Shown piece by piece: positions 1-64,000 of a DNA stretch of 64,000 bases. How positions within the stretch are numbered: position 1 is the first letter of the stretch; each line of letters begins with the position of its first letter. The stretch is from Collinsella tanakaei YIT 12063 (GTDB taxonomy: Bacteria; Actinomycetota; Coriobacteriia; Coriobacteriales; Coriobacteriaceae). Where the stretch lies: NCBI RefSeq assembly GCF_000225705.1, contig NZ_JH126468.1, forward strand, positions 1 through 64,000. The letters run 5' to 3'. Both the position numbers and the translations under genes were made by a program. The notes under the pieces were generated by a model. The model ran no database searches. It saw only the letters and a program-made list of their open reading frames with translations, and was not told the origin of the DNA.

Positions 1-342
1 CACCTCGACGACGTTGCGGCAGGCGAGGAGCCTGGCGAGCCACTCGGCGTCGCGCCGGTCGTTCTTGCGCCCGCGGTCGGCGGCCGGCCGGTGCATCTTG
101 GAGACGGCGCCTACGGCGCAGTCGACGCCGAGCGCCCTCAGGGCGCGGCAGAGGTGGAAGCCGGTCGGGCCGCTCTCGTACACCGCCTTGGGCGACTCGA
201 ACCCCAGTGCCCACTCGGCGACCGACGCGGGGTCGTATCCGAACCTTGCGCGGGACACCTCGCCGGTCATGGGGTCGAAGGCGCATGCGGAGATGCTCCT
301 CGCGTGGACGTCGAGACCGATGGCTGTGACATAATTGGACAT
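1..342 (-). CDS. IS110-family transposase, N-terminal 114 residues (cut by window edge)
   Basis: The frame is open from an ATG at 342 to the window edge. The protein starts with a GLDVH motif (first Asp of the DEDD/RuvC-like site), then YESGPTG (the Glu), then KNDRRDAEWLAR (a further Asp with the typical NDR/DA spacing). This order is that of the DEDD transposase domain of IS110 enzymes; the C-terminal serine domain lies outside the window. A GAGAGGGG ribosome binding site precedes the ATG. The element was transposed into sequence upstream of the hipB-like gene. Family assignment is firm; whether the copy is complete cannot be seen. Confidence 0.9.
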   Translation of the reverse strand, partial: MSNYVTAIGLDVHARSISACAFDPMTGEVSRARFGYDPASVAEWALGFESPKAVYESGPTGFHLCRALRALGVDCAVGAVSKMHRPAADRGRKNDRRDAEWLARLLACRNVVEV

Positions 343-470
343 GGCGGGCCCCTCTCCGTCGCATGTGGCGCGCGGCCACGGTTGGCGCTACGACCATTGT
401 CGCCCGACCCACGATAGAGCTGCAAGGGGAGGGGCTCCCAATGTTCAACTCATATCGTCTCGTCCATCCC
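343..470 (-). ncRNA. Putative IS110 left end / bridge-RNA region
   Basis: This is the non-coding stretch just upstream of the IS110 transposase. In the IS110 subgroup the guide (bridge) RNA is encoded between the left end and the transposase start. The stretch is GC-rich with local pairing such as GGGGAGGGGCTCCC near 426-439. I see no open frame with a ribosome binding site. The element boundary and the RNA are inferred from family knowledge only. Confidence 0.25.
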
Positions 471-474
471 TATC

Positions 475-529
475 TGCAGACTTTTGCAGATAGACTGATA
501 TGCAAAAGTCTGCACTCAAGAAAGTCTGC
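475..529. promoter_or_regulatory. Long inverted repeat, probable HipB-type operator
   Basis: TGCAGACTTTTGCA at 475-488 is repeated as its exact reverse complement TGCAAAAGTCTGCA at 501-514, with a 12-base spacer. A third partial half-site, AAGTCTGC, follows at 522-529 right before the hipB-like start. This is a typical layout for an autoregulating antitoxin. Binding by the adjacent XRE protein is an inference. Confidence 0.65.
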
Positions 530-531
530 TT

Positions 532-954
532 ATGGACGATGTCACCAATCCTTACGCCCACCTCATCGATGGGCCCATGGATATTGTTATCCCCCGCCAG
601 GTCGGCATATACGTGCGCGAGGCCCGCAAGCGCCAAGGCCTTACGCAGCGGCAGCTCTCATGGCTTTGCGGAGTTTCCGAGCGTTCCATCATCGCACTCG
701 AAGTAGAGACAGCGCCCGGCATCCGCCTCGACAAGCTGCTCTCGATACTCGAATCGCTGGGCATATCCCTCTCCGTGCAGGCGGATCCGCAGTTTAAAGC
801 TGTCGCACCCGACGGCCCACCGCAAAAGGAGCCACGGCCCACAACCTATGACGAGCTGTTTAGGCACATCACCGGCAACACCACCGATCCGCTGCCCTAC
901 GCTAGCGCTGAGACTCCCCAAGAGCCCGAGGACTGGCAGCGAGGAGGTTTCTAA
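532..954 (+). CDS. XRE-family HipB-like antitoxin/regulator
   Basis: A 140-residue protein with a helix-turn-helix at about residues 21-75 (RKRQGLTQRQLSWLCGVSERS as core, followed by the second half of a Cro/CI fold). The C-terminal part is proline-rich and acidic. The stop overlaps the next ATG by one base (TAATG), the usual coupling of hipB and hipA. The ATG at 532 has no clear ribosome binding site and lies directly behind the inverted-repeat operator; an internal ATG at 577 is an alternative start. Known role of the family: represses its own operon and neutralises the HipA kinase. Here the partner is truncated, so it may be an orphan regulator. Confidence 0.8.
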   Translation: MDDVTNPYAHLIDGPMDIVIPRQVGIYVREARKRQGLTQRQLSWLCGVSERSIIALEVETAPGIRLDKLLSILESLGISLSVQADPQFKAVAPDGPPQKEPRPTTYDELFRHITGNTTDPLPYASAETPQEPEDWQRGGF

Positions 955-1442
955 TGGCATCCATCTACTCGCAAGCGACAATCAACGGCCAGGTAGCGGG
1001 CACGCTCTGGCAAGATCAACAGGGAATCGCGCATTTCGTGTACGATCCCTCTTACCATGGGGCCCCGCTTTCCATTGCGCTGCCCCTCAAAAACCAGTCC
1101 TTCCACAACACCGAACTGCTTCCCTACCTCTTTGGCTTGCTGCCGGATAGCGAGCGGCAACGCAGCGCCATCGCACGAGAGTTCGGCATCCGTCCTAACA
1201 ACGCCATCGCTATGCTTGAGCATATTGGACTCGATTGCCCTGGCGGCGTACAGTTCTTTCCACTGTCTCAAAACAGGGACCAGAGTATCGCCGGCCCTCG
1301 TCCCGCCACATATAAACCGCTATCAAACCACCAGATCGCCCTGCGCCTTAAATCCGTGCGAGACGATGATGACGCTACATGGCTGGGAAAGAATGAGAGC
1401 TGGTCGCTCGGCGGCAATCAGGGCAAATTCGCCTTGGCATAG
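954..1442 (+). pseudogene. Truncated hipA toxin (N-terminal domain only)
   Basis: The 162 residues match the HipA N-terminal region: a barrel-like start, the PLSIALPL and LLPDSERQR segments, an HIGLDCPGGVQF segment, and finally WSLGGNQGKFALA. In full-length HipA this last motif leads into the kinase domain. Here a stop codon follows at once, so the ATP-binding and catalytic parts (about 270 residues) are absent. The next bases belong to a truncated MFS gene on the other strand, which suggests a deletion joined two damaged genes near 1440. The product cannot be a kinase toxin; it might still bind the HipB-like protein. Confidence 0.85.
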
Positions 1443-1448
1443 CGTTGA

Positions 1449-1885
1449 CTACCCGCGTCGACGATCGATTCGCATGGTCAGCAGCGTAAGCGCGCATGCC
1501 ACCAGCGAGAAGACGGCGCCCACCACGCCCGCACTCGCCATACCGGGCCCCGCCACCACCGCGGACCCCACCGCCGTTCCAAAGCTGATGCCAATGTTGA
1601 ACGCCGTGGGCTCGACGGAGCTCGCAAGCATCATGGCCTTGGGGTGGCGCTGCCGCGCGACGCGCATGAACATGGAGATACACGGTACCGAGAGCACATA
1701 CACGCCGCCTACGCCAAAGATGAAGATGGCCATGCCCACCAGCAGCTGGGGCTCGCCCAAAAGGCCGATCTGGTCTCGAACGGTCGCCGGCTCATCCGTC
1801 TCTCCCGTACGCGGCAGCATGGCCACAAGCGCGGAGCACACCGCGATAGAGACCGCCAGGCGGTGCACACCGGCGCCCCCTAGCT
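1449..1885 (-). pseudogene. MFS transporter remnant (C-terminal helices)
   Basis: The frame encodes about four hydrophobic helices typical of the last third of an AraJ/sugar-efflux type major facilitator: a GMAIFIFGVGGVYVLSVPC helix, then ASSVEPTAFNIGISFGTAVG, then a final helix with basic tail (RIDRRRG). No start with a ribosome binding site is present, and the first eight helices are missing. The 5' edge fades into the mtnN promoter region near 1885-1996. It is convergent with the truncated hipA, seven bases away. Confidence 0.7.
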
Positions 1886-1996
1886 GCCATAGCCAACGCG
1901 AACGACTTGAGTGCCCGCCATTCGCATCGCATTTTTTCCACGCGGTGCTGGTACCATAGGCAAAGCAAAAAACAGCACCTACCTGCGAGGAGCATT

Positions 1997-2815
1997 ATGA
2001 CACCAACCATCGCGATCATCGGCGCCCTGGAGAAAGAGGTTCGCCAGATCTATACCTCCATCGAGCACGGCACCGTATGCGAGGAAGCCGGCCTTAAGAT
2101 CATCGGCGGCGAGTACCACGGCTTCAACATCGTGAGCACCACCGCCGGCATGGGCACGGTCAACGCCGCGGCCGCCGCACAGCACCTCATCTCCAAGTAC
2201 AACGCCAACGCCATCATCTTCAGCGGCATCGCCGGGGGCCTCAACCCCGCGTTGCACATCGATGACGTAGTGATCGGCGAGCGCCTGCGCTACATCGATA
2301 CCGACACCGCGTTGATTGCCGAATCCAAGCCCGGTCTAGAGGAATTCGAATCCACCGACTTCCTGGTAGACCTTGCAGAGGAGACCCTGATCTCGCACGG
2401 CTTTATGGATGCCAACCTTTCGGATGAGGAGATCGCACAGGGCACCCAGGCGCGATCCGTCGCCGACGCCTCCTTCTTCCGCCGCAACAACACCGATGCG
2501 GAGCCCCGCCGCTACCTGCGCGGAACCATCGCCACCGGCGATCGCTTCATCTCCGGCAAGGAACTTCGAGACCAGGTAGTCGCCGTAACCCAGGCAGATT
2601 GCGCCGAAATGGAGGGTGCCGCCATCGCGCACGTCGCCGCCAAAAACGGCATCGACTGCCTGGTGCTGCGCGCCATCTCCGATAACTGCGACGAATCCTA
2701 CGACGCCCTGTGCGAGCGCGAATTCGACCTTGAGGACTACGCCCGCTCCGCCAGCGCCCTCACCCTGGCCATCGTCCGCCGCCTGGCCGCCAAGCTGGGT
2801 CTCGAGAGCCGCTAA
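1997..2815 (+). CDS. mtnN: 5'-methylthioadenosine/S-adenosylhomocysteine nucleosidase
   Basis: A 272-residue cytosolic enzyme that cleaves MTA and SAH to adenine and the thioribosyl sugar, in methionine salvage and SAM by-product removal. The N-terminus TIAIIGALEKEV is the family hallmark. FSGIAGGLNP (phosphate/ribose loop), ATGDRFI, and CAEMEGAAIAHVA (with the ribose-binding Glu) follow in order, then RAISDNCDE with the catalytic Asp. Start chosen at 1997 because of the GCGAGGAG site seven bases upstream; the frame is open further upstream without signals. There is an insertion around residues 105-160 compared with the roughly 230-residue enterobacterial enzyme. engB follows 42 bases downstream. 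Confidence 0.93.
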   Translation: MTPTIAIIGALEKEVRQIYTSIEHGTVCEEAGLKIIGGEYHGFNIVSTTAGMGTVNAAAAAQHLISKYNANAIIFSGIAGGLNPALHIDDVVIGERLRYIDTDTALIAESKPGLEEFESTDFLVDLAEETLISHGFMDANLSDEEIAQGTQARSVADASFFRRNNTDAEPRRYLRGTIATGDRFISGKELRDQVVAVTQADCAEMEGAAIAHVAAKNGIDCLVLRAISDNCDESYDALCEREFDLEDYARSASALTLAIVRRLAAKLGLESR

Positions 2816-2857
2816 GGCTCCCAAACCCAGGCCTCGCCCCTACCCTCAGGAGAACCC

Positions 2858-3451
2858 ATGGCAAACATCAACTACAACCTCGCCCACTTTGTCGCCAGCT
2901 ACGGCAAGGCGTCGCAGATTCCACCCTCTACCTGCCCGGAAGTCAGCTTTGTGGGTCGCTCCAACGTGGGCAAGTCCTCCATCATGAACAAGCTGTTTGG
3001 CCGCAAGGGCCTGGTCAAGGTATCAAGCACCCCCGGCAAGACCGCCAACATCAACTTTTTCGAAGCGGACGGCATCCACTTTGTAGACCTGCCCGGCTAC
3101 GGCTTCGCCCAGCGTTCCAAGGCGGAGCGCGACCGCTGGGCCGTTCTTATCGGCGATTTTCTTGAGAGCGAGCGCAGCTTCAACCTGGTGGTCTCTCTGG
3201 TCGACATTCGCCACGATCCCAGCAAGCTCGACTTCGAGATGGTCGATTACCTGCGCGAGAACGAGTTCAACTTTGTGGTGGCACTCACCAAGGCGGACAA
3301 GCTCAGCCGCGCCCAGCAGGCCCGCCAGCTGGCAAGCATCCGCAAGCAGCTGGAACTGCCCGCCGAGCAGATCTTTGTCACCTCTTCGCAGACCGGCGCG
3401 GGCATCGACGAGCTGAAGCGCCGTATCGCGGAGCATTGTTTGGACGAGTAA
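2858..3451 (+). CDS. engB: Ribosome biogenesis GTPase EngB (YihA/YsxC)
   Basis: A 197-residue TRAFAC-class GTPase needed for 50S subunit assembly. Visible motifs in order: G1 GRSNVGKSS (residues about 34-42), G2 region SSTPGKTANINFF, G3 DLPGYGFA, G4 TKAD, and G5 TSS near the C-terminus. Length fits the family. The start has CTCAGGAGA just upstream. It is probably co-transcribed with mtnN. Confidence 0.96.
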   Translation: MANINYNLAHFVASYGKASQIPPSTCPEVSFVGRSNVGKSSIMNKLFGRKGLVKVSSTPGKTANINFFEADGIHFVDLPGYGFAQRSKAERDRWAVLIGDFLESERSFNLVVSLVDIRHDPSKLDFEMVDYLRENEFNFVVALTKADKLSRAQQARQLASIRKQLELPAEQIFVTSSQTGAGIDELKRRIAEHCLDE

Positions 3452-3522
3452 ACCCGCCGCAGCCTCCCGCGGTCAGCCGCCGCCCCTACTGCTCGGCGCA
3501 GCCAGCCTCGGCTTGTCGCTGC

Positions 3523-4425
3523 CTACGCGAGCTCAACCTTATATGCGTACGTTCGCGCGCCATCGATATCCGGACGAGGGCTGATAAGCCAGGAAAGGCC
3601 CTCGCGCTGCAGGTCCTCATCCGACACCACGTAGTAGAACTGATAGCGCTTCTGCGGAATGATCCACAAATCGCGCCAGAAATCACCAACGGGATCTCCC
3701 GGCTGCATGGCACCCGGCCCATCGTAACCGCTCACCCACAAGGGATTGTCAGCACCCGTGAAAATGCTGAAGGCGCCCTCGCCCGCGTAGCCCACCTGGT
3801 CAAACTCCGTGCGCGGGTACGTATTGGCGTCGATTCCCTCAAACGTAAGCGCCGGATCGTCGTTTGCGCTATAGACGCCCAACATGCAACCTGCCGTGTT
3901 GAAGTTGACCTTCTCATCCAGCGGATTGCGAATGGAAACGTCCACCACCAGATAGGTGAACCCTTCCGGCAACGTGGTGTCCTCCGCTACATCGCAGGGC
4001 ATCTGCGAGCTCTTTACCGTGCCCGCGCCCATCCCCATCAGATCGAAATAGTAGACGTCGCCGCGCGTCATACCATCTGGCAGCCTATCTGCCAAGCTAA
4101 ACGCCGGCTCGCTGTACTCCAACGCCCGTAGCAAGGTGTCCTCCGCCGTGGGCTCGCCCTCCGCCAAGCGGCAGGCGTTCTCGACCATAATGACCTCGCT
4201 TGCCGGGGCGGGCGGCTCGATGGTGATGGTAACGTCGGAGAGGTCGGAAGGATCGTCGTCGCCGTTGCCCGCCAAGCCCTTGCCGGAACTTCCGCCCGCG
4301 GTGCCGCGCGAGCAACCCGCCAGCGACGCAAGCGCCAGCGAACCCGCCGCGCACAGCAAACCGCGCCGCGAAATCTCGGCCGTCCACAAAGCCGAAGGGC
4401 TCTTTGCCCCCATCATTTCCTTCAT
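3523..4425 (-). CDS. Tat-exported lipoprotein of unknown function
   Basis: 300 residues. The N-terminus has a twin-arginine signal (SRRGLL) running into a hydrophobic stretch that ends in a lipobox, SLAGC, so the mature protein should be lipid-anchored outside the membrane. A Gly/Ser/Asp-rich linker follows, then a beta-rich domain (FTYLVVDVSIRNP pattern) resembling the immunoglobulin-like domain of DUF4352-type lipoproteins. It lies 15 bases downstream of the ABC ATPase on the same strand, so it may be an accessory of that transporter. No catalytic motif seen. Confidence 0.7.
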   Translation of the reverse strand: MKEMMGAKSPSALWTAEISRRGLLCAAGSLALASLAGCSRGTAGGSSGKGLAGNGDDDPSDLSDVTITIEPPAPASEVIMVENACRLAEGEPTAEDTLLRALEYSEPAFSLADRLPDGMTRGDVYYFDLMGMGAGTVKSSQMPCDVAEDTTLPEGFTYLVVDVSIRNPLDEKVNFNTAGCMLGVYSANDDPALTFEGIDANTYPRTEFDQVGYAGEGAFSIFTGADNPLWVSGYDGPGAMQPGDPVGDFWRDLWIIPQKRYQFYYVVSDEDLQREGLSWLISPRPDIDGARTYAYKVELA

Positions 4426-4440
4426 CTCAATCTCCTTATG

Positions 4441-5238
4441 CTACAGGTAGAGTTCGTTATAGATATCGATCGCCTTGGAGGCGCAGGCGGGGCCGGAAGC
4501 AAAGTGAGCCCCGGCGCTCGGCGCGGCGTGCGCGGGCGATGCCGCGGTTGAAGCCGACGCGGACGACAAAGGCGACGCTGTCGAAGCCGGCGCGGCGGGC
4601 GCTGACGGGCCGAACAGCACCAGCCCCTTGTCCTTTACAAAGAGAATCTTGTCGCTGAGCTGGTCCACGTTATCAAGGATGTGGGACGACATGATGATGC
4701 CCGTCCCCCGCTGGGCCAGCGAACGCATGATGGCGGAATTGAGCTGCACGTTAGTGGGATCCAGCGCGTTCATGGGCTCGTCTAGCAGCAGGTAGCGCGC
4801 CCCCGTCATATAGGCGATGGCCAGCGTGAGCTGCTGGCGCATGCCCTGAGAGCACGCGCGGACCCGCTTGCTGAGAAAGCCGTCGACCCTGCAGGCGCGG
4901 GCGACGTCGTCGATGGAGCTCTGGGAGCGCCACAGCTTGCGCGTCATGGCCAGGTGGTCGCCCACGGTCATGCCCGGGTAAAGTAAGGTGCCCTCGCCCG
5001 GGGCGTAGAACACGCGCGCACGGCGGCGGGCAACCTGGTTGGCAGGAAGATCGTCCACCGCGATTGCGCCCGTGACGCGAGCTGCCTTGATGTTGGCCAT
5101 GGCCTTGAGCAGCGTGGTCTTGCCGTAGCCGTTGGGCGCCACCAGGCCCATGATGCAACCTGGTTCAAGGTCGAAAGACACGTTCTGCAGCAGCACGCGT
5201 CCACCGTAGGACAGGGTGAGATTTGTAACAGAAAGCAT
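4441..5238 (-). CDS. ABC transporter ATP-binding protein (ABC-2 type)
   Basis: 265 residues. Walker A is PNGYGKTTL (residues about 35-43), the signature loop is CSQGMRQQL, Walker B is YLLLDEPMNALDP, and the switch His is in SSHILDN. The divergent signature (SQGMR) is typical of CcmA-like ATPases that pair with ABC-2 permeases. The last 50 residues are an unusual Ala/Ser/Pro-rich low-complexity tail before a final KAIDIYNELYL helix. Start at 5238 is set by a GGGAGCG site; the frame extends upstream without signals. It lies downstream of the large permease and upstream of the lipoprotein, so the three likely form one export system. Confidence 0.9.
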   Translation of the reverse strand: MLSVTNLTLSYGGRVLLQNVSFDLEPGCIMGLVAPNGYGKTTLLKAMANIKAARVTGAIAVDDLPANQVARRRARVFYAPGEGTLLYPGMTVGDHLAMTRKLWRSQSSIDDVARACRVDGFLSKRVRACSQGMRQQLTLAIAYMTGARYLLLDEPMNALDPTNVQLNSAIMRSLAQRGTGIIMSSHILDNVDQLSDKILFVKDKGLVLFGPSAPAAPASTASPLSSASASTAASPAHAAPSAGAHFASGPACASKAIDIYNELYL

Positions 5239-5316
5239 GAGCGCTCCCGTGATTGAGGTCCAATATCGTCTTGGCCATCGCCTTGCAGCCAGCGCTGCCG
5301 CCAAGTTGGACGAATA

Positions 5317-7863
5317 TCAGATTCTAATCACGCAAGAGGAATCGCGCACGCGCAGGGACCGGGCGCGTTGCGCACGGACAACCATGTACGCCGCGGCGAC
5401 CATGACCGGCAAGGAGGCCGCCAGCACGATGCAGGCCGCAAAGGCGGAGACGCCGCAGCCGGAGATAAGGCCGTAACCTGCGGTGCCGACCACGCGCGCC
5501 ACATCCAGATACGTAAGCGGTAGCCACCCCAGGGCCACCGAGGCGATGCTATCCGCAGGCGCCAACGCAGACGCGTTGGCGGCGAGCGCTGCCAATGCCA
5601 ACGTAGCCGCAGCAGCGACGCACACGCTACGGAAACTCCTGGTCGCCCGCTCTATGCAGGCCAGGAACACCACCACAAACGCGCTGGCTAGCGCCTGCAC
5701 GCCGGCGCCGGACATAAGGGCGCTCGCTACGGTGGTAGCCACCACGCCGCCGCTCTGGATGAACACCACGGGATAGCCCATCTCGCCCACGCCGTTGCGC
5801 ATGGTGGCGTACGCGGTCCCCGGAATAACAACCAGCGCCAGCACAGCAAGCGCGATGGCGGACGCCACCACGCAGCCCGCCCCCAGCTCGACCGTAAAGG
5901 AAACGGGCGCCTGCTGGATAAGCGATCCGCGGCAGCGATGTCGCGCAATCAACAGCGCCGTCACGCATGCGGGCGCCAGCCAAAACGCGAAGGGCGCTGC
6001 GCCAAACACAAACGACAGGTAGAAGGATCCCGGCATGCGGGTGCTCATGTTGTAAAGCTCAAGCTGGTCAGACGCCGCCAATCCTTCAAGCAGGGCGATC
6101 TTCGCTTCCACGCGCAAGGGGTCGCCCACGGGGTCGTTTTGGGCAAGGGCCGGCAGGTCCGCCGCCTCAAGCCGCAGGCGCTCATACTCCGCCAAACTCG
6201 CGTACCCCTTGGCTGAGGTCTCGCTATACACGTAGCCACTCAATGCATCCGCCTGGCGCTGCAGCATATGGTACTCGTCCGAATCATGCGCATATGCGCC
6301 GGACTCAAGCTGCGCGTAGAGCTGGCGAAGCTGCATGTTCTTGTAGGACTCGACCGAGAAGTCGCGCACGTTCGTATCGACCGAGAACACCGCGGGGACC
6401 ACTAACGCCGCCGCCATGATAAGGGCGAGCGCGTAGAGCGCCGGACCGCTGAGCAGCATGCGCGCCAACGCGGCAGTGTAGGATGCGAAGACGGAAAGGG
6501 ACGAGAATGTTGGGAGCGCAGGGCGGGAAGAGGACGATGGGGAATGAGATGACCCCGCCGCCATGCCGGCGCTCGCAGCACCTTTGTCCATCGCCGTATC
6601 ACGCGAACCCGTGCGGTGAGAAGCGGCGCGGCGCAGGCGCGAGGACCAACTCACCAGCGCGCCCGCCGGAGCCAGCAGCGCGAGCAAAGCGGAAAGCGCG
6701 AACGTCGCGGCGCCAAGCGACACGCAACCGCGAACAAAGGAGACGCCCAGCAGGGGCCGCGCGCCGGGCATCATAGCCGAATCGATGGAGCCCGCGGCGT
6801 ATTCCACCCACAGATACGTGGAGGGCAGCCAGGGCGCGACTTCGCGATAGGACGAGAACTCGCCGTAGTAGCCCGGTGCCAAAGGCAGCGCCATCATGCA
6901 CAACGATGCGACCACCGCCGGCGCCACGGAATCGAACACCGACGCGCTGAGGTGCGCCAGCAGCGAGAACATCGATGCGATCAACACGTAGAGCACGGCG
7001 GACTTAAGCAGCGCCTCCCCCACCGTGGAGACCACCAGCGAAGCACCGGACCCCACCACCACGGGATAGGACGCATCGCCCACACCCGCGCGAACCGCCT
7101 GCAAGATCAACGTCGGTGCGCAGATAAGGGCCAAGACGGCAAGGGCCAGCAAGGCAGAGGAAGCCGCTCCGTAGAGCATGCGGCGGCGCGCGCCCAACGG
7201 AGCCTGCGTCATAAGGCGCTGCTTGGTTTGGGTCGAGGCGCCAAGCACGCATACCGCCAGCGGCGGCACCGTCCAAAAGAGCAGCTCGACCTGGCTGTTA
7301 TACCTATAGATGCCGTCACCTTGCGATGAGTAGACAATAGGCATGGCGCCGCTGGGAAACATGAAGAGGCCCTTGCCACCCATGGCGGCGTACAGGAGCG
7401 CCGGCGCATCACTAGACACCGCATAGGCCTGCGTGGCGCCGGAGTCTGCCAGAGCCTGGTAAAACGCCGCGCGATCGAGGTTGTAAACGGAACCCGCGTA
7501 GCCTTGCACCTTGGCGCTCATCTGGTAATACTCCGCCGCGGCGGCGAAGTAGCCGTTCGCATCGCCCGCGTCCCAGCGGTCGAGCAGCTTATCCGCCGCC
7601 CGCGCCATCTTGATATCGTTCGCACGGTGCCACGATCCCACCGCGTCGTCTTCTGGATATCCGTTTAGGTCGAGCGACTGGCTGGAGCGGTACATGCGAA
7701 TGGACTCGACCTCAGTCGATGCGATTGAGTCTTGCCAGCCGCCCATGGTTGTTTGTTTAAGCGCGGGCAACAGGTAGAGCACTTGCAGGACGATGATGAG
7801 CACAAGCAGCAGGCGCGACGATGCGACGCGCTTGGCGATGGTGCTGAAAATGCGTCCGAACAT
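5317..7863 (-). CDS. Large ABC-2 type permease with internally duplicated halves
   Basis: 848 residues. Each half has an N-terminal membrane helix, an extracytoplasmic helical domain of about 150 residues, then a cluster of about six helices. The halves are visibly related: LMTQAPLGA in the first matches LIQQAPVSF in the second, GVGDASYPVVV matches GVGEMGYPVVF, and WLPSTYLWV matches WLPLTYLDV. An Ala/Ser/Pro-rich cytoplasmic linker (about 420-470) joins them. Usual ABC-2 permeases are single halves that dimerise, so this is a fused dimer. Start at 7863 (GGGAGG ten bases upstream) is preferred over an ATG at 7929 that lacks a ribosome binding site. Substrate unknown. Confidence 0.85.
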   Translation of the reverse strand: MFGRIFSTIAKRVASSRLLLVLIIVLQVLYLLPALKQTTMGGWQDSIASTEVESIRMYRSSQSLDLNGYPEDDAVGSWHRANDIKMARAADKLLDRWDAGDANGYFAAAAEYYQMSAKVQGYAGSVYNLDRAAFYQALADSGATQAYAVSSDAPALLYAAMGGKGLFMFPSGAMPIVYSSQGDGIYRYNSQVELLFWTVPPLAVCVLGASTQTKQRLMTQAPLGARRRMLYGAASSALLALAVLALICAPTLILQAVRAGVGDASYPVVVGSGASLVVSTVGEALLKSAVLYVLIASMFSLLAHLSASVFDSVAPAVVASLCMMALPLAPGYYGEFSSYREVAPWLPSTYLWVEYAAGSIDSAMMPGARPLLGVSFVRGCVSLGAATFALSALLALLAPAGALVSWSSRLRRAASHRTGSRDTAMDKGAASAGMAAGSSHSPSSSSRPALPTFSSLSVFASYTAALARMLLSGPALYALALIMAAALVVPAVFSVDTNVRDFSVESYKNMQLRQLYAQLESGAYAHDSDEYHMLQRQADALSGYVYSETSAKGYASLAEYERLRLEAADLPALAQNDPVGDPLRVEAKIALLEGLAASDQLELYNMSTRMPGSFYLSFVFGAAPFAFWLAPACVTALLIARHRCRGSLIQQAPVSFTVELGAGCVVASAIALAVLALVVIPGTAYATMRNGVGEMGYPVVFIQSGGVVATTVASALMSGAGVQALASAFVVVFLACIERATRSFRSVCVAAAATLALAALAANASALAPADSIASVALGWLPLTYLDVARVVGTAGYGLISGCGVSAFAACIVLAASLPVMVAAAYMVVRAQRARSLRVRDSSCVIRI

Positions 7864-8031
7864 ACTGCCTGCGCCTCCCCTCGCGTTCGCGCGCACGCGG
7901 GCGTCCGCGCCCAATGATGATGTCAACATATCACACTAGCACGCTAAAGCGACTTGGGAGGACGAGTGGTCAGCATGGTCGCGCGTGCGGTCGTTCGTCA
8001 CTTTGCACCCGGCTGCATCTCAACAAATAAA

Positions 8032-8073
8032 GACGGGTTCGTCGCAGCAAGATAGCGCCACAGCGAACCCGTC
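8032..8073 (-). terminator. Intrinsic terminator of the formate/nitrite channel gene
   Basis: GACGGGTTCG at 8032-8041 pairs exactly with CGAACCCGTC at 8064-8073. On the minus strand the stem is followed by CTTTATTTGTTG. It is 34 bases past the stop of the channel gene. Confidence 0.8.
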
Positions 8074-8106
8074 AATACGGCTGATTTGTTTGAGGAACCT
8101 TTACCG

Positions 8107-8997
8107 CTACTCGGCCAGCTTCTCGACCTCGGTCTCATGCTTGTGGGCCTCGCGGCCGTAGGCGATCCAATAACCGACGCCAACGATGAGGATACCGCCC
8201 GCGATGTTACCCAGCGTGGCGGCAGACAGGTTGTAGAGCATGGAGCCCGCGGTGAGCGACTCCACGCCCGCGACCGCCGTCCCAAAGCCGGCAGCCTTGG
8301 CGGCGAGACCCATGGGTAGGAAGAACATATTGGCGACGCAGTGCTCAAAGCCCATCACCACAAAGGCCGAAACGGGCAGAATGATGCCGAGAACCTTGTC
8401 CGCCGTGGTACGCGCGCCAAAACCGATCCACACGGCAAGGCAAACCAGCAGGTTGCATAGCACGCCCTTGAAGAACAGCGTGTGCCATGCGGGTGTGACC
8501 TTGCCAACGGCCAGGGATACCATCGCATCGCCCACGGCACCGCCGTTCATGCCCTGCAAGTTCGACATAAAGATGAGCGCCGCCAGCATAAGGGCGCCCA
8601 CAAAGTTGCCCAGCCAGACAATGGACCAGTTGCGAGCCAGCCCTCGTCCGGAAATCTTGCCGGACGCCTTGCCCAACACCATGAGGGCGTTGCCCGTAAA
8701 AAGCTCCGCGCCGCACAGAAGCACCAGCTCAAGGCCAAGACAGAAGCATAGACCGCCCAGCGCGCGCTGCGCCGCGAAACCCATCTGCGCGTCCCCCATA
8801 ACCACGGTGAAGAACGCCGCACCCAACGCTACGAACGCGCCCGCGAACATGGCGAGGACAAAGAGCTTGATGAGGGGCATGTTCGCTTTGCTGATGGCGA
8901 CGTGCTCCGCCTTGGATTCGATCTGCTCCGGCGTAAGGGCGTCCGGGACCAGGTGATGGGCGGGCAAGTCGTGCATCGGCTTGGGCTCGACGGGCAT
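8107..8997 (-). CDS. Formate/nitrite transporter family channel
   Basis: 296 residues with six to seven hydrophobic segments. The family signature GAELFTGNAL is present, as is the second conserved GNFVGAL helix and a central His-containing FEHCVANMF segment. FNT proteins are pentameric channels for formate, nitrite or hydrosulfide; the substrate cannot be told from sequence. The N-terminal tail is 40 residues with several His. A perfect AGGAGG site precedes the ATG. It stands alone between terminators; formate export in a fermenter is a likely role. Confidence 0.92.
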   Translation of the reverse strand: MPVEPKPMHDLPAHHLVPDALTPEQIESKAEHVAISKANMPLIKLFVLAMFAGAFVALGAAFFTVVMGDAQMGFAAQRALGGLCFCLGLELVLLCGAELFTGNALMVLGKASGKISGRGLARNWSIVWLGNFVGALMLAALIFMSNLQGMNGGAVGDAMVSLAVGKVTPAWHTLFFKGVLCNLLVCLAVWIGFGARTTADKVLGIILPVSAFVVMGFEHCVANMFFLPMGLAAKAAGFGTAVAGVESLTAGSMLYNLSAATLGNIAGGILIVGVGYWIAYGREAHKHETEVEKLAE

Positions 8998-9074
8998 GGG
9001 TACCTCCTGTGATTTGAATCAAGCACAAGAAGTATACCGAACCTTGCCGTGGCGGCACAGATTGCAGAGCGCAG

Positions 9075-10571
9075 CTAACCAGCCAACCGATAGCGCGTTG
9101 AAGGTCCTCGCCCCTCTTGGACGATAACGCCGTCTTCTGCCAGACCACGCAAGACCTTGCCCGCCGTGGTCTGACCTACGCCAAGAAGCTCTTCTATCTG
9201 CTTACGCGTCACCTCGCCCTCGACTTCGATGAAGCGGACAGTGCGCTCGATATCGCTCAAGTCAAACGAAGCCAATGCGCGCTTGCTGCCGCCCTCTTCG
9301 CGCAACGCGTTACGCGGGCTTGGCTCGCCGGCGGCGGTACGACTCCTCAACCAGAGCGAAGACGCCCCCTCGCCAGAAACCTCGAAGGGCTCCCCCGCAC
9401 CCCGCAATGCCAACCTTGCCGCATCTTTCTCGCTCGACAACGCATTCTTGTATGAACGATTAGGAAGCGCGATAGTGAAGGCGCCTTTAGAGAACGAGAT
9501 CTGGGGCCTTTTGACATCGTAGCGATATGCAGACCGTATTTTCGCTATGCCCGTACCGTATGCCTCAATCAACTTCAATCTAAAAAACACCCCTGCGAGC
9601 TTAGGGTTTCGAAGCCTTGAGACTCCTGCCGCGATGTCTTGCAGCTCAATGCCGTCTGGCAAGCCGCCCAAGTTGACGATTTGCATTTGGTCATCGAACA
9701 TCTTCACCAACGTTGCATCGCTAAAGGAATACTCGCGATGGACAACCGCGTTGATCAGCGCCTCGCGCACGGCGTCCACCGGATAGTCGCGAATATCGAT
9801 GCGCTCGAGACCCTCGATTTTAGACGCCAGGTTATTTCGATCATCGATAAATCTAAACGCGTCTTCCAACTGCTGGAATATCGAGCCGGTGAACTCGTCC
9901 CTATTTCTGAACGAGAACTGACCTGCCGCCGTACCGTCAAACCACGCCGCCTTGAGATACGGCGGGCATTGGTCGGAAAGCAGTAGCGCGAGATTGGTGA
10001 AAACCCCATCATCGCTTAAGAGCCCAAACGATCGCATTTGCGACGTTCCCCACGCAACGTCGTTCGCTTTAAATAGGCTTTGGGCCTTCTCGAACGTGAG
10101 GTCTTGGCAAAGCGAACGCAGGTCCTCAAAACGCTCCCCATCCGCTTCGCGCACCATTCTGCGAATCGCGGTATTGGTTGCGGGAATCGACGATGTTCCC
10201 TGGCGAACGTAGACGCCATGCGGAGTCAGCCCCTTTGACCGCAGGAAGTAAGGCTTGGACACCCCCGCGGAGACGTCGATGCGAACGCACTGTGCCTCGC
10301 CGTTCGAATGCCGCTCCTCGCTGAGGCCGGTGCCGTACACAACGCTGCATCTCATCAATTCCGTGGCATCTGGCTGGATGGCGTCTCGCACCATGCTTTC
10401 AACGGCGAGCATCGCAGCGGCAGAATCGCCCACGCCGGAAACGGTGCCATCATCTTCAACACCTACGTATATGACGCCGCCGCGACCGTTCAAGAACGCT
10501 ATGACTTCCCTTGCAAGACGAGGAGTGACGGAGCGCTTGAACTCGCACCCCTCGCTTTCCACCATCTTCAT
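9075..10571 (-). CDS. AlbA_2 (Schlafen-type) domain regulator with RecG-like C-terminal region
   Basis: About 498 residues. The N-terminus (ESEGCEFKRS, then EVIAFLNGRGGVIYVGVEDDG) is the AlbA_2 putative DNA-binding domain. The middle contains VREALINAVVHREY and EAYGTGIAKI, the two hallmark segments of the ATPase-like HATPase_c_4 domain. A winged helix (TRKQIEELLGVGQTTAGKVL) ends the protein. Start could be GTG 10577, ATG 10571 or ATG 10565; AGGGG is best spaced for 10571. The start abuts an 18-bp palindrome, so the gene is probably autoregulated. These proteins are common accessory regulators of unknown trigger. Confidence 0.85.
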   Translation of the reverse strand: MKMVESEGCEFKRSVTPRLAREVIAFLNGRGGVIYVGVEDDGTVSGVGDSAAAMLAVESMVRDAIQPDATELMRCSVVYGTGLSEERHSNGEAQCVRIDVSAGVSKPYFLRSKGLTPHGVYVRQGTSSIPATNTAIRRMVREADGERFEDLRSLCQDLTFEKAQSLFKANDVAWGTSQMRSFGLLSDDGVFTNLALLLSDQCPPYLKAAWFDGTAAGQFSFRNRDEFTGSIFQQLEDAFRFIDDRNNLASKIEGLERIDIRDYPVDAVREALINAVVHREYSFSDATLVKMFDDQMQIVNLGGLPDGIELQDIAAGVSRLRNPKLAGVFFRLKLIEAYGTGIAKIRSAYRYDVKRPQISFSKGAFTIALPNRSYKNALSSEKDAARLALRGAGEPFEVSGEGASSLWLRSRTAAGEPSPRNALREEGGSKRALASFDLSDIERTVRFIEVEGEVTRKQIEELLGVGQTTAGKVLRGLAEDGVIVQEGRGPSTRYRLAG

Positions 10572-10580
10572 CCGCACCCC

Positions 10581-10636
10581 TATCTAACGCGTTAGATACT
10601 ATATCTATCACTCTACCCGATAGATGCGTTAGATAG
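10581..10636. promoter_or_regulatory. Palindromic operator pair upstream of the AlbA_2 gene
   Basis: TATCTAACGCGTTAGATA at 10581-10598 is a perfect 18-bp palindrome. The half-site GCGTTAGATA recurs at 10626-10635, inside an imperfect second palindrome (ATAGATGCGTTAGATAG). The first site overlaps the ribosome binding region of the AlbA_2 gene. Two spaced operators suggest cooperative repression. Confidence 0.7.
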
Positions 10637-10693
10637 TCAGTTTGCGTCAATGATGATGAGATGACGCGGAAAATGAGGCGGACGCGCTGCTCC

Positions 10694-12986
<2,293 letters not shown>

Positions 12987-13063
12987 TCACGCGGAAGGAG
13001 AGACGCCCGAATCAAAGGGCGCATCCAACGCAAAACCATCCCTTGTAGCACCGCGTCGCGCCC

Positions 13064-13762
13064 TCACACCATCTTCAGCGCGAACAGTGGAGCGAAGACG
13101 AGGAACAAAATGACCACCCAGGTAGCAACCATAATAGCCGTCCAATGGGGCAAAAGGCGCCGCCATAAAAACGTCTGCGGCAACGCGCTGCCGGGCTTAT
13201 ACCCTTCTAGGAACGCCATGGTATCCACTGCGCTTCTGATTTGACGCTCGTTTCTAATAGCGTTTGCCCTGAATGCCAGCACGGACCAAGGAACCATGAG
13301 GCAGAATCGGAGCGCCGCCTCAACGTTCGAAATGACATGGGCCGTATCCCAATTGAGGAACTGATATGACAATGAAACAACAACCATTCCCGTAAGACCC
13401 GCAAGAATGTATACCAAGCTACTCGCAAGCGATAGCAAGATGGTTCGACGATCGCGTTCCGTTTGGCGCAGATATTCCTCCGACCGCTCGTCCAGCAGCG
13501 CGTCAATCGTTATGCCATAGGCGGCAGAAAGGAGCTTCACGCTCTCGATGTCCGGCAAGGTCTTGCCCTTTTCCCAGTTGATAACCGTTTGGCGCGATAC
13601 GAACACACGCGAAGCTAGCTCGCCTTGGGACATGCCGGCGGCCTCGCGCAAACAACGGATGCGTGCTCCCACCGCGGACTCGATGGGATTCTCCTTGGTG
13701 CGCGTCACGTCCTTTGGAAGCTCCGCCGCTGCCGTTGCCGCATGTTGGTCGCTCTTTGTCAT
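13064..13762 (-). CDS. Membrane-anchored XRE-family regulator
   Basis: 232 residues. The helix-turn-helix (residues about 33-85) reads IRCLREAAGMSQGELASRV and continues with VSRQTVINWEKG, a classic Cro/CI pattern. After a linker, three hydrophobic segments follow (about 105-130, 140-165, 205-230). Such proteins sit in the membrane and often sense envelope conditions or control an adjacent exporter; no exporter adjoins here. The ribosome binding site is GAGGGGG. It is upstream of ligA on the same strand but 78 bases from the ligA leader hairpin, so probably separate. Confidence 0.85.
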   Translation of the reverse strand: MTKSDQHAATAAAELPKDVTRTKENPIESAVGARIRCLREAAGMSQGELASRVFVSRQTVINWEKGKTLPDIESVKLLSAAYGITIDALLDERSEEYLRQTERDRRTILLSLASSLVYILAGLTGMVVVSLSYQFLNWDTAHVISNVEAALRFCLMVPWSVLAFRANAIRNERQIRSAVDTMAFLEGYKPGSALPQTFLWRRLLPHWTAIMVATWVVILFLVFAPLFALKMV

Positions 13763-14350
13763 CGCAACCCCCTCATCAATCTTCCGACGTGCCGCCTTTG
13801 AAAACCAAGCGGTCTTCGGCGTCTTTCGTTGCGCACACTATACCCGCGCGGTGGCGCTCTTTGTACCACGCAATCGCTATCGATCTGTATAAATCCTTTT
13901 ACACCCCTATTTATCAGGCATTTTTTCGAACAGCGACAACAGCTCCGCCCATAGGCCCCATAGCCGCCGAAAGGACCCGTGCGCAGTTCTTGAGGATAAT
14001 TGCATCGTTTTTGATTTTTCCTCGAGTAGTCACCCTGTACATGGAGCGTTTTTCAAACAAATACAATATGTTACCGTTTTTGTATACTTAGCATTTTCAA
14101 AAATTGATGCGCTTATCCGCAAGAACTGCGCGGCGCATCGACCCGGGAGCAAAACAACGCCCTAAATCATACGCCTTACACTCCAGCTCTTGACAAACCG
14201 ATAGTCGAAAGACGTCTCGCCGCCCGCCCCGCGCTTCGACGGCGTGCGCGAGCTCGTGCCAAAACCACCTGTAGACTATTGATTGTTGCTTGCGCGTGGA
14301 GACCCGCGGGGTCTCGGCGGCAACATATCTCGAGAGGGAGAGGATCAACC
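13763..14350. other. Gene-free stretch
   Basis: About 590 bases with no convincing coding frame. The left part (13880-14100) is A+T-rich relative to the window and presumably holds the divergent XRE promoter. A weak inverted repeat, GATGCGC / GCGCATC, sits at 14106-14139. The right part must carry the SDR promoter, but I cannot assign its -35 and -10 boxes with confidence. Confidence 0.6.
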
Positions 14351-15112
14351 ATGAAGCAGTTGAACGAGAAGGTCGCGATCGTAACCGGCGCCGGCCAGGG
14401 CATCGGCAAGGGCATCGCCCTGTGCCTGGCCAAGCGCGGCGTCAAGATCGTCGCCACAGGCCGCCGCCTGGAGCCCATCGAGGCAACCATTGCGGAAATC
14501 AAGGAGCTGGGCGGCGACGGCCTGGCCATGAGCTGCGACTCCGCAGACCGCGAGCGCGTCTTCGAGGTGGTCAAGACTGCCATCGACACCTTCGGCTCCA
14601 TCGACGTCATCGTCAACAACGGACAGGCGATCGTGCCCTCCCAGCCCGTCGAGGATACCGAGTACGAGAACATGCTCAAGGCATGGCAGTCCGGCGTTAT
14701 CGGCTCCCTCAACTATATGCAGGCCGCCTTCCCCTACATGAAGGAGCAGCACGAGGGCCGCATCATCAACTTCGCTTCGGCCACCGGCATGTTCGGCATC
14801 GCCGGCCAGCTCGCCTACGGCTCCAACAAGGAAGCCCTGCGCGGTTTGACCAAGATTGCCGCCAAGGAGTGGGGCCAGTACGGCATTTGCGTGAACATCG
14901 TGCTGCCCGGCGCCGAATCGCCCGCAGCTAAGGCTTGGGCCGAGAAATTCCCAGAGGAATACGCTAAGCAGGTCAACCTTAACCCCATGAAGCGTTTTGG
15001 CGATCCCGAGGCAGACATCGCCCCCGTCGTCGCCTTCCTCGCCGGTCCGGACTCCTGCTATTTCTCCGGACAGAGTGTCATCGTCGACGGCGCCAACAGC
15101 ATCATGCCGTAA
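14351..15112 (+). CDS. SDR-family oxidoreductase
   Basis: 253 residues. Nucleotide motif TGAGQGIGKG (residues about 12-21), the NNG structural motif (VNNGQ), catalytic Ser in FASATG, and catalytic YGSNK (Tyr-x3-Lys) are all in place, so it should be an active NAD(P)H-dependent classical short-chain dehydrogenase. Start at 14351 is set by AGAGGGAGAGG. It is monocistronic, ending at a terminator. Substrate not recognisable. Confidence 0.9.
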   Translation: MKQLNEKVAIVTGAGQGIGKGIALCLAKRGVKIVATGRRLEPIEATIAEIKELGGDGLAMSCDSADRERVFEVVKTAIDTFGSIDVIVNNGQAIVPSQPVEDTEYENMLKAWQSGVIGSLNYMQAAFPYMKEQHEGRIINFASATGMFGIAGQLAYGSNKEALRGLTKIAAKEWGQYGICVNIVLPGAESPAAKAWAEKFPEEYAKQVNLNPMKRFGDPEADIAPVVAFLAGPDSCYFSGQSVIVDGANSIMP

Positions 15113-15176
15113 CGGGCCCGCGGGAGCTCTTCGCGCACCCGTCCGACTCATCGATTCGCATCTCATTCACTCTGAA

Positions 15177-15204
15177 AGAGGGACCCGCAAGGGGCCCTCT
15201 TTTA
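15177..15204 (+). terminator. Intrinsic terminator of the SDR gene
   Basis: AGAGGGACCC pairs with GGGGCCCTCT (one mismatch) around a four-base loop and is followed by TTTTA. Confidence 0.85.
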
Positions 15205-15310
15205 CCTTCTAACGGTTAGGATCAGCTCGCTTAGTTCTTCTAGCGCCTCTCGTCTTTGCATACCTTATGTACCTGCAGATTTGATTGCGCATCCAATTGA
15301 GATGTCAACC

Positions 15311-15346
15311 AAAAAGCGCCCCCGGATAATTCCAGGAGCGCTTCTT
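15311..15346 (-). terminator. Intrinsic terminator of the rnf operon
   Basis: On the minus strand, AAGCGCTCCTGG pairs with CCGGGGGCGCTT around a short loop and is followed by a T-run. It is 30 bases beyond the last gene of the rnf operon. Confidence 0.8.
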
Positions 15347-15375
15347 TTCACAAGATATGCGGGACGAGCAAAGCC

Positions 15376-15552
15376 TTAGGCCTCTTCTGCCTCCACAGCA
15401 GCGGTCTCTTCGGCCTCCGCCTCGGCGCGTGCCTCGCGGCGATCAGCGAAGTTGTTCACGCCCGCGCAGATGCACAGGGCGAGAGCCACGCCGCCGCCGA
15501 TAATGGCGAGCAGGATGGGCGGGACGCCAACCATGATGAAAGGATCGGTCAT
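15376..15552 (-). CDS. 58-residue single-helix peptide in the rnfB position
   Basis: The protein has one Gly-rich membrane helix (about residues 5-30) containing a CIC pair, then a basic patch and a highly charged Glu/Ala tail. The AAGGGGG ribosome binding site overlaps the rnfA stop codon, so it is translationally coupled to rnfA. In canonical rnfCDGEAB operons this place is held by RnfB, which begins with a Gly-rich helix but continues with about 200 residues of Fe-S domain. None of those cysteine motifs exist here or in the 60 bases to the terminator. It could be a relic of the RnfB anchor or a new small subunit. Start ATG 15552 is preferred over TTG 15558. Confidence 0.8.
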   Translation of the reverse strand: MTDPFIMVGVPPILLAIIGGGVALALCICAGVNNFADRREARAEAEAEETAAVEAEEA

Positions 15553-15564
15553 CTTCAATCCCCC

Positions 15565-16161
15565 TTACACAAACAGTCCGCCGGCGATGCCCGCGACGCC
15601 CGTGAAGGCAAGCGCCATCAGCGAGGCGGTGATCAGCGTGATGGGAAGGCCGCGAAGCGCATGGGGAACCAAGCGCTCATCGATGCCGTTACGGACAAAG
15701 GCGAACAGGACGACGGCCAAGAACAGACCAAAGCCCGCACCAACGGAAGCGCCGAGAGCGGACGAGAAGGTCATGGTATCCGCCATGGCGCCCTGGGAAA
15801 GCGGCACGGCCAAAACGGCCGCGTTGCAGGCCAAAATGGTGCAGGCGCGCAGAATGCGGGTACGCTCCTCGGAAGGCTTGCCCGCACCCATGATGGTGCC
15901 GCCCACAAAGATGGCGCCGGTACTGGCGAGCACGCAGCCAAGGGGAGCAAGATAGGACACACCCCAAGGCAGCAGGAAGCCCGCGTAAAGCGGCCAGCAG
16001 ATAACGCCGGCAACCGCTACGGAGATACCCAGAAGACCGCCCATGCGAATGGCATCCTGCGGGCGCTGGGCGAGCAGAATCACGGAGACCATGGCGATGA
16101 GCTGCGCGAAGACGATGTTGTTATCGAACGCAGCGGTGAACAGAGCGTTGAGGAATTCCAT
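15565..16161 (-). CDS. rnfA: Rnf complex subunit RnfA (cluster cysteines absent)
   Basis: 198 residues with six hydrophobic helices and the NqrE/RnfA topology. The N-terminal half-helix motif that usually reads NN...GIC is FDNNIVFAQLIAMV here: the expected Cys25 is Val25. The second conserved Cys, normally in a TNCA motif, is Ala114, although Cys112 lies next to it. In Rnf and Nqr these cysteines, with two from RnfE, hold a 2Fe-2S cluster inside the membrane. The start overlaps the rnfE stop by one base. Family membership is supported mainly by operon position and topology. Confidence 0.85.
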   Translation of the reverse strand: MEFLNALFTAAFDNNIVFAQLIAMVSVILLAQRPQDAIRMGGLLGISVAVAGVICWPLYAGFLLPWGVSYLAPLGCVLASTGAIFVGGTIMGAGKPSEERTRILRACTILACNAAVLAVPLSQGAMADTMTFSSALGASVGAGFGLFLAVVLFAFVRNGIDERLVPHALRGLPITLITASLMALAFTGVAGIAGGLFV

Positions 16162-16808
16162 TAGCGCTCACCCTCCTTAGCAGCTGCGGACTTGGCGCGC
16201 ACGTCGCAGATGGACTGGACAAAGGTGGCAACCAGGGCCAAGACCAGCAGCGAGCCGGCGGGCTTGCCGAAGATGGACAAGGGAGAAGCGGCGAGCTCGG
16301 GCATGGTAAGGCCAAAGACCTCGCCCGTGCTGAGCATGCCGTTGATGAAGCCCACAAAGGTAAGCGTCGCGAAAGCGCACACGGCGGCGAAGGCGGCGGT
16401 GCCAAGCGAAGACTTGGAAGCCGGCTGCGCGGAGAAGCCCTCACGGGCGACAAAGGCCACTGCCATGGCGTTTACGCAGGTAAGCGGCAAGTAGATGCCA
16501 AGCGCCTCGTGCACGGCGGGCTCGACCACGCGCACGGCAAAGCTCACCAGCACCGAAACCATGGCGCCGGCAAGCAGCGTCACGGGCAGGTAGGAGAACG
16601 CGCCGGTAAAGCGACGGGTCACAGGAGCGATCAGCGCCATGGCAAGGATGGCGACGGCGGTCGCGATGCCGATGGCGGCACCGTTGACAACGGAGGTGGC
16701 CACAAAGAGGCCCGGCAGGGCTGCGGCAGTAACCACAAAGGTGGGCGTACGGACAAAGTCGGCGATGCGCTCGTCCTGCTCGCGGATGACGTTCTGGTTC
16801 AAAGCCAT
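16161..16808 (-). CDS. rnfE: Rnf complex subunit RnfE (cluster cysteines displaced or absent)
   Basis: 215 residues, six helices. The pattern TPTFVVTAAALPGLFVATS, followed by VVNG, aligns with the NPILVQLLGLCPTLAVTTS type segment of known RnfE; the Cys is replaced by Leu31. The second motif (usually PLIVVNC) is PLTCVNA, so the Cys has moved three positions upstream. GGGAGG before ATG 16808 sets the start, two bases after the rnfG stop. Confidence 0.87.
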   Translation of the reverse strand: MALNQNVIREQDERIADFVRTPTFVVTAAALPGLFVATSVVNGAAIGIATAVAILAMALIAPVTRRFTGAFSYLPVTLLAGAMVSVLVSFAVRVVEPAVHEALGIYLPLTCVNAMAVAFVAREGFSAQPASKSSLGTAAFAAVCAFATLTFVGFINGMLSTGEVFGLTMPELAASPLSIFGKPAGSLLVLALVATFVQSICDVRAKSAAAKEGER

Positions 16809-16809
16809 C

Positions 16810-17394
16810 TTATTTGCCTCCCATCTGCGCATACGCCTCGAAGGCGATGTTGAGGTCGGCGACGACAGCCTTAGTGGTGAAGGTCGCGCCGGAGACGCCG
16901 TCGACCTTGGTCTCGCCGCTGCCGGGCTCCTCGACCGTAAGCACGCCGGAAGCGTCCAGGTCGGTAAAGGTGCCGAAGTAGTCCTCGGTCAGGGCGTTGG
17001 TACCGATACCATCGGTCTCGTCCTCGGCGACAACCTGGATACCGGCGACCTTGCCGGCAGACGTGATGCCAACCATAACCTCGACGTCGCCGTGGTAGCC
17101 CTTGGAGGCGACATCGAAAACGTAATCGCCGGAATCGGTCTTATACACGGAGACAAGCCCCTCGACGGCGGGGGCGGACACCTTCTCAAAGGTGGCATCC
17201 GGGAACAGCAGCGCGCGCTGGGCGCCGCCCTTGGATTCATCGAGCTTGGCGTCGGCCTCGGCGAAGGCATCGGTCATGCCCCAATGAACCGCAGCGGTCA
17301 CGCCGCCGCACACCAGCGTGGCGACCAAAATGAGCGCGAGCGTGTAGAAGGCGCCGTTGCGATGGCGCGAAAGCCAGGAGTTAGACGAGGGCAT
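16810..17394 (-). CDS. rnfG: Rnf complex subunit RnfG (flavin-binding)
   Basis: 194 residues with one N-terminal membrane helix (about 16-37) and an extracytoplasmic FMN-binding domain. The covalent-flavin motif is intact: DGVSGATFTT, with Thr171 as the expected FMN attachment residue. The gene overlaps rnfD by 14 bases. Together with RnfD it forms the flavin wire outside the membrane. Confidence 0.93.
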   Translation of the reverse strand: MPSSNSWLSRHRNGAFYTLALILVATLVCGGVTAAVHWGMTDAFAEADAKLDESKGGAQRALLFPDATFEKVSAPAVEGLVSVYKTDSGDYVFDVASKGYHGDVEVMVGITSAGKVAGIQVVAEDETDGIGTNALTEDYFGTFTDLDASGVLTVEEPGSGETKVDGVSGATFTTKAVVADLNIAFEAYAQMGGK

Positions 17395-18304
17395 TCTTCA
17401 CACCTCCCACCGGACGGGGACGGGTATAGCGATCGATTAGCGGCACGAACATGTTCATGAACAGGATCGAGAAGGCAACGCCTTCGGGAGCGGCGGCGAA
17501 CAAGCGCACCAAGGAGGTGATGAGGCCGCAACCGATACCGAAGATGATCTTGCCCTTGGGCGTCATCGGGGTGGTGGTGTAGTCGGTCGCCATGAAGAAG
17601 GCGCCCAGGGCCAAGCCACCGGAGAGCAGCTGGAAGACCACGTCCTCGCCAGCAAGGCCCATGACGACGGCAACGGTGCCGATGAAGGGCAGGGTCGCCC
17701 ATGCGTCGACCACCTTGATGGCCAGCAGGAACAGATAACCGGCGAGCAGGGTGATGATGCAGGTCTCGCCCAAGGCGCCGGCGTGGTTGCCCAGCAGCAT
17801 ATCCATGATGCTGTAGGGGTTGGACTCCATCGCCAGCGGAGTGGCGCCGGTGATGGCGTCAAGCGGCTTGCCGGCGACGTCCGGGTAGGAGGACAGGGCG
17901 CTGGGCAGCGCGACCATCACGAAGATGCGCGCGGCGACCGCGGGGTTGGCAAAGTTGTTGCCGATGCCGCCGAACATCATCTTGACGACGACGATTGCGA
18001 ACGCGGTGCCCAGGACGGCAACCCAAAACGGGCAGGTCGCGGGCAGGGTGAAGGCGAACAGCATGGCGGTGACCACGCAGGACATATCGCCCGCCGTGGA
18101 CTCGCGGTGCATGATGGCGCAGCACAGATGCTCGCTCACCAGGGCGGTGGCGATGCACACCAGCACCAGCAACGGGGCGCCCAGGCCGTAGAGCCAGGTG
18201 GCGGCGATCAGCGTGGGCACCAACGCCAGGCAGACGGCGCCCATGATCTTGAACGTGGATGCGCTGCCATGGAAGTGCGGGGAATCCTCAGAGATGAGAT
18301 TCAT
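17381..18304 (-). CDS. rnfD: Rnf complex subunit RnfD (flavin-binding)
   Basis: 307 residues, about ten helices. The flavinylation motif DAITGATPLA (Thr155) is intact, and GNNFANPAVAARIF is a conserved family segment. It starts three bases after the rnfC stop. It carries a covalently bound FMN and forms the core of the ion-translocating part in known complexes. Confidence 0.94.
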   Translation of the reverse strand: MNLISEDSPHFHGSASTFKIMGAVCLALVPTLIAATWLYGLGAPLLVLVCIATALVSEHLCCAIMHRESTAGDMSCVVTAMLFAFTLPATCPFWVAVLGTAFAIVVVKMMFGGIGNNFANPAVAARIFVMVALPSALSSYPDVAGKPLDAITGATPLAMESNPYSIMDMLLGNHAGALGETCIITLLAGYLFLLAIKVVDAWATLPFIGTVAVVMGLAGEDVVFQLLSGGLALGAFFMATDYTTTPMTPKGKIIFGIGCGLITSLVRLFAAAPEGVAFSILFMNMFVPLIDRYTRPRPVGGVKNALV

Positions 18305-18307
18305 ACG

Positions 18308-19645
18308 TTACGCCTCCTTCGCAGGTTGGGTGAGGCGCGCGACCTCGCCGCGATAGACCGCCTTGCCCTCGCGGATCGAGGCGGTGATACGCCTGTGGGC
18401 AGGGCAGGTGAACGCGCAGGAGCCGCACTCCATGCAGTTCATGACGGCGAGCTCGTCCAGCTCCACCGCATCATGTCGACGGCTGGCGGGGTCGAGCGCG
18501 TAGGGCATGAGGCCCAACGGGCACACGCGCACGCAGCGGCCGCAACGGATGCACGGGGACTCCTCGGGCAGTTCCGCCTCCTTGTCAAGGCAGAGGATCG
18601 CGTTGTTCGCCTTCAGGATGGGGCAATCGATATTGGTGATGGTGCGGCCCATCATCGGTCCGCCCATGATGATCTTCTTGGGATCCTTCACCAGGCCGCC
18701 CGTAGCCTCGATAACGTCGCGAACGCTCATGCCCAGGGGCACGCGGTAATTGCCGGGGTTGGCGACGCAATCGCCCGCAAGGGTGATGGTGCGGCGAACC
18801 AGCGGCACGCCGTAGCGGAAATACTCCTCGACGCGGGAAACCGTGGTGACGTTGAGCACCAGGCAGCCGGCATCGATGGGCAGGCCGCCGGCGGGGACGG
18901 CACGGCCGGTCGTGGCCTCGATCAGGACCTTCTCGCCGCCAGCGGGGTACTTGGTGGGAACCATGAGGACCTCGACCAGGTCAGAAACGCCCTTCTCGGC
19001 GATCGCCTTGTTGAGGGAATCGACCGCCTCGGGCTTGTTGTCCTCGACGCCGATGACCACGGCGGGGATCTCGAGCGCGCGCGAGATGCGGACCACGCCG
19101 TCGATCACGCGCTCGGCGTGCTCGATCATCTGACGGTAGTCGCTAGTGATGTAGGGCTCGCACTCCATGGCGTTAACGACCACAAACTCGAACTTCTTGC
19201 CAGCGGGCGCCTGCATCTTGAACCACGTGGGGAACGAGGCGCCGCCCAGACCAACCACTCCGGAGTTGCGGACGCAGGCGATGAACTCGTCCTTGGTGGA
19301 GTAGGTGGGGACCTCGAGCGCGGGGTCGTTTTCCATCTTGCCGTCCGAGGTGATCTCGACTACGGGCGCGGTGGCGCCGGTGGGCAGCTTCTCGGTGGCA
19401 ACGGAGGTGACCGTACCGGAAACACTCGCATGGATGGGGGCGTAAAGGCCCTCGCCCGTTCCGATCAGCGTGCCGATGTAGACGTGGTCTCCAACCTCGA
19501 CGCACGGGGTGCACGGGGCGCCGATGTGCATGTTCAGCGGGATGCGAACCTTACTTGGGGGCTCGATCCACGTGCAGGGACAATCCCGCGTGTCCTTGCA
19601 CTGGGGCGGATGGACGCCGCCCAGCGTCTTATGAAGAGAGAACAT
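18308..19645 (-). CDS. rnfC: Rnf complex subunit RnfC (NADH/FMN and Fe-S subunit)
   Basis: 445 residues. The GVVGLGGASFPTWFK and KYPAGGEK segments form the FMN/NADH site seen in RnfC and complex I NuoF. Near the C-terminus are two 4Fe-4S motifs, CIRCGRCVRVCP and CMECGSCAFTCP. So the NADH-oxidising subunit looks intact. Start at 19645 (GGGGAG upstream); an upstream in-frame ATG at 19714 is an extension without signals. It is the first gene of the operon. There is no long repeat-rich C-terminal tail as in enterobacterial RsxC. Confidence 0.95.
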   Translation of the reverse strand: MFSLHKTLGGVHPPQCKDTRDCPCTWIEPPSKVRIPLNMHIGAPCTPCVEVGDHVYIGTLIGTGEGLYAPIHASVSGTVTSVATEKLPTGATAPVVEITSDGKMENDPALEVPTYSTKDEFIACVRNSGVVGLGGASFPTWFKMQAPAGKKFEFVVVNAMECEPYITSDYRQMIEHAERVIDGVVRISRALEIPAVVIGVEDNKPEAVDSLNKAIAEKGVSDLVEVLMVPTKYPAGGEKVLIEATTGRAVPAGGLPIDAGCLVLNVTTVSRVEEYFRYGVPLVRRTITLAGDCVANPGNYRVPLGMSVRDVIEATGGLVKDPKKIIMGGPMMGRTITNIDCPILKANNAILCLDKEAELPEESPCIRCGRCVRVCPLGLMPYALDPASRRHDAVELDELAVMNCMECGSCAFTCPAHRRITASIREGKAVYRGEVARLTQPAKEA

Positions 19646-19755
19646 TACTCCCCTTTCGCTCCTCTTCCTCTTCTGTTCCGCCGCAGCGAGCTGTTGCAGA
19701 ACAACAAAGTCCAACGTTCTATTCTAGATGCTTTTCTTCATCATTTAAACACGTA

Positions 19756-19779
19756 CCATTATTCGAGAATTAGAATAAT
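19756..19779. promoter_or_regulatory. Inverted repeat upstream of rnfC
   Basis: CATTATTC at 19756-19763 is mirrored by GAATAATG at 19772-19779 with an eight-base spacer, about 110 bases before the rnfC start. It lies in an A+T-rich stretch that fits the rnf promoter. Probable operator; the regulator is unknown. Confidence 0.5.
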
Positions 19780-19790
19780 GCTCTAAAAGA

Positions 19791-19830
19791 AAAAGAACTC
19801 GCTCGATACAGCCGTACCAAGCGAGTTCTT
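19791..19830 (-). terminator. Intrinsic terminator of htrA
   Basis: AAAGAACTCGCT (19791-19802) pairs perfectly with AGCGAGTTCTTT (19819-19830). On the minus strand a T-rich tail (TTTTTCTTTT) follows. It is 55 bases past the htrA stop. Confidence 0.85.
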
Positions 19831-19884
19831 TGGCGATTATCTTTCTTGATGCGCAGCCTTGCGCTTACTGTTTGCGGACGAGGA

Positions 19885-21300
<1,416 letters not shown>

Positions 21301-21465
21301 GGTTGCTTCCTATCTTCAAACCGTTGGGTCAAGAAGAGTTTTACCCCAATGCGGCGCTCCGTGCGTGGCAGAACGGAGCACATTAAACGTTTCGCAAGCA
21401 GGCTTAAGTAATCCCTTAAGTAAATGGTTGCCCACCATTAAGAAAGAGGACGAGGGAAAAGAAAA

Positions 21466-21485
21466 GGAGGGCCAAAAGACCCTCC
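21466..21485 (-). terminator. Intrinsic terminator of the GlnR-like gene
   Basis: GGAGGG pairs with CCCTCC across a short loop; on the minus strand the stem is followed by TTTTCTTTTCCC. It lies 55 bases past the stop. Confidence 0.75.
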
Positions 21486-21539
21486 TCGATACGGTGCTAT
21501 GCAGAGCACGGGCGCAACGGGGCGGCACCCGTCAAAACG

Positions 21540-22202
21540 CTACTCCTTGAACAGGTAGCCCACGCCGCGAACCGTGGTGATATGCGCGGCGATCTGCGGG
21601 CCGATCTTGGAGCGAATGCGACGAATGTGCACGTCAACCGTGCGCGTACCGCCGCAATACTCAAAGCCCCATACGCGATGCAACAGCACCTCGCGGCTAT
21701 AAGCACGGTTGGGGTGCGTGGCCAAGAAAGATAGCAACGAGTACTCCATCAGCGTGAGGTCGACCGGCTCATCGTCCAGATACACCTGATACGTAGCAAG
21801 GTTGATGGTCATGCCGTCAACGGTGAGGATATCATCGCCCGCAAACGGGTCCTCCTCGCCCATAAGGCGACGGGCGCGGATCTCGAGCTCAAGCTCCGTA
21901 GCGCCAGAACAGATGAAGTCGACGCGTGCGCGGGAGGGAATGCGCAGGCTCGCCAGCGCGTCCTCGTCCGCGATCAGCAGCATGGGAATGCTGCCGCGCC
22001 CGTCCAACCACTTGGCGATATGGTCCAGGCGATCGTTGCGCAAGCCGTCCACATCAAGGATCAGCAAATCGAAATCATGGGTGGCGTTGGGCGAATCCGG
22101 CGTTGCCGCGTACACCTCTACACCCATGGTAGAGGTCAGGGTCCGGGCAAAGTCATGGAAACGCGTAGTACGCGCCATAAAGAGTACGTTCTTCTCGGAC
22201 AT
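21540..22202 (-). CDS. GlnR-like atypical OmpR-family response regulator
   Basis: 220 residues. The C-terminal winged helix contains DLTLMEYSLLSFLA, then GGTRTVDVHIRRIRSKIG and TTVRGVGYLF, very close to the DNA-binding domain of actinobacterial GlnR. The N-terminal receiver domain is atypical: it lacks the acidic pair after the first strand (VLFMARTT), keeps one Asp (LILDVDG), and lacks the usual Thr/Ser and Lys. This matches phosphorylation-independent GlnR proteins. Start at 22202 is set by GGGAGG. It is just downstream of the glutamine synthetase homologue, separated by a terminator. Role in nitrogen control is inferred from domain similarity and neighbourhood. Confidence 0.85.
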   Translation of the reverse strand: MSEKNVLFMARTTRFHDFARTLTSTMGVEVYAATPDSPNATHDFDLLILDVDGLRNDRLDHIAKWLDGRGSIPMLLIADEDALASLRIPSRARVDFICSGATELELEIRARRLMGEEDPFAGDDILTVDGMTINLATYQVYLDDEPVDLTLMEYSLLSFLATHPNRAYSREVLLHRVWGFEYCGGTRTVDVHIRRIRSKIGPQIAAHITTVRGVGYLFKE

Positions 22203-22332
22203 TCGCACCTCCCTTTTTAGTGACATGATAACAAGAACCGCTGGTAGATATATGCGCTATCAGCAGTCATTTTTATTTTTATGTAAAAAACTTTCACTCG
22301 CGGCGCGAACGGGGCGCCGTTTCGAATAAAAG

Positions 22333-22362
22333 GGGCCGCACCGCATCAAAACGACGCGGCCC
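22333..22362 (-). terminator. Intrinsic terminator of the glutamine synthetase homologue
   Basis: GGGCCGC (22333-22339) pairs with GCGGCCC (22356-22362); on the minus strand CCTTTTATT follows. Confidence 0.75.
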
Positions 22363-22393
22363 ATGACGCTATCTTTCTTCTATGAAGAAGCGG

Positions 22394-23734
22394 CTACGAG
22401 TTAGCCAGGTAGTGCTTGATCTCCCACTCGGTGATGGTGGACGAGTACTTCTCCCATTCGCCGCGCTTCTTCTTAAGGAAGAACCCGTGGATGTGCTCGC
22501 CCAGCGTCTCGCGCATAAAGTCGGAGTTCTCGAAGTAGTCGAGCGCCTCGGCAAGGCTGCGGGGCAGCGGCTGGATGCCATGGCGGCGCAGCTCGGCGTC
22601 GCTCAGGCTGGTGAGCGCGCTGGTCGCCTCCTCCGGCAGGGTGAGGCCGCGCTTGATGCCGTCGAGGCCCGCCGCCAGCGTCACCGCGTTGGTGAGATAG
22701 GGATTGGCCATGGGATCGGGCGTGCGCAGCTCGATACGGCTTGACTGGTGCTTGCCCGGCTTATAGATGGGGATACGGATCATCGCGGAGCGGTTGCGCA
22801 GACCCCAGCTTGCGCAGGTGGGAACAGAGCCGCCACCGGTGACCAGTCGCTTGTAGGAGTTCACCGTGGGGTTGGTGATCGCGGAGATCTCGTTGGCATG
22901 GGCCAAGATACCGGCCATGTAGCTCTTGGCAATGGGCGACAGGTGGTACTCGGGGTCATCCTCGCCCCAAAACACGTTGTTGCCGCTCTTATCGAACAGC
23001 GACTGGTGCAGGAACATGGCGCTGGAAGGCTCCTTGGCGATGGGTTTGGGCATGAAGGATGCGTGGATGCCCGCCTCGAAGGCCTCTAGGCGAATAACGT
23101 GCTTGGCGGTCATGATGGCATCGGACATGGAAAGCGCCTCTGCATGGCGAAGCGAGATACCGTGCTGCGAGCGACCGGAAGAATGGAAGGTGTACTCCAC
23201 CGGCACGCTCATCTTCTCGAGCATGAGAACGGTGGAGCGACGCAGGTCGCGCGCGGAATCGGATGGAGTGAGGTCGAAATAGCGAACATCGTCCAGAGGC
23301 TCGGGCGTGGACTCGTCCGGGAAGTAGTAGAACTCGAGCTCGGTGCCCACGTTCATGATGTAACCGTCTTTTTCGGCCTTCTTGAACATACGGCGCAGGC
23401 ACTCGCGCGGATCACCGGCAAACGGCTTGCGGTCCGGCGTGCACACGTCGCAGAAGATGCAGGCGACGCCGTCATGGCTAGGGCGCCAAGGCAGGACCTG
23501 GAACGTGGAGGGATCGGGGAACGCGAGCATATCGGACTCGTCGGGCGTGGTAAAGCCCTCGATAGCCGAGCCGTCGAAACCGATGCCCTCCTCGAATGCA
23601 ACCTCGAGGTCCTCCGGGGCGATTGCGAAGCTCTTAAGCCTACCGAGAACATCGGTAAACCAAAGGCGAACGAAGCGAATATCGCGTTCCTCGACTGTGC
23701 GGAGCACGAAGTCGATGTTCTGCTGCAGGTCCAT
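22394..23734 (-). CDS. Glutamine synthetase homologue (GlnA2-like) lacking key catalytic residues
   Basis: 446 residues, full length for type I glutamine synthetase and closest in pattern to actinobacterial GlnA2 (FVRLWFTDVLG, GIGFDGSAIEGF, MPKP, NPTVNSYKRL, NRSAMIRIP are all present). Some active-site residues are conserved: Glu132, Glu134, Arg296, Glu335, Arg337. Others are replaced. The HHE-x6-E metal-ligand segment reads FHSSGRSQHG (Ser185 and Gly192 instead of two Glu), the metal-ligand His in the AMH motif is Phe241 (AMFLH), and the flap Glu of GGEAP is Ser303 (GGSVP). Ligation of ammonia to glutamate therefore seems unlikely. Start at 23734 with AAAGGG six bases upstream. Neighbour of a GlnR-like regulator. 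Confidence 0.9.
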   Translation of the reverse strand: MDLQQNIDFVLRTVEERDIRFVRLWFTDVLGRLKSFAIAPEDLEVAFEEGIGFDGSAIEGFTTPDESDMLAFPDPSTFQVLPWRPSHDGVACIFCDVCTPDRKPFAGDPRECLRRMFKKAEKDGYIMNVGTELEFYYFPDESTPEPLDDVRYFDLTPSDSARDLRRSTVLMLEKMSVPVEYTFHSSGRSQHGISLRHAEALSMSDAIMTAKHVIRLEAFEAGIHASFMPKPIAKEPSSAMFLHQSLFDKSGNNVFWGEDDPEYHLSPIAKSYMAGILAHANEISAITNPTVNSYKRLVTGGGSVPTCASWGLRNRSAMIRIPIYKPGKHQSSRIELRTPDPMANPYLTNAVTLAAGLDGIKRGLTLPEEATSALTSLSDAELRRHGIQPLPRSLAEALDYFENSDFMRETLGEHIHGFFLKKKRGEWEKYSSTITEWEIKHYLANS

Positions 23735-23854
23735 GGGAAGCCCTTTCACGCTTAAATCCCAACATATAGCTTTTTATATTTGCATAGCTATGTTTCCACT
23801 GAGTTACCTGTGGTTGCGGCGCCCCCAACATTGATGCTCCCCCTAAACAGTCGA

Positions 23855-23884
23855 CCCCGGCCACCAAATGAATGGAGGCCGGGG
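23855..23884 (-). terminator. Hairpin terminator downstream of the gltD remnant
   Basis: CCCCGGCC (23855-23862) pairs exactly with GGCCGGGG (23877-23884). The T-tract is weak on the minus strand (TCGACTGTTT). Confidence 0.5.
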
Positions 23885-23970
23885 CCGTTATCCTTACAAT
23901 TGCACTGCCGTGAGCGGGGCGCATAATCCCATTCCCAACTGGGGCACCTATCTACAGATGCGCTTTCGTC

Positions 23971-24555
23971 CTAAATCCCCAGGTAGGACATAATGCCGGT
24001 GACAGCGCGGTTAGCGCCGGCCACAGCATGAACCACCGTCGAGGGACCGCTCACCACATCGCCCGCCGCGAAGACGCCGGACATCATGGTCATGCCGCTC
24101 TCGTCCACCTCAAGCAGGCCGCGATCATTGGCGACCAGGGCGTCGGTTGTGAGGACCAGCTTGTCCTTTGCCTGCTGGGAGGCGGCGATCACCACGGTAT
24201 CGCAGCTTACGTGGCCGAGCTCGTCCTCATAGCCAACAACGGCGTCCTCCTCATCGAAGATGGCGGTACGGAACACCGGGCCGTTGTCGTCGATCTCTTG
24301 GACCGCCTTGCCGTACACCAGCTCCGCTCCGTCCAACTGGGCGAACTCGACCTTGTCCGAGCTAGCGGAGACATGCTTGGAGCGAGCATAGATGGTGACG
24401 TTGCGAGCGCCCTGGCGAAGCGCGGTGCGCGCCACGTCCATGGCAACGTTGCCGGCGCCAATGACCGCGACGCGCTTGCCGCAACTGGGAGCCGGCGCAA
24501 ACTCATGGCGCTCCAGGTAGGTGGTCGAGATATAGTGCTCGATGTTAGAGAAGCT
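23971..24555 (-). pseudogene. gltD-like FAD oxidoreductase, 5'-truncated remnant
   Basis: The frame is open from about 24555 and encodes the C-terminal half of a glutamate-synthase-small-subunit-like pyridine nucleotide oxidoreductase: the NAD(P)-binding motif VAVIGAGNVAMDVART is followed by the FAD-binding GVFAAGDVVSGPSTVV segment. An in-frame stop (minus-strand TAG, 24556-24558) blocks any further upstream extension. The N-terminal Fe-S region and first FAD motif are missing, and no start signal is present except an internal ATG after the dinucleotide motif. A deletion at about 24556 brought it next to the uxaA terminator. Confidence 0.85.
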
Positions 24556-24594
24556 CTACAATATGAACTCCCATACCAATTCGCTCCTATCAAC

Positions 24595-24633
24595 TATGCC
24601 CGCGACATCAAGCGATTCGATGCCGCGGGCATA
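24595..24633 (-). terminator. Hairpin downstream of uxaA
   Basis: TATGCCCGCG (24595-24604) pairs perfectly with CGCGGGCATA (24624-24633). It is 24 bases past the uxaA stop; no strong T-run follows. Confidence 0.55.
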
Positions 24634-24656
24634 AGCAAGTCGTATATCGAGACGGA

Positions 24657-26141
24657 CTACAGCGTCACGCCGTCTTTCCAGATCGAGATCTCATGGCAGC
24701 CGCGGCGTTCGGCGCTGGTCTGCCTGCCACTCGCCGTCTCGAGCACCAGGTCCCACAGGTCCTCGGCGGCCTCATCGATGGTGCGTTCGCCCGTGGCGAC
24801 CACGCCGGCGTTGAAGTCCATCCAGTTGGCCTTGTGCTGGCACAGGCGCTCGTTGGTAAAGACCTTGAGCGTGGGTGCCGGGGCGCCAAACGGCGTGCCG
24901 CGACCGGTGGAGAACAGGATCACATGGCAGCCCGCCGCGGTGAGCGCGGTGGTGGAGACCATGTCATTACCGGGGCAGCAGAGCATCTGCAGACCGGGCT
25001 TGCGCACCGTGTCGCCGTAGCCCAGCACGTCGACGATGGGCGCGTCACCGCCCTTCTGGACGCAGCCGCAGCTCTTGTCCTCGAGCGTGGTGATGCCGCC
25101 GTCCTTGTTACCGGGGCTGGGGTTCTCGTACACAACCTCGCCGTGGCTGATGAAGTAATCCTTGAAGCCGTTGAGCATGTCGGCGGCCGCATCGAACACG
25201 TCCTGGCCCTCGCAGCGGTCGAGCAGGATCGACTCGGCGCCGAACATCTCGGGCACCTCGGTAAGCACGGAGGTACCGCCGCCGGCGACCGCGATGTCGG
25301 AAACGCGGCCGATTACGGGGTTGGCGGTGATGCCGGACAGGCCGTCGGATCCGCCGCACTTGAGGCCGATGGCCAACTCGGAGGCAGAGATGGTCTCGCG
25401 CTTGAACGTCTTGGCGTGAGTGGCCAGCTCGGAAAGGATCTTATGGCCCTCTACCAACTCGTCCTCAACGTCCTGACAGGTAAGGAAGCGCACACGCTGC
25501 GCGTCGTAGTTGCCCAGCTCCTCAAGTACCTGGTCGTGCGTGCAGTTTTCGCACCCCAGCGAAAGGAAGAGCACGCCGGCGGCGTTCGCATGGCGAGAAA
25601 GCGCTACCAGCAGCTTGCGGGTCTGCGCATGGTCGGCACCCGTCTGCGAGCAGCCAAAGGGATGCGGGAAGTAGTACACGCCCTCAAGACTGTCCCCCAC
25701 CAAGTCCTGAGCCTGTTCGCACATGGCGCGGGCGACCTCGTTCACGCAGCCGACCGTAGGGATGATCCACAGCTCGTTGCGCGTGGCGGCGCGGCCGTCG
25801 GCACGGCGGAAGCCCTGGAAGGTCTTGGGCTCGATAGCCCGGAGCACCGGGCGCGACGGATGGTACTCGTAATCGACCTCGCCAGAAAGGTTGGTCTTGA
25901 CATTATGCGTATGTAGCCAGCTACCTGCTTGGACATCGCAGGTCACATGGCCGATGGGCAAACCGTACTTGATTACGTTGTCACCGGCGGCGATCGAGCG
26001 AACGGCCATCTTGTGACCCTGGGGAATATCCTCGGTCGCCGTGACCTCGCCTGCGCCCGGAACCGAGACCACGGTACCGGCGGCAAGGGGCTCGAGCGCC
26101 ACGATCACGTTATCGGCCGGATTGATCTGGATGGTCTTCAC
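24657..26141 (-). CDS. uxaA: Altronate dehydratase
   Basis: 494 residues, the length of the E. coli enzyme. The N-terminal SAF domain (DNVIVALEPLAAGTVV, then GHKMAVRSIAAGDNVIKYG) is followed by the UxaA catalytic region with RRADGRAATRNELWIIPTVGCVN, the SLGCENC motif and LKCGGSDGLSGITANP. It dehydrates D-altronate to 2-keto-3-deoxygluconate in galacturonate breakdown. Third gene of the uxaCBA unit, 65 bases after uxaB across an intercistronic terminator-like hairpin, so it may be expressed at a lower level. Confidence 0.95.
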   Translation of the reverse strand: MKTIQINPADNVIVALEPLAAGTVVSVPGAGEVTATEDIPQGHKMAVRSIAAGDNVIKYGLPIGHVTCDVQAGSWLHTHNVKTNLSGEVDYEYHPSRPVLRAIEPKTFQGFRRADGRAATRNELWIIPTVGCVNEVARAMCEQAQDLVGDSLEGVYYFPHPFGCSQTGADHAQTRKLLVALSRHANAAGVLFLSLGCENCTHDQVLEELGNYDAQRVRFLTCQDVEDELVEGHKILSELATHAKTFKRETISASELAIGLKCGGSDGLSGITANPVIGRVSDIAVAGGGTSVLTEVPEMFGAESILLDRCEGQDVFDAAADMLNGFKDYFISHGEVVYENPSPGNKDGGITTLEDKSCGCVQKGGDAPIVDVLGYGDTVRKPGLQMLCCPGNDMVSTTALTAAGCHVILFSTGRGTPFGAPAPTLKVFTNERLCQHKANWMDFNAGVVATGERTIDEAAEDLWDLVLETASGRQTSAERRGCHEISIWKDGVTL

Positions 26142-26168
26142 GTGTGGCTCCTCCGATCATGAGAAAAA

Positions 26169-26196
26169 CCGCAGGCGGGTACTGCCCCGCCCGCGG
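26169..26196 (-). terminator. Intercistronic terminator-like hairpin between uxaB and uxaA
   Basis: CCGCAGGCGGG (26169-26179) pairs with CCCGCCCGCGG (26186-26196) with one mismatch; on the minus strand TTTTTCTC follows. It may attenuate read-through into uxaA. Confidence 0.65.
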
Positions 26197-26206
26197 CATG
26201 CAAGGT

Positions 26207-27718
26207 TTACAGAGCTGCAGCGTACGCGGCGGCGGCACCCTGGGTGCGAACAATCGCCAGCGCGCTGGTTACAAAGTCGAGAAGACCGGGGACCTGCGTG
26301 AGGTCCTGACCCCACATCTGCTCGTTGGAGAGCACGGCGGCAACCAAGTCGGCGTCGGCATCATCCGCATGGGCGGCGTAGAAATCGAGGACAAAGGCGT
26401 CATCCCGTGCAACGTAAGCCGTGCCGTCGGCACGACGCAGGTGCAGGCCATCGTCCGCGCGACCCTCCAGGCCGGTGGAGTAAAACGCGATCAAGGTCGC
26501 CAGACTGGTAGCCAGGCACGCGGGCAGCTCGTCCTTCTGCTCAACGTAGTCCAGCAACGTGGGCAGGTCGCGGGCGCGCCACTTAGCGGTCGAGTTCAAG
26601 CAGATGGAGAGCAGCTGATGGTCGATAAACGGATTATCGAAGCGGTTCTCGACTGCCGCGGCGAACGCGCGCAGGTCTTCCTCGTCCAACTCACCGGACA
26701 GGGTGGGGATAACCTCATGGTCAAGCATCTTGTTCATGAAACCGCGCACAACCTCGTCATGCATGCAGTCGCGAACAATGTCGAAGCCGGCAAGCCAGGC
26801 ACCCGGAACAAAGCAGGTGTGGGCTCCGTTCAAGATGCGGACCTTGCGCTTCTTGTAAGGGGTCACATCCGGGGTGACAAAGACGCCCGGCAGCTCCGCC
26901 TGGATGAACGGCAGCTTGGCAGCCAGCGCCTCATCGCCCTGGATGCCCCACATCTGGAAGGGCTCGCGAACCGTGAGGAAGGGGTCCTCGTAGCCAAGGC
27001 GCTCGGCCACGGCAGCCGCCTCGGAGGCCTCGCGGATGCGGCCGGGGACGATGGTGTCAACAAGGGTGGTGCAGAAGGTGCACTCATCATCGAGCCAGGC
27101 GCCAAACGCGTCCTCCAGACCCCAGTCGGAGACATGCTGGTGGACAATGCGCAGCAGCTCGGCGCCGTTGTGGTCGATAAGCTCGCAGGAAAGGACGATC
27201 ACGCCGGACTTGTTCGCCTTCCAGCGCGCATAGAGCACCTGCGTCAGCTTAGCCGGGAAGCTCGCCGGGGGCTCATCGTCCAGCTTGCAAGAAGCGTCGT
27301 AGGCGATGCCGGCCTCGGTGGTGTTGGAGACGATGATCTCCAGGTCGTCGGAGACGGCAACGCCCATGAACGCCTTATAGTCCTCCGCGCGGTACGGGTT
27401 AAGGCAGCGGCTGCAGCTTGAGATCAGGCGAGCCTCGTCCACCTGCTGACCGTTCTCACGGCCGCGCATAAGCACGGTGTACAGCCCATCCTGGGCGTTG
27501 ATGCCATCTGCGAAGCCAAACGCTCCATTGATGGGCTGCACCATGCAGATGCGACCGTTCCATCCGGTCGCCTCATTTGCCAAGTCGAAGAAGCGGTCGA
27601 CGAAAGCGCGGAGGAAGTTGCCCTCGCCAAATTGGAGAACCTTCTCAGGCGCGTCGGCGGGCACCACGTAGCTGGTATTACCGGTCTCCGCCAGCGTCGT
27701 ACGATTCAAGGTCTTCAT
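26207..27718 (-). CDS. uxaB: Tagaturonate reductase (altronate oxidoreductase)
   Basis: 503 residues of the mannitol dehydrogenase superfamily. The N-terminal dinucleotide region carries VLQFGEGNFLRAFVDRF, the hallmark of UxaB. The C-terminal domain contains the catalytic-Lys region (KKRKVRILNGAHTC). It reduces D-tagaturonate to D-altronate with NADH. Its ATG directly follows the uxaC stop (TAAATG), so the two are translationally coupled. Confidence 0.94.
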   Translation of the reverse strand: MKTLNRTTLAETGNTSYVVPADAPEKVLQFGEGNFLRAFVDRFFDLANEATGWNGRICMVQPINGAFGFADGINAQDGLYTVLMRGRENGQQVDEARLISSCSRCLNPYRAEDYKAFMGVAVSDDLEIIVSNTTEAGIAYDASCKLDDEPPASFPAKLTQVLYARWKANKSGVIVLSCELIDHNGAELLRIVHQHVSDWGLEDAFGAWLDDECTFCTTLVDTIVPGRIREASEAAAVAERLGYEDPFLTVREPFQMWGIQGDEALAAKLPFIQAELPGVFVTPDVTPYKKRKVRILNGAHTCFVPGAWLAGFDIVRDCMHDEVVRGFMNKMLDHEVIPTLSGELDEEDLRAFAAAVENRFDNPFIDHQLLSICLNSTAKWRARDLPTLLDYVEQKDELPACLATSLATLIAFYSTGLEGRADDGLHLRRADGTAYVARDDAFVLDFYAAHADDADADLVAAVLSNEQMWGQDLTQVPGLLDFVTSALAIVRTQGAAAAYAAAL

Positions 27719-29143
27719 TTACTTCTCCTCTGCAAGATCAAAGCCAAAATAACGGACAGCGTTGTTGTAGGAAATATCGCGGACCAAGCTGCCCAGCAGC
27801 TCCATATCGCGCGGGAACTTGCCGGCCTCGACCCACTCGCCAAGCAGGCCGCACATCACGCGACGGAAATACTCGTGACGCGGGTAGGACAGGAAGCTGC
27901 GGGAATCGGTCAGCATGCCGACGAAGTTGCCGAACACGCCGTTGTTGGCAAGGGAGGTCATCTGATCGCGCATGCCCACTTCGCTGTCGTTGAACCACCA
28001 GGCGGAGCCGTTCTGGAGCTTGCCGGCGACGGGAGCCTCCTGGAAGCACGCCATCACGGTGTCGATCATGGTGTTGTCGACCGGGTTCAGGCTGTACAGG
28101 ATGGTCTTGGGCAGGCCGCTGTTCTCCTGGATGGAGTTGAGGAAATCTGCCAGCTGGTCGGCGGGGGTGTAGTTGGAGATGCTATCGTAGCCGGTATCCG
28201 GGCCAAGCTTGGCGAACATGGCGCGGTTGTTGTCTCGCTTGCAGCCAAAGTGCAGCTGCATGGCCCAACCCAGACGCACGTACTCGCTGGCGACAAACTG
28301 CATAAAGGCGGTCTTGTATGCCAGGACCTCGTGCTCATCAAGAGCGTCGCCGGCAAGCGCCTTAGCGAAGATGTGCTCGATCTCATCCTCGGGCGCGGGC
28401 ACGTACATCACGTAGTCCAGCGCGTGGTCGGAGGCGCGACAACCAAGCTCATGGGCGACGTCGTAGCGCAGGGAGATGGCGCGCTTGAGGTCTGCGAACG
28501 AGGAGATAGAGACGTGGGCCACGTCTGCCAGACGGCCCAGGTAGCTCACGAACTCGCGGCCGCGTTCGATACGAAGCGCCGCATCCGGGCGCATGGCGGG
28601 AACAACCCGCACGTCGAAGGTGGGGTCGGCAGCGATCTTCTTGTGCCACTCAAAGCTATCTGCCGGGTCGTCGGTGGTGCAGATCATGCGGACATTAGAG
28701 CGGCGAACCAGCTCGCGGCAGGAGAAATCGTCCTGGGCAAGCTTGGCGTTGGCCAAATCCCAAACCTCCTGGGCGGTCTGGGAGTTGAGCACGCCCTCGT
28801 AGCCAAAGAAACGCTTGAGCTCCAGGTGGCTCCACTCAAAAACGGGGTTGCCAACGCAACGCTCCAGGGTTTCCGCCCACTTCTGGAACTTCTCGCGAGC
28901 CGGGGCGTCGCCGGTGATAAAGCGCTCGTCCACACCGTTTGCGCGCATAAGGCGCCACTTGTAATGGTCGCCGCCCAGCCAAACCTCGGTGATGGATTCA
29001 AAACGCTTGTCCTCGTAAATCTCCTTGGGGGAAATATGGCAGTGATAGTCGACAATGGGCATGTGCTCCGCATAGGTGTGGAACAGCTCCTCACCCGTCT
29101 GCGTGCTCAGAAGAAAATCCTGATCATCCATAAAAGCCTTCAT
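27719..29143 (-). CDS. uxaC: Uronate isomerase (glucuronate/galacturonate)
   Basis: 474 residues, an amidohydrolase-fold enzyme. IVDYHCHISPKEI carries the metal-binding HxH; the WLGGDHYKWRLMRANGV segment, TTDDPAD and a later LTDSRSF segment are family landmarks. It interconverts D-galacturonate and D-tagaturonate, and D-glucuronate and D-fructuronate. Start at 29143 has GAGAGG six bases upstream; the frame's earlier ATG at 29149 is too close. First gene of uxaCBA; operator-like sites lie 80-160 bases upstream. Confidence 0.95.
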   Translation of the reverse strand: MKAFMDDQDFLLSTQTGEELFHTYAEHMPIVDYHCHISPKEIYEDKRFESITEVWLGGDHYKWRLMRANGVDERFITGDAPAREKFQKWAETLERCVGNPVFEWSHLELKRFFGYEGVLNSQTAQEVWDLANAKLAQDDFSCRELVRRSNVRMICTTDDPADSFEWHKKIAADPTFDVRVVPAMRPDAALRIERGREFVSYLGRLADVAHVSISSFADLKRAISLRYDVAHELGCRASDHALDYVMYVPAPEDEIEHIFAKALAGDALDEHEVLAYKTAFMQFVASEYVRLGWAMQLHFGCKRDNNRAMFAKLGPDTGYDSISNYTPADQLADFLNSIQENSGLPKTILYSLNPVDNTMIDTVMACFQEAPVAGKLQNGSAWWFNDSEVGMRDQMTSLANNGVFGNFVGMLTDSRSFLSYPRHEYFRRVMCGLLGEWVEAGKFPRDMELLGSLVRDISYNNAVRYFGFDLAEEK

Positions 29144-29222
29144 GTGCATCCTCTCGACTTCGCAAACATGCTCGATGCCTGCGACCCCCGGGCGAGAAAA
29201 GCTGTCGCTCGCCTTTGTACAA

Positions 29223-29326
29223 GGTGAACGTTACCCTAAAAGAAAGGTAAATGCACTAGCTAAGGTGAACGTTCACTTTACCTATACAGACGAACGGTTC
29301 GTTTTCATCGGCGAACGGTTCTTCGC
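29223..29326. promoter_or_regulatory. Cluster of LacI-type operator-like palindromes upstream of uxaC
   Basis: GGTGAACGTTACC (29223-29235) and AAGGTGAACGTTCACTTT (29262-29279, with a perfect 12-bp GTGAACGTTCAC core) lie 80-135 bases before uxaC. ACGAACGGTTCGT (29290-29302) and GCGAACGGTT (29311-29320) are related centre-shifted versions. The same GAACGTTCAC occurs before the divergent LacI gene. These are typical LacI-family CG-centred operators. Confidence 0.7.
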
Positions 29327-29463
29327 TCGATGGGGTCCGATGGGATTAAACCAGGGAGCACGTTGCTGGGACCGCCGCCAAACGCGCCTGTCGCGGGCTT
29401 TCAAAATCCCACGCTCATCTGGCGCTGCACCGATCTCCCGTCTGGCTGCACCGCTGTTTTTCA

Positions 29464-29729
29464 GCTTCAGATGGACTTGGGGCTCTGCTGAAAAAGGCCT
29501 TCGTTTACACCCTCTTGCTATTTTTAGGCTTCAGTTGGAGTAGCCTCTGCTGAAATCAGCCTTCAGTTGGACTTGGCATAGAACCCGATGGAGACCTAAT
29601 TGGAGAAACCCATGGTAGATAGACCAGCAGAATCGAAGACTCGATTTCGCGAGTCCAACTGAACCGCATTTTTAGCAACGAGGGTAACACGGAGGTCGAT
29701 TTCAGCAGATCCCCAAGTCCAACTGGAGG
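29464..29729. repeat. Inverted array of degenerate ~30-nt repeats
   Basis: Units on the plus strand start CTTCAGATGGACTTGGGG (29464), GCTTCAGTTGGAGTAGCC (29528) and CTTCAGTTGGACTTGGCA (29561); the first two are followed by CTCTGCTGAAA. On the minus strand are CAGTTGGACTTGGGGATC with CTGCTGAAATCG (29697-29729) and GGTTCAGTTGGACTCG (29643-29668). So the arms face each other around a unique core at about 29580-29640. No coding frame fits. The whole can fold into a large hairpin. Function unknown. Confidence 0.7.
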
Positions 29730-29816
29730 CCGACTTCAGCAGCGCGTGTATTTTGCTGCCCGGAGTGTCCAGCCTGCAGGCATGTCGCCGCCGCTCGTGA
29801 TGTGCGGTAATAGAAA

Positions 29817-29839
29817 GGGCGCCGCAAATAGCGACGCCC
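29817..29839 (-). terminator. Intrinsic terminator of the LacI-family regulator
   Basis: GGGCGCCGC pairs with GCGACGCCC (one mismatch); on the minus strand TTTCTATT follows. It is about 60 bases past the regulator's stop. Confidence 0.75.
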
Positions 29840-29901
29840 CTGGTATAGATGGGCCATGGGCCGTAATCTATGCGCGCATAAAGTGAGCCCTAAACGCTTG
29901 T

Positions 29902-30984
29902 CTATCCCGTGACCTCAACGTGCGCCGCAGTTGCGTAGCGGTCGAGGTTGCTCCTAAACACCAGCTCTACCATACCGCGCTCCACGTCGCTTTGCGGGCG
30001 CTCGCCCAACAAAACAAAATCAAGCAGCCTCTTGAGGGCGGTCTGCGCCATGCCAAAGGGATCCTTGTAAACCAGGTTGTTCACAATGCCGCGACGCAGC
30101 GCCAAAACGCTCTCGGGGAACAAATCGTTGCCAATTGCCAGGACCTCGCCCGCCATGCCAAGTTCCACCAACGTGTCCGCAAGCACTTCCGATCCCACGG
30201 CAAACACGCTGCAGACCATGTCTGGCCTCGCGGTATTCAACACACGGGAAAGCTCCTCATGAAGACGATCCTCCTGCTGGTGAGCTCCGCACAGATCATC
30301 CACCCTCACCTGGGCGCGCTGGGTGCGCAGGTATTCATGGAACGCGCGGGCGACCACCGCATGCGATTCGGATTGAGGGTCTCCCGCAAGCAGCAAGATT
30401 CGCGCGTCCTGTTTGCCGCGCAGCAAATTGATGGCCTGCTCGGCCATAAGACTACCGGCCATAGCGTAATCGGACACCACGGCGGCGATGCGCTTGGTCT
30501 GAGGCTTATCGCCATCCAGCAGCACCACCGCCGTGCCCGCCTCCGCTATCTTCTCCAAAAGCACCGTTCCCTCAGGACGGATGGGAGCAAGCGTCAGCAA
30601 ACCATCGATTCGCTCGCCGGCATCGATTCGGTCCAATATACCTGCAAGGGCAACGGGATACTGGCCAAAGGCGTACTCGATGTTCTCAAACGCAGCACCC
30701 ACGTCCGGCGCGTCCTCAATATAGGAACGGCAGCCTTCCCACAGGTAGGCATAGTAGTAACGTCCGCTATTTGCCGGACTGGGCAGGCAGATCACAATCT
30801 TGGCGTCCTTGCGACGAAGGCTGGATGCATTGGCGTTGCGACGGTACCCCATCTCATCCGCCAGGCTCATGATGTGAGCGCGGACCTCGTCCGACACGCC
30901 GGGCTTGCCCGTCAACGCTTTATGCACCGTGTTGACCGACACGTCCATGCGCGCCGCGATATCCTTCATGGTCACTCGCGCCAT
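29902..30984 (-). CDS. LacI-family transcriptional regulator, probable repressor of uxaCBA
   Basis: 360 residues. The N-terminal helix-turn-helix (TMKDIAARMDVSVNTVHKAL) and hinge helix (NASSLRR) are classic LacI features. The periplasmic-binding-protein fold follows, with IVICLPSPANSGRYY near its start and RILLLAGDP, SVFAVGSEV later. It is divergent from uxaCBA and both promoter regions hold GAACGTTC palindromes, so it most likely represses the uronate genes and itself until a uronate-derived inducer binds. The effector is unknown. Confidence 0.9.
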   Translation of the reverse strand: MARVTMKDIAARMDVSVNTVHKALTGKPGVSDEVRAHIMSLADEMGYRRNANASSLRRKDAKIVICLPSPANSGRYYYAYLWEGCRSYIEDAPDVGAAFENIEYAFGQYPVALAGILDRIDAGERIDGLLTLAPIRPEGTVLLEKIAEAGTAVVLLDGDKPQTKRIAAVVSDYAMAGSLMAEQAINLLRGKQDARILLLAGDPQSESHAVVARAFHEYLRTQRAQVRVDDLCGAHQQEDRLHEELSRVLNTARPDMVCSVFAVGSEVLADTLVELGMAGEVLAIGNDLFPESVLALRRGIVNNLVYKDPFGMAQTALKRLLDFVLLGERPQSDVERGMVELVFRSNLDRYATAAHVEVTG

Positions 30985-31017
30985 GATCCACCAGCCTTAC
31001 ACCTCGCCGTCCCAATT

Positions 31018-31033
31018 AGGGAACGTTCACTTA
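31018..31033. promoter_or_regulatory. LacI-type operator-like site upstream of its own gene
   Basis: AGGGAACGTTCACTTA carries the same GAACGTTCAC element as the uxaC upstream sites, 34 bases before the regulator's start codon. It suggests autoregulation. Confidence 0.6.
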
Positions 31034-31229
31034 CAGTAACCTACCTTACCACGGACGAGGAATCTGTGCGGGGCATCCGCCATGACCAATCTTGGACATC
31101 AGATCAGCATGCCGGCCGATTGGTTGAACGATGCGGGTGCGGGCAGACCGAAAGCCAACCGTTCAAGTTTCGGCCGCCCCGCGGCCAGCCCGCTGTTGAC
31201 TGCATTCCAGTCACATGTCGCGCTCGAAA

Positions 31230-31436
31230 CTATTTCACGCCGCGTGAGAGCTCCTTCTCCACGGCATCCACGCCCTTTACAGCGGGACAACAGCTTTTCT
31301 GCTTAGAGCTGCAGTGCCCCGAGCACGAGCCGGAGGACGAGCAGTCTCCACACGTGCCCTTGCGTTTGGCGCGCACCAACACGGCGACAAACGCCGCGCC
31401 GATTGCAACCAGCAAGATGATATCGATAGGACTCAT
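31230..31436 (-). CDS. FeoB-associated Cys-rich membrane protein
   Basis: 68 residues: one N-terminal membrane helix (IDIILLVAIGAAFVAVLV), then a cytoplasmic Cys-rich stretch (CGDCSSSGSCSGHCSSKQKSC) and a charged tail. This is the FeoB-associated family often found after feoB. AAAGGAGG precedes the ATG at 31436. It is separated from feoB by a terminator and has its own operator-like site, so it can be expressed independently. Suggested role of the family: a cytosolic iron acceptor or FeoB partner. Confidence 0.88.
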   Translation of the reverse strand: MSPIDIILLVAIGAAFVAVLVRAKRKGTCGDCSSSGSCSGHCSSKQKSCCPAVKGVDAVEKELSRGVK

Positions 31437-31448
31437 GGTTCCTCCTTT

Positions 31449-31464
31449 GTTTACTATGACTAAC
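31449..31464. promoter_or_regulatory. Metalloregulator-like operator (site C)
   Basis: GTTTACTATGACTAAC matches the pattern GTTAG-n6-CTAAC found before feoB and feoA, with one half-site mismatch. It lies 13 bases before the start of the Cys-rich gene. Confidence 0.55.
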
Positions 31465-31515
31465 TTTAGCGCATATGCAGGGCAACACGGCCGCTCCTTG
31501 TCCACGCAACACAAA

Positions 31516-31553
31516 AACGCCGCGCCCCGCATAGCACAGGGGGACACGGCGTT
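31516..31553 (-). terminator. Intrinsic terminator of feoB
   Basis: AACGCCG pairs with CGGCGTT around an internal stem-loop; on the minus strand TTTTTGTG follows. It is 46 bases past the feoB stop. Confidence 0.75.
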
Positions 31554-31598
31554 AAAAACGGCAACGGGGATTTGGGACAAGCCTAGAGCGGCGCGGCG

Positions 31599-33830
31599 CT
31601 ATGCAGAGGCACCCGCCGGGGTAAGGCGCTCCGCCGCGTCATCGTCCCACGCACCGCGGGGCATGGGGCGGAACAGCTGGAACAGGATGGCCAGCGCAAA
31701 GAGCACGGCGATTACGGTCCAGATGCTGAAGACCCCCTGGGCGGCAAGGTAGAACTGGTTGATCATGAGGCCCACGACCCAGGCGAAACCGCACTCGTAG
31801 CCCAGTGCGACGGCGGTCCACTTGGCAGAGTTCATCTGGGCGCGAATGGTGCCCATGGCAGCAAAGCACGGGGCGCACAGCAGGTTGAAGGCGCCGAAGG
31901 CGGCGATGGCGCCGGCGCTGGGGAAGAGCGCGGCGAACGCGGCCCACAGGCTGGGGTCGGTCTCGGTAGCATCTGCCAGATGCAAAAGCGACGCCGCGGT
32001 GGCCATGACGTTCTCCTTGGCTACCAAGCCCGTGATGGACATGGCCGTTGCCTGCCAAGAATCGAAGCCAAGCGGCGCGAAGACCCACGCGAGCAGGCCG
32101 GCGAGAGACGCCAGCAGAGAGTAGTCGGTGAACTCCTCCGGAATGCCCTCCATGGCGGGCAAGTAACCAAAGACGCCGTTGAACAGGCCGAAGTTAGACA
32201 AGAACCACACCACGATGGTGGAGGCGAAGATGATGGTGAAGGCCTTCTTGACGTAGGCGCTCACACGCTCCCACACATGCAGCGCCCAGCTGCGAGCACT
32301 CGGCATGTGATAGCTTGGCAGCTCCATGACAAAGGGCGTGGGACGACCCGCGAAGAGCTTGGTCTTCTTGAGCATGATGCCGGAGACGATGACGGCGATG
32401 ACGCCCAGGAAGTAGAAGAGCGGCGCGATCCACGTGGACTCTGCGTCGCCGATGAGCGCGCCCATGACAAGCGCGATGACGGGCAGCTTGGCGCCGCAGG
32501 GGATGAACGTTGTGGTCATGACCGTCATGCGGCGGTCCTTCTCGTTCTCGATGGTCTTGGTGGCAAGCACGCCCGGCACGCCGCAGCCGGTGGACACCAG
32601 CATGGGGATAAAGGACTTACCGGACAGGCCGAAGCGACGGAAGATACGGTCCATAACAAAAGCGACGCGGGCCATGTAGCCGCAATCCTCAAGGAAGGAG
32701 AGCAGGACAAAGAGGACGAGCATCTGCGGGATGAAGCCCAGAACCGCGCCCACGCCGGCAACGATGCCGTCGCAGACCAGGGAGATCACCATATCGCTGG
32801 CGCCCGCGGCGGAAAGCCAGCCCTCGAACAGCGCGGGGACGCTGGGCATGGCGGCACCGAAGAAGTCCCAGCCGTCGCCGAAGAGGTTGTCATTCACCCA
32901 GTCTGTCATAGAGGTGCCGAACGTAGAGATGGCCAGGTAGTACACGCCAAACATGATGGCCGCAAAGATAGGTAGGCCCAGCCAGCGATTGGTGACGATG
33001 CGGTCTATCTTCTCCGAGGTGCTCATCTTGGCGGGAGCGCGATGCAGGCACTCGTCGATGATATGGGCGACGACGGCATAGCGCTCGCCGGTGATGATGG
33101 ACTCCGCGTCATCGTCGCAGTCGGCTTCGCACTGGACGATAAGGGCTTCGATCTTCTGCGCAGCAGCGCCCGTCAACTTGATTGCGGATGCGGCATCCGA
33201 GTCGCGTTCGAACATCTTGACGGCATAATAGCGGCGGCGATTTGCAGCAACGGATGCGGGCAGCTGCGATTCGATATGCTGCAGCACGTCTTCGATTGCG
33301 GAATCAAACGCATGGCGCTGGCCAGAGCCCTTGGTAGCAGCGGTGGTTTTTGCCTTATCGATAAGGGCGTCGACACCGTTATTCTTCAAAGCGGAGATCA
33401 TGACGACCGGGCAGCCCAACGCCTTCTCCAAACGGGCGACGTCGATGTCGTCACCGTTCTTTTTCACGAGGTCGGCCATGTTGAGAGCGACCACCACGGG
33501 CAGACCCGTCTCGATAACCTGGAGCGCCAGGTACAGGTTGCGCTCCAAATTGGTGGCGTCAACTACCTGCACCACAACATCCGCCTCGCCGCTCATAAGG
33601 TAGTCGCGCGACACCTGCTCTTCCGGGCTATACGGAGACAACGAGTAGATACCCGGGAGGTCCGTGATGATAACGCTTTTATCAACGGACAGGGGCGCCT
33701 GCTTTTTCTCGACCGTAACGCCCGGCCAATTGCCCACGTAGCCGTTTTGGCCCGTAATCAAATTGAACAGCGTGGTTTTACCGCAGTTGGGATTACCCGC
33801 CAACGCTATATGAATCTGGGATTCAGCCAT
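31599..33830 (-). CDS. feoB: Ferrous iron transporter FeoB
   Basis: 743 residues. The cytosolic N-terminal G domain has G1 GNPNCGKTT, G2 VGNWPGVTVE, G3 DLPGIYSLSP and G4 NMAD. A helical insertion domain and about ten membrane helices follow, including the conserved gate regions GCGVPG and PCGAKLPV. It imports Fe2+ across the membrane. The start is one of two adjacent ATGs (33833, 33830) with AAGGA just upstream; an upstream TTG start lacks signals. It is preceded by a feoA gene with an operator-like site in the 103-base gap. Confidence 0.96.
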   Translation of the reverse strand: MAESQIHIALAGNPNCGKTTLFNLITGQNGYVGNWPGVTVEKKQAPLSVDKSVIITDLPGIYSLSPYSPEEQVSRDYLMSGEADVVVQVVDATNLERNLYLALQVIETGLPVVVALNMADLVKKNGDDIDVARLEKALGCPVVMISALKNNGVDALIDKAKTTAATKGSGQRHAFDSAIEDVLQHIESQLPASVAANRRRYYAVKMFERDSDAASAIKLTGAAAQKIEALIVQCEADCDDDAESIITGERYAVVAHIIDECLHRAPAKMSTSEKIDRIVTNRWLGLPIFAAIMFGVYYLAISTFGTSMTDWVNDNLFGDGWDFFGAAMPSVPALFEGWLSAAGASDMVISLVCDGIVAGVGAVLGFIPQMLVLFVLLSFLEDCGYMARVAFVMDRIFRRFGLSGKSFIPMLVSTGCGVPGVLATKTIENEKDRRMTVMTTTFIPCGAKLPVIALVMGALIGDAESTWIAPLFYFLGVIAVIVSGIMLKKTKLFAGRPTPFVMELPSYHMPSARSWALHVWERVSAYVKKAFTIIFASTIVVWFLSNFGLFNGVFGYLPAMEGIPEEFTDYSLLASLAGLLAWVFAPLGFDSWQATAMSITGLVAKENVMATAASLLHLADATETDPSLWAAFAALFPSAGAIAAFGAFNLLCAPCFAAMGTIRAQMNSAKWTAVALGYECGFAWVVGLMINQFYLAAQGVFSIWTVIAVLFALAILFQLFRPMPRGAWDDDAAERLTPAGASA

Positions 33831-33889
33831 CATTCCTTCTTTCACATCAAGGCTTTGAGATTCAAGCAATTCCTGAGTTGGCCATTGTT

Positions 33890-33905
33890 GTTAGATTTGG
33901 CTAAC
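33890..33905. promoter_or_regulatory. Metalloregulator-like operator (site B), perfect palindrome
   Basis: GTTAGATTTGGCTAAC has perfect GTTAG/CTAAC arms around six bases, 60 bases before feoB. It resembles DtxR/IdeR-type half-sites. It suggests feoB has its own iron-controlled promoter. Confidence 0.6.
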
Positions 33906-33933
33906 TCTACCTGTAAAAAGAAACGCTTCAGGC

Positions 33934-34155
33934 CTACTCGACCTCTACGATCGCCGCTTCTTCCTTGCGGATAGACAGCTCGTAGCCGCGCACGGTAATC
34001 TGCACGGGATCGCCCAGCGGAGCGACCTTCACCACCTTAAACGCGGTGCCCTTGATAAGCCCCATGTCCATAAGGTGGCGGCGCAGCGCGCCCGTTCCGT
34101 GCAGCTTGACGATGACGGAGCTATCCCCTACCGCCACATCTCCCAATGTCTTCAT
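33934..34155 (-). CDS. feoA: FeoA-family protein
   Basis: 73 residues with the SH3-like FeoA fold: GDVAVGDSSVIVKL, then RRHLMDMGLIKGT and PVQITVRGYELSIRKEEA. It is a cytosolic partner required for FeoB-mediated Fe2+ uptake. Start at 34155 is set by GAGAGGGGGAAG. It is the second of two tandem feoA genes. Confidence 0.92.
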   Translation of the reverse strand: MKTLGDVAVGDSSVIVKLHGTGALRRHLMDMGLIKGTAFKVVKVAPLGDPVQITVRGYELSIRKEEAAIVEVE

Positions 34156-34207
34156 GCTTCCCCCTCTCGGTTCGACCTGCATCGCCCAACACGGTCGGCA
34201 ACCGTCC

Positions 34208-34447
34208 TTAAGCGACCATTACGTTCTTGGCCACTTTGGCATCCAAGCCAAAGCGAGCACCTTTGACGAGAACGATGATGTTACCCCCGCCCGATGTGAC
34301 CACGTGCACCTGCGAGCCCTCGACAAACCCGAGCGTCTCCAAGTGGCGCTTGACGTCCGCCGCGCCCTTCACGCGCGAAACCGTCACCGTGTCACCAGCG
34401 TGCACCATCGAAAGCGGCATCGCCGGCATCTGCGGACCCTGAGGCAT
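34208..34447 (-). CDS. FeoA-family protein (second copy)
   Basis: 79 residues from ATG 34447. The FeoA fold is recognisable: HAGDTVTVSRVKG, VKRHLETLGFVEGS, then GARFGLDAKVAKNVMV. It is more divergent than its neighbour. Tandem feoA genes are common in Gram-positive feo loci. An upstream in-frame ATG at 34480 is an alternative start; ribosome binding signals are weak for both. Confidence 0.82.
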   Translation of the reverse strand: MPQGPQMPAMPLSMVHAGDTVTVSRVKGAADVKRHLETLGFVEGSQVHVVTSGGGNIIVLVKGARFGLDAKVAKNVMVA

Positions 34448-34611
34448 CCTCAACCACCGTCTCTCCTCGTCCCAACACATCGCATAGCCGCTTTGCCGCG
34501 CTTTCGCTTTCACACCGCTTCGCACTTTTGCGCGCCGTGACGACGAGCACGGTGCAAACGCAGGAAAACTTCCCTTTCGCTACAGCAGCAATGGTGCCCC
34601 GCTCAAGGGAA

Positions 34612-34627
34612 GTTAGCCATGGCTATG
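34612..34627. promoter_or_regulatory. Metalloregulator-like operator (site A) before the feo operon
   Basis: GTTAGCCATGGCTATG contains a perfect TAGCCATGGCTA palindrome and fits the GTTAG-n6-CTAAC pattern with one mismatch. It lies about 165 bases before the first feoA, in the likely promoter region. The rest of 34448-34757 shows no gene. Confidence 0.55.
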
Positions 34628-34757
34628 TTTACCTTGATAAACTACCACCACTGAATTGAATTGAAAACCCAGAAAGACGATTTACCTGAAAAATATAATT
34701 GTTCGCTCATTATCACATTGATTCATCAAGCGGGAACACGGGGGCGAATGCATAATA

Positions 34758-34792
34758 AAGGGCGGACGCGACACCCCATCGCATCCGCCCTT
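34758..34792 (-). terminator. Intrinsic terminator of the PTS/aldolase operon
   Basis: AAGGGCGGA pairs with TCCGCCCTT; on the minus strand TTTATTATG follows. It is 32 bases past the last operon gene. Confidence 0.8.
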
Positions 34793-34823
34793 CCCGAGCA
34801 AGCCGTCTCAAGCCGTGCGGCAC

Positions 34824-35984
34824 CTAGATAAGGCTCCGGTACATCGCACGCATATCCCCCTGGGATACCGGTTTGATGGTATTTGCCGGGCTTCCGCTGG
34901 CCTCCGCATCCGCCGCCATCTTATCGATAGCCGCGGTAAAAGCATCGGAATCAACACCGAACTCGACAAGCGTTGGAATCTTGATCCTGGTCAGAAGATC
35001 ATCAATCCCCTCCATAAGGCCACGCGCGGCAGCGGCGTCATCATCGGAAGCGGACAGCCCGCAGGCCCTGGCGACCTCCGCAAAGCGGTCATAAGCGCCG
35101 TCCAGGGCAAAGTCGAAGCAGACCTTCATCAGCATGGCGTTCGAAAGACCGTGGGGAACATGGAACACGGCGCCGATGGGGCGACTCATACCGTGAATGA
35201 GCGTGACGCTAGCGTTGTTGAACGCTACGCCCGCCTCAGTGGCAGCAAGCGACATCTGGGTCCTGGCCTCGATATTGTCGGGCTCCTCCACACAGACGTC
35301 GAGGTTGGCGAAAATCCTCTTAGCGGCCGAAAGGGCGAAGACCTGCGACAGAGGCTGCGCCTTACGAGAGGTGTACGCCTCGATAGCATGGCAAAGAGCG
35401 TCCACGCCGGTCGCAGCGGTCACGCTGGCGGGCGCCGTCAACGTAAATACCGGATCGACGATAGCCAGCGCAGGAATCAGCGGAGCTCCGGAGATGAGCA
35501 TCTTAACGTCGTTTTCGGTATCGGTGATAATGGTGAACTGCGTAGCCTCGGACCCCGTTCCCGCAGTTGTGGGAATGGCGACCATGGGGCAGACGGGACC
35601 GCAGTAAGGCCTGCCCATGAAGGCGGCGATTTTTTCCCCGCTTGCGGCGCACATGGCGATTGCCTTCATGGTGTCGATGGGACTACCTCCTCCCAGGGCA
35701 ACCATAAAGTCGCAACCGTCATCTTTGAATCGGCGTACGCCCTCCTCGACCATCTTGTCAACGGGCTCGGAGTTGATGCCATCGTACACGCTGAACCCTA
35801 TGCCCTCGCCCTCAAGCGCCTGCGTGAGGCGAGCCAGGTTTCCCAGCTTCACCATCATCGCGTCGGTTACAATCAGGGCCTTCTCTCCCATCTGCGCCAT
35901 AGACGGGGCAGCCTGGCCAAGCGCCCCCTCTCCGTAGACAATCTTGCCCGGCATCAAAAAAGAGCGTGCCTCGATAGAAGCCAT
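34824..35984 (-). CDS. Iron-containing alcohol dehydrogenase (FucO/group III type)
   Basis: 386 residues. Dinucleotide motif GGGSPIDTMK, then PTTAGTGSEAT, and the metal-binding region GVDALCHAIEAY with a later HGMSRPIGAVFHVPHG giving the His ligands. These enzymes interconvert small aldehydes and alcohols with NAD(P)H. It is the last gene of the 11-kb operon, so it probably reduces the aldehyde released by the aldolase. Confidence 0.92.
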   Translation of the reverse strand: MASIEARSFLMPGKIVYGEGALGQAAPSMAQMGEKALIVTDAMMVKLGNLARLTQALEGEGIGFSVYDGINSEPVDKMVEEGVRRFKDDGCDFMVALGGGSPIDTMKAIAMCAASGEKIAAFMGRPYCGPVCPMVAIPTTAGTGSEATQFTIITDTENDVKMLISGAPLIPALAIVDPVFTLTAPASVTAATGVDALCHAIEAYTSRKAQPLSQVFALSAAKRIFANLDVCVEEPDNIEARTQMSLAATEAGVAFNNASVTLIHGMSRPIGAVFHVPHGLSNAMLMKVCFDFALDGAYDRFAEVARACGLSASDDDAAAARGLMEGIDDLLTRIKIPTLVEFGVDSDAFTAAIDKMAADAEASGSPANTIKPVSQGDMRAMYRSLI

Positions 35985-36067
35985 ATCAATCTCTCCTTGT
36001 CTTGGCCTTTTGGCCAGTCACATTAGCAATGCTTCGCGAACGACCGGCGCACTCGCGGTCTCAACAG

Positions 36068-36949
36068 CTACAAGTTCCCTCTCGAGAGCATGTCCTCGAG
36101 CGTTTGAGGCCGGTCGAAGGTATACGGGTCGTTACCGCACCTGTTCCCCCGCGCGTCAAGCCCATCCAGCGCGGCGATGTCATCAACACCGAGCTCGAAA
36201 CCCAACACATCCAGGTTTGCCCGCATGCGGTCGACGTGAGTAGACTTGGGAATAAAGACATGGCCTTTTTGGAGGTGCCATCTCAGAACGACCTGTGCAG
36301 GGGTCACGCCAAGCCGCTCGGCAGCGTGAACCACCGGAGCCGAGGCTATATCCCCGCCGTGGCCCAGCGGCGAGTACGCTTCGATCGCAATGCCCTTCGA
36401 AACGCATAATTCCTCTAGGTCAGGTTGCCAGTAACCGGGATGCGATTCGATCTGGTTGATGCAGGGCAGCTGACCGGTCTCGAGCTCGATTCGCTCGAGA
36501 TGCTCCCGCATAAAGTTGCTCACGCCGATCGCCCGAACCGCACCTTGATCACGAAGCTCGATGAGCGCGCGCCAGGCATCGACATAGCGATCTTGCGAAG
36601 GCGCCGGCCAGTGGATGAGGTAGAGGTCCACGATATCGACACCCAACTTAGCTCGAGACTCCTCGAAGGCGCGCATCGCGGATTCGTAGCCTTGGTCCGC
36701 GTTTCGCAGTTTGGTTGTAACGAATACCTCGTCCTCCTTGCCAAGCGCCTTTAGCGCGGCACCAACGCCCTCCTCGTTGTTATAGGCCGCCGCGGTATCG
36801 ACATGACGGTATCCAAGAGTCAAAGCCTCCTCGACCGCGCGCTGCGTGTCGCAAGCGGGAATCTTAAACGTGCCGAATCCTATTTGGGGAATATCGACCC
36901 CACCCGCAAGCCTTAGCGACGGCACGGATTCATCGAATCTCTTTTCCAT
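36068..36949 (-). CDS. Aldo/keto reductase
   Basis: 293 residues, a full-length (alpha/beta)8 AKR. Catalytic tetrad: Asp in HVDTAAAYNNE with Tyr in the same segment, Lys in VTTKL, His in LIHWP. The IPKSTHVDRMRANL segment binds NADPH. Paralogue of the next gene in the operon (same order of motifs). Probable aldehyde/ketone reduction. Confidence 0.93.
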   Translation of the reverse strand: MEKRFDESVPSLRLAGGVDIPQIGFGTFKIPACDTQRAVEEALTLGYRHVDTAAAYNNEEGVGAALKALGKEDEVFVTTKLRNADQGYESAMRAFEESRAKLGVDIVDLYLIHWPAPSQDRYVDAWRALIELRDQGAVRAIGVSNFMREHLERIELETGQLPCINQIESHPGYWQPDLEELCVSKGIAIEAYSPLGHGGDIASAPVVHAAERLGVTPAQVVLRWHLQKGHVFIPKSTHVDRMRANLDVLGFELGVDDIAALDGLDARGNRCGNDPYTFDRPQTLEDMLSRGNL

Positions 36950-37013
36950 AAAGCGCTCCTCTCCTCATGCTCAGCCGTCCGCGGCAACGGACGGACATCA
37001 ATGGGCCCATGGC

Positions 37014-37976
37014 CTATGCAACCCCTGACTCCGCATGGGCACGAGAAACACGCTCGGCCCACTCGTCCAGACGGTCGGGATGGAAGGTGTAGCAATCGTC
37101 GGTATTAAGCGAATCAAGGAGGGCCATGTCGTCCTTGTCCAACGCGAAATCAAAAACCTCGCTGTTCGAGCGGATGCGCTCCGGTCTATTGGATTTAGGC
37201 ATGGTGACGAATCCCTTCTGGAGCGCGTAACGCACGCAGATCTGCCCAACATCCTTACCCTTGCGCTCCGCCAAGGCCACCACGTCCGGATTATCGAACA
37301 GGTGCCCCCTGCCAAGGGGAGCCCATGCCTCGAGCTGAATCCCGTGCTCCTCGCAGTACGAAACTGTTTCACGCTGCTGGTAGGTGGGATTGTGCTCGAT
37401 CTGATTCACCATGGGGGCTATGCTCGCATGGCGCGCGAGCCCTTCGAGATGATGCACCAAAAAGTTCGAAACTCCTATCGCGCGAATTCTGCCCGCCCGA
37501 TACAGCTCCTCGAACGCACGCCAGGTCTCGGCGACGCGCTCCTCCCATACTTCCTCGGTACCCGCGACGCGCGGCCAATGGATAAGGTAAAGATCGAGGT
37601 AATCCGTGCCCAGCCACGCCAAAGAGCGTTCGAAGGCTTCGAGGGTGCTCTCATACCCTTGGTCGGGGTTGTTCAACTTGCTCGTGATGAAGAAATCGGA
37701 ACGGGGCAGACCGGACTCGGCCATGACTCTACCGACCATATCCTCGTTATGGTAGCTGGTGGCGGTGTCGATATGGCGAAAACCCATCTCGATGGCGCCC
37801 CTCAGAGCATCCTCCCCCACCTTGTTGTTGGGAACCATATAGGTCCCATACCCCAGGCACGGTATCTCGACGCCGTTGGACAAGATATAGCGATCGTTCT
37901 TGCCCGCGAGGCAAACCGCGGGCAAGACCCTGCCCTGCGGAGACGAAACGCCACAAAAGCCCTCGTTATTGTCCAT
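37014..37976 (-). CDS. Aldo/keto reductase
   Basis: 320 residues from ATG 37976 (GGCGAGGA upstream). Catalytic Asp/Tyr in RHIDTATSYHNE, Lys in ITSKLN, His in LIHWP; cofactor segment MPKSNRPERIRSN. A non-homologous 24-residue N-terminal extension precedes the barrel. Its start lies 11 bases inside the end of the upstream gene, showing translational coupling. The frame upstream of 37976 has no start signal. Confidence 0.92.
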   Translation of the reverse strand: MDNNEGFCGVSSPQGRVLPAVCLAGKNDRYILSNGVEIPCLGYGTYMVPNNKVGEDALRGAIEMGFRHIDTATSYHNEDMVGRVMAESGLPRSDFFITSKLNNPDQGYESTLEAFERSLAWLGTDYLDLYLIHWPRVAGTEEVWEERVAETWRAFEELYRAGRIRAIGVSNFLVHHLEGLARHASIAPMVNQIEHNPTYQQRETVSYCEEHGIQLEAWAPLGRGHLFDNPDVVALAERKGKDVGQICVRYALQKGFVTMPKSNRPERIRSNSEVFDFALDKDDMALLDSLNTDDCYTFHPDRLDEWAERVSRAHAESGVA

Positions 37977-38580
37977 TCCTCGCCATCCCCTTAAATGATT
38001 CGAACGCCTCGAGCATCGCTGCCTCGTCAACAGAGACATCGTGCTCCCCAAGATATGAAACGACCTCTGACGCATGCATCACGGGGTACGAGGAATCGAT
38101 CCCCGATAGGTCCGCGGCGTCTTCGAAGGAAACTGCGTAACCCACGCGCACGCCCCTCGCGATTCCATCGAGAAGCTTTTTCTGACGGCGAAGGTAGACG
38201 ATGGGAGAAGCGCATGCCACCACCTTGCCGCCCCGATCGACGGTCCAGGAGCCGGTGTCGCCGCCGCGGTACGCCCCAACGCCGCCAACCATGCAAATGC
38301 TCGCCACCCCGCGCGTCGAGAATACGGTCACAAACGTCGCCGCCTGCTTTCCGCTTCCATCGAAATACGCGTTGTAACCTAAACGATGAGGGCCGATTTT
38401 CTCATTAAGGTAGCTGGACTCCGAGAGGTCCCGTTTCATGGTGAAGCGCCAAAAGTACTCGGCATAGCTTCCAAACAGCTCTTGATACAGACTGCCCCTA
38501 TACGACGGGTAAGCCTGATACGCCTTAAAGCCCATGATTCCGATAAACACCACGCAGATCGCCGTTACCAGCTCTCCCAT
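37966..38580 (-). CDS. Membrane-anchored protein of unknown function, faintly NERD-like
   Basis: 204 residues: an N-terminal membrane helix, a basic/aromatic segment, then an alpha/beta domain. The stretch FVTVFSTRGVASICMV followed by YRGGDTGSWTV, then PIVYLRRQKKLLDG and VGYAVSF, has the strand order and spacing of nuclease-related (NERD) domains, but the catalytic E-x-K residues are not evident. It overlaps the aldo/keto reductase by 11 bases and follows the next membrane gene by two bases, so it is an integral part of the operon. I do not recognise a function. Confidence 0.75.
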   Translation of the reverse strand: MGELVTAICVVFIGIMGFKAYQAYPSYRGSLYQELFGSYAEYFWRFTMKRDLSESSYLNEKIGPHRLGYNAYFDGSGKQAATFVTVFSTRGVASICMVGGVGAYRGGDTGSWTVDRGGKVVACASPIVYLRRQKKLLDGIARGVRVGYAVSFEDAADLSGIDSSYPVMHASEVVSYLGEHDVSVDEAAMLEAFESFKGMARNGQ

Positions 38581-38582
38581 AG

Positions 38583-39305
38583 CTACTCCCCTCTCGCTTC
38601 AGCCAAACCACTCGCCAGCGGCGCCACGTTTCCAAACGCAGCCCTTGTAAACCTCGTCGCAAACAAGCGATTCATCACATTGATCATCCGGCCAAGGAAT
38701 AGGGCGGATATCACCGTCGTGGGCCCGAATCCTCCAGCAGTTCCGAGGACCGTAAGGGTCAACGCCAAAGCGGCCGCGACATGAATGGAATCGAACGCTA
38801 CCTTGACGTCTCCAAAACGTTTCTGCATCTTCTCGGCAATAACCTGCACCAGGCCGTCGGGAGCGTTCGGCACAACGCCCATGTTCACAACCAGACTGAC
38901 CCCGAACGACGTAAGGAGCAAGGAGACACACATTGCCGCTACCCGCTCGGAAAGCGCGACGGGATGGATGGGAATCAGGGCTGAAAAGACGTCGGTAAAC
39001 ATGCCTATCACAACCGAGAAGCCGATCTCGAGCAGGATACGGGGCTGGAACTCGCGTCCCAGAATCACGAGCTGGGCAAACACGTAGACGATATAAGTCA
39101 CCGAGACCATCGTGCCCAACGAAACCCCCGATATGTGCGAGAGCGCATCGGCAAAGCACGTCAGCGACGCCACCCCCATGCCCGATTCGGTCTGAATCAC
39201 GATGCCGAGCGCCAGAATCAAGACGCCGGAAAGGTACATGGCCATCCTCAGCACGGTCCTACGCCAATCTACCCTGACACCGTCCAGAACAAGCAGCGGC
39301 CTCAT
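38583..39305 (-). CDS. YczE/YitT-like multi-pass membrane protein
   Basis: 240 residues with five to six helices. The QTESGMGVASLTCFADALSH segment, NMGVVPNAPDG with VQVIAEK, and the FGPTTVISALFLGR motif match the DUF6198/YczE family of unknown function. It overlaps the kinase stop by four bases (ATGA). It could be a secondary transporter or exporter for a product of the pathway. Confidence 0.8.
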   Translation of the reverse strand: MRPLLVLDGVRVDWRRTVLRMAMYLSGVLILALGIVIQTESGMGVASLTCFADALSHISGVSLGTMVSVTYIVYVFAQLVILGREFQPRILLEIGFSVVIGMFTDVFSALIPIHPVALSERVAAMCVSLLLTSFGVSLVVNMGVVPNAPDGLVQVIAEKMQKRFGDVKVAFDSIHVAAALALTLTVLGTAGGFGPTTVISALFLGRMINVMNRLFATRFTRAAFGNVAPLASGLAEARGE

Positions 39306-40336
39306 GCCCGCGCCACCATCTCCCCGTACATCGCCTTCTCCTCGTCTATGAAGGCCTGGACCTCGTCCGGAGAGGGCAGGGCGTCAGAACAATTGTTGGC
39401 GCGAACCATCATCGAGGCTTCGGCCGATCCAAACTCAAGGCAGCGCTGCATGTCCCAGCCTTGGAACAGGCCGTATATAAAGCCCGACCCATAGCCGTCG
39501 CCGCCGCCGAATCCTTTACGCGCCGTGACAGGGAACGGCTTGATAGAGTAGCGCTCCCCGCTCTTGAGATATGCCGTCGAGCCCTCCATACCGTGCTTGA
39601 TGACAACGATCTTCGCGACCTGCCCGTGCCAGTACGCGGCGCTCTGCTCATCCGTCATACCGGGTGCGATCAGCGCCTCCGTCAGGTCGAACTCCTCGCG
39701 AGAGCCCATGATGATATCTGCCTGGCGCGCGACCGCGGAGCAATAAATCGATATCTCGTCCGCATTCTTCCAGTTATAGGCACGGTAATCGATATCGAAG
39801 ATGACGGGCGTCCCCACCTGGCGGGCGACCATGGCAGCCTTCAGGGCCGCTTCGCGACTGGGACTCTCGGCCAGAGCGGTGCCAGAGATCAACAGGACCT
39901 TCGCTTGAGCGATGTATTTGGGATCGATATCCTCCACAGAAAGCTGCAGGTCGGCGATGCAGTTGCGGTACATAAGGATCGAGCTCTCGGAAGGGCTCAG
40001 CATCTCGGTGAACGTAAGCCCCAGCTTCTCGCCGCCGGTGCAGCGAGCGATATGGCTGGTATCGATGCCCTCTTTATCAAAATACTCGATAACAAAGTCG
40101 CCAAACTGATCGTCTGAAACGCGACCGATGAACCCCGCTTTGAGACCGTGATGAGTCACGCCCACGGCGATGTTCGCCGGGGAACCTCCAACGTATTTCT
40201 CGAAGTAGTGCACGTCCTTCAACGGCTTGAAGTCCTCCTTCACGTCTTCCGAGTAGGCGGGGTTGAAGTCGATTGCGATGCGACCGAGAAGGACAATGTC
40301 GAGGGGACGGGTCTGGTCAAGGTCGATGTATGCCAT
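39302..40336 (-). CDS. PfkB-family kinase, IolC-like (5-dehydro-2-deoxygluconokinase)
   Basis: 344 residues. The N-terminal VLLGRIAIDFNP, KYVGGSPANIAVGV, SGTALAESPSREAALKAA, FDIDYRAYNWK and GSREEFDL segments follow IolC closely. The usual GAGDAF base motif is GGGDGYGSG, keeping the catalytic Asp. IolC phosphorylates 5-dehydro-2-deoxygluconate in inositol degradation. The other inositol genes (iolB, iolD, iolE, iolG) are absent here, so the substrate may be a related 5-keto sugar acid produced by another route. Confidence 0.85.
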   Translation of the reverse strand: MAYIDLDQTRPLDIVLLGRIAIDFNPAYSEDVKEDFKPLKDVHYFEKYVGGSPANIAVGVTHHGLKAGFIGRVSDDQFGDFVIEYFDKEGIDTSHIARCTGGEKLGLTFTEMLSPSESSILMYRNCIADLQLSVEDIDPKYIAQAKVLLISGTALAESPSREAALKAAMVARQVGTPVIFDIDYRAYNWKNADEISIYCSAVARQADIIMGSREEFDLTEALIAPGMTDEQSAAYWHGQVAKIVVIKHGMEGSTAYLKSGERYSIKPFPVTARKGFGGGDGYGSGFIYGLFQGWDMQRCLEFGSAEASMMVRANNCSDALPSPDEVQAFIDEEKAMYGEMVARA

Positions 40337-40412
40337 GATGGGATAACTCCTGTGCTATCGAATGAATGGGTTCTCCTGAGCAAGGCGATTCAATAAGCCG
40401 CCGCGCTCGCGA

Positions 40413-40610
40413 TTAGAAGGGAAAGAAGACGAGGACGAGCGCGGCAGCGATGACTGCCCAGGACGCGTAGTAAATTTTGCGCTCTCCGTCGGAATACGAG
40501 GTTACGCCGGGGTTCGCCTGCTGGCGACGCGTGAACCTGACACGGGCGAGGGTTATGCCGGCCAGCCCCACGATGGCGCATGCAATCTGGATATACTCGG
40601 ACAGCTGCAT
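40413..40610 (-). CDS. Small two-helix membrane protein
   Basis: 65 residues with helices at about 6-22 and 47-64 and a basic loop (RFTRRQQ) between. GGAGGAATAGCC precedes the ATG at 40610, and the gene begins two bases after the preceding dehydrogenase, so it is coupled to it. Too small to classify. A role in anchoring or as a transporter accessory is possible. Confidence 0.75.
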   Translation of the reverse strand: MQLSEYIQIACAIVGLAGITLARVRFTRRQQANPGVTSYSDGERKIYYASWAVIAAALVLVFFPF

Positions 40611-40612
40611 GG

Positions 40613-41731
40613 CTATTCCTCCGGAAGAACGGGGGCGGGAGATGCGGGGACGTCGCATACTTTCGAGGCGTCTTCCAGACCAAGGATCGCCTGCCAGATA
40701 AGATCTCTGGTGACTGGATAGGGCACGTGGCGGAGCTCCTGGTTTACCTCGGTGGCGGCAAGAGCCTCGGCAAAGTCATCCTCGACCGTGAGGCCAAGAT
40801 CGGCTAGGCAGGTGGGAAGACCGAGCTTGCGATAGAGCGGCATGAGGAAATCAAGCTGCTCGGAATCCTTATCCATCACAAGCTGGACCAGGACGCCATA
40901 GGAAACCACCTCGCCGTGGCAATGGTCCCGCTCGATCGAGGGAATGGTGGTGAGGCCGTAGAACAACGCATGGGCGAGCGCCGAATTGTAATCAACCCCG
41001 ACGAGACCGGAAACCAGACCCGTACTTACCACGATGTTGAGTGCGGCATGCGTGAGAGCGTCCGAAACGCGATTGTTCTTGCAGTCCTCATACGCCTCAA
41101 GAGCGCAGTCAATGAGGGGGCGGTTGCACATGCATGAAATCGCCCGCCCCAGCACGGGACCGTACGAGGGAGAATCACCGCGCATGGAGAAGACCACTTC
41201 GTAATACTTGGCGATGGTATCTCCTATGCCCGCCCACAAATACATCTCGGGAGCCTCGGCGATAACCTGGGTGTCGATGAAACAATGTGCCGGCGGCTCG
41301 TGCAGCTGGACGATCTCTTTGAAGCTTCCATCCTCGTTATACATGATGGATATGCAGGAGACGGGCGAGCAGTTGGACGCGATAGTCGGGAACGTATAGA
41401 GGGGCTTTGCCAGCCTATGGGCGACGATCTTACAGGTGTCAACCGCTTTGCCGCCTCCCACTACAAAGATGGCATCCGCCTCCGCAACCTCGGGACTCGA
41501 ACAAAGCTCCTCCACGCAGGAATACGCCGCCTTGCCTCCGTACCAAAACGTTCCGGTGACGCTGACATCGCTTCCCTCGAGAGCGGCGGTAAGACGGTCG
41601 CTCGCGGCGGTAAGCGCCTTACGGCCTCCGATCACAGCAACGCGCGCAGCACCCACTACCTGCGGAACCGCGCGGTACGCATCGACGCCGACCGTGTAGC
41701 TCGGCAGATATTGGGTAGTGCAGTTGGACAT
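40613..41731 (-). CDS. Iron/zinc-type polyol dehydrogenase (GldA-like)
   Basis: 372 residues. FVVGGGKAVDTCK is the dinucleotide motif, TIASNCSPVSCIS matches the PTIAS segment of glycerol dehydrogenase, and the metal ligands are in WAGIGDTIAKYYE (Asp), ALAHALFYGL and HGEVVSYG (His). Expected to oxidise a polyol or reduce a ketose/aldehyde with NAD(H). It lies after an internal terminator in the operon. Confidence 0.9.
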   Translation of the reverse strand: MSNCTTQYLPSYTVGVDAYRAVPQVVGAARVAVIGGRKALTAASDRLTAALEGSDVSVTGTFWYGGKAAYSCVEELCSSPEVAEADAIFVVGGGKAVDTCKIVAHRLAKPLYTFPTIASNCSPVSCISIMYNEDGSFKEIVQLHEPPAHCFIDTQVIAEAPEMYLWAGIGDTIAKYYEVVFSMRGDSPSYGPVLGRAISCMCNRPLIDCALEAYEDCKNNRVSDALTHAALNIVVSTGLVSGLVGVDYNSALAHALFYGLTTIPSIERDHCHGEVVSYGVLVQLVMDKDSEQLDFLMPLYRKLGLPTCLADLGLTVEDDFAEALAATEVNQELRHVPYPVTRDLIWQAILGLEDASKVCDVPASPAPVLPEE

Positions 41732-41759
41732 ATGCCTCAGCTCCTCGAAATAATAAAAG

Positions 41760-41801
41760 GCGGGAGGAGGCGTCCAAGGGGGTTAGAACGCCCCCTCCCG
41801 C
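41760..41801 (-). terminator. Strong hairpin terminator inside the PTS operon
   Basis: GCGGGAGGAGGCGT pairs with ACGCCCCCTCCCGC (one mismatch); on the minus strand CCTTTTATTATT follows. It separates the PTS/aldolase/isomerase genes from the dehydrogenase/kinase genes and should produce graded expression. Confidence 0.8.
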
Positions 41802-41850
41802 GTGAGAAAAAGGGGAAACCTAGTTACTCGCGAACCATGGTTGCGAAAGG

Positions 41851-42519
41851 CTACTCTGCCAGCTCGCGAACGAGAGCCTCAAGCTCGGCATCCTGGCAGT
41901 TAGCGTAGAAGCAATCCAGGAAGGCCTTGGTCAGCGCGGTCTTGACCATCTCGGGATCAAGGGCGCGAAGGATCTCGGGAAGCGGCTTGGCGACGCGCTT
42001 CTTGACATCGTCCAGCAGACGGACGTTCTTGTTCTGGGATTCCTTACGATCAGAGGGATAGCCTTGGCCCTTGGGAGAACCGAATGCACGGGTGAAGATG
42101 GTCTCAAGATTGAGCTCGGCACCCCAGCCAAAGCCCTTGGCATACGGCAGGGAGAGGGCGTTGCCGTCATTAATCTGCAGGAAGAGGTAAGCATCGGTGG
42201 GTTCGATGCAGTAGCCACAAACGACGCCGGGGTACATGTTGCAGCTCATGAGAGCGCCCTGGCCGGTACCGCAGCCGGTAACGACAAAGTCAACGGCACC
42301 GGAGTTGAGCAGCAGCGCAGCCTGAATGCCGATGTGCAGGTAGGTGAGGCGAGGATTCTCCTCGGTGTAGTCCTCGGGGCGGTCGTTGGGGTTCTCGACC
42401 TGCTGCATACCGGTATTGAAGACGGTGTGGCCCATGGGCTCGACGACCTTCTTCAGCTGGCCCAAGATGACATCGTTCTTGGAAGCCTGGGAAAACTCCT
42501 GGATAAGTGCGATCTTCAT
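41851..42519 (-). CDS. RpiB/LacA/LacB-family sugar-phosphate isomerase
   Basis: 222 residues, longer than RpiB (about 150) because of a C-terminal helical extension. The conserved VTGCGTGQGALMSCNMYPGV segment corresponds to the catalytic Cys loop and anion-binding motif of RpiB/LacAB. Substrate probably a phosphorylated aldose or ketose made by the PTS. It starts five bases after the aldolase stop. Confidence 0.85.
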   Translation of the reverse strand: MKIALIQEFSQASKNDVILGQLKKVVEPMGHTVFNTGMQQVENPNDRPEDYTEENPRLTYLHIGIQAALLLNSGAVDFVVTGCGTGQGALMSCNMYPGVVCGYCIEPTDAYLFLQINDGNALSLPYAKGFGWGAELNLETIFTRAFGSPKGQGYPSDRKESQNKNVRLLDDVKKRVAKPLPEILRALDPEMVKTALTKAFLDCFYANCQDAELEALVRELAE

Positions 42520-42524
42520 TGTTT

Positions 42525-43409
42525 TTACTCCTTGGAACCGGACTCGTACTCGGCGTAGGTATAACGACCGTTCGAACCGATGATATGCATGTACTCTTTA
42601 ACGAACTTCTTAATAGAAGCCTCGGCTGCCATCTGCAGGGCGAGGAAATCGGCCTTGGGATTCTCCTCCAAAAGGGCGAGCATACCCTCCTTGCCGGCCT
42701 GGAACGCATCGGTGCAGACGTTGATCTTGTTGATACCGCCGGCAACCGCCTTCTTGAGGTTCTCCTCACCGGAGCCGGAACCGCCGTGCAGGACCAGAGG
42801 CATCTTGAGGGCGTCTTTGAGCTCCTTCAGGCGTTCGAAGTCGAGCTGGGGAACAAAGCCCTCGGGATACTTGCCGTGAGCGGTGCCGATGGCGACCGCC
42901 AGAGCATCGCAACCGGTGCGCTCGACAAAGTCCTTGGCCTGCTCGACGTTGGTGTACATGTCATCGGTGCGGCCGTCGCCATCGGCAGCCTGGCCGACGT
43001 GGCCGAGTTCCGCCTCGACGGACACGCCCATGGGATGGGCCAGCGAAACGATGGTCTTGGTCTTCTGGATGTTCTCCTCATAGGGAAGGGCCGAGGCATC
43101 GATCATGACGTTGGTGAAGCCGGCCTGGATGGCGCGGACCTCATCCTCAAGCTTCGATCCGTGGTCGAGGTTGAGGGCAACGGGCACGGGAGCTGTCTCG
43201 GCGAGCTCCTTGATGACAGGGAGCATCTCGTCCAGATGCGCGTGCTTGGCAATCTGACCGGGGCCCATCTGGATGATGATGGGAGAGCATTCTTCGGTGG
43301 CCGCCTCGATACCGGCACGCACCATCTCGATATTGATCGAGTTCATCGCCATGACGCCGTAGTAGTTCTCATTAGCGTCATCGAGGATGGCCTTCATGGA
43401 AACGAGCAT
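42525..43409 (-). CDS. Class II ketose-bisphosphate aldolase
   Basis: 294 residues. Zinc ligands are visible as His in LNLDHGSKLED, His in GTAHGKYPEG and His in VLHGGSGSG; the SVEAELGHVG segment and NKINVCTD phosphate loop are also present. Family members include fructose-bisphosphate, tagatose-bisphosphate and IolJ (6-phospho-5-dehydro-2-deoxygluconate) aldolases; sequence alone does not decide. With the IolC-like kinase in the same operon, an IolJ-like reaction is a reasonable guess. Confidence 0.92.
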   Translation of the reverse strand: MLVSMKAILDDANENYYGVMAMNSINIEMVRAGIEAATEECSPIIIQMGPGQIAKHAHLDEMLPVIKELAETAPVPVALNLDHGSKLEDEVRAIQAGFTNVMIDASALPYEENIQKTKTIVSLAHPMGVSVEAELGHVGQAADGDGRTDDMYTNVEQAKDFVERTGCDALAVAIGTAHGKYPEGFVPQLDFERLKELKDALKMPLVLHGGSGSGEENLKKAVAGGINKINVCTDAFQAGKEGMLALLEENPKADFLALQMAAEASIKKFVKEYMHIIGSNGRYTYAEYESGSKE

Positions 43410-43484
43410 TGTTTCTACCTCGATTTCTTGATGTTCAGTAATGGAGCCGACGATGTCGGTCGCCGGCTCCTGAGGGAATCTTGC

Positions 43485-44597
43485 TTAGAGGTCAATGTCG
43501 AGCTCGACGATCTCCTCTTCGACCTCTTCAGCCTCTTCGGGCTTCTTCTTGATGAAGGCGTAGACCACACCGGTCACCAGGGAGCCCGCGACGAGGGCGA
43601 CGACTGCCCACATGGGGTTGACCATAGCCGGGAAGACGAAGATGCCGCCGTGTCCGGCCATGGACTCGACGCCCATGCCTACCGCGATGGCGCCGGCGAC
43701 GGCGGAGCCGAGCATGGAAGCGGGGATGAAGCGAACGGGATCAGCAGCTGCGAAGGGCAGGACGCCCTCGGTGATGAAGCACAGGCCCATGGGAAACGCG
43801 GTGATAGCGGTATCGCGCTCGGTCTGGGTGAACTTATCGCGAGCGATAAGGGAGGCAACGAAAGCACCGATGGGAGGGGTCATGCCGCCGATGATCTTAG
43901 CGGACATAGGGCCGTAGATGCCGTCGGCACCGAGGCCGTTAGCAGCCATGGAAGCGGTCTTGTTGACCGGGCCGCCCATGTCGAAGCCCATGCAGGCACC
44001 GATGACGGCGCCGATGACGGCCTTGGAGCCGCCGTTAAGAGACGCGATCCACTGCTGGAAGACGTCCATGACCCAGGCCAGGGGCTGGGCAAAGACGCAC
44101 AGGAAGAGCATGCCGCAAACAAAGGTAGCGAGGACCGGGATGATCAATACGGGCATCAGACCAGCGCCCCACTTGGGAAGCTTCCAGGTCTTCATCCAGA
44201 GAATGAAGTAGCCGATCACAAAGCCCATGAGCAGACCGCCCAGGAAGCCGGCCTTGGACATGGTGCAGACGTAGCCGATGATGAAACCGGGGACGATACC
44301 AGGGCGCTCGGCGATGGAGTAAGCCATGAAGGCGCATAGGATCGCGACCGCGAAGTTCATCGCGTAGGAGCTGAGCATGTTGACGCCCCACCAGAAGCCG
44401 CCCCAGGTGAAGGGCTCCATACCGGTGAAGGGCGTGGGCCAGCTACCGGCGACCTCGGCATAGTAGTTGCCGATCTCCCAGCCGCCGAAACCCTTTGCGA
44501 GAGCTCCGAGGATACCGCCGGCAACGACCATGGGGATCATGTAGGAGATACCCGTCATGATGGTCTTCATCACGCCGACCTTCTTGATCTGAGACAT
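43485..44597 (-). CDS. PTS fructose-family EIIC permease
   Basis: 370 residues, about nine to ten helices. SYMIPMVVAGGILGALAKG at the start, GFDMGGPVNKTA, PPIGAFVASL and the FAAADPVRFIPASMLGSAVAGA segment are hallmarks of Fru-family IIC. The protein ends in an acidic tail. It transports and phosphorylates the sugar using the separate IIB and IIA encoded just upstream. Confidence 0.95.
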   Translation of the reverse strand: MSQIKKVGVMKTIMTGISYMIPMVVAGGILGALAKGFGGWEIGNYYAEVAGSWPTPFTGMEPFTWGGFWWGVNMLSSYAMNFAVAILCAFMAYSIAERPGIVPGFIIGYVCTMSKAGFLGGLLMGFVIGYFILWMKTWKLPKWGAGLMPVLIIPVLATFVCGMLFLCVFAQPLAWVMDVFQQWIASLNGGSKAVIGAVIGACMGFDMGGPVNKTASMAANGLGADGIYGPMSAKIIGGMTPPIGAFVASLIARDKFTQTERDTAITAFPMGLCFITEGVLPFAAADPVRFIPASMLGSAVAGAIAVGMGVESMAGHGGIFVFPAMVNPMWAVVALVAGSLVTGVVYAFIKKKPEEAEEVEEEIVELDIDL

Positions 44598-44660
44598 GGA
44601 ACTCCCTCCTTTCTTACTTAGCCATATGGCAATTCAACACGGAATACCTGAGAGAACCGC

Positions 44661-44969
44661 TTACTTGCCGAGCTTCTTCTCGATGGTGGCGATCAGGCTC
44701 TTGGGATTCTTCATAGCGGTGCTGATGGGGATATCAACAACCTTCTTGTCCTTGAAACGAGCCTGGTCAACGGCGATGTCGTGGGCGATGATCACGACGT
44801 CGGCGGCGGCAATCTCCTCATCGGTGAGGATGTTGTCCGCACCGATGGTGCCCTGGGTCTCGATTTTGCACTCGTGACCAGCGGCCTCGGCGGCGTCCTG
44901 AATCTTCTGGGCGACGATGTAGGTGTGCGCGATTCCTGCAGTGCAAGCGGTAACTCCAACGATCTTCAT
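44661..44969 (-). CDS. PTS fructose-family EIIB
   Basis: 102 residues, standalone. VGVTACTAGIAHTY contains the phosphorylatable Cys9. It accepts phosphate from EIIA and passes it to the sugar during transport. 63 bases upstream of the IIC gene. Confidence 0.95.
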   Translation of the reverse strand: MKIVGVTACTAGIAHTYIVAQKIQDAAEAAGHECKIETQGTIGADNILTDEEIAAADVVIIAHDIAVDQARFKDKKVVDIPISTAMKNPKSLIATIEKKLGK

Positions 44970-45056
44970 TACTTCCTCCTTCTAGTTGCTCTCCTTATGG
45001 ACGCAACGCGTCCCCCAATTTCCAACGCGCATCTCTGCGCATTCCTCGGCGCTTCT

Positions 45057-45509
45057 TTACGCCGTAAGAATCTCGATAACCTCCGCAGGGGTCTGAGCGC
45101 CCTGCAGGGCCTCGACAAGGCTGTCCTTGCCGATCTTGCCGGCGAGCTCCGCCAGCAGGCGCATGTGGTTCTGGGCAAAGCCCTCGTCATCGGATACGCA
45201 GAACAGGAAGAACAGGTTCACGGGCTGCTCGTCGTAGCTCTCCCACTCAACGTAGTGCTCGGAGCGACCGACGGCGATGGTGATCTTCTTGACCGCGCTG
45301 CTCTTACCATGGGGAATGGCGATGTGATTGCCCGCTCCGGTAATGCCAGCAGCCTCACGGACATAGATATCCTTCACGAACTGATCGATATCGGTGATGT
45401 AGCCCGCGTCGAACAGATGCTGAGAGAGCTCGTGAAGAATCTCGTCCTTGGTGGTGCCTTTGAGGTCGAGGTCGATGATGTCCTCGCTCAGAATCTCGCG
45501 CAAATCCAT
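45057..45509 (-). CDS. PTS fructose/mannitol-family EIIA
   Basis: 150 residues. GNHIAIPHGKS carries the phosphorylated His. LRLLAEL and the DDEGFAQNHM segment fit the PTS_EIIA_2 fold. First gene of the 11-kb operon; its promoter must lie in 45510-45700 on the minus strand. Confidence 0.95.
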   Translation of the reverse strand: MDLREILSEDIIDLDLKGTTKDEILHELSQHLFDAGYITDIDQFVKDIYVREAAGITGAGNHIAIPHGKSSAVKKITIAVGRSEHYVEWESYDEQPVNLFFLFCVSDDEGFAQNHMRLLAELAGKIGKDSLVEALQGAQTPAEVIEILTA

Positions 45510-45870
45510 TGAACGCTCCTCTTCTGGATAGGGGATGGTAAGGCCCTTGTTCGTCTTGACGGCCCTATTTGTACAACACGCCGAGGAGGTAAAACGTTTT
45601 CGCTCGGCGAGCGTACTAGTTTCGTACGTAAACGGTATATTTGGTTCAATTTAAAGCCCGTAGGTGTTCTTCAACTTCCAAGCGTGTAGTATTGTTACTG
45701 CAGGTAGATGGCACTTTTTTATAAGTTCTTAATACCTGAGCGAAGGAATTTAGATGTTCTGTTTTCTTTCGTTATTAGCATTAATTTCGTAAGTGTCGAT
45801 ATTTTGTTCATATATTTCTTTCGGTTTCTTACGAAGTAGCAAAAAGCACGAAAAGGGAAAGGATTTTACG
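45510..45870. promoter_or_regulatory. Divergent promoter region between PTS operon and SDR
   Basis: 361 bases, A+T-rich (especially 45700-45850), no gene. Possible regulator sites are CGCTCGGCGAGCG (45600-45612, 6-1-6 palindrome) and CGTAC-n7-GTACG just after it (about 45612-45628). Divergent expression by the nearby DeoR regulator is an inference. Confidence 0.5.
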
Positions 45871-46665
45871 ATGGTTCAGTATGATCTCGACGGCAAAGTC
45901 GCGCTTGTCACCGGCGCATCGCACGGCATTGGATTCGCGATGGCCAAGGCTCTAGGGAAGGCGGGCGCCCGCGTCGCATTCTGCTGCAGAACAGAAGAAA
46001 GGCGCGATGCAGCCGTCGCCCAATACCGAGAGTGCGGCCTTGAGGTCGCAGGCTATGTTTGCGATGTAACAGATGAAGAGCAGGTCTCCAGCATGATCCG
46101 TGCCATCGAGAGCAACCTCGGAGGCGTAGACATCCTTGTCAACAATGCAGCGGTCATCAAGCGCGTCCCCATGCATGAAATGGATGCCGCGGATTTCCGC
46201 AAGATTATCGATACGGATCTCACATCCGCGTTCATCGTTTCCAAGGCGGTGCTCCCGCATATGATGGAACAGCGCTCGGGCAAGATCATTAACCTTTGTT
46301 CCATGATGAGCGAATTCGGTCGAGAGACCGTATCGGCGTACGCCTCCGCAAAGGGCGGAATCAAGATGCTGACGCGCAACATCGCATCCGAATATGGCCA
46401 GTACAACATCCAATGCAACGGCATAGGGCCGGGCTACATCGCAACCGCCCAAACCGCGCCGTTAATCGAGCGCCTTCCCGACGGCTCGAGAAACCCCTTC
46501 GACCAATTCATCATGTCCAAAACTCCAGCAGATCGCTGGGGCACTCCGGAGGATCTCATGGGCCCCACGCTCTTCCTCGCGAGCTCCGCATCCGACTTTG
46601 TAAACGGACACATCCTTTATGTTGACGGCGGCATCGTGGCGTACCTTGGTCGTCAGCCCAAATAA
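45871..46665 (+). CDS. SDR-family dehydrogenase, gluconate 5-dehydrogenase-like
   Basis: 264 residues. TGASHGIGFAMA cofactor loop, NNAA structural motif, Ser in NLCSMMSEFG, and YASAKGG (Tyr-x3-Lys). The SMMSE-type active-site region and GPGYIATAQT segment are typical of IdnO/KduD-type enzymes that oxidise or reduce C5 of sugar acids. Start at 45871 behind AAAGGGAAAGGA. It is divergent from the PTS operon and probably co-regulated; a C5-keto product would suit the IolC-like kinase. Confidence 0.9.
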   Translation: MVQYDLDGKVALVTGASHGIGFAMAKALGKAGARVAFCCRTEERRDAAVAQYRECGLEVAGYVCDVTDEEQVSSMIRAIESNLGGVDILVNNAAVIKRVPMHEMDAADFRKIIDTDLTSAFIVSKAVLPHMMEQRSGKIINLCSMMSEFGRETVSAYASAKGGIKMLTRNIASEYGQYNIQCNGIGPGYIATAQTAPLIERLPDGSRNPFDQFIMSKTPADRWGTPEDLMGPTLFLASSASDFVNGHILYVDGGIVAYLGRQPK

Positions 46666-46686
46666 CCCCGACCATCATCAACGCAA

Positions 46687-46724
46687 AACGGGGCCGCGAG
46701 ATCCACCCATCACGCAGCCCCGTT
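46687..46724. terminator. Bidirectional terminator between SDR and DeoR genes
   Basis: AACGGGGC (46687-46694) pairs with GCCCCGTT (46717-46724), with inner pairing; it lies between two convergent genes. Confidence 0.7.
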
Positions 46725-46752
46725 CCTTCGACTCGAATCGCTAGGCAAACGG

Positions 46753-47649
46753 CTACATTACCCTACCAACATGTCTGGTAGCCTGACGCCCTACTTCAAA
46801 TTCGCCGACCTCGTCCGCTGCTGTATCTGCAGTAAAGCCATCGGGCCTCGCTTCGATTAAGTGAGCGTGGGCCCCATTGTCTGCAATTGACCGAGCAATT
46901 ACACCTTCGGGGTCATAATCGGTGATAACGGTATCAAAGTCGCAAATAGTGGCAAATTGGATGAAGCTTGGCGGACGAACCTTTGATGCGTCCATGATCA
47001 TGAACCGCTCCCGAGCGCGGCGGAGCATCAAACGTTTCACATCAGCATTGCCGGTATATTCAGTGGTAAACCCATACTCCTCATGAAAGGAATCAGTCGC
47101 CACAAACGCTTTATCCAAATGTAGGCGGCCGAGAATCTCGTTGGTAATCGAACCGGTCATATAGCGATGGTTTTTACGAAGGGCGCCACCAAGCAGCATG
47201 ACATCCGCATGGGGAAGGTTAGAGTCGGCAAAGGTAGCAATTGACAAATCGCTAGTGACGATGGTGATGTTCCGCTTATCGTACAAAGTGTTTACGAACT
47301 CAAATGTCGTAGTTCCCGTATCGATAAGGAGGGAATCCCCGTTCGACACGAACTCGGCGGCTTTCTGGGCTACAGCCCTCTTCGCCTCAACATTGATATT
47401 CATTCGTTGGTCTGGATATGAGACGGTAATCGTACGAGAAATTGATACGGCACCTCCGTGGGTACGCCGCAGCTTTCCGCCCTTCTCAAGCTTATCCAGG
47501 TCATTGCGAGCCGTAACCTCGGACACGCCAAAACGTTCGCAAATATCCGTCACCTGAATAGATGAGCGTCGATTCACTTCCTCCACAATCATCGCCCGAC
47601 GCTCATCGATCGTCACGCGACGTCCATCGCTCGAAGTTGACTGCCACAT
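46753..47649 (-). CDS. DeoR-family transcriptional regulator
   Basis: About 298 residues. N-terminal helix-turn-helix DERRAMIVEEVNRRSSIQV, then FGVSEVTARNDLDKLEKGG and LRRTHGGAV, the DeoR hallmark. The C-terminal sensor has LIDTGTTTFEFV and VTSDLSIA, the sugar-phosphate-binding fold. Start 47649 has GGGG eight bases upstream; further in-frame ATGs at 47667 and 47697 are alternatives. The likely effector is a sugar phosphate of the PTS operon pathway. Confidence 0.9.
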   Translation of the reverse strand: MWQSTSSDGRRVTIDERRAMIVEEVNRRSSIQVTDICERFGVSEVTARNDLDKLEKGGKLRRTHGGAVSISRTITVSYPDQRMNINVEAKRAVAQKAAEFVSNGDSLLIDTGTTTFEFVNTLYDKRNITIVTSDLSIATFADSNLPHADVMLLGGALRKNHRYMTGSITNEILGRLHLDKAFVATDSFHEEYGFTTEYTGNADVKRLMLRRARERFMIMDASKVRPPSFIQFATICDFDTVITDYDPEGVIARSIADNGAHAHLIEARPDGFTADTAADEVGEFEVGRQATRHVGRVM

Positions 47650-47698
47650 ATCCTTAGCCCCGCACATCTCCCATACGCTCAGATTTCGAGAACCCATG

Positions 47699-47713
47699 AC
47701 GTATCTGATACGT
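47699..47713. promoter_or_regulatory. Palindrome at the DeoR promoter
   Basis: ACGTATC-T-GATACGT is a perfect 7-1-7 palindrome about 50 bases before the chosen DeoR start; likely an autoregulatory operator. Confidence 0.55.
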
Positions 47714-47809
47714 TCGCCCCCACAGTATAACGAGGAAGGCAAAAAGAAGTCCTTCGCTATCGGCGAACGAAGACAAGTCGGAACGTGGACGCCCCATTAG
47801 CGAGTAACC

Positions 47810-48304
47810 CTATTCCAGCGTATCGAGATACTTCAATGCGTCTTCTACGGAAAGCGCGCTTACGGGGGCATGGCGAAGCAAACCCTCATCATTTGTTACA
47901 AGCAACGTCGCTCCCAGCCGAATAGATGCAGCAATAATCAAATTGTCCTCGTAGTCTGGATGCAAACGCTTCTGTTTTTCGGCAATCCAGACATCTCTTC
48001 CATCGCATCCAACCGCAGTCGCAATCTCCGACATGTTGCGAACACAGCCCCATGCCATCTCGCAAGCTACGGCTGCCAAATCCTCAGATGAGCGCTCTTG
48101 ATTAACGGCGCGGAGCACCCCTTTGTACGCCCTTCCAATAAGATAAAACACATCTTTGCTGCTAGGAACGGTATACACCAGCTCGGCTCCATGCTCAAGT
48201 GCATTATTAATCAGCTTGAACGCCGCCTTTGAGCCGCTTCGGCTCGCGTCATAATAATCCATCCAGACATTAGTATCTATTAGAAGAGAGATCTGATGAG
48301 ACAT
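47810..48304 (-). CDS. PIN-domain toxin (VapC-like)
   Basis: 164 residues. LLIDTNVWMDYYD gives the first catalytic Asp; DYEDNLIIAASIRLGATLLVTND carries the later acidic residues, the PIN nuclease signature. It is two bases downstream of the antitoxin gene. Predicted to be a ribonuclease neutralised by its partner. Confidence 0.88.
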   Translation of the reverse strand: MSHQISLLIDTNVWMDYYDASRSGSKAAFKLINNALEHGAELVYTVPSSKDVFYLIGRAYKGVLRAVNQERSSEDLAAVACEMAWGCVRNMSEIATAVGCDGRDVWIAEKQKRLHPDYEDNLIIAASIRLGATLLVTNDEGLLRHAPVSALSVEDALKYLDTLE

Positions 48305-48306
48305 GG

Positions 48307-48711
48307 TTACACCATCGCTTTAAAGAACAAAGCGCCGTCACCATACTTCTCTTGATAAGCTAGCTCTTTGAGATCATCAAATGATAGCTCTGGAACAGAA
48401 GAGTCGATGGGATTCAACCCGGAGGCGCGTATAACATCCTCCATGATATGAGGACCTTGCGCCGCCAGCTTCAGCTTCCTTGCCTTTTCCTTATCATGAG
48501 CAGCCACGGAGATTTCCTCCTCGTGAGGGAACAAAACAGCGCGCAGCCGCTCGGGCTCGTCCTTATGATTTGCCGCAAGTTCCCACAAAGCCCTAACCGC
48601 CTGCGAAGGTGACAACCCTATGCTAGTGAATACAGCATCACCCGCTCGCTTTAAATCAGAATCAATTCTTACATTAAGCTGCGAAGATGCCATCACCTTA
48701 GCCGTCGCCAT
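48307..48711 (-). CDS. RelB/DinJ-type antitoxin
   Basis: 134 residues. SQLNVRIDSDLKRAGDAVF then GLSPSQAVRALW is the ribbon-helix-helix of RelB/DinJ antitoxins. The charged C-terminal half should wrap the toxin. Start at 48711 has GAGGAGG upstream. RelB-type antitoxin with a PIN toxin is a mixed pairing compared with the usual RelE/YafQ partners. Confidence 0.85.
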   Translation of the reverse strand: MATAKVMASSQLNVRIDSDLKRAGDAVFTSIGLSPSQAVRALWELAANHKDEPERLRAVLFPHEEEISVAAHDKEKARKLKLAAQGPHIMEDVIRASGLNPIDSSVPELSFDDLKELAYQEKYGDGALFFKAMV

Positions 48712-48727
48712 TGCAATCCTCCTCACT

Positions 48728-48775
48728 TCATAGCTAGCTTGCTATAATAAGTGTATAGCATGCATAGCAAATATA
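48728..48775. promoter_or_regulatory. Operator/promoter of the PIN-antitoxin pair
   Basis: The stretch repeats the GCTAT/ATAGC element four times (for example CATAGCTAGC, TTGCTATA, GTATAGCATGC, GCATAGCAAA) around an A+T-rich TATAATAAG. Repeated short half-sites before a toxin-antitoxin operon point to autoregulation. Confidence 0.55.
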
Positions 48776-48793
48776 ATCAAGGTGAGGCTTCTA

Positions 48794-49546
48794 TTACCCC
48801 AGCAGGTTAAGGACGCGGCGCTTGTGGTCGAGGAAAGCGGGCGTGAGCGAGAACGAGGCGCGCTGCGAGCGCTCGCATGCCACGGGCTCGCAGCCTACGA
48901 TATGAGCGGGCTCGCCGCGCTGCGGGGCCCCGCGCATGACGTAGATGATGTCCGCGAGCTTGACTGCCTCGTCTATGTCATGGGTCACCACCAGCGCCGT
49001 GGTGCCGCAGGTATCGACCACGTTGAGAAACCACTCGTGCATGTCCGCCTTGGTGAACGCATCGAGCGCGGAGAAGGGCTCGTCCAAGAGCATGAACTCG
49101 CGCGAGAACAAGTAGCTGCGGAGCAGCGCGGCGCGCTGGCGCATGCCGCCGGAAAGCTCGGCGGGCCAGCGATCCTGGGTGCCCTCCAGGCCAAATAGAC
49201 CAAGCAGCTCGCGCGCTTTATCGCGGGCAGAATCACGCGGCTCGCCTTTGAGCACCAAGGGAAGCGAGACGTTGTCCAGAATCGTTTTATGGGGCAGCAG
49301 CAGATCTTTTTGCAGCATGTAAGCAAGACGCCCGGACTGCCCAGTGATGTCATGCCCGTCCAGAAGCACGCGACCGGCCCAGGGGCGGGAGAGACCTGCG
49401 ATTGCATGGAACAGCGTGGTCTTGCCGCAACCGGACGGCCCCAGCAGGCAGGCAACCTGGCCGGATTCCACATGCAAGTTGATGGCGTCCAAAACCTTGA
49501 TGTCACCAAAGCCCTGGGAAACGTCCTCGATATCCAGACTCGCCAT
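48794..49546 (-). CDS. ABC transporter ATPase for thiamine precursor
   Basis: 250 residues. Walker A GPSGCGKTTL, signature LSGGMRQRAAL, Walker B FMLLDEPFSALD, switch His in VVTHDIDEA. Belongs to the nitrate/taurine/pyrimidine-precursor (ThiZ) group. Last gene of the thiamine transporter unit behind a hairpin that may attenuate transcription. Confidence 0.92.
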   Translation of the reverse strand: MASLDIEDVSQGFGDIKVLDAINLHVESGQVACLLGPSGCGKTTLFHAIAGLSRPWAGRVLLDGHDITGQSGRLAYMLQKDLLLPHKTILDNVSLPLVLKGEPRDSARDKARELLGLFGLEGTQDRWPAELSGGMRQRAALLRSYLFSREFMLLDEPFSALDAFTKADMHEWFLNVVDTCGTTALVVTHDIDEAVKLADIIYVMRGAPQRGEPAHIVGCEPVACERSQRASFSLTPAFLDHKRRVLNLLG

Positions 49547-49583
49547 GCGTTACTCCCCCGCCCCTTCTCGTCCAAAATAATAG

Positions 49584-49609
49584 GTGCCGTCTGAGAAAAA
49601 CGACGGCAC
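49584..49609 (-). terminator. Hairpin between substrate-binding gene and ATPase gene
   Basis: GTGCCGTC pairs perfectly with GACGGCAC; on the minus strand CTATTATTTTGG follows. It is inside the operon, so partial termination would lower ATPase expression. Confidence 0.6.
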
Positions 49610-49722
49610 CCGATAACCGCCAGCCACGGACTGCCGACGACGCACCACGTGCCGCAGGCATCGCGTGCCGCACGCCCCGCTTGTCGCGGGCGCCGATCAC
49701 CGCGGGCGAGCCGCAATAGGCG

Positions 49723-50796
49723 CTAAGCGCTGATAAAGTCCATGGTCATGCCAGCGCCCGGCTCGATTGCGGGCGCAAAACCCTGGTCAGAGACCCAGGA
49801 GAAGAAATCGTCCCAGCGCTGCTGGTCCATCTGGCCCCACATGGAAGCGTCTGCCTGATACTGATCCGCCAGGTAATTCTGCGATGCGTGGACCAGCTCG
49901 CTCTCAAGCTCGGGAGCAGCCTTGAGCAGGATCTCGGCGGCGCCGTCAGGGTCCTTGATGCAGTCCTCGTAGCCGGCGCGCGTGGCATCCATAAACGCCT
50001 TAACCGTGTCGGGGTCGCTCTTTATGAGATCGTTGTTGGCGATGATGACCGGCGTGTAGAAATCGAAGACGGGGTCGATGTCTGCGAACGCGAAGTAGTT
50101 GGTGTCCAGGCCCGCGAGCTTGCACTTCTCGCCCGCCCACGCCCAGTAGATCCAGATGCTGTCGACCTGGTTGGTGGAAAGCGCGGTCACCTCGTCGGTC
50201 ACGGTCGAGGGGACCATCTGCACGCGGCTATAGTCGCCTCCGTCCGCCTCGACGCAGCGCTGGATGACGCCCTGCTCGATAGGCATCTCCCAGGTGGCGT
50301 AGGTATGGTCCATCATCTTGGCAGGGCCGGTGATACCCTTGTCCTTCATGCTGATGATGCCCGAGGTGTTGTGTTGGATGATAGCGGCGATCGCGGTGAC
50401 CGGCATGGCGGCGTCGCCGGACACGTAGGAGGCCATAGTGTCCTGGAAGCTCACGCCAAACTGCGCGTCGCCGGCCGCCACCAGCGGATCCGCACCGTTT
50501 TCCGGCGCCTGAAGGATCTCGACCTCAAGCCCGGCATCCTTGTAGTACCCCTTCTCTTGGGCGACGTACAGGCCGGTATGGTTGGTATTGGGCGTCCAGT
50601 CCAACGCGAAGGTCACCTTGGTGAGGCCGCCTTGGGTTTTGCCAGAACCCGCGGAACCCGCCGGAGCGCTAGCGTTGCCACCCGCGCAACCCGTCAGGGC
50701 CGCAGCGCCGGCGAGGCCCAGCCCCGCCAGGCCCGTGCGCACAAGGCCGCGACGGCTGATGGTGGCCTGCATATTGAACATGTTGTTGGAACGCAT
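49723..50796 (-). CDS. NMT1/THI5-like substrate-binding lipoprotein for pyrimidine precursor
   Basis: 357 residues. Tat-type signal with SRRGLVRTG, hydrophobic core and lipobox ALTGC. The mature domain begins TFALDWTPNTNHTGLYVA, the hallmark of NMT1/ThiY proteins that bind 4-amino-5-hydroxymethyl-2-methylpyrimidine or formylaminopyrimidine. It lies in the TPP-riboswitch operon, supporting a role in thiamine precursor uptake. Confidence 0.93.
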   Translation of the reverse strand: MRSNNMFNMQATISRRGLVRTGLAGLGLAGAAALTGCAGGNASAPAGSAGSGKTQGGLTKVTFALDWTPNTNHTGLYVAQEKGYYKDAGLEVEILQAPENGADPLVAAGDAQFGVSFQDTMASYVSGDAAMPVTAIAAIIQHNTSGIISMKDKGITGPAKMMDHTYATWEMPIEQGVIQRCVEADGGDYSRVQMVPSTVTDEVTALSTNQVDSIWIYWAWAGEKCKLAGLDTNYFAFADIDPVFDFYTPVIIANNDLIKSDPDTVKAFMDATRAGYEDCIKDPDGAAEILLKAAPELESELVHASQNYLADQYQADASMWGQMDQQRWDDFFSWVSDQGFAPAIEPGAGMTMDFISA

Positions 50797-50804
50797 GATG
50801 AATC

Positions 50805-51620
50805 CTATTCTCCCTGGTTACCCTTGACGCGCTCCCAGGGCATTGCGATGCGGCGGACGGCCTCGACGGCCCACATGAGCACCAAGCTCAAGGCCGAGAT
50901 GAGGAAGATCACCGCGAACATCTTGTCGAACGAATACGCCTTGCGGACGCGTGTCATGTACACGCCAAGGCCGGAAAAACCTCCCAGCCATTCGGCAATG
51001 ACCGCGCCCACGATGGCATAGGCGGCGGAGATCTTGAGACCACTGAAGAACTGCGGCAGGGCAGCCGGGATCTTTACATGGCGCATGATCTGCCAGCGCG
51101 ACGCCCCCATGGAGCGCATAAGGTCTATCTCGTCCGGATCAACCGATTTGAATCCGCCCAGAAGCCCCACCGTGATGGGAAAGAATGTGGCCACCACAAT
51201 GAGCACCACCTTGGGCAGCATGCCGTAGCCAAACCACAGCACCAGCAGCGGAGCGATGGCGACCGTAGGGATGGTCTGCGTAAGCACCACCAAGGGGTAG
51301 AACGCACGGTAGAGCAACTCGAAGCGATCCATGGCGACCGCCGCCGCGGCGCCCAGCGCAATACCCGCAGCAAGACCGATACCCGCCTCCGCCAACGTGG
51401 TCACGGCATGGCCCGCCAGTAAGGGCCAATCCCCCGCCAGCGCGCGCAACACGGCAACGGGGCTGGGCAGCAGATAGGGAGGCATGATACCGGCCGAGCA
51501 CACTGCCTGCCAGGCGGCCAGCAAAGCGACCAACGTCACGGGCGCGGCGGCAGATAGCCAGCGGCCACGCGAAGCAGGATCCCTGCGGGTTGATTCGGCT
51601 GTCTTGGACGAGCGCGACAT
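50805..51620 (-). CDS. ABC permease for thiamine precursor
   Basis: 271 residues, six helices. The EAA-type loop is ASRWQIMRHVKIPAALPQFFSGLKI. N-terminal segment PPYLLPSPVAVLRAL is typical of the ThiX/SsuC/TauC group. Start at 51620 is chosen because the upstream frame overlaps the preceding gene; the ATG sits two bases after that gene's stop. Confidence 0.9.
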   Translation of the reverse strand: MSRSSKTAESTRRDPASRGRWLSAAAPVTLVALLAAWQAVCSAGIMPPYLLPSPVAVLRALAGDWPLLAGHAVTTLAEAGIGLAAGIALGAAAAVAMDRFELLYRAFYPLVVLTQTIPTVAIAPLLVLWFGYGMLPKVVLIVVATFFPITVGLLGGFKSVDPDEIDLMRSMGASRWQIMRHVKIPAALPQFFSGLKISAAYAIVGAVIAEWLGGFSGLGVYMTRVRKAYSFDKMFAVIFLISALSLVLMWAVEAVRRIAMPWERVKGNQGE

Positions 51621-51621
51621 G

Positions 51622-51930
51622 TTATTTCTCGTCCAAATGATACTTGGTGATCTTTTCCTCAGTGGTGAGGACGCCCTTCTCGGGGGCAAAGAAGATCTTG
51701 ACATAGGTCGCTACTTCGGGCGCTCCGGCTGCGACCACAATGCGATTGACCTCGGCTACCACCTTCATGCAATGGTCGTACTCGCCCTGGATAGTGGTCT
51801 CGAACGGACCCACGTAGGCATCTGGGAACTCCGACTGGATGTAGGCGATCGCCTCATCGACGATGCGGACGACCTCTTCGGTGCTCTCCACGAATTGGGG
51901 CAGTACCTGAATGGCAACGCTTGCCTCCAC
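51622..51930 (-). CDS. Thiamine-binding (MTH1187/YkoF-type) protein
   Basis: 102 residues of the small ferredoxin-like fold: VAIQVLPQ at the start, IVDEAIAYIQ, GPFETTIQGEYD and YVKIFFAP. Family members bind thiamine or hydroxymethylpyrimidine. The GTG at 51930 is preferred because GGGAGGAG lies just upstream. It is the first gene behind the TPP riboswitch terminator. Confidence 0.87.
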   Translation of the reverse strand: MEASVAIQVLPQFVESTEEVVRIVDEAIAYIQSEFPDAYVGPFETTIQGEYDHCMKVVAEVNRIVVAAGAPEVATYVKIFFAPEKGVLTTEEKITKYHLDEK

Positions 51931-51956
51931 TGCTCCTCCCTTCCGGGCCAAGAAAA

Positions 51957-51980
51957 GGCCCCTCGTTTTCCGTAGGGGCC
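51957..51980 (-). terminator. Terminator of the TPP riboswitch expression platform
   Basis: GGCCCCT pairs with AGGGGCC, and on the minus strand TTTTCTTGG follows. It lies between the aptamer and the first gene, so TPP binding should stop transcription. Confidence 0.85.
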
Positions 51981-52005
51981 TTGCAGTTGCAAAAGCAAGG
52001 CTGTT

Positions 52006-52096
52006 GGTTCCCTACGCCGGCATTATCCGGATCAGGTTGCGGGTCGAGCATCGCGGGCATGCTCCTCTCAGCCGGGCCATCGTCCCAGCTCCCCAT
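52006..52096 (-). promoter_or_regulatory. TPP riboswitch (THI element)
   Basis: Read on the minus strand, the THI-box consensus pieces are in order: GGCTGAGAGGAGCATG, then CGACCCGCAACCTGATCC, then GGATAATGCCGGCGTAGGGA. The CUGAGA and ACCUGAUC/GGAUAAUGC/GCGUAGGGAA cores are intact. It controls the downstream binding protein and ABC transporter genes. Confidence 0.96.
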
Positions 52097-52110
52097 GTAC
52101 GCGGTCGAGT

Positions 52111-52587
52111 ATAGCACTCGCACCGCCGCTCGCATTGCGCAAAAGGCCGTAGAAGCAACGTCGACACCGCGCCCCAGAAAGATGGCATGAGGCGGTGGTA
52201 GGCCAAGCATCTTAGCGCGTGCATGCGCCGTAAAGTTTTCGCAGGATTTCTTACTGCTCTATTCACGTTTTATGCAATCAATGCAAATTAGCCAAGTCGT
52301 CTCGAATCGGTATGGTCACTGAGTGCCACGAGGCGGGTACGGACTCGCCTAAATAAACTCGGTACGCACAAGCGAACCCTCCGCAAAGCCGTGACAGAGC
52401 CACTACCGGATAAAAGGGCCGCTCAACAGATGTAACTTATCCAACGGTTCTAATGGCTCTGTCGCCATTCACAAAAAGCACGAATCGGAAACGCACGCCG
52501 CGCGTCGACGCAGACCCCGCTTAACCGCTATGCATAGAGAAAAAATCCCGCCTGAAACGTTTCAATTGCCATCCCAATCAGCCACGG
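52111..52587. other. Gene-free stretch with one strong hairpin
   Basis: No coding frame with a ribosome binding site. It holds the hairpin at 52393-52463 described separately. The part next to 52100 must carry the riboswitch promoter on the minus strand. Confidence 0.6.
52391..52465. other. Strong hairpin, candidate structured RNA or IS end remnants
   Basis: GACAGAGCCA (52393-52402) pairs perfectly with TGGCTCTGTC (52454-52463); the two flanking positions also pair. Inside, GGATAA (52408-52413) pairs with TTATCC (52437-52442). No T-run follows and no gene adjoins closely. Confidence 0.5.
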
Positions 52588-52692
52588 TTAAAACCAGTGA
52601 ATCAACCCGCGATAAATGGCCGTTCCCACGCCAAGAGCAACCGCCGTGAGAACGCAGAGAAGAAGCAGGTAGAGCGTAATCGCAGTAGTCAT
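52588..52692 (-). CDS. 34-residue single-helix membrane peptide
   Basis: An ATG at 52692 follows GGGAGGTTGCG, a good ribosome binding site. The 34 codons give a short polar start, a hydrophobic helix (LYLLLLCVLTAVALGVGTA) and an aromatic/basic end (YRGLIHWF). Codons are normal for the window. No neighbouring gene on this strand is coupled to it. It resembles in style the small regulatory subunits of transporters, but I do not recognise a family. Confidence 0.55.
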   Translation of the reverse strand: MTTAITLYLLLLCVLTAVALGVGTAIYRGLIHWF

Positions 52693-52769
52693 CGCAACCT
52701 CCCGCCTACGGGCCCGGCACCCACCGAGCTTTGCCACCATCTTTAGAATGGCACTCGAACCACGAGCTC

Positions 52770-53126
52770 ATGAACAGCTCTTCTCGTCCGGAGCTTGTCG
52801 ATGCCCAGACCCAAGAGGTCGTCTCATCCATCGACAGCGCCACCGAACTCGCGAAGCTTGGCGACTCCATCGCCGGGCTGGATGCTGCATCCTGGAAGCT
52901 CGTCTCGTCGGCGCCAGATGACTGCGTGGCGGACCGCTCGCTGCGCTTCTACACCAACCCCACCGAGACCTTGCTTGGATCCAGCAGCGACCAAGACACC
53001 GAATCGCTCGACATCACGCTATACGGCGATACCGACTACATCACCATGTACATCCCCGCCATGGATCTTACGCTCGACTTTGAGCTGCCGCAGCAAGACA
53101 TCGATACCCTGGGGTCCCTCTTGTAG
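52770..53126 (+). CDS. Hypothetical protein, possibly a remnant
   Basis: 118 residues from ATG 52770 (an upstream in-frame ATG at 52731 exists). No signal peptide or membrane helix. The C-terminal half has beta-strand character (LDITLYGDTDYITMYIPAMDL). Codon use fits the window. The start signals are poor, so this may be the 3' end of a larger gene. A terminator follows at 53189. Confidence 0.5.
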   Translation: MNSSSRPELVDAQTQEVVSSIDSATELAKLGDSIAGLDAASWKLVSSAPDDCVADRSLRFYTNPTETLLGSSSDQDTESLDITLYGDTDYITMYIPAMDLTLDFELPQQDIDTLGSLL

Positions 53127-53188
53127 TAAATCGCCGCGCATTCGGCGGGCGCCAAGCAACTCGGCACCGCATCAACTAAAACCAGCAG

Positions 53189-53221
53189 AGCGGACCCCGC
53201 GCAAAGCGAGGCCCGCTTTTT
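53189..53221 (+). terminator. Intrinsic terminator after the hypothetical gene
   Basis: AGCGGACCCCGC pairs imperfectly with GCGAGGCCCGCT and is followed by TTTT. Confidence 0.55.
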
Positions 53222-53661
53222 CAAGCACCACGCGCGTGGTGGCTTTCGAGCGCATGCAAGCCACCCAAGCCATAGCGGACCAAACGGGCTTTGCCCCCGG
53301 CGACGAACTCTTCGCCATCGAACGCATCCGCACCATCGATGGCGAGGCGCTCATTTTGGACCGCAACTTCTTCCTCGCCAGCGCAGCGGAGGGCCTCACG
53401 CCGCAAATAGCGGAAGCCTCTATCTACAACTATCTAGAGAACACGCTGGGCATCACCATCGCCATGAGCAAGCGCGAAATCACCGGCGAGCGCGCGACCG
53501 ATCGCGACCGCGAACTCCTTGATTTGGACGATGTCGACTACCTCGCCGTGGTCAAGAGCCAGACCTTCGATGCACAGGGCACCATGATCGAGTACACGCA
53601 GTCGCGCCATCGCCTGGACCACTTCTGCTTCCGCAGCACCGCGGTGCGCCAAAACGTGTAG
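53222..53661 (+). pseudogene. GntR-family regulator remnant (UTRA effector domain only)
   Basis: The frame reads VVAFERMQATQAIADQTGF, then ELFAIERIRTIDGEALILDR, SIYNYLENTLGI and finally YTQSRHRLDHFCF, the complete UTRA effector domain of a GntR/HutC regulator. The winged-helix DNA-binding half is missing, and the frame abuts a terminator of the previous gene. A GTG or ATG near 53243-53261 could start translation but no ribosome binding site is seen. The protein could not bind DNA on its own. Confidence 0.8.
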
Positions 53662-53708
53662 ACGGAAGGCGGAGCATGCAAATCCATCATCGTTCGAGAG
53701 AAGGACGG

Positions 53709-53962
53709 TGTGTCAAAAAAGGGCTTAGTGCGGGACTTAGGTCAAATAGTGCGTTAGTGCGGACTGGAGGCGGCCCGGCGCGACTTCTGTATGCATCGAT
53801 CATCATCGCCCGAGCCTTCTAGCTCGGATAATTGGAGAGGCCTATTCATGAGGTACCCTTACTATATCTCCCTCTTTCCGCACTAACGCACTATTTGACA
53901 CTCCAAGGCCCGCACTAAGCGACTATTTGACCTAAGTCCCGCACTAAGCCATTATTTGTCAC
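53709..53962. repeat. Inverted array of a ~24-nt repeat
   Basis: Five copies of a unit like GTCAAATAGTGCGTTAGTGC(GG). Two are on the plus strand (53711-53736 degenerate, 53741-53762) and three on the minus strand within 53879-53962. The left arm and the outer part of the right arm share the block GGCTTAGTGCGGGACTTAGG exactly. They flank a unique core of about 115 bases (53764-53878). No open frame spans it. Same architecture as the array at 29464-29729 but a different unit. Confidence 0.75.
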
Positions 53963-53973
53963 TCGCTTCCCGG

Positions 53974-54050
53974 AGCCAGTTGACTCCCGGCGCGGGCTGC
54001 CTCCCAGAACTGGTTGCCTCCCTACCCGATTGCCTCCCTGCCCCGGGCTG
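53974..54050. repeat. Short direct repeats around GCCTCCC
   Basis: CAGTTGACTCCCGG, GGCTGCCTCCCAG, GGTTGCCTCCCTA and GATTGCCTCCCTG follow each other within 75 bases. No coding frame. The region 54050-54136 shows nothing further. Confidence 0.5.
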
Positions 54051-54136
54051 CAGGATTTGCATCGCACCCCCTAAGTCGTCAGCAGGCGAAGTCGTTAGCG
54101 GGCGTCCGCCCCTCATTCGATGAAAGCAACAAAAAT

Positions 54137-54173
54137 GCCCAGAATGGCTGCCATCTTGCATACCATTCTGGGC
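54137..54173. terminator. Bidirectional terminator downstream of aspS
   Basis: GCCCAGAATGG (54137-54147) pairs perfectly with CCATTCTGGGC (54163-54173). On the minus strand ATTTTTGTTG follows, on the plus strand CTTTTATT. Confidence 0.88.
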
Positions 54174-54236
54174 CTTTTATTAGGTCTCATCAATTCCAAG
54201 CTCAAAGCAAGGAACGCAGGAGCCTCGAAAAGCCGA

Positions 54237-56009
54237 CTACTCCATGCGGAGGCCGACTTCCTTAAGCTGACGCGCGGAGACGGCGCTGGGGGCGTCGGAC
54301 ATAAGGTCGGAGCCGGAGCTGGTCTTGGGGAACGCCATGACCTCGCGGATGGAATCGCAGCCGGCAAGCAGCATGCAGACGCGGTCGAGGCCGAGCGCGA
54401 AGCCGCCCATGGGGGGTGCACCGAACTCGAGGGCGTCCATCAGGAAGCCAAACTGCTCGCGAGCGCCCTCCTCGGTGAAGCCGAGCATCTCGAGCATGGC
54501 GAGCTGCATCTGCGCGTTGTGGATGCGCATGCCGCCGCCACCGGCCTCGTAGCCGTCCATGACAAAGTCGTAGGTGCAAGACCCCGCGGCCAGCGGGTTG
54601 GCCTTGATGGCCTCGAGGTCATCCGTATCAGGCAGGGTGAAGGGCTGATGCTCGGCGGCGTACGCCTTGCGGTCCTCGTCCCAATGGAACAGCGGGAAGT
54701 TGACCACCCACAAAAAGTCGTGGCCCTCGCGGGGAACATCCAGGGCGTCGGCCATGTGGCAGCGCATGCCGCCCAGGATCTCGTCGGCGCCAAGGCGATC
54801 GGCGACGGCGAACATGACCAGGTCGCCGGGCTGAGCGTCCATCTCGGCGCGCAGGGCGGCCATCTCCTCGTCCGTAAAGAACTTCACGATGGGACTGTTG
54901 ATGGAGCCGTCCTCGCGGAAGGCGATCCAAGCCAGGCCCTTGGCGCCAAACTCGGCGGCGACGCCGGCGAGCTTGTCGATCTTGGCGCGCGGCCAGGTAC
55001 CGGCACCCTTGGCGTTGAGCGCCTTGACGTACTGGCCATCGGTATTGGCAGCGCCGGCGAAGAGCTTGAAGGAAGAGTTGGTAAAGATGTCCGTCACGTC
55101 ATGGAGTTCCATGCCGTAGCGGGTATCGGGCTTGTCGGTGCCATAGGTGTCCATGGCGTCCCAGTACTGCATGCGACGCAGCGGGCAGGGCAGCTCGACG
55201 CCCATCTTGGCGAAGGCGTCGCGGAGCACATCCTCAAGAGCGCTCATGACATCGTCCTGCTCGACAAAGCTCATCTCGATGTCCACCTGGGTGAACTCGG
55301 GCTGGCGGTCGGCGCGCAGATCCTCGTCACGGAAGCACTTGGCAACCTGGTAGTAGCGCTCCACGCCGCCGATCATAAGAAGCTGCTTGAGCAGCTGCGG
55401 GCTCTGGGGTAGCGCGTAGAAGTGGCCGGGCTGGATGCGGCTGGGGACCAGGAAGTCGCGAGCGCCCTCGGGCGTGGACTTGAACAGCGACGGGGTCTCG
55501 ACCTCCATGAAGGCGCGCTTGTGCAGGGCCTCGCGGATGGCGAAGGTGAAGTCGGAGCGCATCTGGAGGTTGGCCATCATCTTGGGGCGACGGATATCCA
55601 GGTAGCGATAGCGCAGGCGGATGTCCTCACCAGCCTCGATGTGATCCTCGATCTGGAAGGGCGGGGTCTTGGAAGTGTTGAGCACCTCGATATGAGAGAC
55701 CAGCACCTCGATCTCGCCCGTAGCGAGCTTAGCGTTGGACTGGCCCTCGGGGCGCTCGCGCACCACGCCGGTAACCTTGATGGGCCACTCGGAACGGATG
55801 GTCTCAGCGGCGTGGAACGCGGTGCCGCCGGAATGCTCGGGGTCGAAGGAGATCTGCGTAACGCCCTCGCGGTCGCGCAGGTCGACGAAGATCAGGCCGC
55901 CGTGGTCGCGGCGACGCCACACCCAACCGGTGAGGGTCACCTCCTGGCCAATGTGCTCGAGACGAAGCTCGTTGCACGTATGCGTGTGCATAGAGTGGAT
56001 TTGGGTCAT
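54237..56009 (-). CDS. aspS: Aspartyl-tRNA synthetase
   Basis: 590 residues, bacterial-type class II synthetase. N-terminal OB anticodon-binding domain (GWVWRRRDHGGLIFVDLRDREG), motif 2 in KCFRDEDLRADRQPEFTQ (with QVDIEMSF), a bacterial GAD insertion, and motif 3 GGFALGLDRVCMLL. Start at 56009 with GAGGAGG upstream; the frame extends 59 codons further without start signals. A leader with a T-box-like element lies upstream. Confidence 0.97.
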   Translation of the reverse strand: MTQIHSMHTHTCNELRLEHIGQEVTLTGWVWRRRDHGGLIFVDLRDREGVTQISFDPEHSGGTAFHAAETIRSEWPIKVTGVVRERPEGQSNAKLATGEIEVLVSHIEVLNTSKTPPFQIEDHIEAGEDIRLRYRYLDIRRPKMMANLQMRSDFTFAIREALHKRAFMEVETPSLFKSTPEGARDFLVPSRIQPGHFYALPQSPQLLKQLLMIGGVERYYQVAKCFRDEDLRADRQPEFTQVDIEMSFVEQDDVMSALEDVLRDAFAKMGVELPCPLRRMQYWDAMDTYGTDKPDTRYGMELHDVTDIFTNSSFKLFAGAANTDGQYVKALNAKGAGTWPRAKIDKLAGVAAEFGAKGLAWIAFREDGSINSPIVKFFTDEEMAALRAEMDAQPGDLVMFAVADRLGADEILGGMRCHMADALDVPREGHDFLWVVNFPLFHWDEDRKAYAAEHQPFTLPDTDDLEAIKANPLAAGSCTYDFVMDGYEAGGGGMRIHNAQMQLAMLEMLGFTEEGAREQFGFLMDALEFGAPPMGGFALGLDRVCMLLAGCDSIREVMAFPKTSSGSDLMSDAPSAVSARQLKEVGLRME

Positions 56010-56160
56010 AAGAACCTCCTCATCCGTGCCACCCCGTGTCGTTACGGGCGGCTTGCTGTACAGATGGCCCCGCCTGCGTAGACCGCGCAACGAGGCTGCT
56101 CGCAAACGACTCGGACCGACCGGTCGCGTGCGGCAAGTCAATAGGATAACGGATGTGCGG
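56010..56160 (-). promoter_or_regulatory. aspS leader with T-box-like element (tentative)
   Basis: On the minus strand the leader ends AACGACACGGGGTGGCACGG and then GATGAGGAGG. The GGGGTGGCAC core resembles the T-box AGGGTGGNACC, and the variable base is C, as expected for the G73 discriminator of tRNA-Asp. A stem GGCGG...CCGCC precedes it. The element would lie next to the ribosome binding site, as in translational T-boxes. A stem I with a GAC specifier is not proven. Confidence 0.35.
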
Positions 56161-56227
56161 CGCGGCGGCCAAAAGAACCGGCGCATCCACCCGCTCTTAA
56201 CAGGGATGTGACATTACCTTCAGCGCT

Positions 56228-57064
56228 CTACAACGCCACGGGGGCCTGCAAGCAGCAGAAATCCACGCGATGCTCCTCGTTATAACTGACGGTATCCATG
56301 AGGCAAAGGTCGCATACGTCGTCTAGCACGCGAAGCCCATGGCTCTTGGCGTGCCCAATAAACTCCCTGGCGCCTTGCGGATCATAGGGCATACCCCACC
56401 TGCTGCAGCATAGATAAATCCCTTCTGGCAGCAGACGAACACCGCTAAACGCCGATGGATCAACGCCAGCGGGAAGAAAGGCGACGGTCCCCGCCCCCGC
56501 AAGGGGGTCATCGCCTTCAAGCTCATCGTAACGCAGCATGGCCCCCCATCCCCTAAACGGAGACGCGCCGCCCTCGTCGCGCATGCGCGCAAGCAGCCTC
56601 ATAAGCGTGGTATGGAGCACGCGTCTATCGATGGCGCCATCGTCAAACTGCTCAAACACAACATAACGGTCGGGATAATGACGAAGATGCGGCACGCCCA
56701 AGCGCTCTTTCCAATAGAGCACCTCTTCGTAGAAGCACAGCCGCTCGTGCGCGCCGTCGCGCTTTGCCCGGAGACGATCGATTTCCCCATCAAGGCGTTC
56801 GACTTGATGGGCGAGGCAGCTTACCAGGCTATCCGGGTCCGGTCGCCTTAGTACCTCTTTAATCTCCTTGAGCTCTAGGCCCAAATCTCTCATAAGGCAT
56901 ATGAGGCGCAAAAACGGAATCTGCGTCGGCTCGTACAGACGATATCCCTCTTCATTTACATGTGCTGGGGCAAATAGGCCAATGCGGTCATAATAGATAA
57001 GCGTTTGACGAGTAAGACCAAACATCGCCGCCATCTCGCTTATGGAATACGCATTCCCCTTCAC
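56228..57064 (-). CDS. MerR-family regulator beside the UbiD/UbiX locus
   Basis: 278 residues. N-terminal winged helix YSISEMAAMFGLTRQTLIYY then DRIGLFAPAHVNEEGYRLY is the MerR signature; a long helix with ERLDGEIDRLRAKRDG dimerises. The C-terminal effector domain is unusual in ending with CDLCLMDTVSYNEEHRVDFCC, similar to GyrI-type ligand-binding domains. Start is GTG 57064 behind GGGGGTGACC; upstream sequence has no start signal. It may activate the decarboxylase genes, whose upstream regions share a MerR-style motif. Confidence 0.88.
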   Translation of the reverse strand: MKGNAYSISEMAAMFGLTRQTLIYYDRIGLFAPAHVNEEGYRLYEPTQIPFLRLICLMRDLGLELKEIKEVLRRPDPDSLVSCLAHQVERLDGEIDRLRAKRDGAHERLCFYEEVLYWKERLGVPHLRHYPDRYVVFEQFDDGAIDRRVLHTTLMRLLARMRDEGGASPFRGWGAMLRYDELEGDDPLAGAGTVAFLPAGVDPSAFSGVRLLPEGIYLCCSRWGMPYDPQGAREFIGHAKSHGLRVLDDVCDLCLMDTVSYNEEHRVDFCCLQAPVAL

Positions 57065-57092
57065 GTGGTCACCCCCTAAAACCGCGCAGAGC

Positions 57093-57110
57093 CCCCGGTG
57101 GACACCAGGG
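57093..57110. promoter_or_regulatory. Palindrome upstream of the MerR gene
   Basis: CCCCGGTG-GA-CACCAGGG has 8-bp arms with one mismatch, 29 bases before the MerR start; probable autoregulatory site. Confidence 0.5.
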
Positions 57111-57275
57111 ACTCTATTGTAGATAAGGACATGGAGGCGCGGCAAACGCGTTTTGCAGCATGCGCAGCCACGTGCAAAAGGCTATATGGGCTGCCGACAT
57201 GACACGTGGCATCGACCCGATACCCGGCAGCGCCAAACATCTGCCTCTTTCAGCGAATACCGGTACCGGCCACCG

Positions 57276-57848
57276 TTAACTCCAACGCTGAAAACCCTCG
57301 GGCTCAATACCGAAAGCGTCCAATGCCTTGCACGCGACATGGTGCACCATCTGGTCCACCGTCTGCGCGCCGTTGTAGAACGTGAGCAACGGCGGTAAAA
57401 GCACCACCCCGGGAATGCGGACAAGGCGCTGCATATTATCGACGTGGATGGAATTGAACGGCGTTTCGCGCACCATGAGCACCAACGGACGGCGCTCTTT
57501 CATGGTTACATCTGCCGCACGAAGCAGCAGGTTTTCCGAATACCCGCTTGCAACTCCCGCCAGCGTTTTCATAGAGCACGGAGAAACAATCATGCCAGCG
57601 GTTTTGAAGGTTCCGCTTGCAATCGCGGCTCCGATGTTACGGTTGTTGTAAACCACGTCCGCATGCGAGCAAAACCCATCGACGCCAATAGACAGCTCTT
57701 GCTCGATGGTCAGCTCCGCGCCGCGGGTGAGCACTAGATGGCTCTCAACCCCCGCCGCCCGCAATCCATCAAGAACCGCAAGGCCCAATGCCGCACCGCT
57801 TGCCCCAGAGACGCCAACGACGATGCGCCTCGACCCTGAATTATCCAT
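57276..57848 (-). CDS. ubiX: Flavin prenyltransferase UbiX
   Basis: 190 residues. IVVGVSGASGAALGLAVLDGL is the FMN-binding start, followed by SGTFKTAGMIVSPCSMKTLAGVASG and RRPLVLMVRETPFN, all characteristic of UbiX/Pad1. It makes the prenylated FMN cofactor used by the UbiD-type decarboxylase encoded nearby. GGGAGG precedes the ATG. Confidence 0.95.
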   Translation of the reverse strand: MDNSGSRRIVVGVSGASGAALGLAVLDGLRAAGVESHLVLTRGAELTIEQELSIGVDGFCSHADVVYNNRNIGAAIASGTFKTAGMIVSPCSMKTLAGVASGYSENLLLRAADVTMKERRPLVLMVRETPFNSIHVDNMQRLVRIPGVVLLPPLLTFYNGAQTVDQMVHHVACKALDAFGIEPEGFQRWS

Positions 57849-57994
57849 CTATGCCTCCCGCCTCTAAGCCACCGCGCCAAATCAGATTGGCAACCACGCC
57901 CTCCGCAAAACAAGTTGGGACAATTAGCAAGGCGAGACACCGGGCGGGACCCTACCCAATACTCCCGAGTACACCCCGCGTCCAAAGTTGCCCC

Positions 57995-58741
57995 TTATCC
58001 GATCAGCGGCAAAATAAGATCTGCAAACATCCAGCTAAAGGGCATGATAAGCACCATGGCGGGCAGCATGTTCGCAATGGGAAAACACTTGATTCCGCAA
58101 ATTCTAAAGCCGGTGCAAAGCATGAGAACACCGCCGCACGCGCGGAAGTCTCCCATCATGACCTCATTGGTGAGCGGCATGATGACGCCGGCAAGCACAA
58201 ACAGCACCGCCATGATAACCGCTTGGGGAATACCGATCAGCGGGGTCATGAAGCCCAGATCCGCAGCGAAGATGGCGGCGGTAAAGAAGTCAAGGATCGC
58301 CTTGGAAATAAGAATCGACTGGTCGCCATTAAGGCCGGACTGCAGTGCGCCAAAGATGCCGGTACCCGAAGCGCAGAACAAAACCACCGCGGCGATGTAG
58401 CGGCTCATCCATTCGTCCTCGCTCATGTCACCCGAGGGCTCGCTTCTAACCAAAGCGGACACAGGGCCCTGCAGCTTGGCGGCGACACCCGAGATGCCGC
58501 TTTCGAGGTGGACCAGATGGCCCACGGCGGTCCCCACGATAATCGCGAGCATGAGCGCCGGCAACGTCTGCAGCTTAACGATATAAGAAATGCCCATGGT
58601 CATGGAGCAGGCACCGAAGATGAGATTAAGGGTGGTGCGCAGATCCTTGGGCAGCTTGGGCCCAAGCAAGGCGCCCGCGATGCCGCCGAGAATAACGGCG
58701 GAAACGTTGATGATAATGCCCGAAGGGAAGTAAGCTGGCAT
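57995..58741 (-). CDS. DUF554 (YqgA-like) membrane protein
   Basis: 248 residues, six to seven helices. NVSAVILGGIAGALLGPKLP at the start, AIFAADLGFMTPLIG and RACGGVLMLCTGFRI near the end are DUF554 landmarks. Start at 58741 (GGAATCGCT upstream) rather than the longer frame. It sits between ubiD and ubiX, so it may transport an aromatic acid or product, but no function is proven for the family. Confidence 0.88.
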   Translation of the reverse strand: MPAYFPSGIIINVSAVILGGIAGALLGPKLPKDLRTTLNLIFGACSMTMGISYIVKLQTLPALMLAIIVGTAVGHLVHLESGISGVAAKLQGPVSALVRSEPSGDMSEDEWMSRYIAAVVLFCASGTGIFGALQSGLNGDQSILISKAILDFFTAAIFAADLGFMTPLIGIPQAVIMAVLFVLAGVIMPLTNEVMMGDFRACGGVLMLCTGFRICGIKCFPIANMLPAMVLIMPFSWMFADLILPLIG

Positions 58742-58834
58742 AGCGATTCCATTCTGTTCGAGAATAAAAAGGCGTGGGCACCGCGGATGCAAGGTACTGC
58801 GATTGCGCGCCCACGCCCTTACAACGTAATACTG

Positions 58835-60316
58835 CTAGTCGATAAACCCGGGCACCCAATGGGAGGGGTCAACGTCTTTGAACTTAGAACGCTGGAAGCG
58901 GTGCTTTTGATCGTAGGGTACGGTACAGTCAAAAATGGTCTTGCACGCAATACCGTGGTCACGAATTGACGGGTCGCACGCGGGATCATTTGACGGGTCA
59001 AGCGGATGGCAGCGCACCCCAGGAATGGTGATGCAGTCCACATCGCCCTGAAAACGGGTGTTCATTGCCCAGATGACATCGTTCATATCAAAGGGATCAA
59101 CGTCCTCATCAACCAAGAACACGTGCTTGAGCTCGGGGAATGCCGAGAACGCAAGGAGCGCCGCCTGACGCTGACGGCCCTCATCGGAGGGAACCGTCTT
59201 CTTGAACTGAATAACCGCCATGAACTTGCCGCCACCAGGGGTAGCCGCGTAAACGTTTTGCACGCGACCAGGCATGGCGCGGTCAACCATAGATAGGATC
59301 GACGCCTCGGTGGGAATACCCGCCATGGACACGTGTTCCTCGGATGGACCGATTACCGTCTGCATGATGGGATTGGTGCGGGTTGTGACGCACTTAACCT
59401 TTATGACCGGAACCTGCTTGGGCGCAACGCCGGTATAACCAGGGAACTCTGGCATTGCCTTGCCAGTACCGGAGTTTTGATCCTCCTCCACATAGGTGTT
59501 GGGCAGCAGCTCGCCCTCGATAACATACTCGGCGTTGGCGATGCAATACTCGTCGATTGTCTTGCATCGGGCCAGCTTGACCGGCTCCTTACGGATTGCG
59601 CCCGCAACGGAGAGCTCATCGTAGCCAATAGGCGTGGTAGGCGGCTCAAAACATGCACCGATCTCGATAGCCGGGTCCACGCCAATAGAAATCGAGATGG
59701 GAAGCGGCTTGCCCAGCGCCTCGGCCTTCTCGCGGAAGGCACCCAGATGACGGGCGCCCGGGGTGAAAAACATGGAGATGGTATCCGGACCTTGCAGGCA
59801 CAGGCGGTGAATAGTCACATCGTGTTCACCGGTCTCGACGTCATGGGCGTAGCACATGCCCATCGTGATGTAGGGGCCGGCGTCCTCTTCGGTATTGGTG
59901 GGAGCGGGCACCAGCTTGCGCACGTCGAAGCCCGGATCGTCCGCCATGTATACAATTTCCTGGCAGGCCGCCGCCTCTCCCTCAGCGATAACCTGCGGAG
60001 CGATGGGGTTCGCAACGGAGTCATTGAGCATGAAGCCCAATCGCTTAGGGTCGCAATCGAGCAGGTAACCCACACGGCGACGACTGGCGAGCAAGCCGAT
60101 CGCCACGCGTGCGCCTGGATGGCCCTTCACGTTGTTGAATACCATCGCGGGACCCTCTTTAGTGGGACGAGACACCGTTCCACCGGCGCCGATGTGGCGG
60201 TATACACCGGAAAGCTCCGCCATAGGATCCACTTCAACATCGGTTTCGATAAGCTGACCGTCAATGCCCTTGAGCAGCTCAAGGGCGCTACGCAAATCGT
60301 TGACCTTATTCGCCAT
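58835..60316 (-). CDS. UbiD-family decarboxylase (hydroxyarylic acid type)
   Basis: 493 residues. FNNVKGHPGARVAIGLLASRR is the N-terminal family landmark, RLCLQGPDTISMFF and GVDPAIEIGACFEPP are central, and GKAMPEFPGYTG with the catalytic Glu, then VFLVDEDVDPFD are near the C-terminus. It uses prenyl-FMN to (de)carboxylate an aromatic or unsaturated acid. With UbiX and an LpdD-like gene nearby, a gallate/protocatechuate-type decarboxylase is the best guess. Confidence 0.93.
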   Translation of the reverse strand: MANKVNDLRSALELLKGIDGQLIETDVEVDPMAELSGVYRHIGAGGTVSRPTKEGPAMVFNNVKGHPGARVAIGLLASRRRVGYLLDCDPKRLGFMLNDSVANPIAPQVIAEGEAAACQEIVYMADDPGFDVRKLVPAPTNTEEDAGPYITMGMCYAHDVETGEHDVTIHRLCLQGPDTISMFFTPGARHLGAFREKAEALGKPLPISISIGVDPAIEIGACFEPPTTPIGYDELSVAGAIRKEPVKLARCKTIDEYCIANAEYVIEGELLPNTYVEEDQNSGTGKAMPEFPGYTGVAPKQVPVIKVKCVTTRTNPIMQTVIGPSEEHVSMAGIPTEASILSMVDRAMPGRVQNVYAATPGGGKFMAVIQFKKTVPSDEGRQRQAALLAFSAFPELKHVFLVDEDVDPFDMNDVIWAMNTRFQGDVDCITIPGVRCHPLDPSNDPACDPSIRDHGIACKTIFDCTVPYDQKHRFQRSKFKDVDPSHWVPGFID

Positions 60317-60418
60317 TGTTCCTCCAACTCGGCCTCATGCTGCCCGACCATGCAGGCAACCCTGCAATACGCTGCGCATCACCTACGCAAGGATCTGGCA
60401 GCTCGTTATCCCAAGCTT

Positions 60419-60445
60419 GGACCGTGTAGCGACTATACAGTCAAG
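60419..60445 (-). promoter_or_regulatory. MerR-style promoter motif upstream of ubiD-like gene
   Basis: Minus-strand CTTGACTGTATAGTCGCTAC followed by ACGGTCC; it matches the motif upstream of the LpdD-like gene at 22 of 27 positions and contains a TTGAC box with an imperfect inverted repeat (CTGTATA / TACACGG). Confidence 0.6.
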
Positions 60446-60484
60446 GTAGTTTTTCCAAATAAGGCAGAAGGTGCGCACGCTCCG

Positions 60485-60877
60485 TCACCGCTGCCCCATC
60501 TCCCTAAACGCCCGCTCCCCACAGTCAACCAAACGGTCAATAAGAGTTCGCACAGACCCCATCATGAGGCGCAGGTCTTTTTCCGTTGCGCGCTCAACAT
60601 GCAGCCCCACGCTCGCAGCGCAGGGAACCCTAAAACGGGTCGCCAACGCCGCGGCGATATCGTGAGCGGGAATTTCATCTCTATGACAGGGGACACAAAG
60701 GAGACTCACTGTCGCCGTTCTATCTGACTCCGGTCTTGGGATGGCCTGCGCGGTCGCCCCTAGGTGAGCGTAATTCGGCGACACCGCCGTAACGGTGATG
60801 CCGCGCGGCATCACTACCATTTGAGCAACAATGCTATATGGACCATCGTCCACCCGCACCTCGTCCACCAACACCAT
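60485..60877 (-). CDS. LpdD-like protein (small partner of UbiD-type gallate decarboxylase)
   Basis: 130 residues. The central HLGATAQAIP, the LLCVPCHRDEIPAHDIAAALATR stretch, and VGLHVERATEKDLRLMM near the end match the pattern of LpdD, the small protein encoded with UbiX/UbiD-type hydroxyarylic acid decarboxylases and proposed to help with the prenylated flavin. GGAGGTACGCG precedes the ATG. First gene of the unit; ubiD starts 168 bases downstream behind its own copy of the MerR-style motif. Confidence 0.7.
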   Translation of the reverse strand: MVLVDEVRVDDGPYSIVAQMVVMPRGITVTAVSPNYAHLGATAQAIPRPESDRTATVSLLCVPCHRDEIPAHDIAAALATRFRVPCAASVGLHVERATEKDLRLMMGSVRTLIDRLVDCGERAFREMGQR

Positions 60878-60923
60878 CGCGTACCTCCGATACGCCGAGT
60901 CCGCTTCTCATGCCATTCATTGT

Positions 60924-60950
60924 GGTCCGTATTGCAACTATACGGTCAAG
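60924..60950 (-). promoter_or_regulatory. MerR-style promoter motif upstream of LpdD-like gene
   Basis: Minus-strand CTTGACCGTATAGTTGCAAT followed by ACGGACC. CCGTAT and ATACGG form a perfect inverted repeat with a 7-base spacer directly after the TTGAC box, the layout of MerR-activated promoters. It lies 47 bases before the start codon. Confidence 0.65.
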
Positions 60951-61333
60951 CCGGCAAACGCGCGGTTCACGTTGTCGCAGCGGCTGCTCTTGCATGCTTA
61001 TCGCTGCTATGCGAGGGCGGCATATACCTGCTCCCCGTTCTTGCCTGTTTCTATTTCTTCCACAACCGCCGTGGCATCGCATGCTTGGGTGTCACGATGT
61101 GGTGCGCAATCCTATTTGCCAACGCATACCTTGGCTGGAGCTATGGTGCCACGGGGATTTCACTCTTCAGCACCCTATGTTTCGATGGCGAATGGATGAT
61201 GGTCCCGATCGTTCCCCTGGCACTGCTCTACAACGGTGCACGCGGCCTCAACACAACCGCCGCGAAGAATCTCTTTTACTGGTTCTATCCCATACATCTG
61301 TGGATTCTCATGGCGGTCGCCCGCATGATGTAG
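60951..61333 (+). pseudogene. TraX-like membrane protein remnant
   Basis: The frame encodes the C-terminal four helices of a TraX-family protein, ending KNLFYWFYPIHLWILMAVARMM, the family's typical end. The N-terminal half is missing and upstream sequence is occupied by the LpdD promoter. No start signal. Probable residue of a larger deletion. Confidence 0.7.
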
Positions 61334-61434
61334 CACCCCGCCATAACATCTGCGGCAATAGTTTTCGTCATATCAAATCAAAAAGCCCGAGCGTCCCCCA
61401 GAATACGAAGCCCATGCCCCATGGCATCAACCCG

Positions 61435-62593
61435 CTATCCAAGCAGCCATTCATCGTACGTGACAACTGCCGCAGCCGATGATTTAAAACCATGTTCTAC
61501 CCTTGAGACAACATACCGATTCGCCACGGGAATACCCAGCTCATCCCCCACGGTTTGAAGATGACGTGCGTGCGCATCGCGGTACGTTTGCCCCGACTTC
61601 ACCTCAACGAGCTTTTTTTTCATGCGCATCGGTAAAATCCAAGAGGTCAACCTCGACTTTTCGGTCATCGCGATAGAAATACAGTTCTGGCCGAACGCCG
61701 CGATTGAGGTGTCTTTTTTGAGTCTCCGACACAATAAAGTTCTCGCAAATCGCACCGAAATACTCACTGGACACAAGCTGTTCAGCGCTAGAAATGCCCA
61801 GTAAGTAGCATAAAAGCCCCGTATCATGGTAATAGATCTTGGGACTCTTGGTAAGTCGCTTGCCAGCATTTCGATAATACGGTTGCAGCGTAAATGTAAT
61901 GTAGCTCGCGTCAAGCATGGACAGCCAAGCCTTTGCAGTGCGCGCATCGATATCCGCATCGCGCGCGAGGCTCGAATAGTTCACAAGGTTTCCGGCGCTA
62001 AGAGCGCATAGTCGAACAAATCTCCTAAATGCAGCTAGATTCCTTACGTCAAGGTACTCGGCTACATCTCTTTCAACATATGTATCAAGATAGCTGGAGA
62101 AAAACATCGAGGCGGGCATCCCTGTGCTCAATAGGCGCGGATAACCGCCCGAGAACATAAAGCTCTCGGGACTGCACGCCGGGTTATAATCACGGCACTC
62201 TTCATACGAAACAGAAAGCAATTTGAGCAAGCCGACCCTTCCCGCCAGCGACTGGCCGATGCGCTTAGTGAGCAGAAAGTTCTGCGAACCCGATAAGATA
62301 TATTGCCCCGCCTCACCACGCTCGTCCGACACTACCTGAATAACTGAAAACAACTCGGGAGCATATTGCGCCTCATCGATGATTAGTTTTGACGGACGAG
62401 TTCGAATGAACCCCACAGGATCTTCCAATGCCTCGCGGCGCAGCTGCGGGTCTTCAAGATTGGCATAAGCGTAAGCATCAAAAACACTCTTGACCAATGT
62501 CGACTTGCCGCTCTGACGAGGACCGGTTACCGAAAGGACTGGAAACCACTGCGCTTGCGCCCGCATCTGATCCGCCATGATTCGATTAATCAT
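61435..62593 (-). pseudogene. DUF4143-family AAA ATPase, frameshifted at an A8 tract
   Basis: The first part (62593-61604) has Walker A TGPRQSGKSTLV, Walker B KLIIDEAQYAPE and the YLDTYVERDVAEYL motif of archaeal-type ATPases with the DUF4143 nuclease-like domain. It runs into DFTDAHEKKAR and a stop. With one A fewer in the A8 tract (61613-61620) the frame continues HEKKLVEVKSGQTYRDAHAR to a stop at 61435, restoring the VEVKSG motif of the C-terminal domain. So it is a one-base frameshift in an otherwise intact gene, by mutation, phase variation or sequencing error. ATG 62593 with GTGAGG upstream is chosen. Confidence 0.88.
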
Positions 62594-62824
62594 ACGTATC
62601 CTCACCAGTGCCTTTCTCCAGGATTATGCATTAGTTATTTCCATAATATTACATTAGAGAATTCCAGAATTCGACATTAGGCTACTTTACGGCCTCCCGC
62701 CGCTCCGCCTTGTCAGACCGCAATGCGACAAAAACGACGCCTCTCCCTCTGACGCGCATGCTCATGCCCCACTCCCATCACCCAACTCGATGCCCATATC
62801 GTTCATCGGCATTGCAAACAAAAA
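62594..62824. other. Gene-free stretch
   Basis: No coding frame with start signals; an A+T-rich part (62630-62690) fits the promoter of the ATPase gene. Nothing else seen. Confidence 0.5.
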
Positions 62825-62856
62825 GAGCCCGGACGCCTCCAAAGGCACCCGGGCTC
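62825..62856 (-). terminator. Intrinsic terminator of ppc
   Basis: GAGCCCGG pairs perfectly with CCGGGCTC; on the minus strand TTTTTGTTTG follows. 68 bases past the stop. Confidence 0.88.
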
Positions 62857-62924
62857 AATTGCGCAAGCGTACAATTTGACGTTCAAGTCGCACGTGATCC
62901 ACATGCGGACGAGGGACGAGGGTA

Positions 62925-64000
62925 TTACCCCGTGTTCTGGAGACCTGCGGAGACACCGGTCACGGTGGCGAGGATCAGGCTCATGTACTCGGCCTTAGCC
63001 TCCTCGGACAGCTCGTCCTGGTTCATGCGGACCTCGCGCAGAGCGCGGACCTGCGCCAGCGACAGGGCATCGACAAACGGATTGCGCACGCGGACGGCGC
63101 GACCCAGCACGCGGCGCTTCTCAAGCGGCCAGGTGCTACCGGTGATGGCGAGCGTCCACTTGCGAGTGAGCTGCATCTCCTCGAACACCTTGGTCGCCAA
63201 GTCGTCGCGGTCGCCTAGGGCCAGGTACATCTTGGCGATGCGGAAATCGGTCTTTGCGATGGACATCTCGATGTTATCGATGAACGTGCTGAAAAGGGGC
63301 CACTCGGCATATGCCTGCTGCAGCAGCTCCAGGTCGCCCAGGGCCTCGCATGCACTGCCCAGACCGTACCACGCGGCCAAGTTGATGCGCGCCTGGCTCC
63401 AAGAGAAGACCCAGGGAATGGTGCGCAGGTCATCCAGCGATTTAGCGCCCAGGCCGCGCTTGGCCGGACGGCTACCAATGGGCAGCAGGCCAACCTCGGT
63501 CAGCGGGGTCACGGTGGAGAACCACGGAGTGAAGTCCGGGGTGTTCAGCAGATCCAGATAGGTGTTGTGCGCCACATCGTTCAGACGCGCCGCCATATCG
63601 GCGAAGCGCTCGGTGGTCTGGGTGTTGGTGCGCTCAACGGACGGCGCGGAGTTGAGCAGCGTTGCCGCCGCGACGCTCTCCACGTGGCGCTGTGCCAGCG
63701 CCGGGTTGCCGTAGCGAGCGAAGATGACCTCGCCCTGCTCGGTTGGCTTGAAGAAGCAGTTGACCGAACCCGCGGGCTGAGCCAGGACGGCGCGGTTGGC
63801 AGGACCGCCACCACGACCCACGGCACCGCCGCGGCCGTGCATCAGCACCAGGTCGATGTCATTGCGCTCCGCCCATGCGGCGATGCGGGCCTGCGCGGAA
63901 TGCAGGGCCAGCGTAGCCGTGGTGGGGCCGGCGTCTTTGGACGAGTCGGAGTAGCCCAGCATGACCTCGAGGCGGCGGCCGCTCTGCTCCAGACGGCGCT
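62925..64000 (-). CDS. ppc: Phosphoenolpyruvate carboxylase, C-terminal part (cut by window edge)
   Basis: The 358 visible residues include VMLGYSDSSKDAG, HGRGGAVGRGGGP (the flexible glycine loop at the active site), IGSRPAKR, and the conserved C-terminus VTGVSAGLQNTG. The enzyme carboxylates phosphoenolpyruvate to oxaloacetate. The N-terminal 500-600 residues lie beyond the window. A terminator follows. Confidence 0.96.
   Translation of the reverse strand, partial: RRLEQSGRRLEVMLGYSDSSKDAGPTTATLALHSAQARIAAWAERNDIDLVLMHGRGGAVGRGGGPANRAVLAQPAGSVNCFFKPTEQGEVIFARYGNPALAQRHVESVAAATLLNSAPSVERTNTQTTERFADMAARLNDVAHNTYLDLLNTPDFTPWFSTVTPLTEVGLLPIGSRPAKRGLGAKSLDDLRTIPWVFSWSQARINLAAWYGLGSACEALGDLELLQQAYAEWPLFSTFIDNIEMSIAKTDFRIAKMYLALGDRDDLATKVFEEMQLTRKWTLAITGSTWPLEKRRVLGRAVRVRNPFVDALSLAQVRALREVRMNQDELSEEAKAEYMSLILATVTGVSAGLQNTG

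Follow-up and report, generated by a model that had tools for sequence, protein, structure and literature searches.

In Bacillus and Paenibacillus, glutamine synthetase (GS) GlnA acts as a trigger enzyme for the nitrogen regulators GlnR or TnrA (PMC9249791). There GS is an active enzyme encoded together with a nitrogen regulator, its conformational state informs the regulator, and the signal is glutamine feedback through R62 and the flap Glu. GlnR and TnrA are small MerR-family proteins with a GS-binding C-tail. A second type of control is found in Methanosarcina mazei GlnA1 and Methanothermococcus GS, active enzymes that are activated by 2-oxoglutarate (2-OG) (PMC11957540, PMC10799026). The GlnR of actinomycetes is an orphan regulator of the OmpR family with an atypical receiver (PMC10704036; PDB 8hig, 8hih, 8hml), and the signal that reaches it is described as unknown (PMC10704036). 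Here we describe a GS homologue of Collinsella tanakaei YIT 12063 that has lost residues needed for catalysis and lies beside a GlnR-like gene. It shares the I-alpha fold with the Bacillus-type enzymes and, among solved structures, is closest to the methanogen enzymes, but lacks metal ligands, the feedback Arg and the flap Glu, and its neighbour is an OmpR-family GlnR without a GS-binding C-tail. GS as a regulator is known; no description of an inactive GS or of a GS-GlnR pair in Coriobacteriia was found in the literature searched.

A glutamine synthetase homologue without its metal ligands

We analysed a 64,000-nucleotide stretch (the window; NZ_JH126468.1, positions 1 to 64,000). The gene starts at an ATG at 23734, preceded by AAAGGG, and ends with a stop codon at 22394-22396, giving 446 aa, although a GTG 15 bp upstream is also possible. 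A Pfam search found both GS domains (Gln-synt_C 350 bits, Gln-synt_N 95 bits). The nearest named genomes are Collinsella and Enorma, the best being Collinsella sp. BA40 (90% identity). To locate the active-site residues we aligned the protein with solved GS, which placed the following features (codon coordinates computed from the ATG, Salmonella or M. mazei numbering for the reference residues):

22394..23734, minus strand: pseudo-GS gene (446 aa), type I-alpha fold, with n1 metal ligands E212 and E220, n2 ligand H269 and flap E327 missing
23180..23182, minus strand: codon of Ser185 in place of n1 metal ligand E212
23159..23161, minus strand: codon of Gly192 in place of n1 metal ligand E220
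23012..23014, minus strand: codon of Phe241 in place of n2 metal ligand H269
22826..22828, minus strand: codon of Ser303 in place of flap E327
23630..23674, minus strand: F21, R23 and S35, one protomer's side of the 2-OG pocket (M. mazei F24, R26, S38)
23483..23485, minus strand: R84, 2-OG pocket Arg (M. mazei R87), absent from Bacillus-type GS
23189..23242, minus strand: R165, R166 and T182, the other protomer's side of the 2-OG pocket (M. mazei R172, R173, S189)

The four substitutions, as well as the retention of E132, E134, E335 and the Arg residues, are as stated in the original prediction. Its description of the protein as GlnA2-type is loose, since the nearest solved structures are archaeal I-alpha enzymes, M. 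mazei first. Three more changes accompany the four: the first His of the HHE motif is F183, the glutamine-feedback Arg (M. mazei R66, B. subtilis R62) is T63, and S53 is A57. The protein scored 406 against NCBIfam TIGR00653, below the cut-off of 429, while an active relative scored 451. AlphaFold2 predicted a full GS fold (mean pLDDT 85, with the stretch 293-300 beside the flap low), nearest to M. mazei GS (Z about 50, rmsd 2.2 over 428 residues). Foldseek and VIA-align listed only GS relatives among the top matches. A remote sequence hit was to lengsin (2j9i), a vertebrate GS-like lens protein.

We next asked whether nearby residues could supply the missing ligands in a still-active enzyme. 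No acidic residue lies in 183-192, and H271 is variable, which argues against replacement ligands. The flap Glu and E129 are also drifting in some lineages that keep the other ligands, but we consider a still-active GS very unlikely. An enzyme with a different, perhaps metal-independent or kinase-like, reaction that uses the conserved arginine pocket is not excluded: the active-site arginines, D50, E131 and E357 are retained, and 13 columns are newly conserved in the clade. This reading is doubtful, however, as E212, E220 and H269 are all gone while characterised GS-like ligases seem to keep the metal-ligand set, and no substrate-pathway gene neighbours the gene in Coriobacteriaceae.

The loss has a single origin and the gene is under strong purifying selection

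To determine how widespread the loss is, we examined homologues from Coriobacteriaceae (f1, identified by its named members), from sister families of the same order (f2 and f3, presumably Atopobiaceae and Eggerthellaceae as inferred from size and position), from families f4 and f5, and from other lineages of the class (deep lineages). E212, E220 and H269 were gone in every one of 48 f1 and 45 f2 sequences, so that chance or a sequencing error can be ruled out. E212 is mostly Ser or Ala, E220 is Gly, Ala, Cys, Val or Ser, and H269 is mostly Phe. In f3, f4, f5 and the deep lineages these ligands are kept in 47-48 of 48 sequences. f1 and f2 form one clade with SH-aLRT 100, so one loss event suffices. 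The flap Glu is lost in f1 but kept in 35 of 45 f2, and E129 is Lys in 28 of 45 f2 but kept in most f1, so the metal ligands E212, E220 and H269 went first. We further noticed that some f3 and f5 sequences have lost a single ligand or the flap Glu, including loci L140, L143 and L153 (f3) and L152 (f5), in which a metal ligand is lost (E129 to Ala, E357 to Val or Asp). This looks like a parallel start of the same process.

To test whether the gene is a relic, we computed pairwise dN/dS. Values in the pseudo-GS clade were 0.02-0.11, the same as or lower than the 0.09-0.12 of active f3 genes, although dS is near saturation in two f2 pairs. The number of columns at least 95% conserved was 145 in the pseudo-GS clade and 148 in the active set. 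Together with the single fixed origin, the dN/dS values exclude decay.

A second type of enzyme is available to make glutamine. GSIII (PF12437) was found in all 54 f1 and 79 f2 genomes sampled, in nearly all of f3, and almost never in the deep lineages. The C. tanakaei genome (2.49 Mb, 20 contigs) holds this GS and two GSIII-type genes, the first of which aligns over its whole length with Bacteroides GSIII 3o6x and keeps the motifs NEVAP and GSGKHNN. Acquisition of GSIII thus fits as the event that freed GSI. As the sole type I GS found in these abundant gut and mucosal bacteria is probably not an enzyme, metabolic models built on that annotation would be wrong. The presence of GSIII in all genomes of the clade could also point to an inactive subunit that controls or stabilizes GSIII directly. 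We regard this as very unlikely: GSIII is about 700 aa with a different architecture, in the window genome it lies on another contig next to glutamate synthase while the pseudo-GS stays with the regulator, and f3 genomes have GSIII together with an intact GSI.

Pairing with a GlnR-like regulator and a GlnR box

Directly downstream of the pseudo-GS lies an OmpR-family gene, and the region carries the following elements:

21540..22226, minus strand: GlnR-like OmpR-family regulator (228 aa) with atypical receiver domain
22333..22362, minus strand: intrinsic-terminator-like hairpin (12 pairs, 9 G-C) between the two genes
23792..23807, minus strand: GlnR box GTAAC-TCAGTG-GAAAC, starting 73 bp before the ATG

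The nearest solved relatives of the regulator are the GlnR structures 8hig and 8hih, and its DNA-binding domain matches that of Saccharopolyspora erythraea GlnR with 47% identity. In our reading its receiver lacks the acidic pair and the Lys of a normal receiver. The pairing holds class-wide. The gene is next to GS in f1, f3 and deep lineages, whereas in most f2 genomes it is 3-5 kb downstream on the same strand. In one f2 locus (L146, 1582-5693) the genes between are those of a polar amino-acid ABC transporter (binding protein, permease, ATPase), and several other f2 loci have similar spacing. Of 215 genomes of the order, the 8 that lack this GS all lack the GlnR-like gene; G096 and G250 (family f2) have lost both. 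Three more lack only the regulator, of which two have just a remote GS-like hit. Counting those two as lacking GSI, 204 genomes have both genes, 10 have neither and 1 is discordant (Fisher p 2e-16, not corrected for shared ancestry). In the window, the hairpin suggests that the regulator may be expressed from its own promoter or by read-through, unlike the tight spacing (6-58 bp) in several f3 genomes.

The box upstream of the pseudo-GS gene matches the actinomycete GlnR box gTnAC-n6-GaAAC (PMC10704036). To test its specificity, we searched upstream regions with different gap lengths. With the gap of 6 the motif was found in 24 of 24 f1, 33 of 38 f2, 15 of 29 f3 and 15 of 16 deep upstream regions, against at most 7 for any other gap tested, while shuffled upstreams gave under one per group. 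An exact box search of the genome gave 8 hits against 17 for the reversed control, and thus no genome-wide excess. Two of the eight lie just upstream of an amino-acid-binding protein and of O-acetylhomoserine sulfhydrylase, which we treat as leads only. Boxes at GSIII genes of other genomes were only weakly found (5 of 20 against 0.6 expected). In the C. tanakaei genome, two head-to-head boxes related to the GlnR box lie between glutamate synthase and the divergent second GSIII gene (locus L164, 7707-14605); most Collinsella have only one GSIII hit. No Rfam match to a riboswitch was found in the region.

The residues of the 2-oxoglutarate pocket are retained

We then tested whether the residues of known GS effector sites are kept. 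In M. mazei GS, 2-OG sits between subunits on F24, R26, S38, R87, R172', R173' and S189' (PMC11957540), and bulky or acidic residues at the positions of A40 and V93 would block it (PMC10799026). The window protein has F21, R23, S35, A37, R84, V90, R165, R166 and T182, identical in the ligand residues except for Thr at S189. Among 62 non-redundant pseudo-GS, F24, R26, S38, R87, R172 and R173 are kept in 56-62 and S/T at S189 in 61, while A40 is A or S and V93 mostly V or A. By contrast, the second GS copies of deep lineages, which do not sit next to the regulator, have His, mostly Thr, and Lys or Ser at R26, S38 and R173, and Paenibacillus GS has Val at R87 and Glu at A40. Retention of the pocket is supporting evidence and not proof, because 97 of 119 near-invariant columns are kept in the pseudo-GS clade anyway. 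In addition, one f2 genus (five genomes, L144-L148, 1.5-1.7 Mb) has altered pocket residues (F24 to Tyr, R173 to Tyr, R87 to Glu or Lys) although the GlnR-like gene is kept.

Alternatively, the protein could be a regulatory partner of the GlnR-like protein that senses something other than 2-OG, such as glutamine, ATP/ADP or a phosphorylated compound in the old active-site pocket. Pairing and co-loss hold whatever the ligand, the active-site arginines (R321, R339, R344, R359), E131 and E357 are almost invariant in the clade, so that some ligand chemistry may survive, and the five genomes with a damaged 2-OG pocket keep the pair. This seems unlikely, since glutamine feedback in known GS needs the D50-loop Arg and the flap Glu, of which the Arg is lost in nearly all pseudo-GS and the flap Glu in f1, whereas the 2-OG pocket is otherwise kept.

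The original prediction of a pseudoenzyme or an enzyme with another reaction, perhaps a nitrogen sensor tied to the neighbouring GlnR-like gene, is supported by all the indirect tests we could run. With moderate confidence, we favour a former GS kept as a dedicated nitrogen-status sensor for the GlnR-like transcription factor, with GSIII making the glutamine. In this model the pseudo-GS should still assemble into the ring-shaped GS oligomer. 2-OG, which builds up when nitrogen is short, would bind between neighbouring subunits and shift the N-terminal domain and D50 loop, as in methanogen GS. The two conformations would then differ in how they bind the GlnR-like protein through its degenerate receiver domain, setting its activity at GlnR boxes, including the one in front of the pseudo-GS gene. 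The absence of GS activity, 2-OG binding, physical contact and the direction of control are inferred here from sequence, without binding, structure or expression data. How GlnR-type regulators learn the nitrogen state is described as unknown (PMC10704036), and a partnership kept after the apparent loss of catalysis would separate the regulatory from the enzymatic role of GS. It is possible, though tentative, that the pseudo-GS is a non-catalytic 2-OG receptor directly controlling an OmpR-type GlnR without PII or a sensor kinase, and that its still-catalytic forerunner in the rest of the class would be the long-sought input of this branch of GlnR regulators.

We also noted that PII is present in the C. 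tanakaei genome next to amtB, but is missing in at least 19 f1 genomes and in several f2 genomes. The pseudo-GS and regulator persist in those of them that were searched for both. Finally, upstream of the pseudo-GS, at window positions 23971-24600 on the minus strand, lies what looks like the C-terminal half of a pyridine-nucleotide-disulphide oxidoreductase (156 aa ORF, Pyr_redox_2 from profile position 156 on), apparently truncated at its N-terminus.
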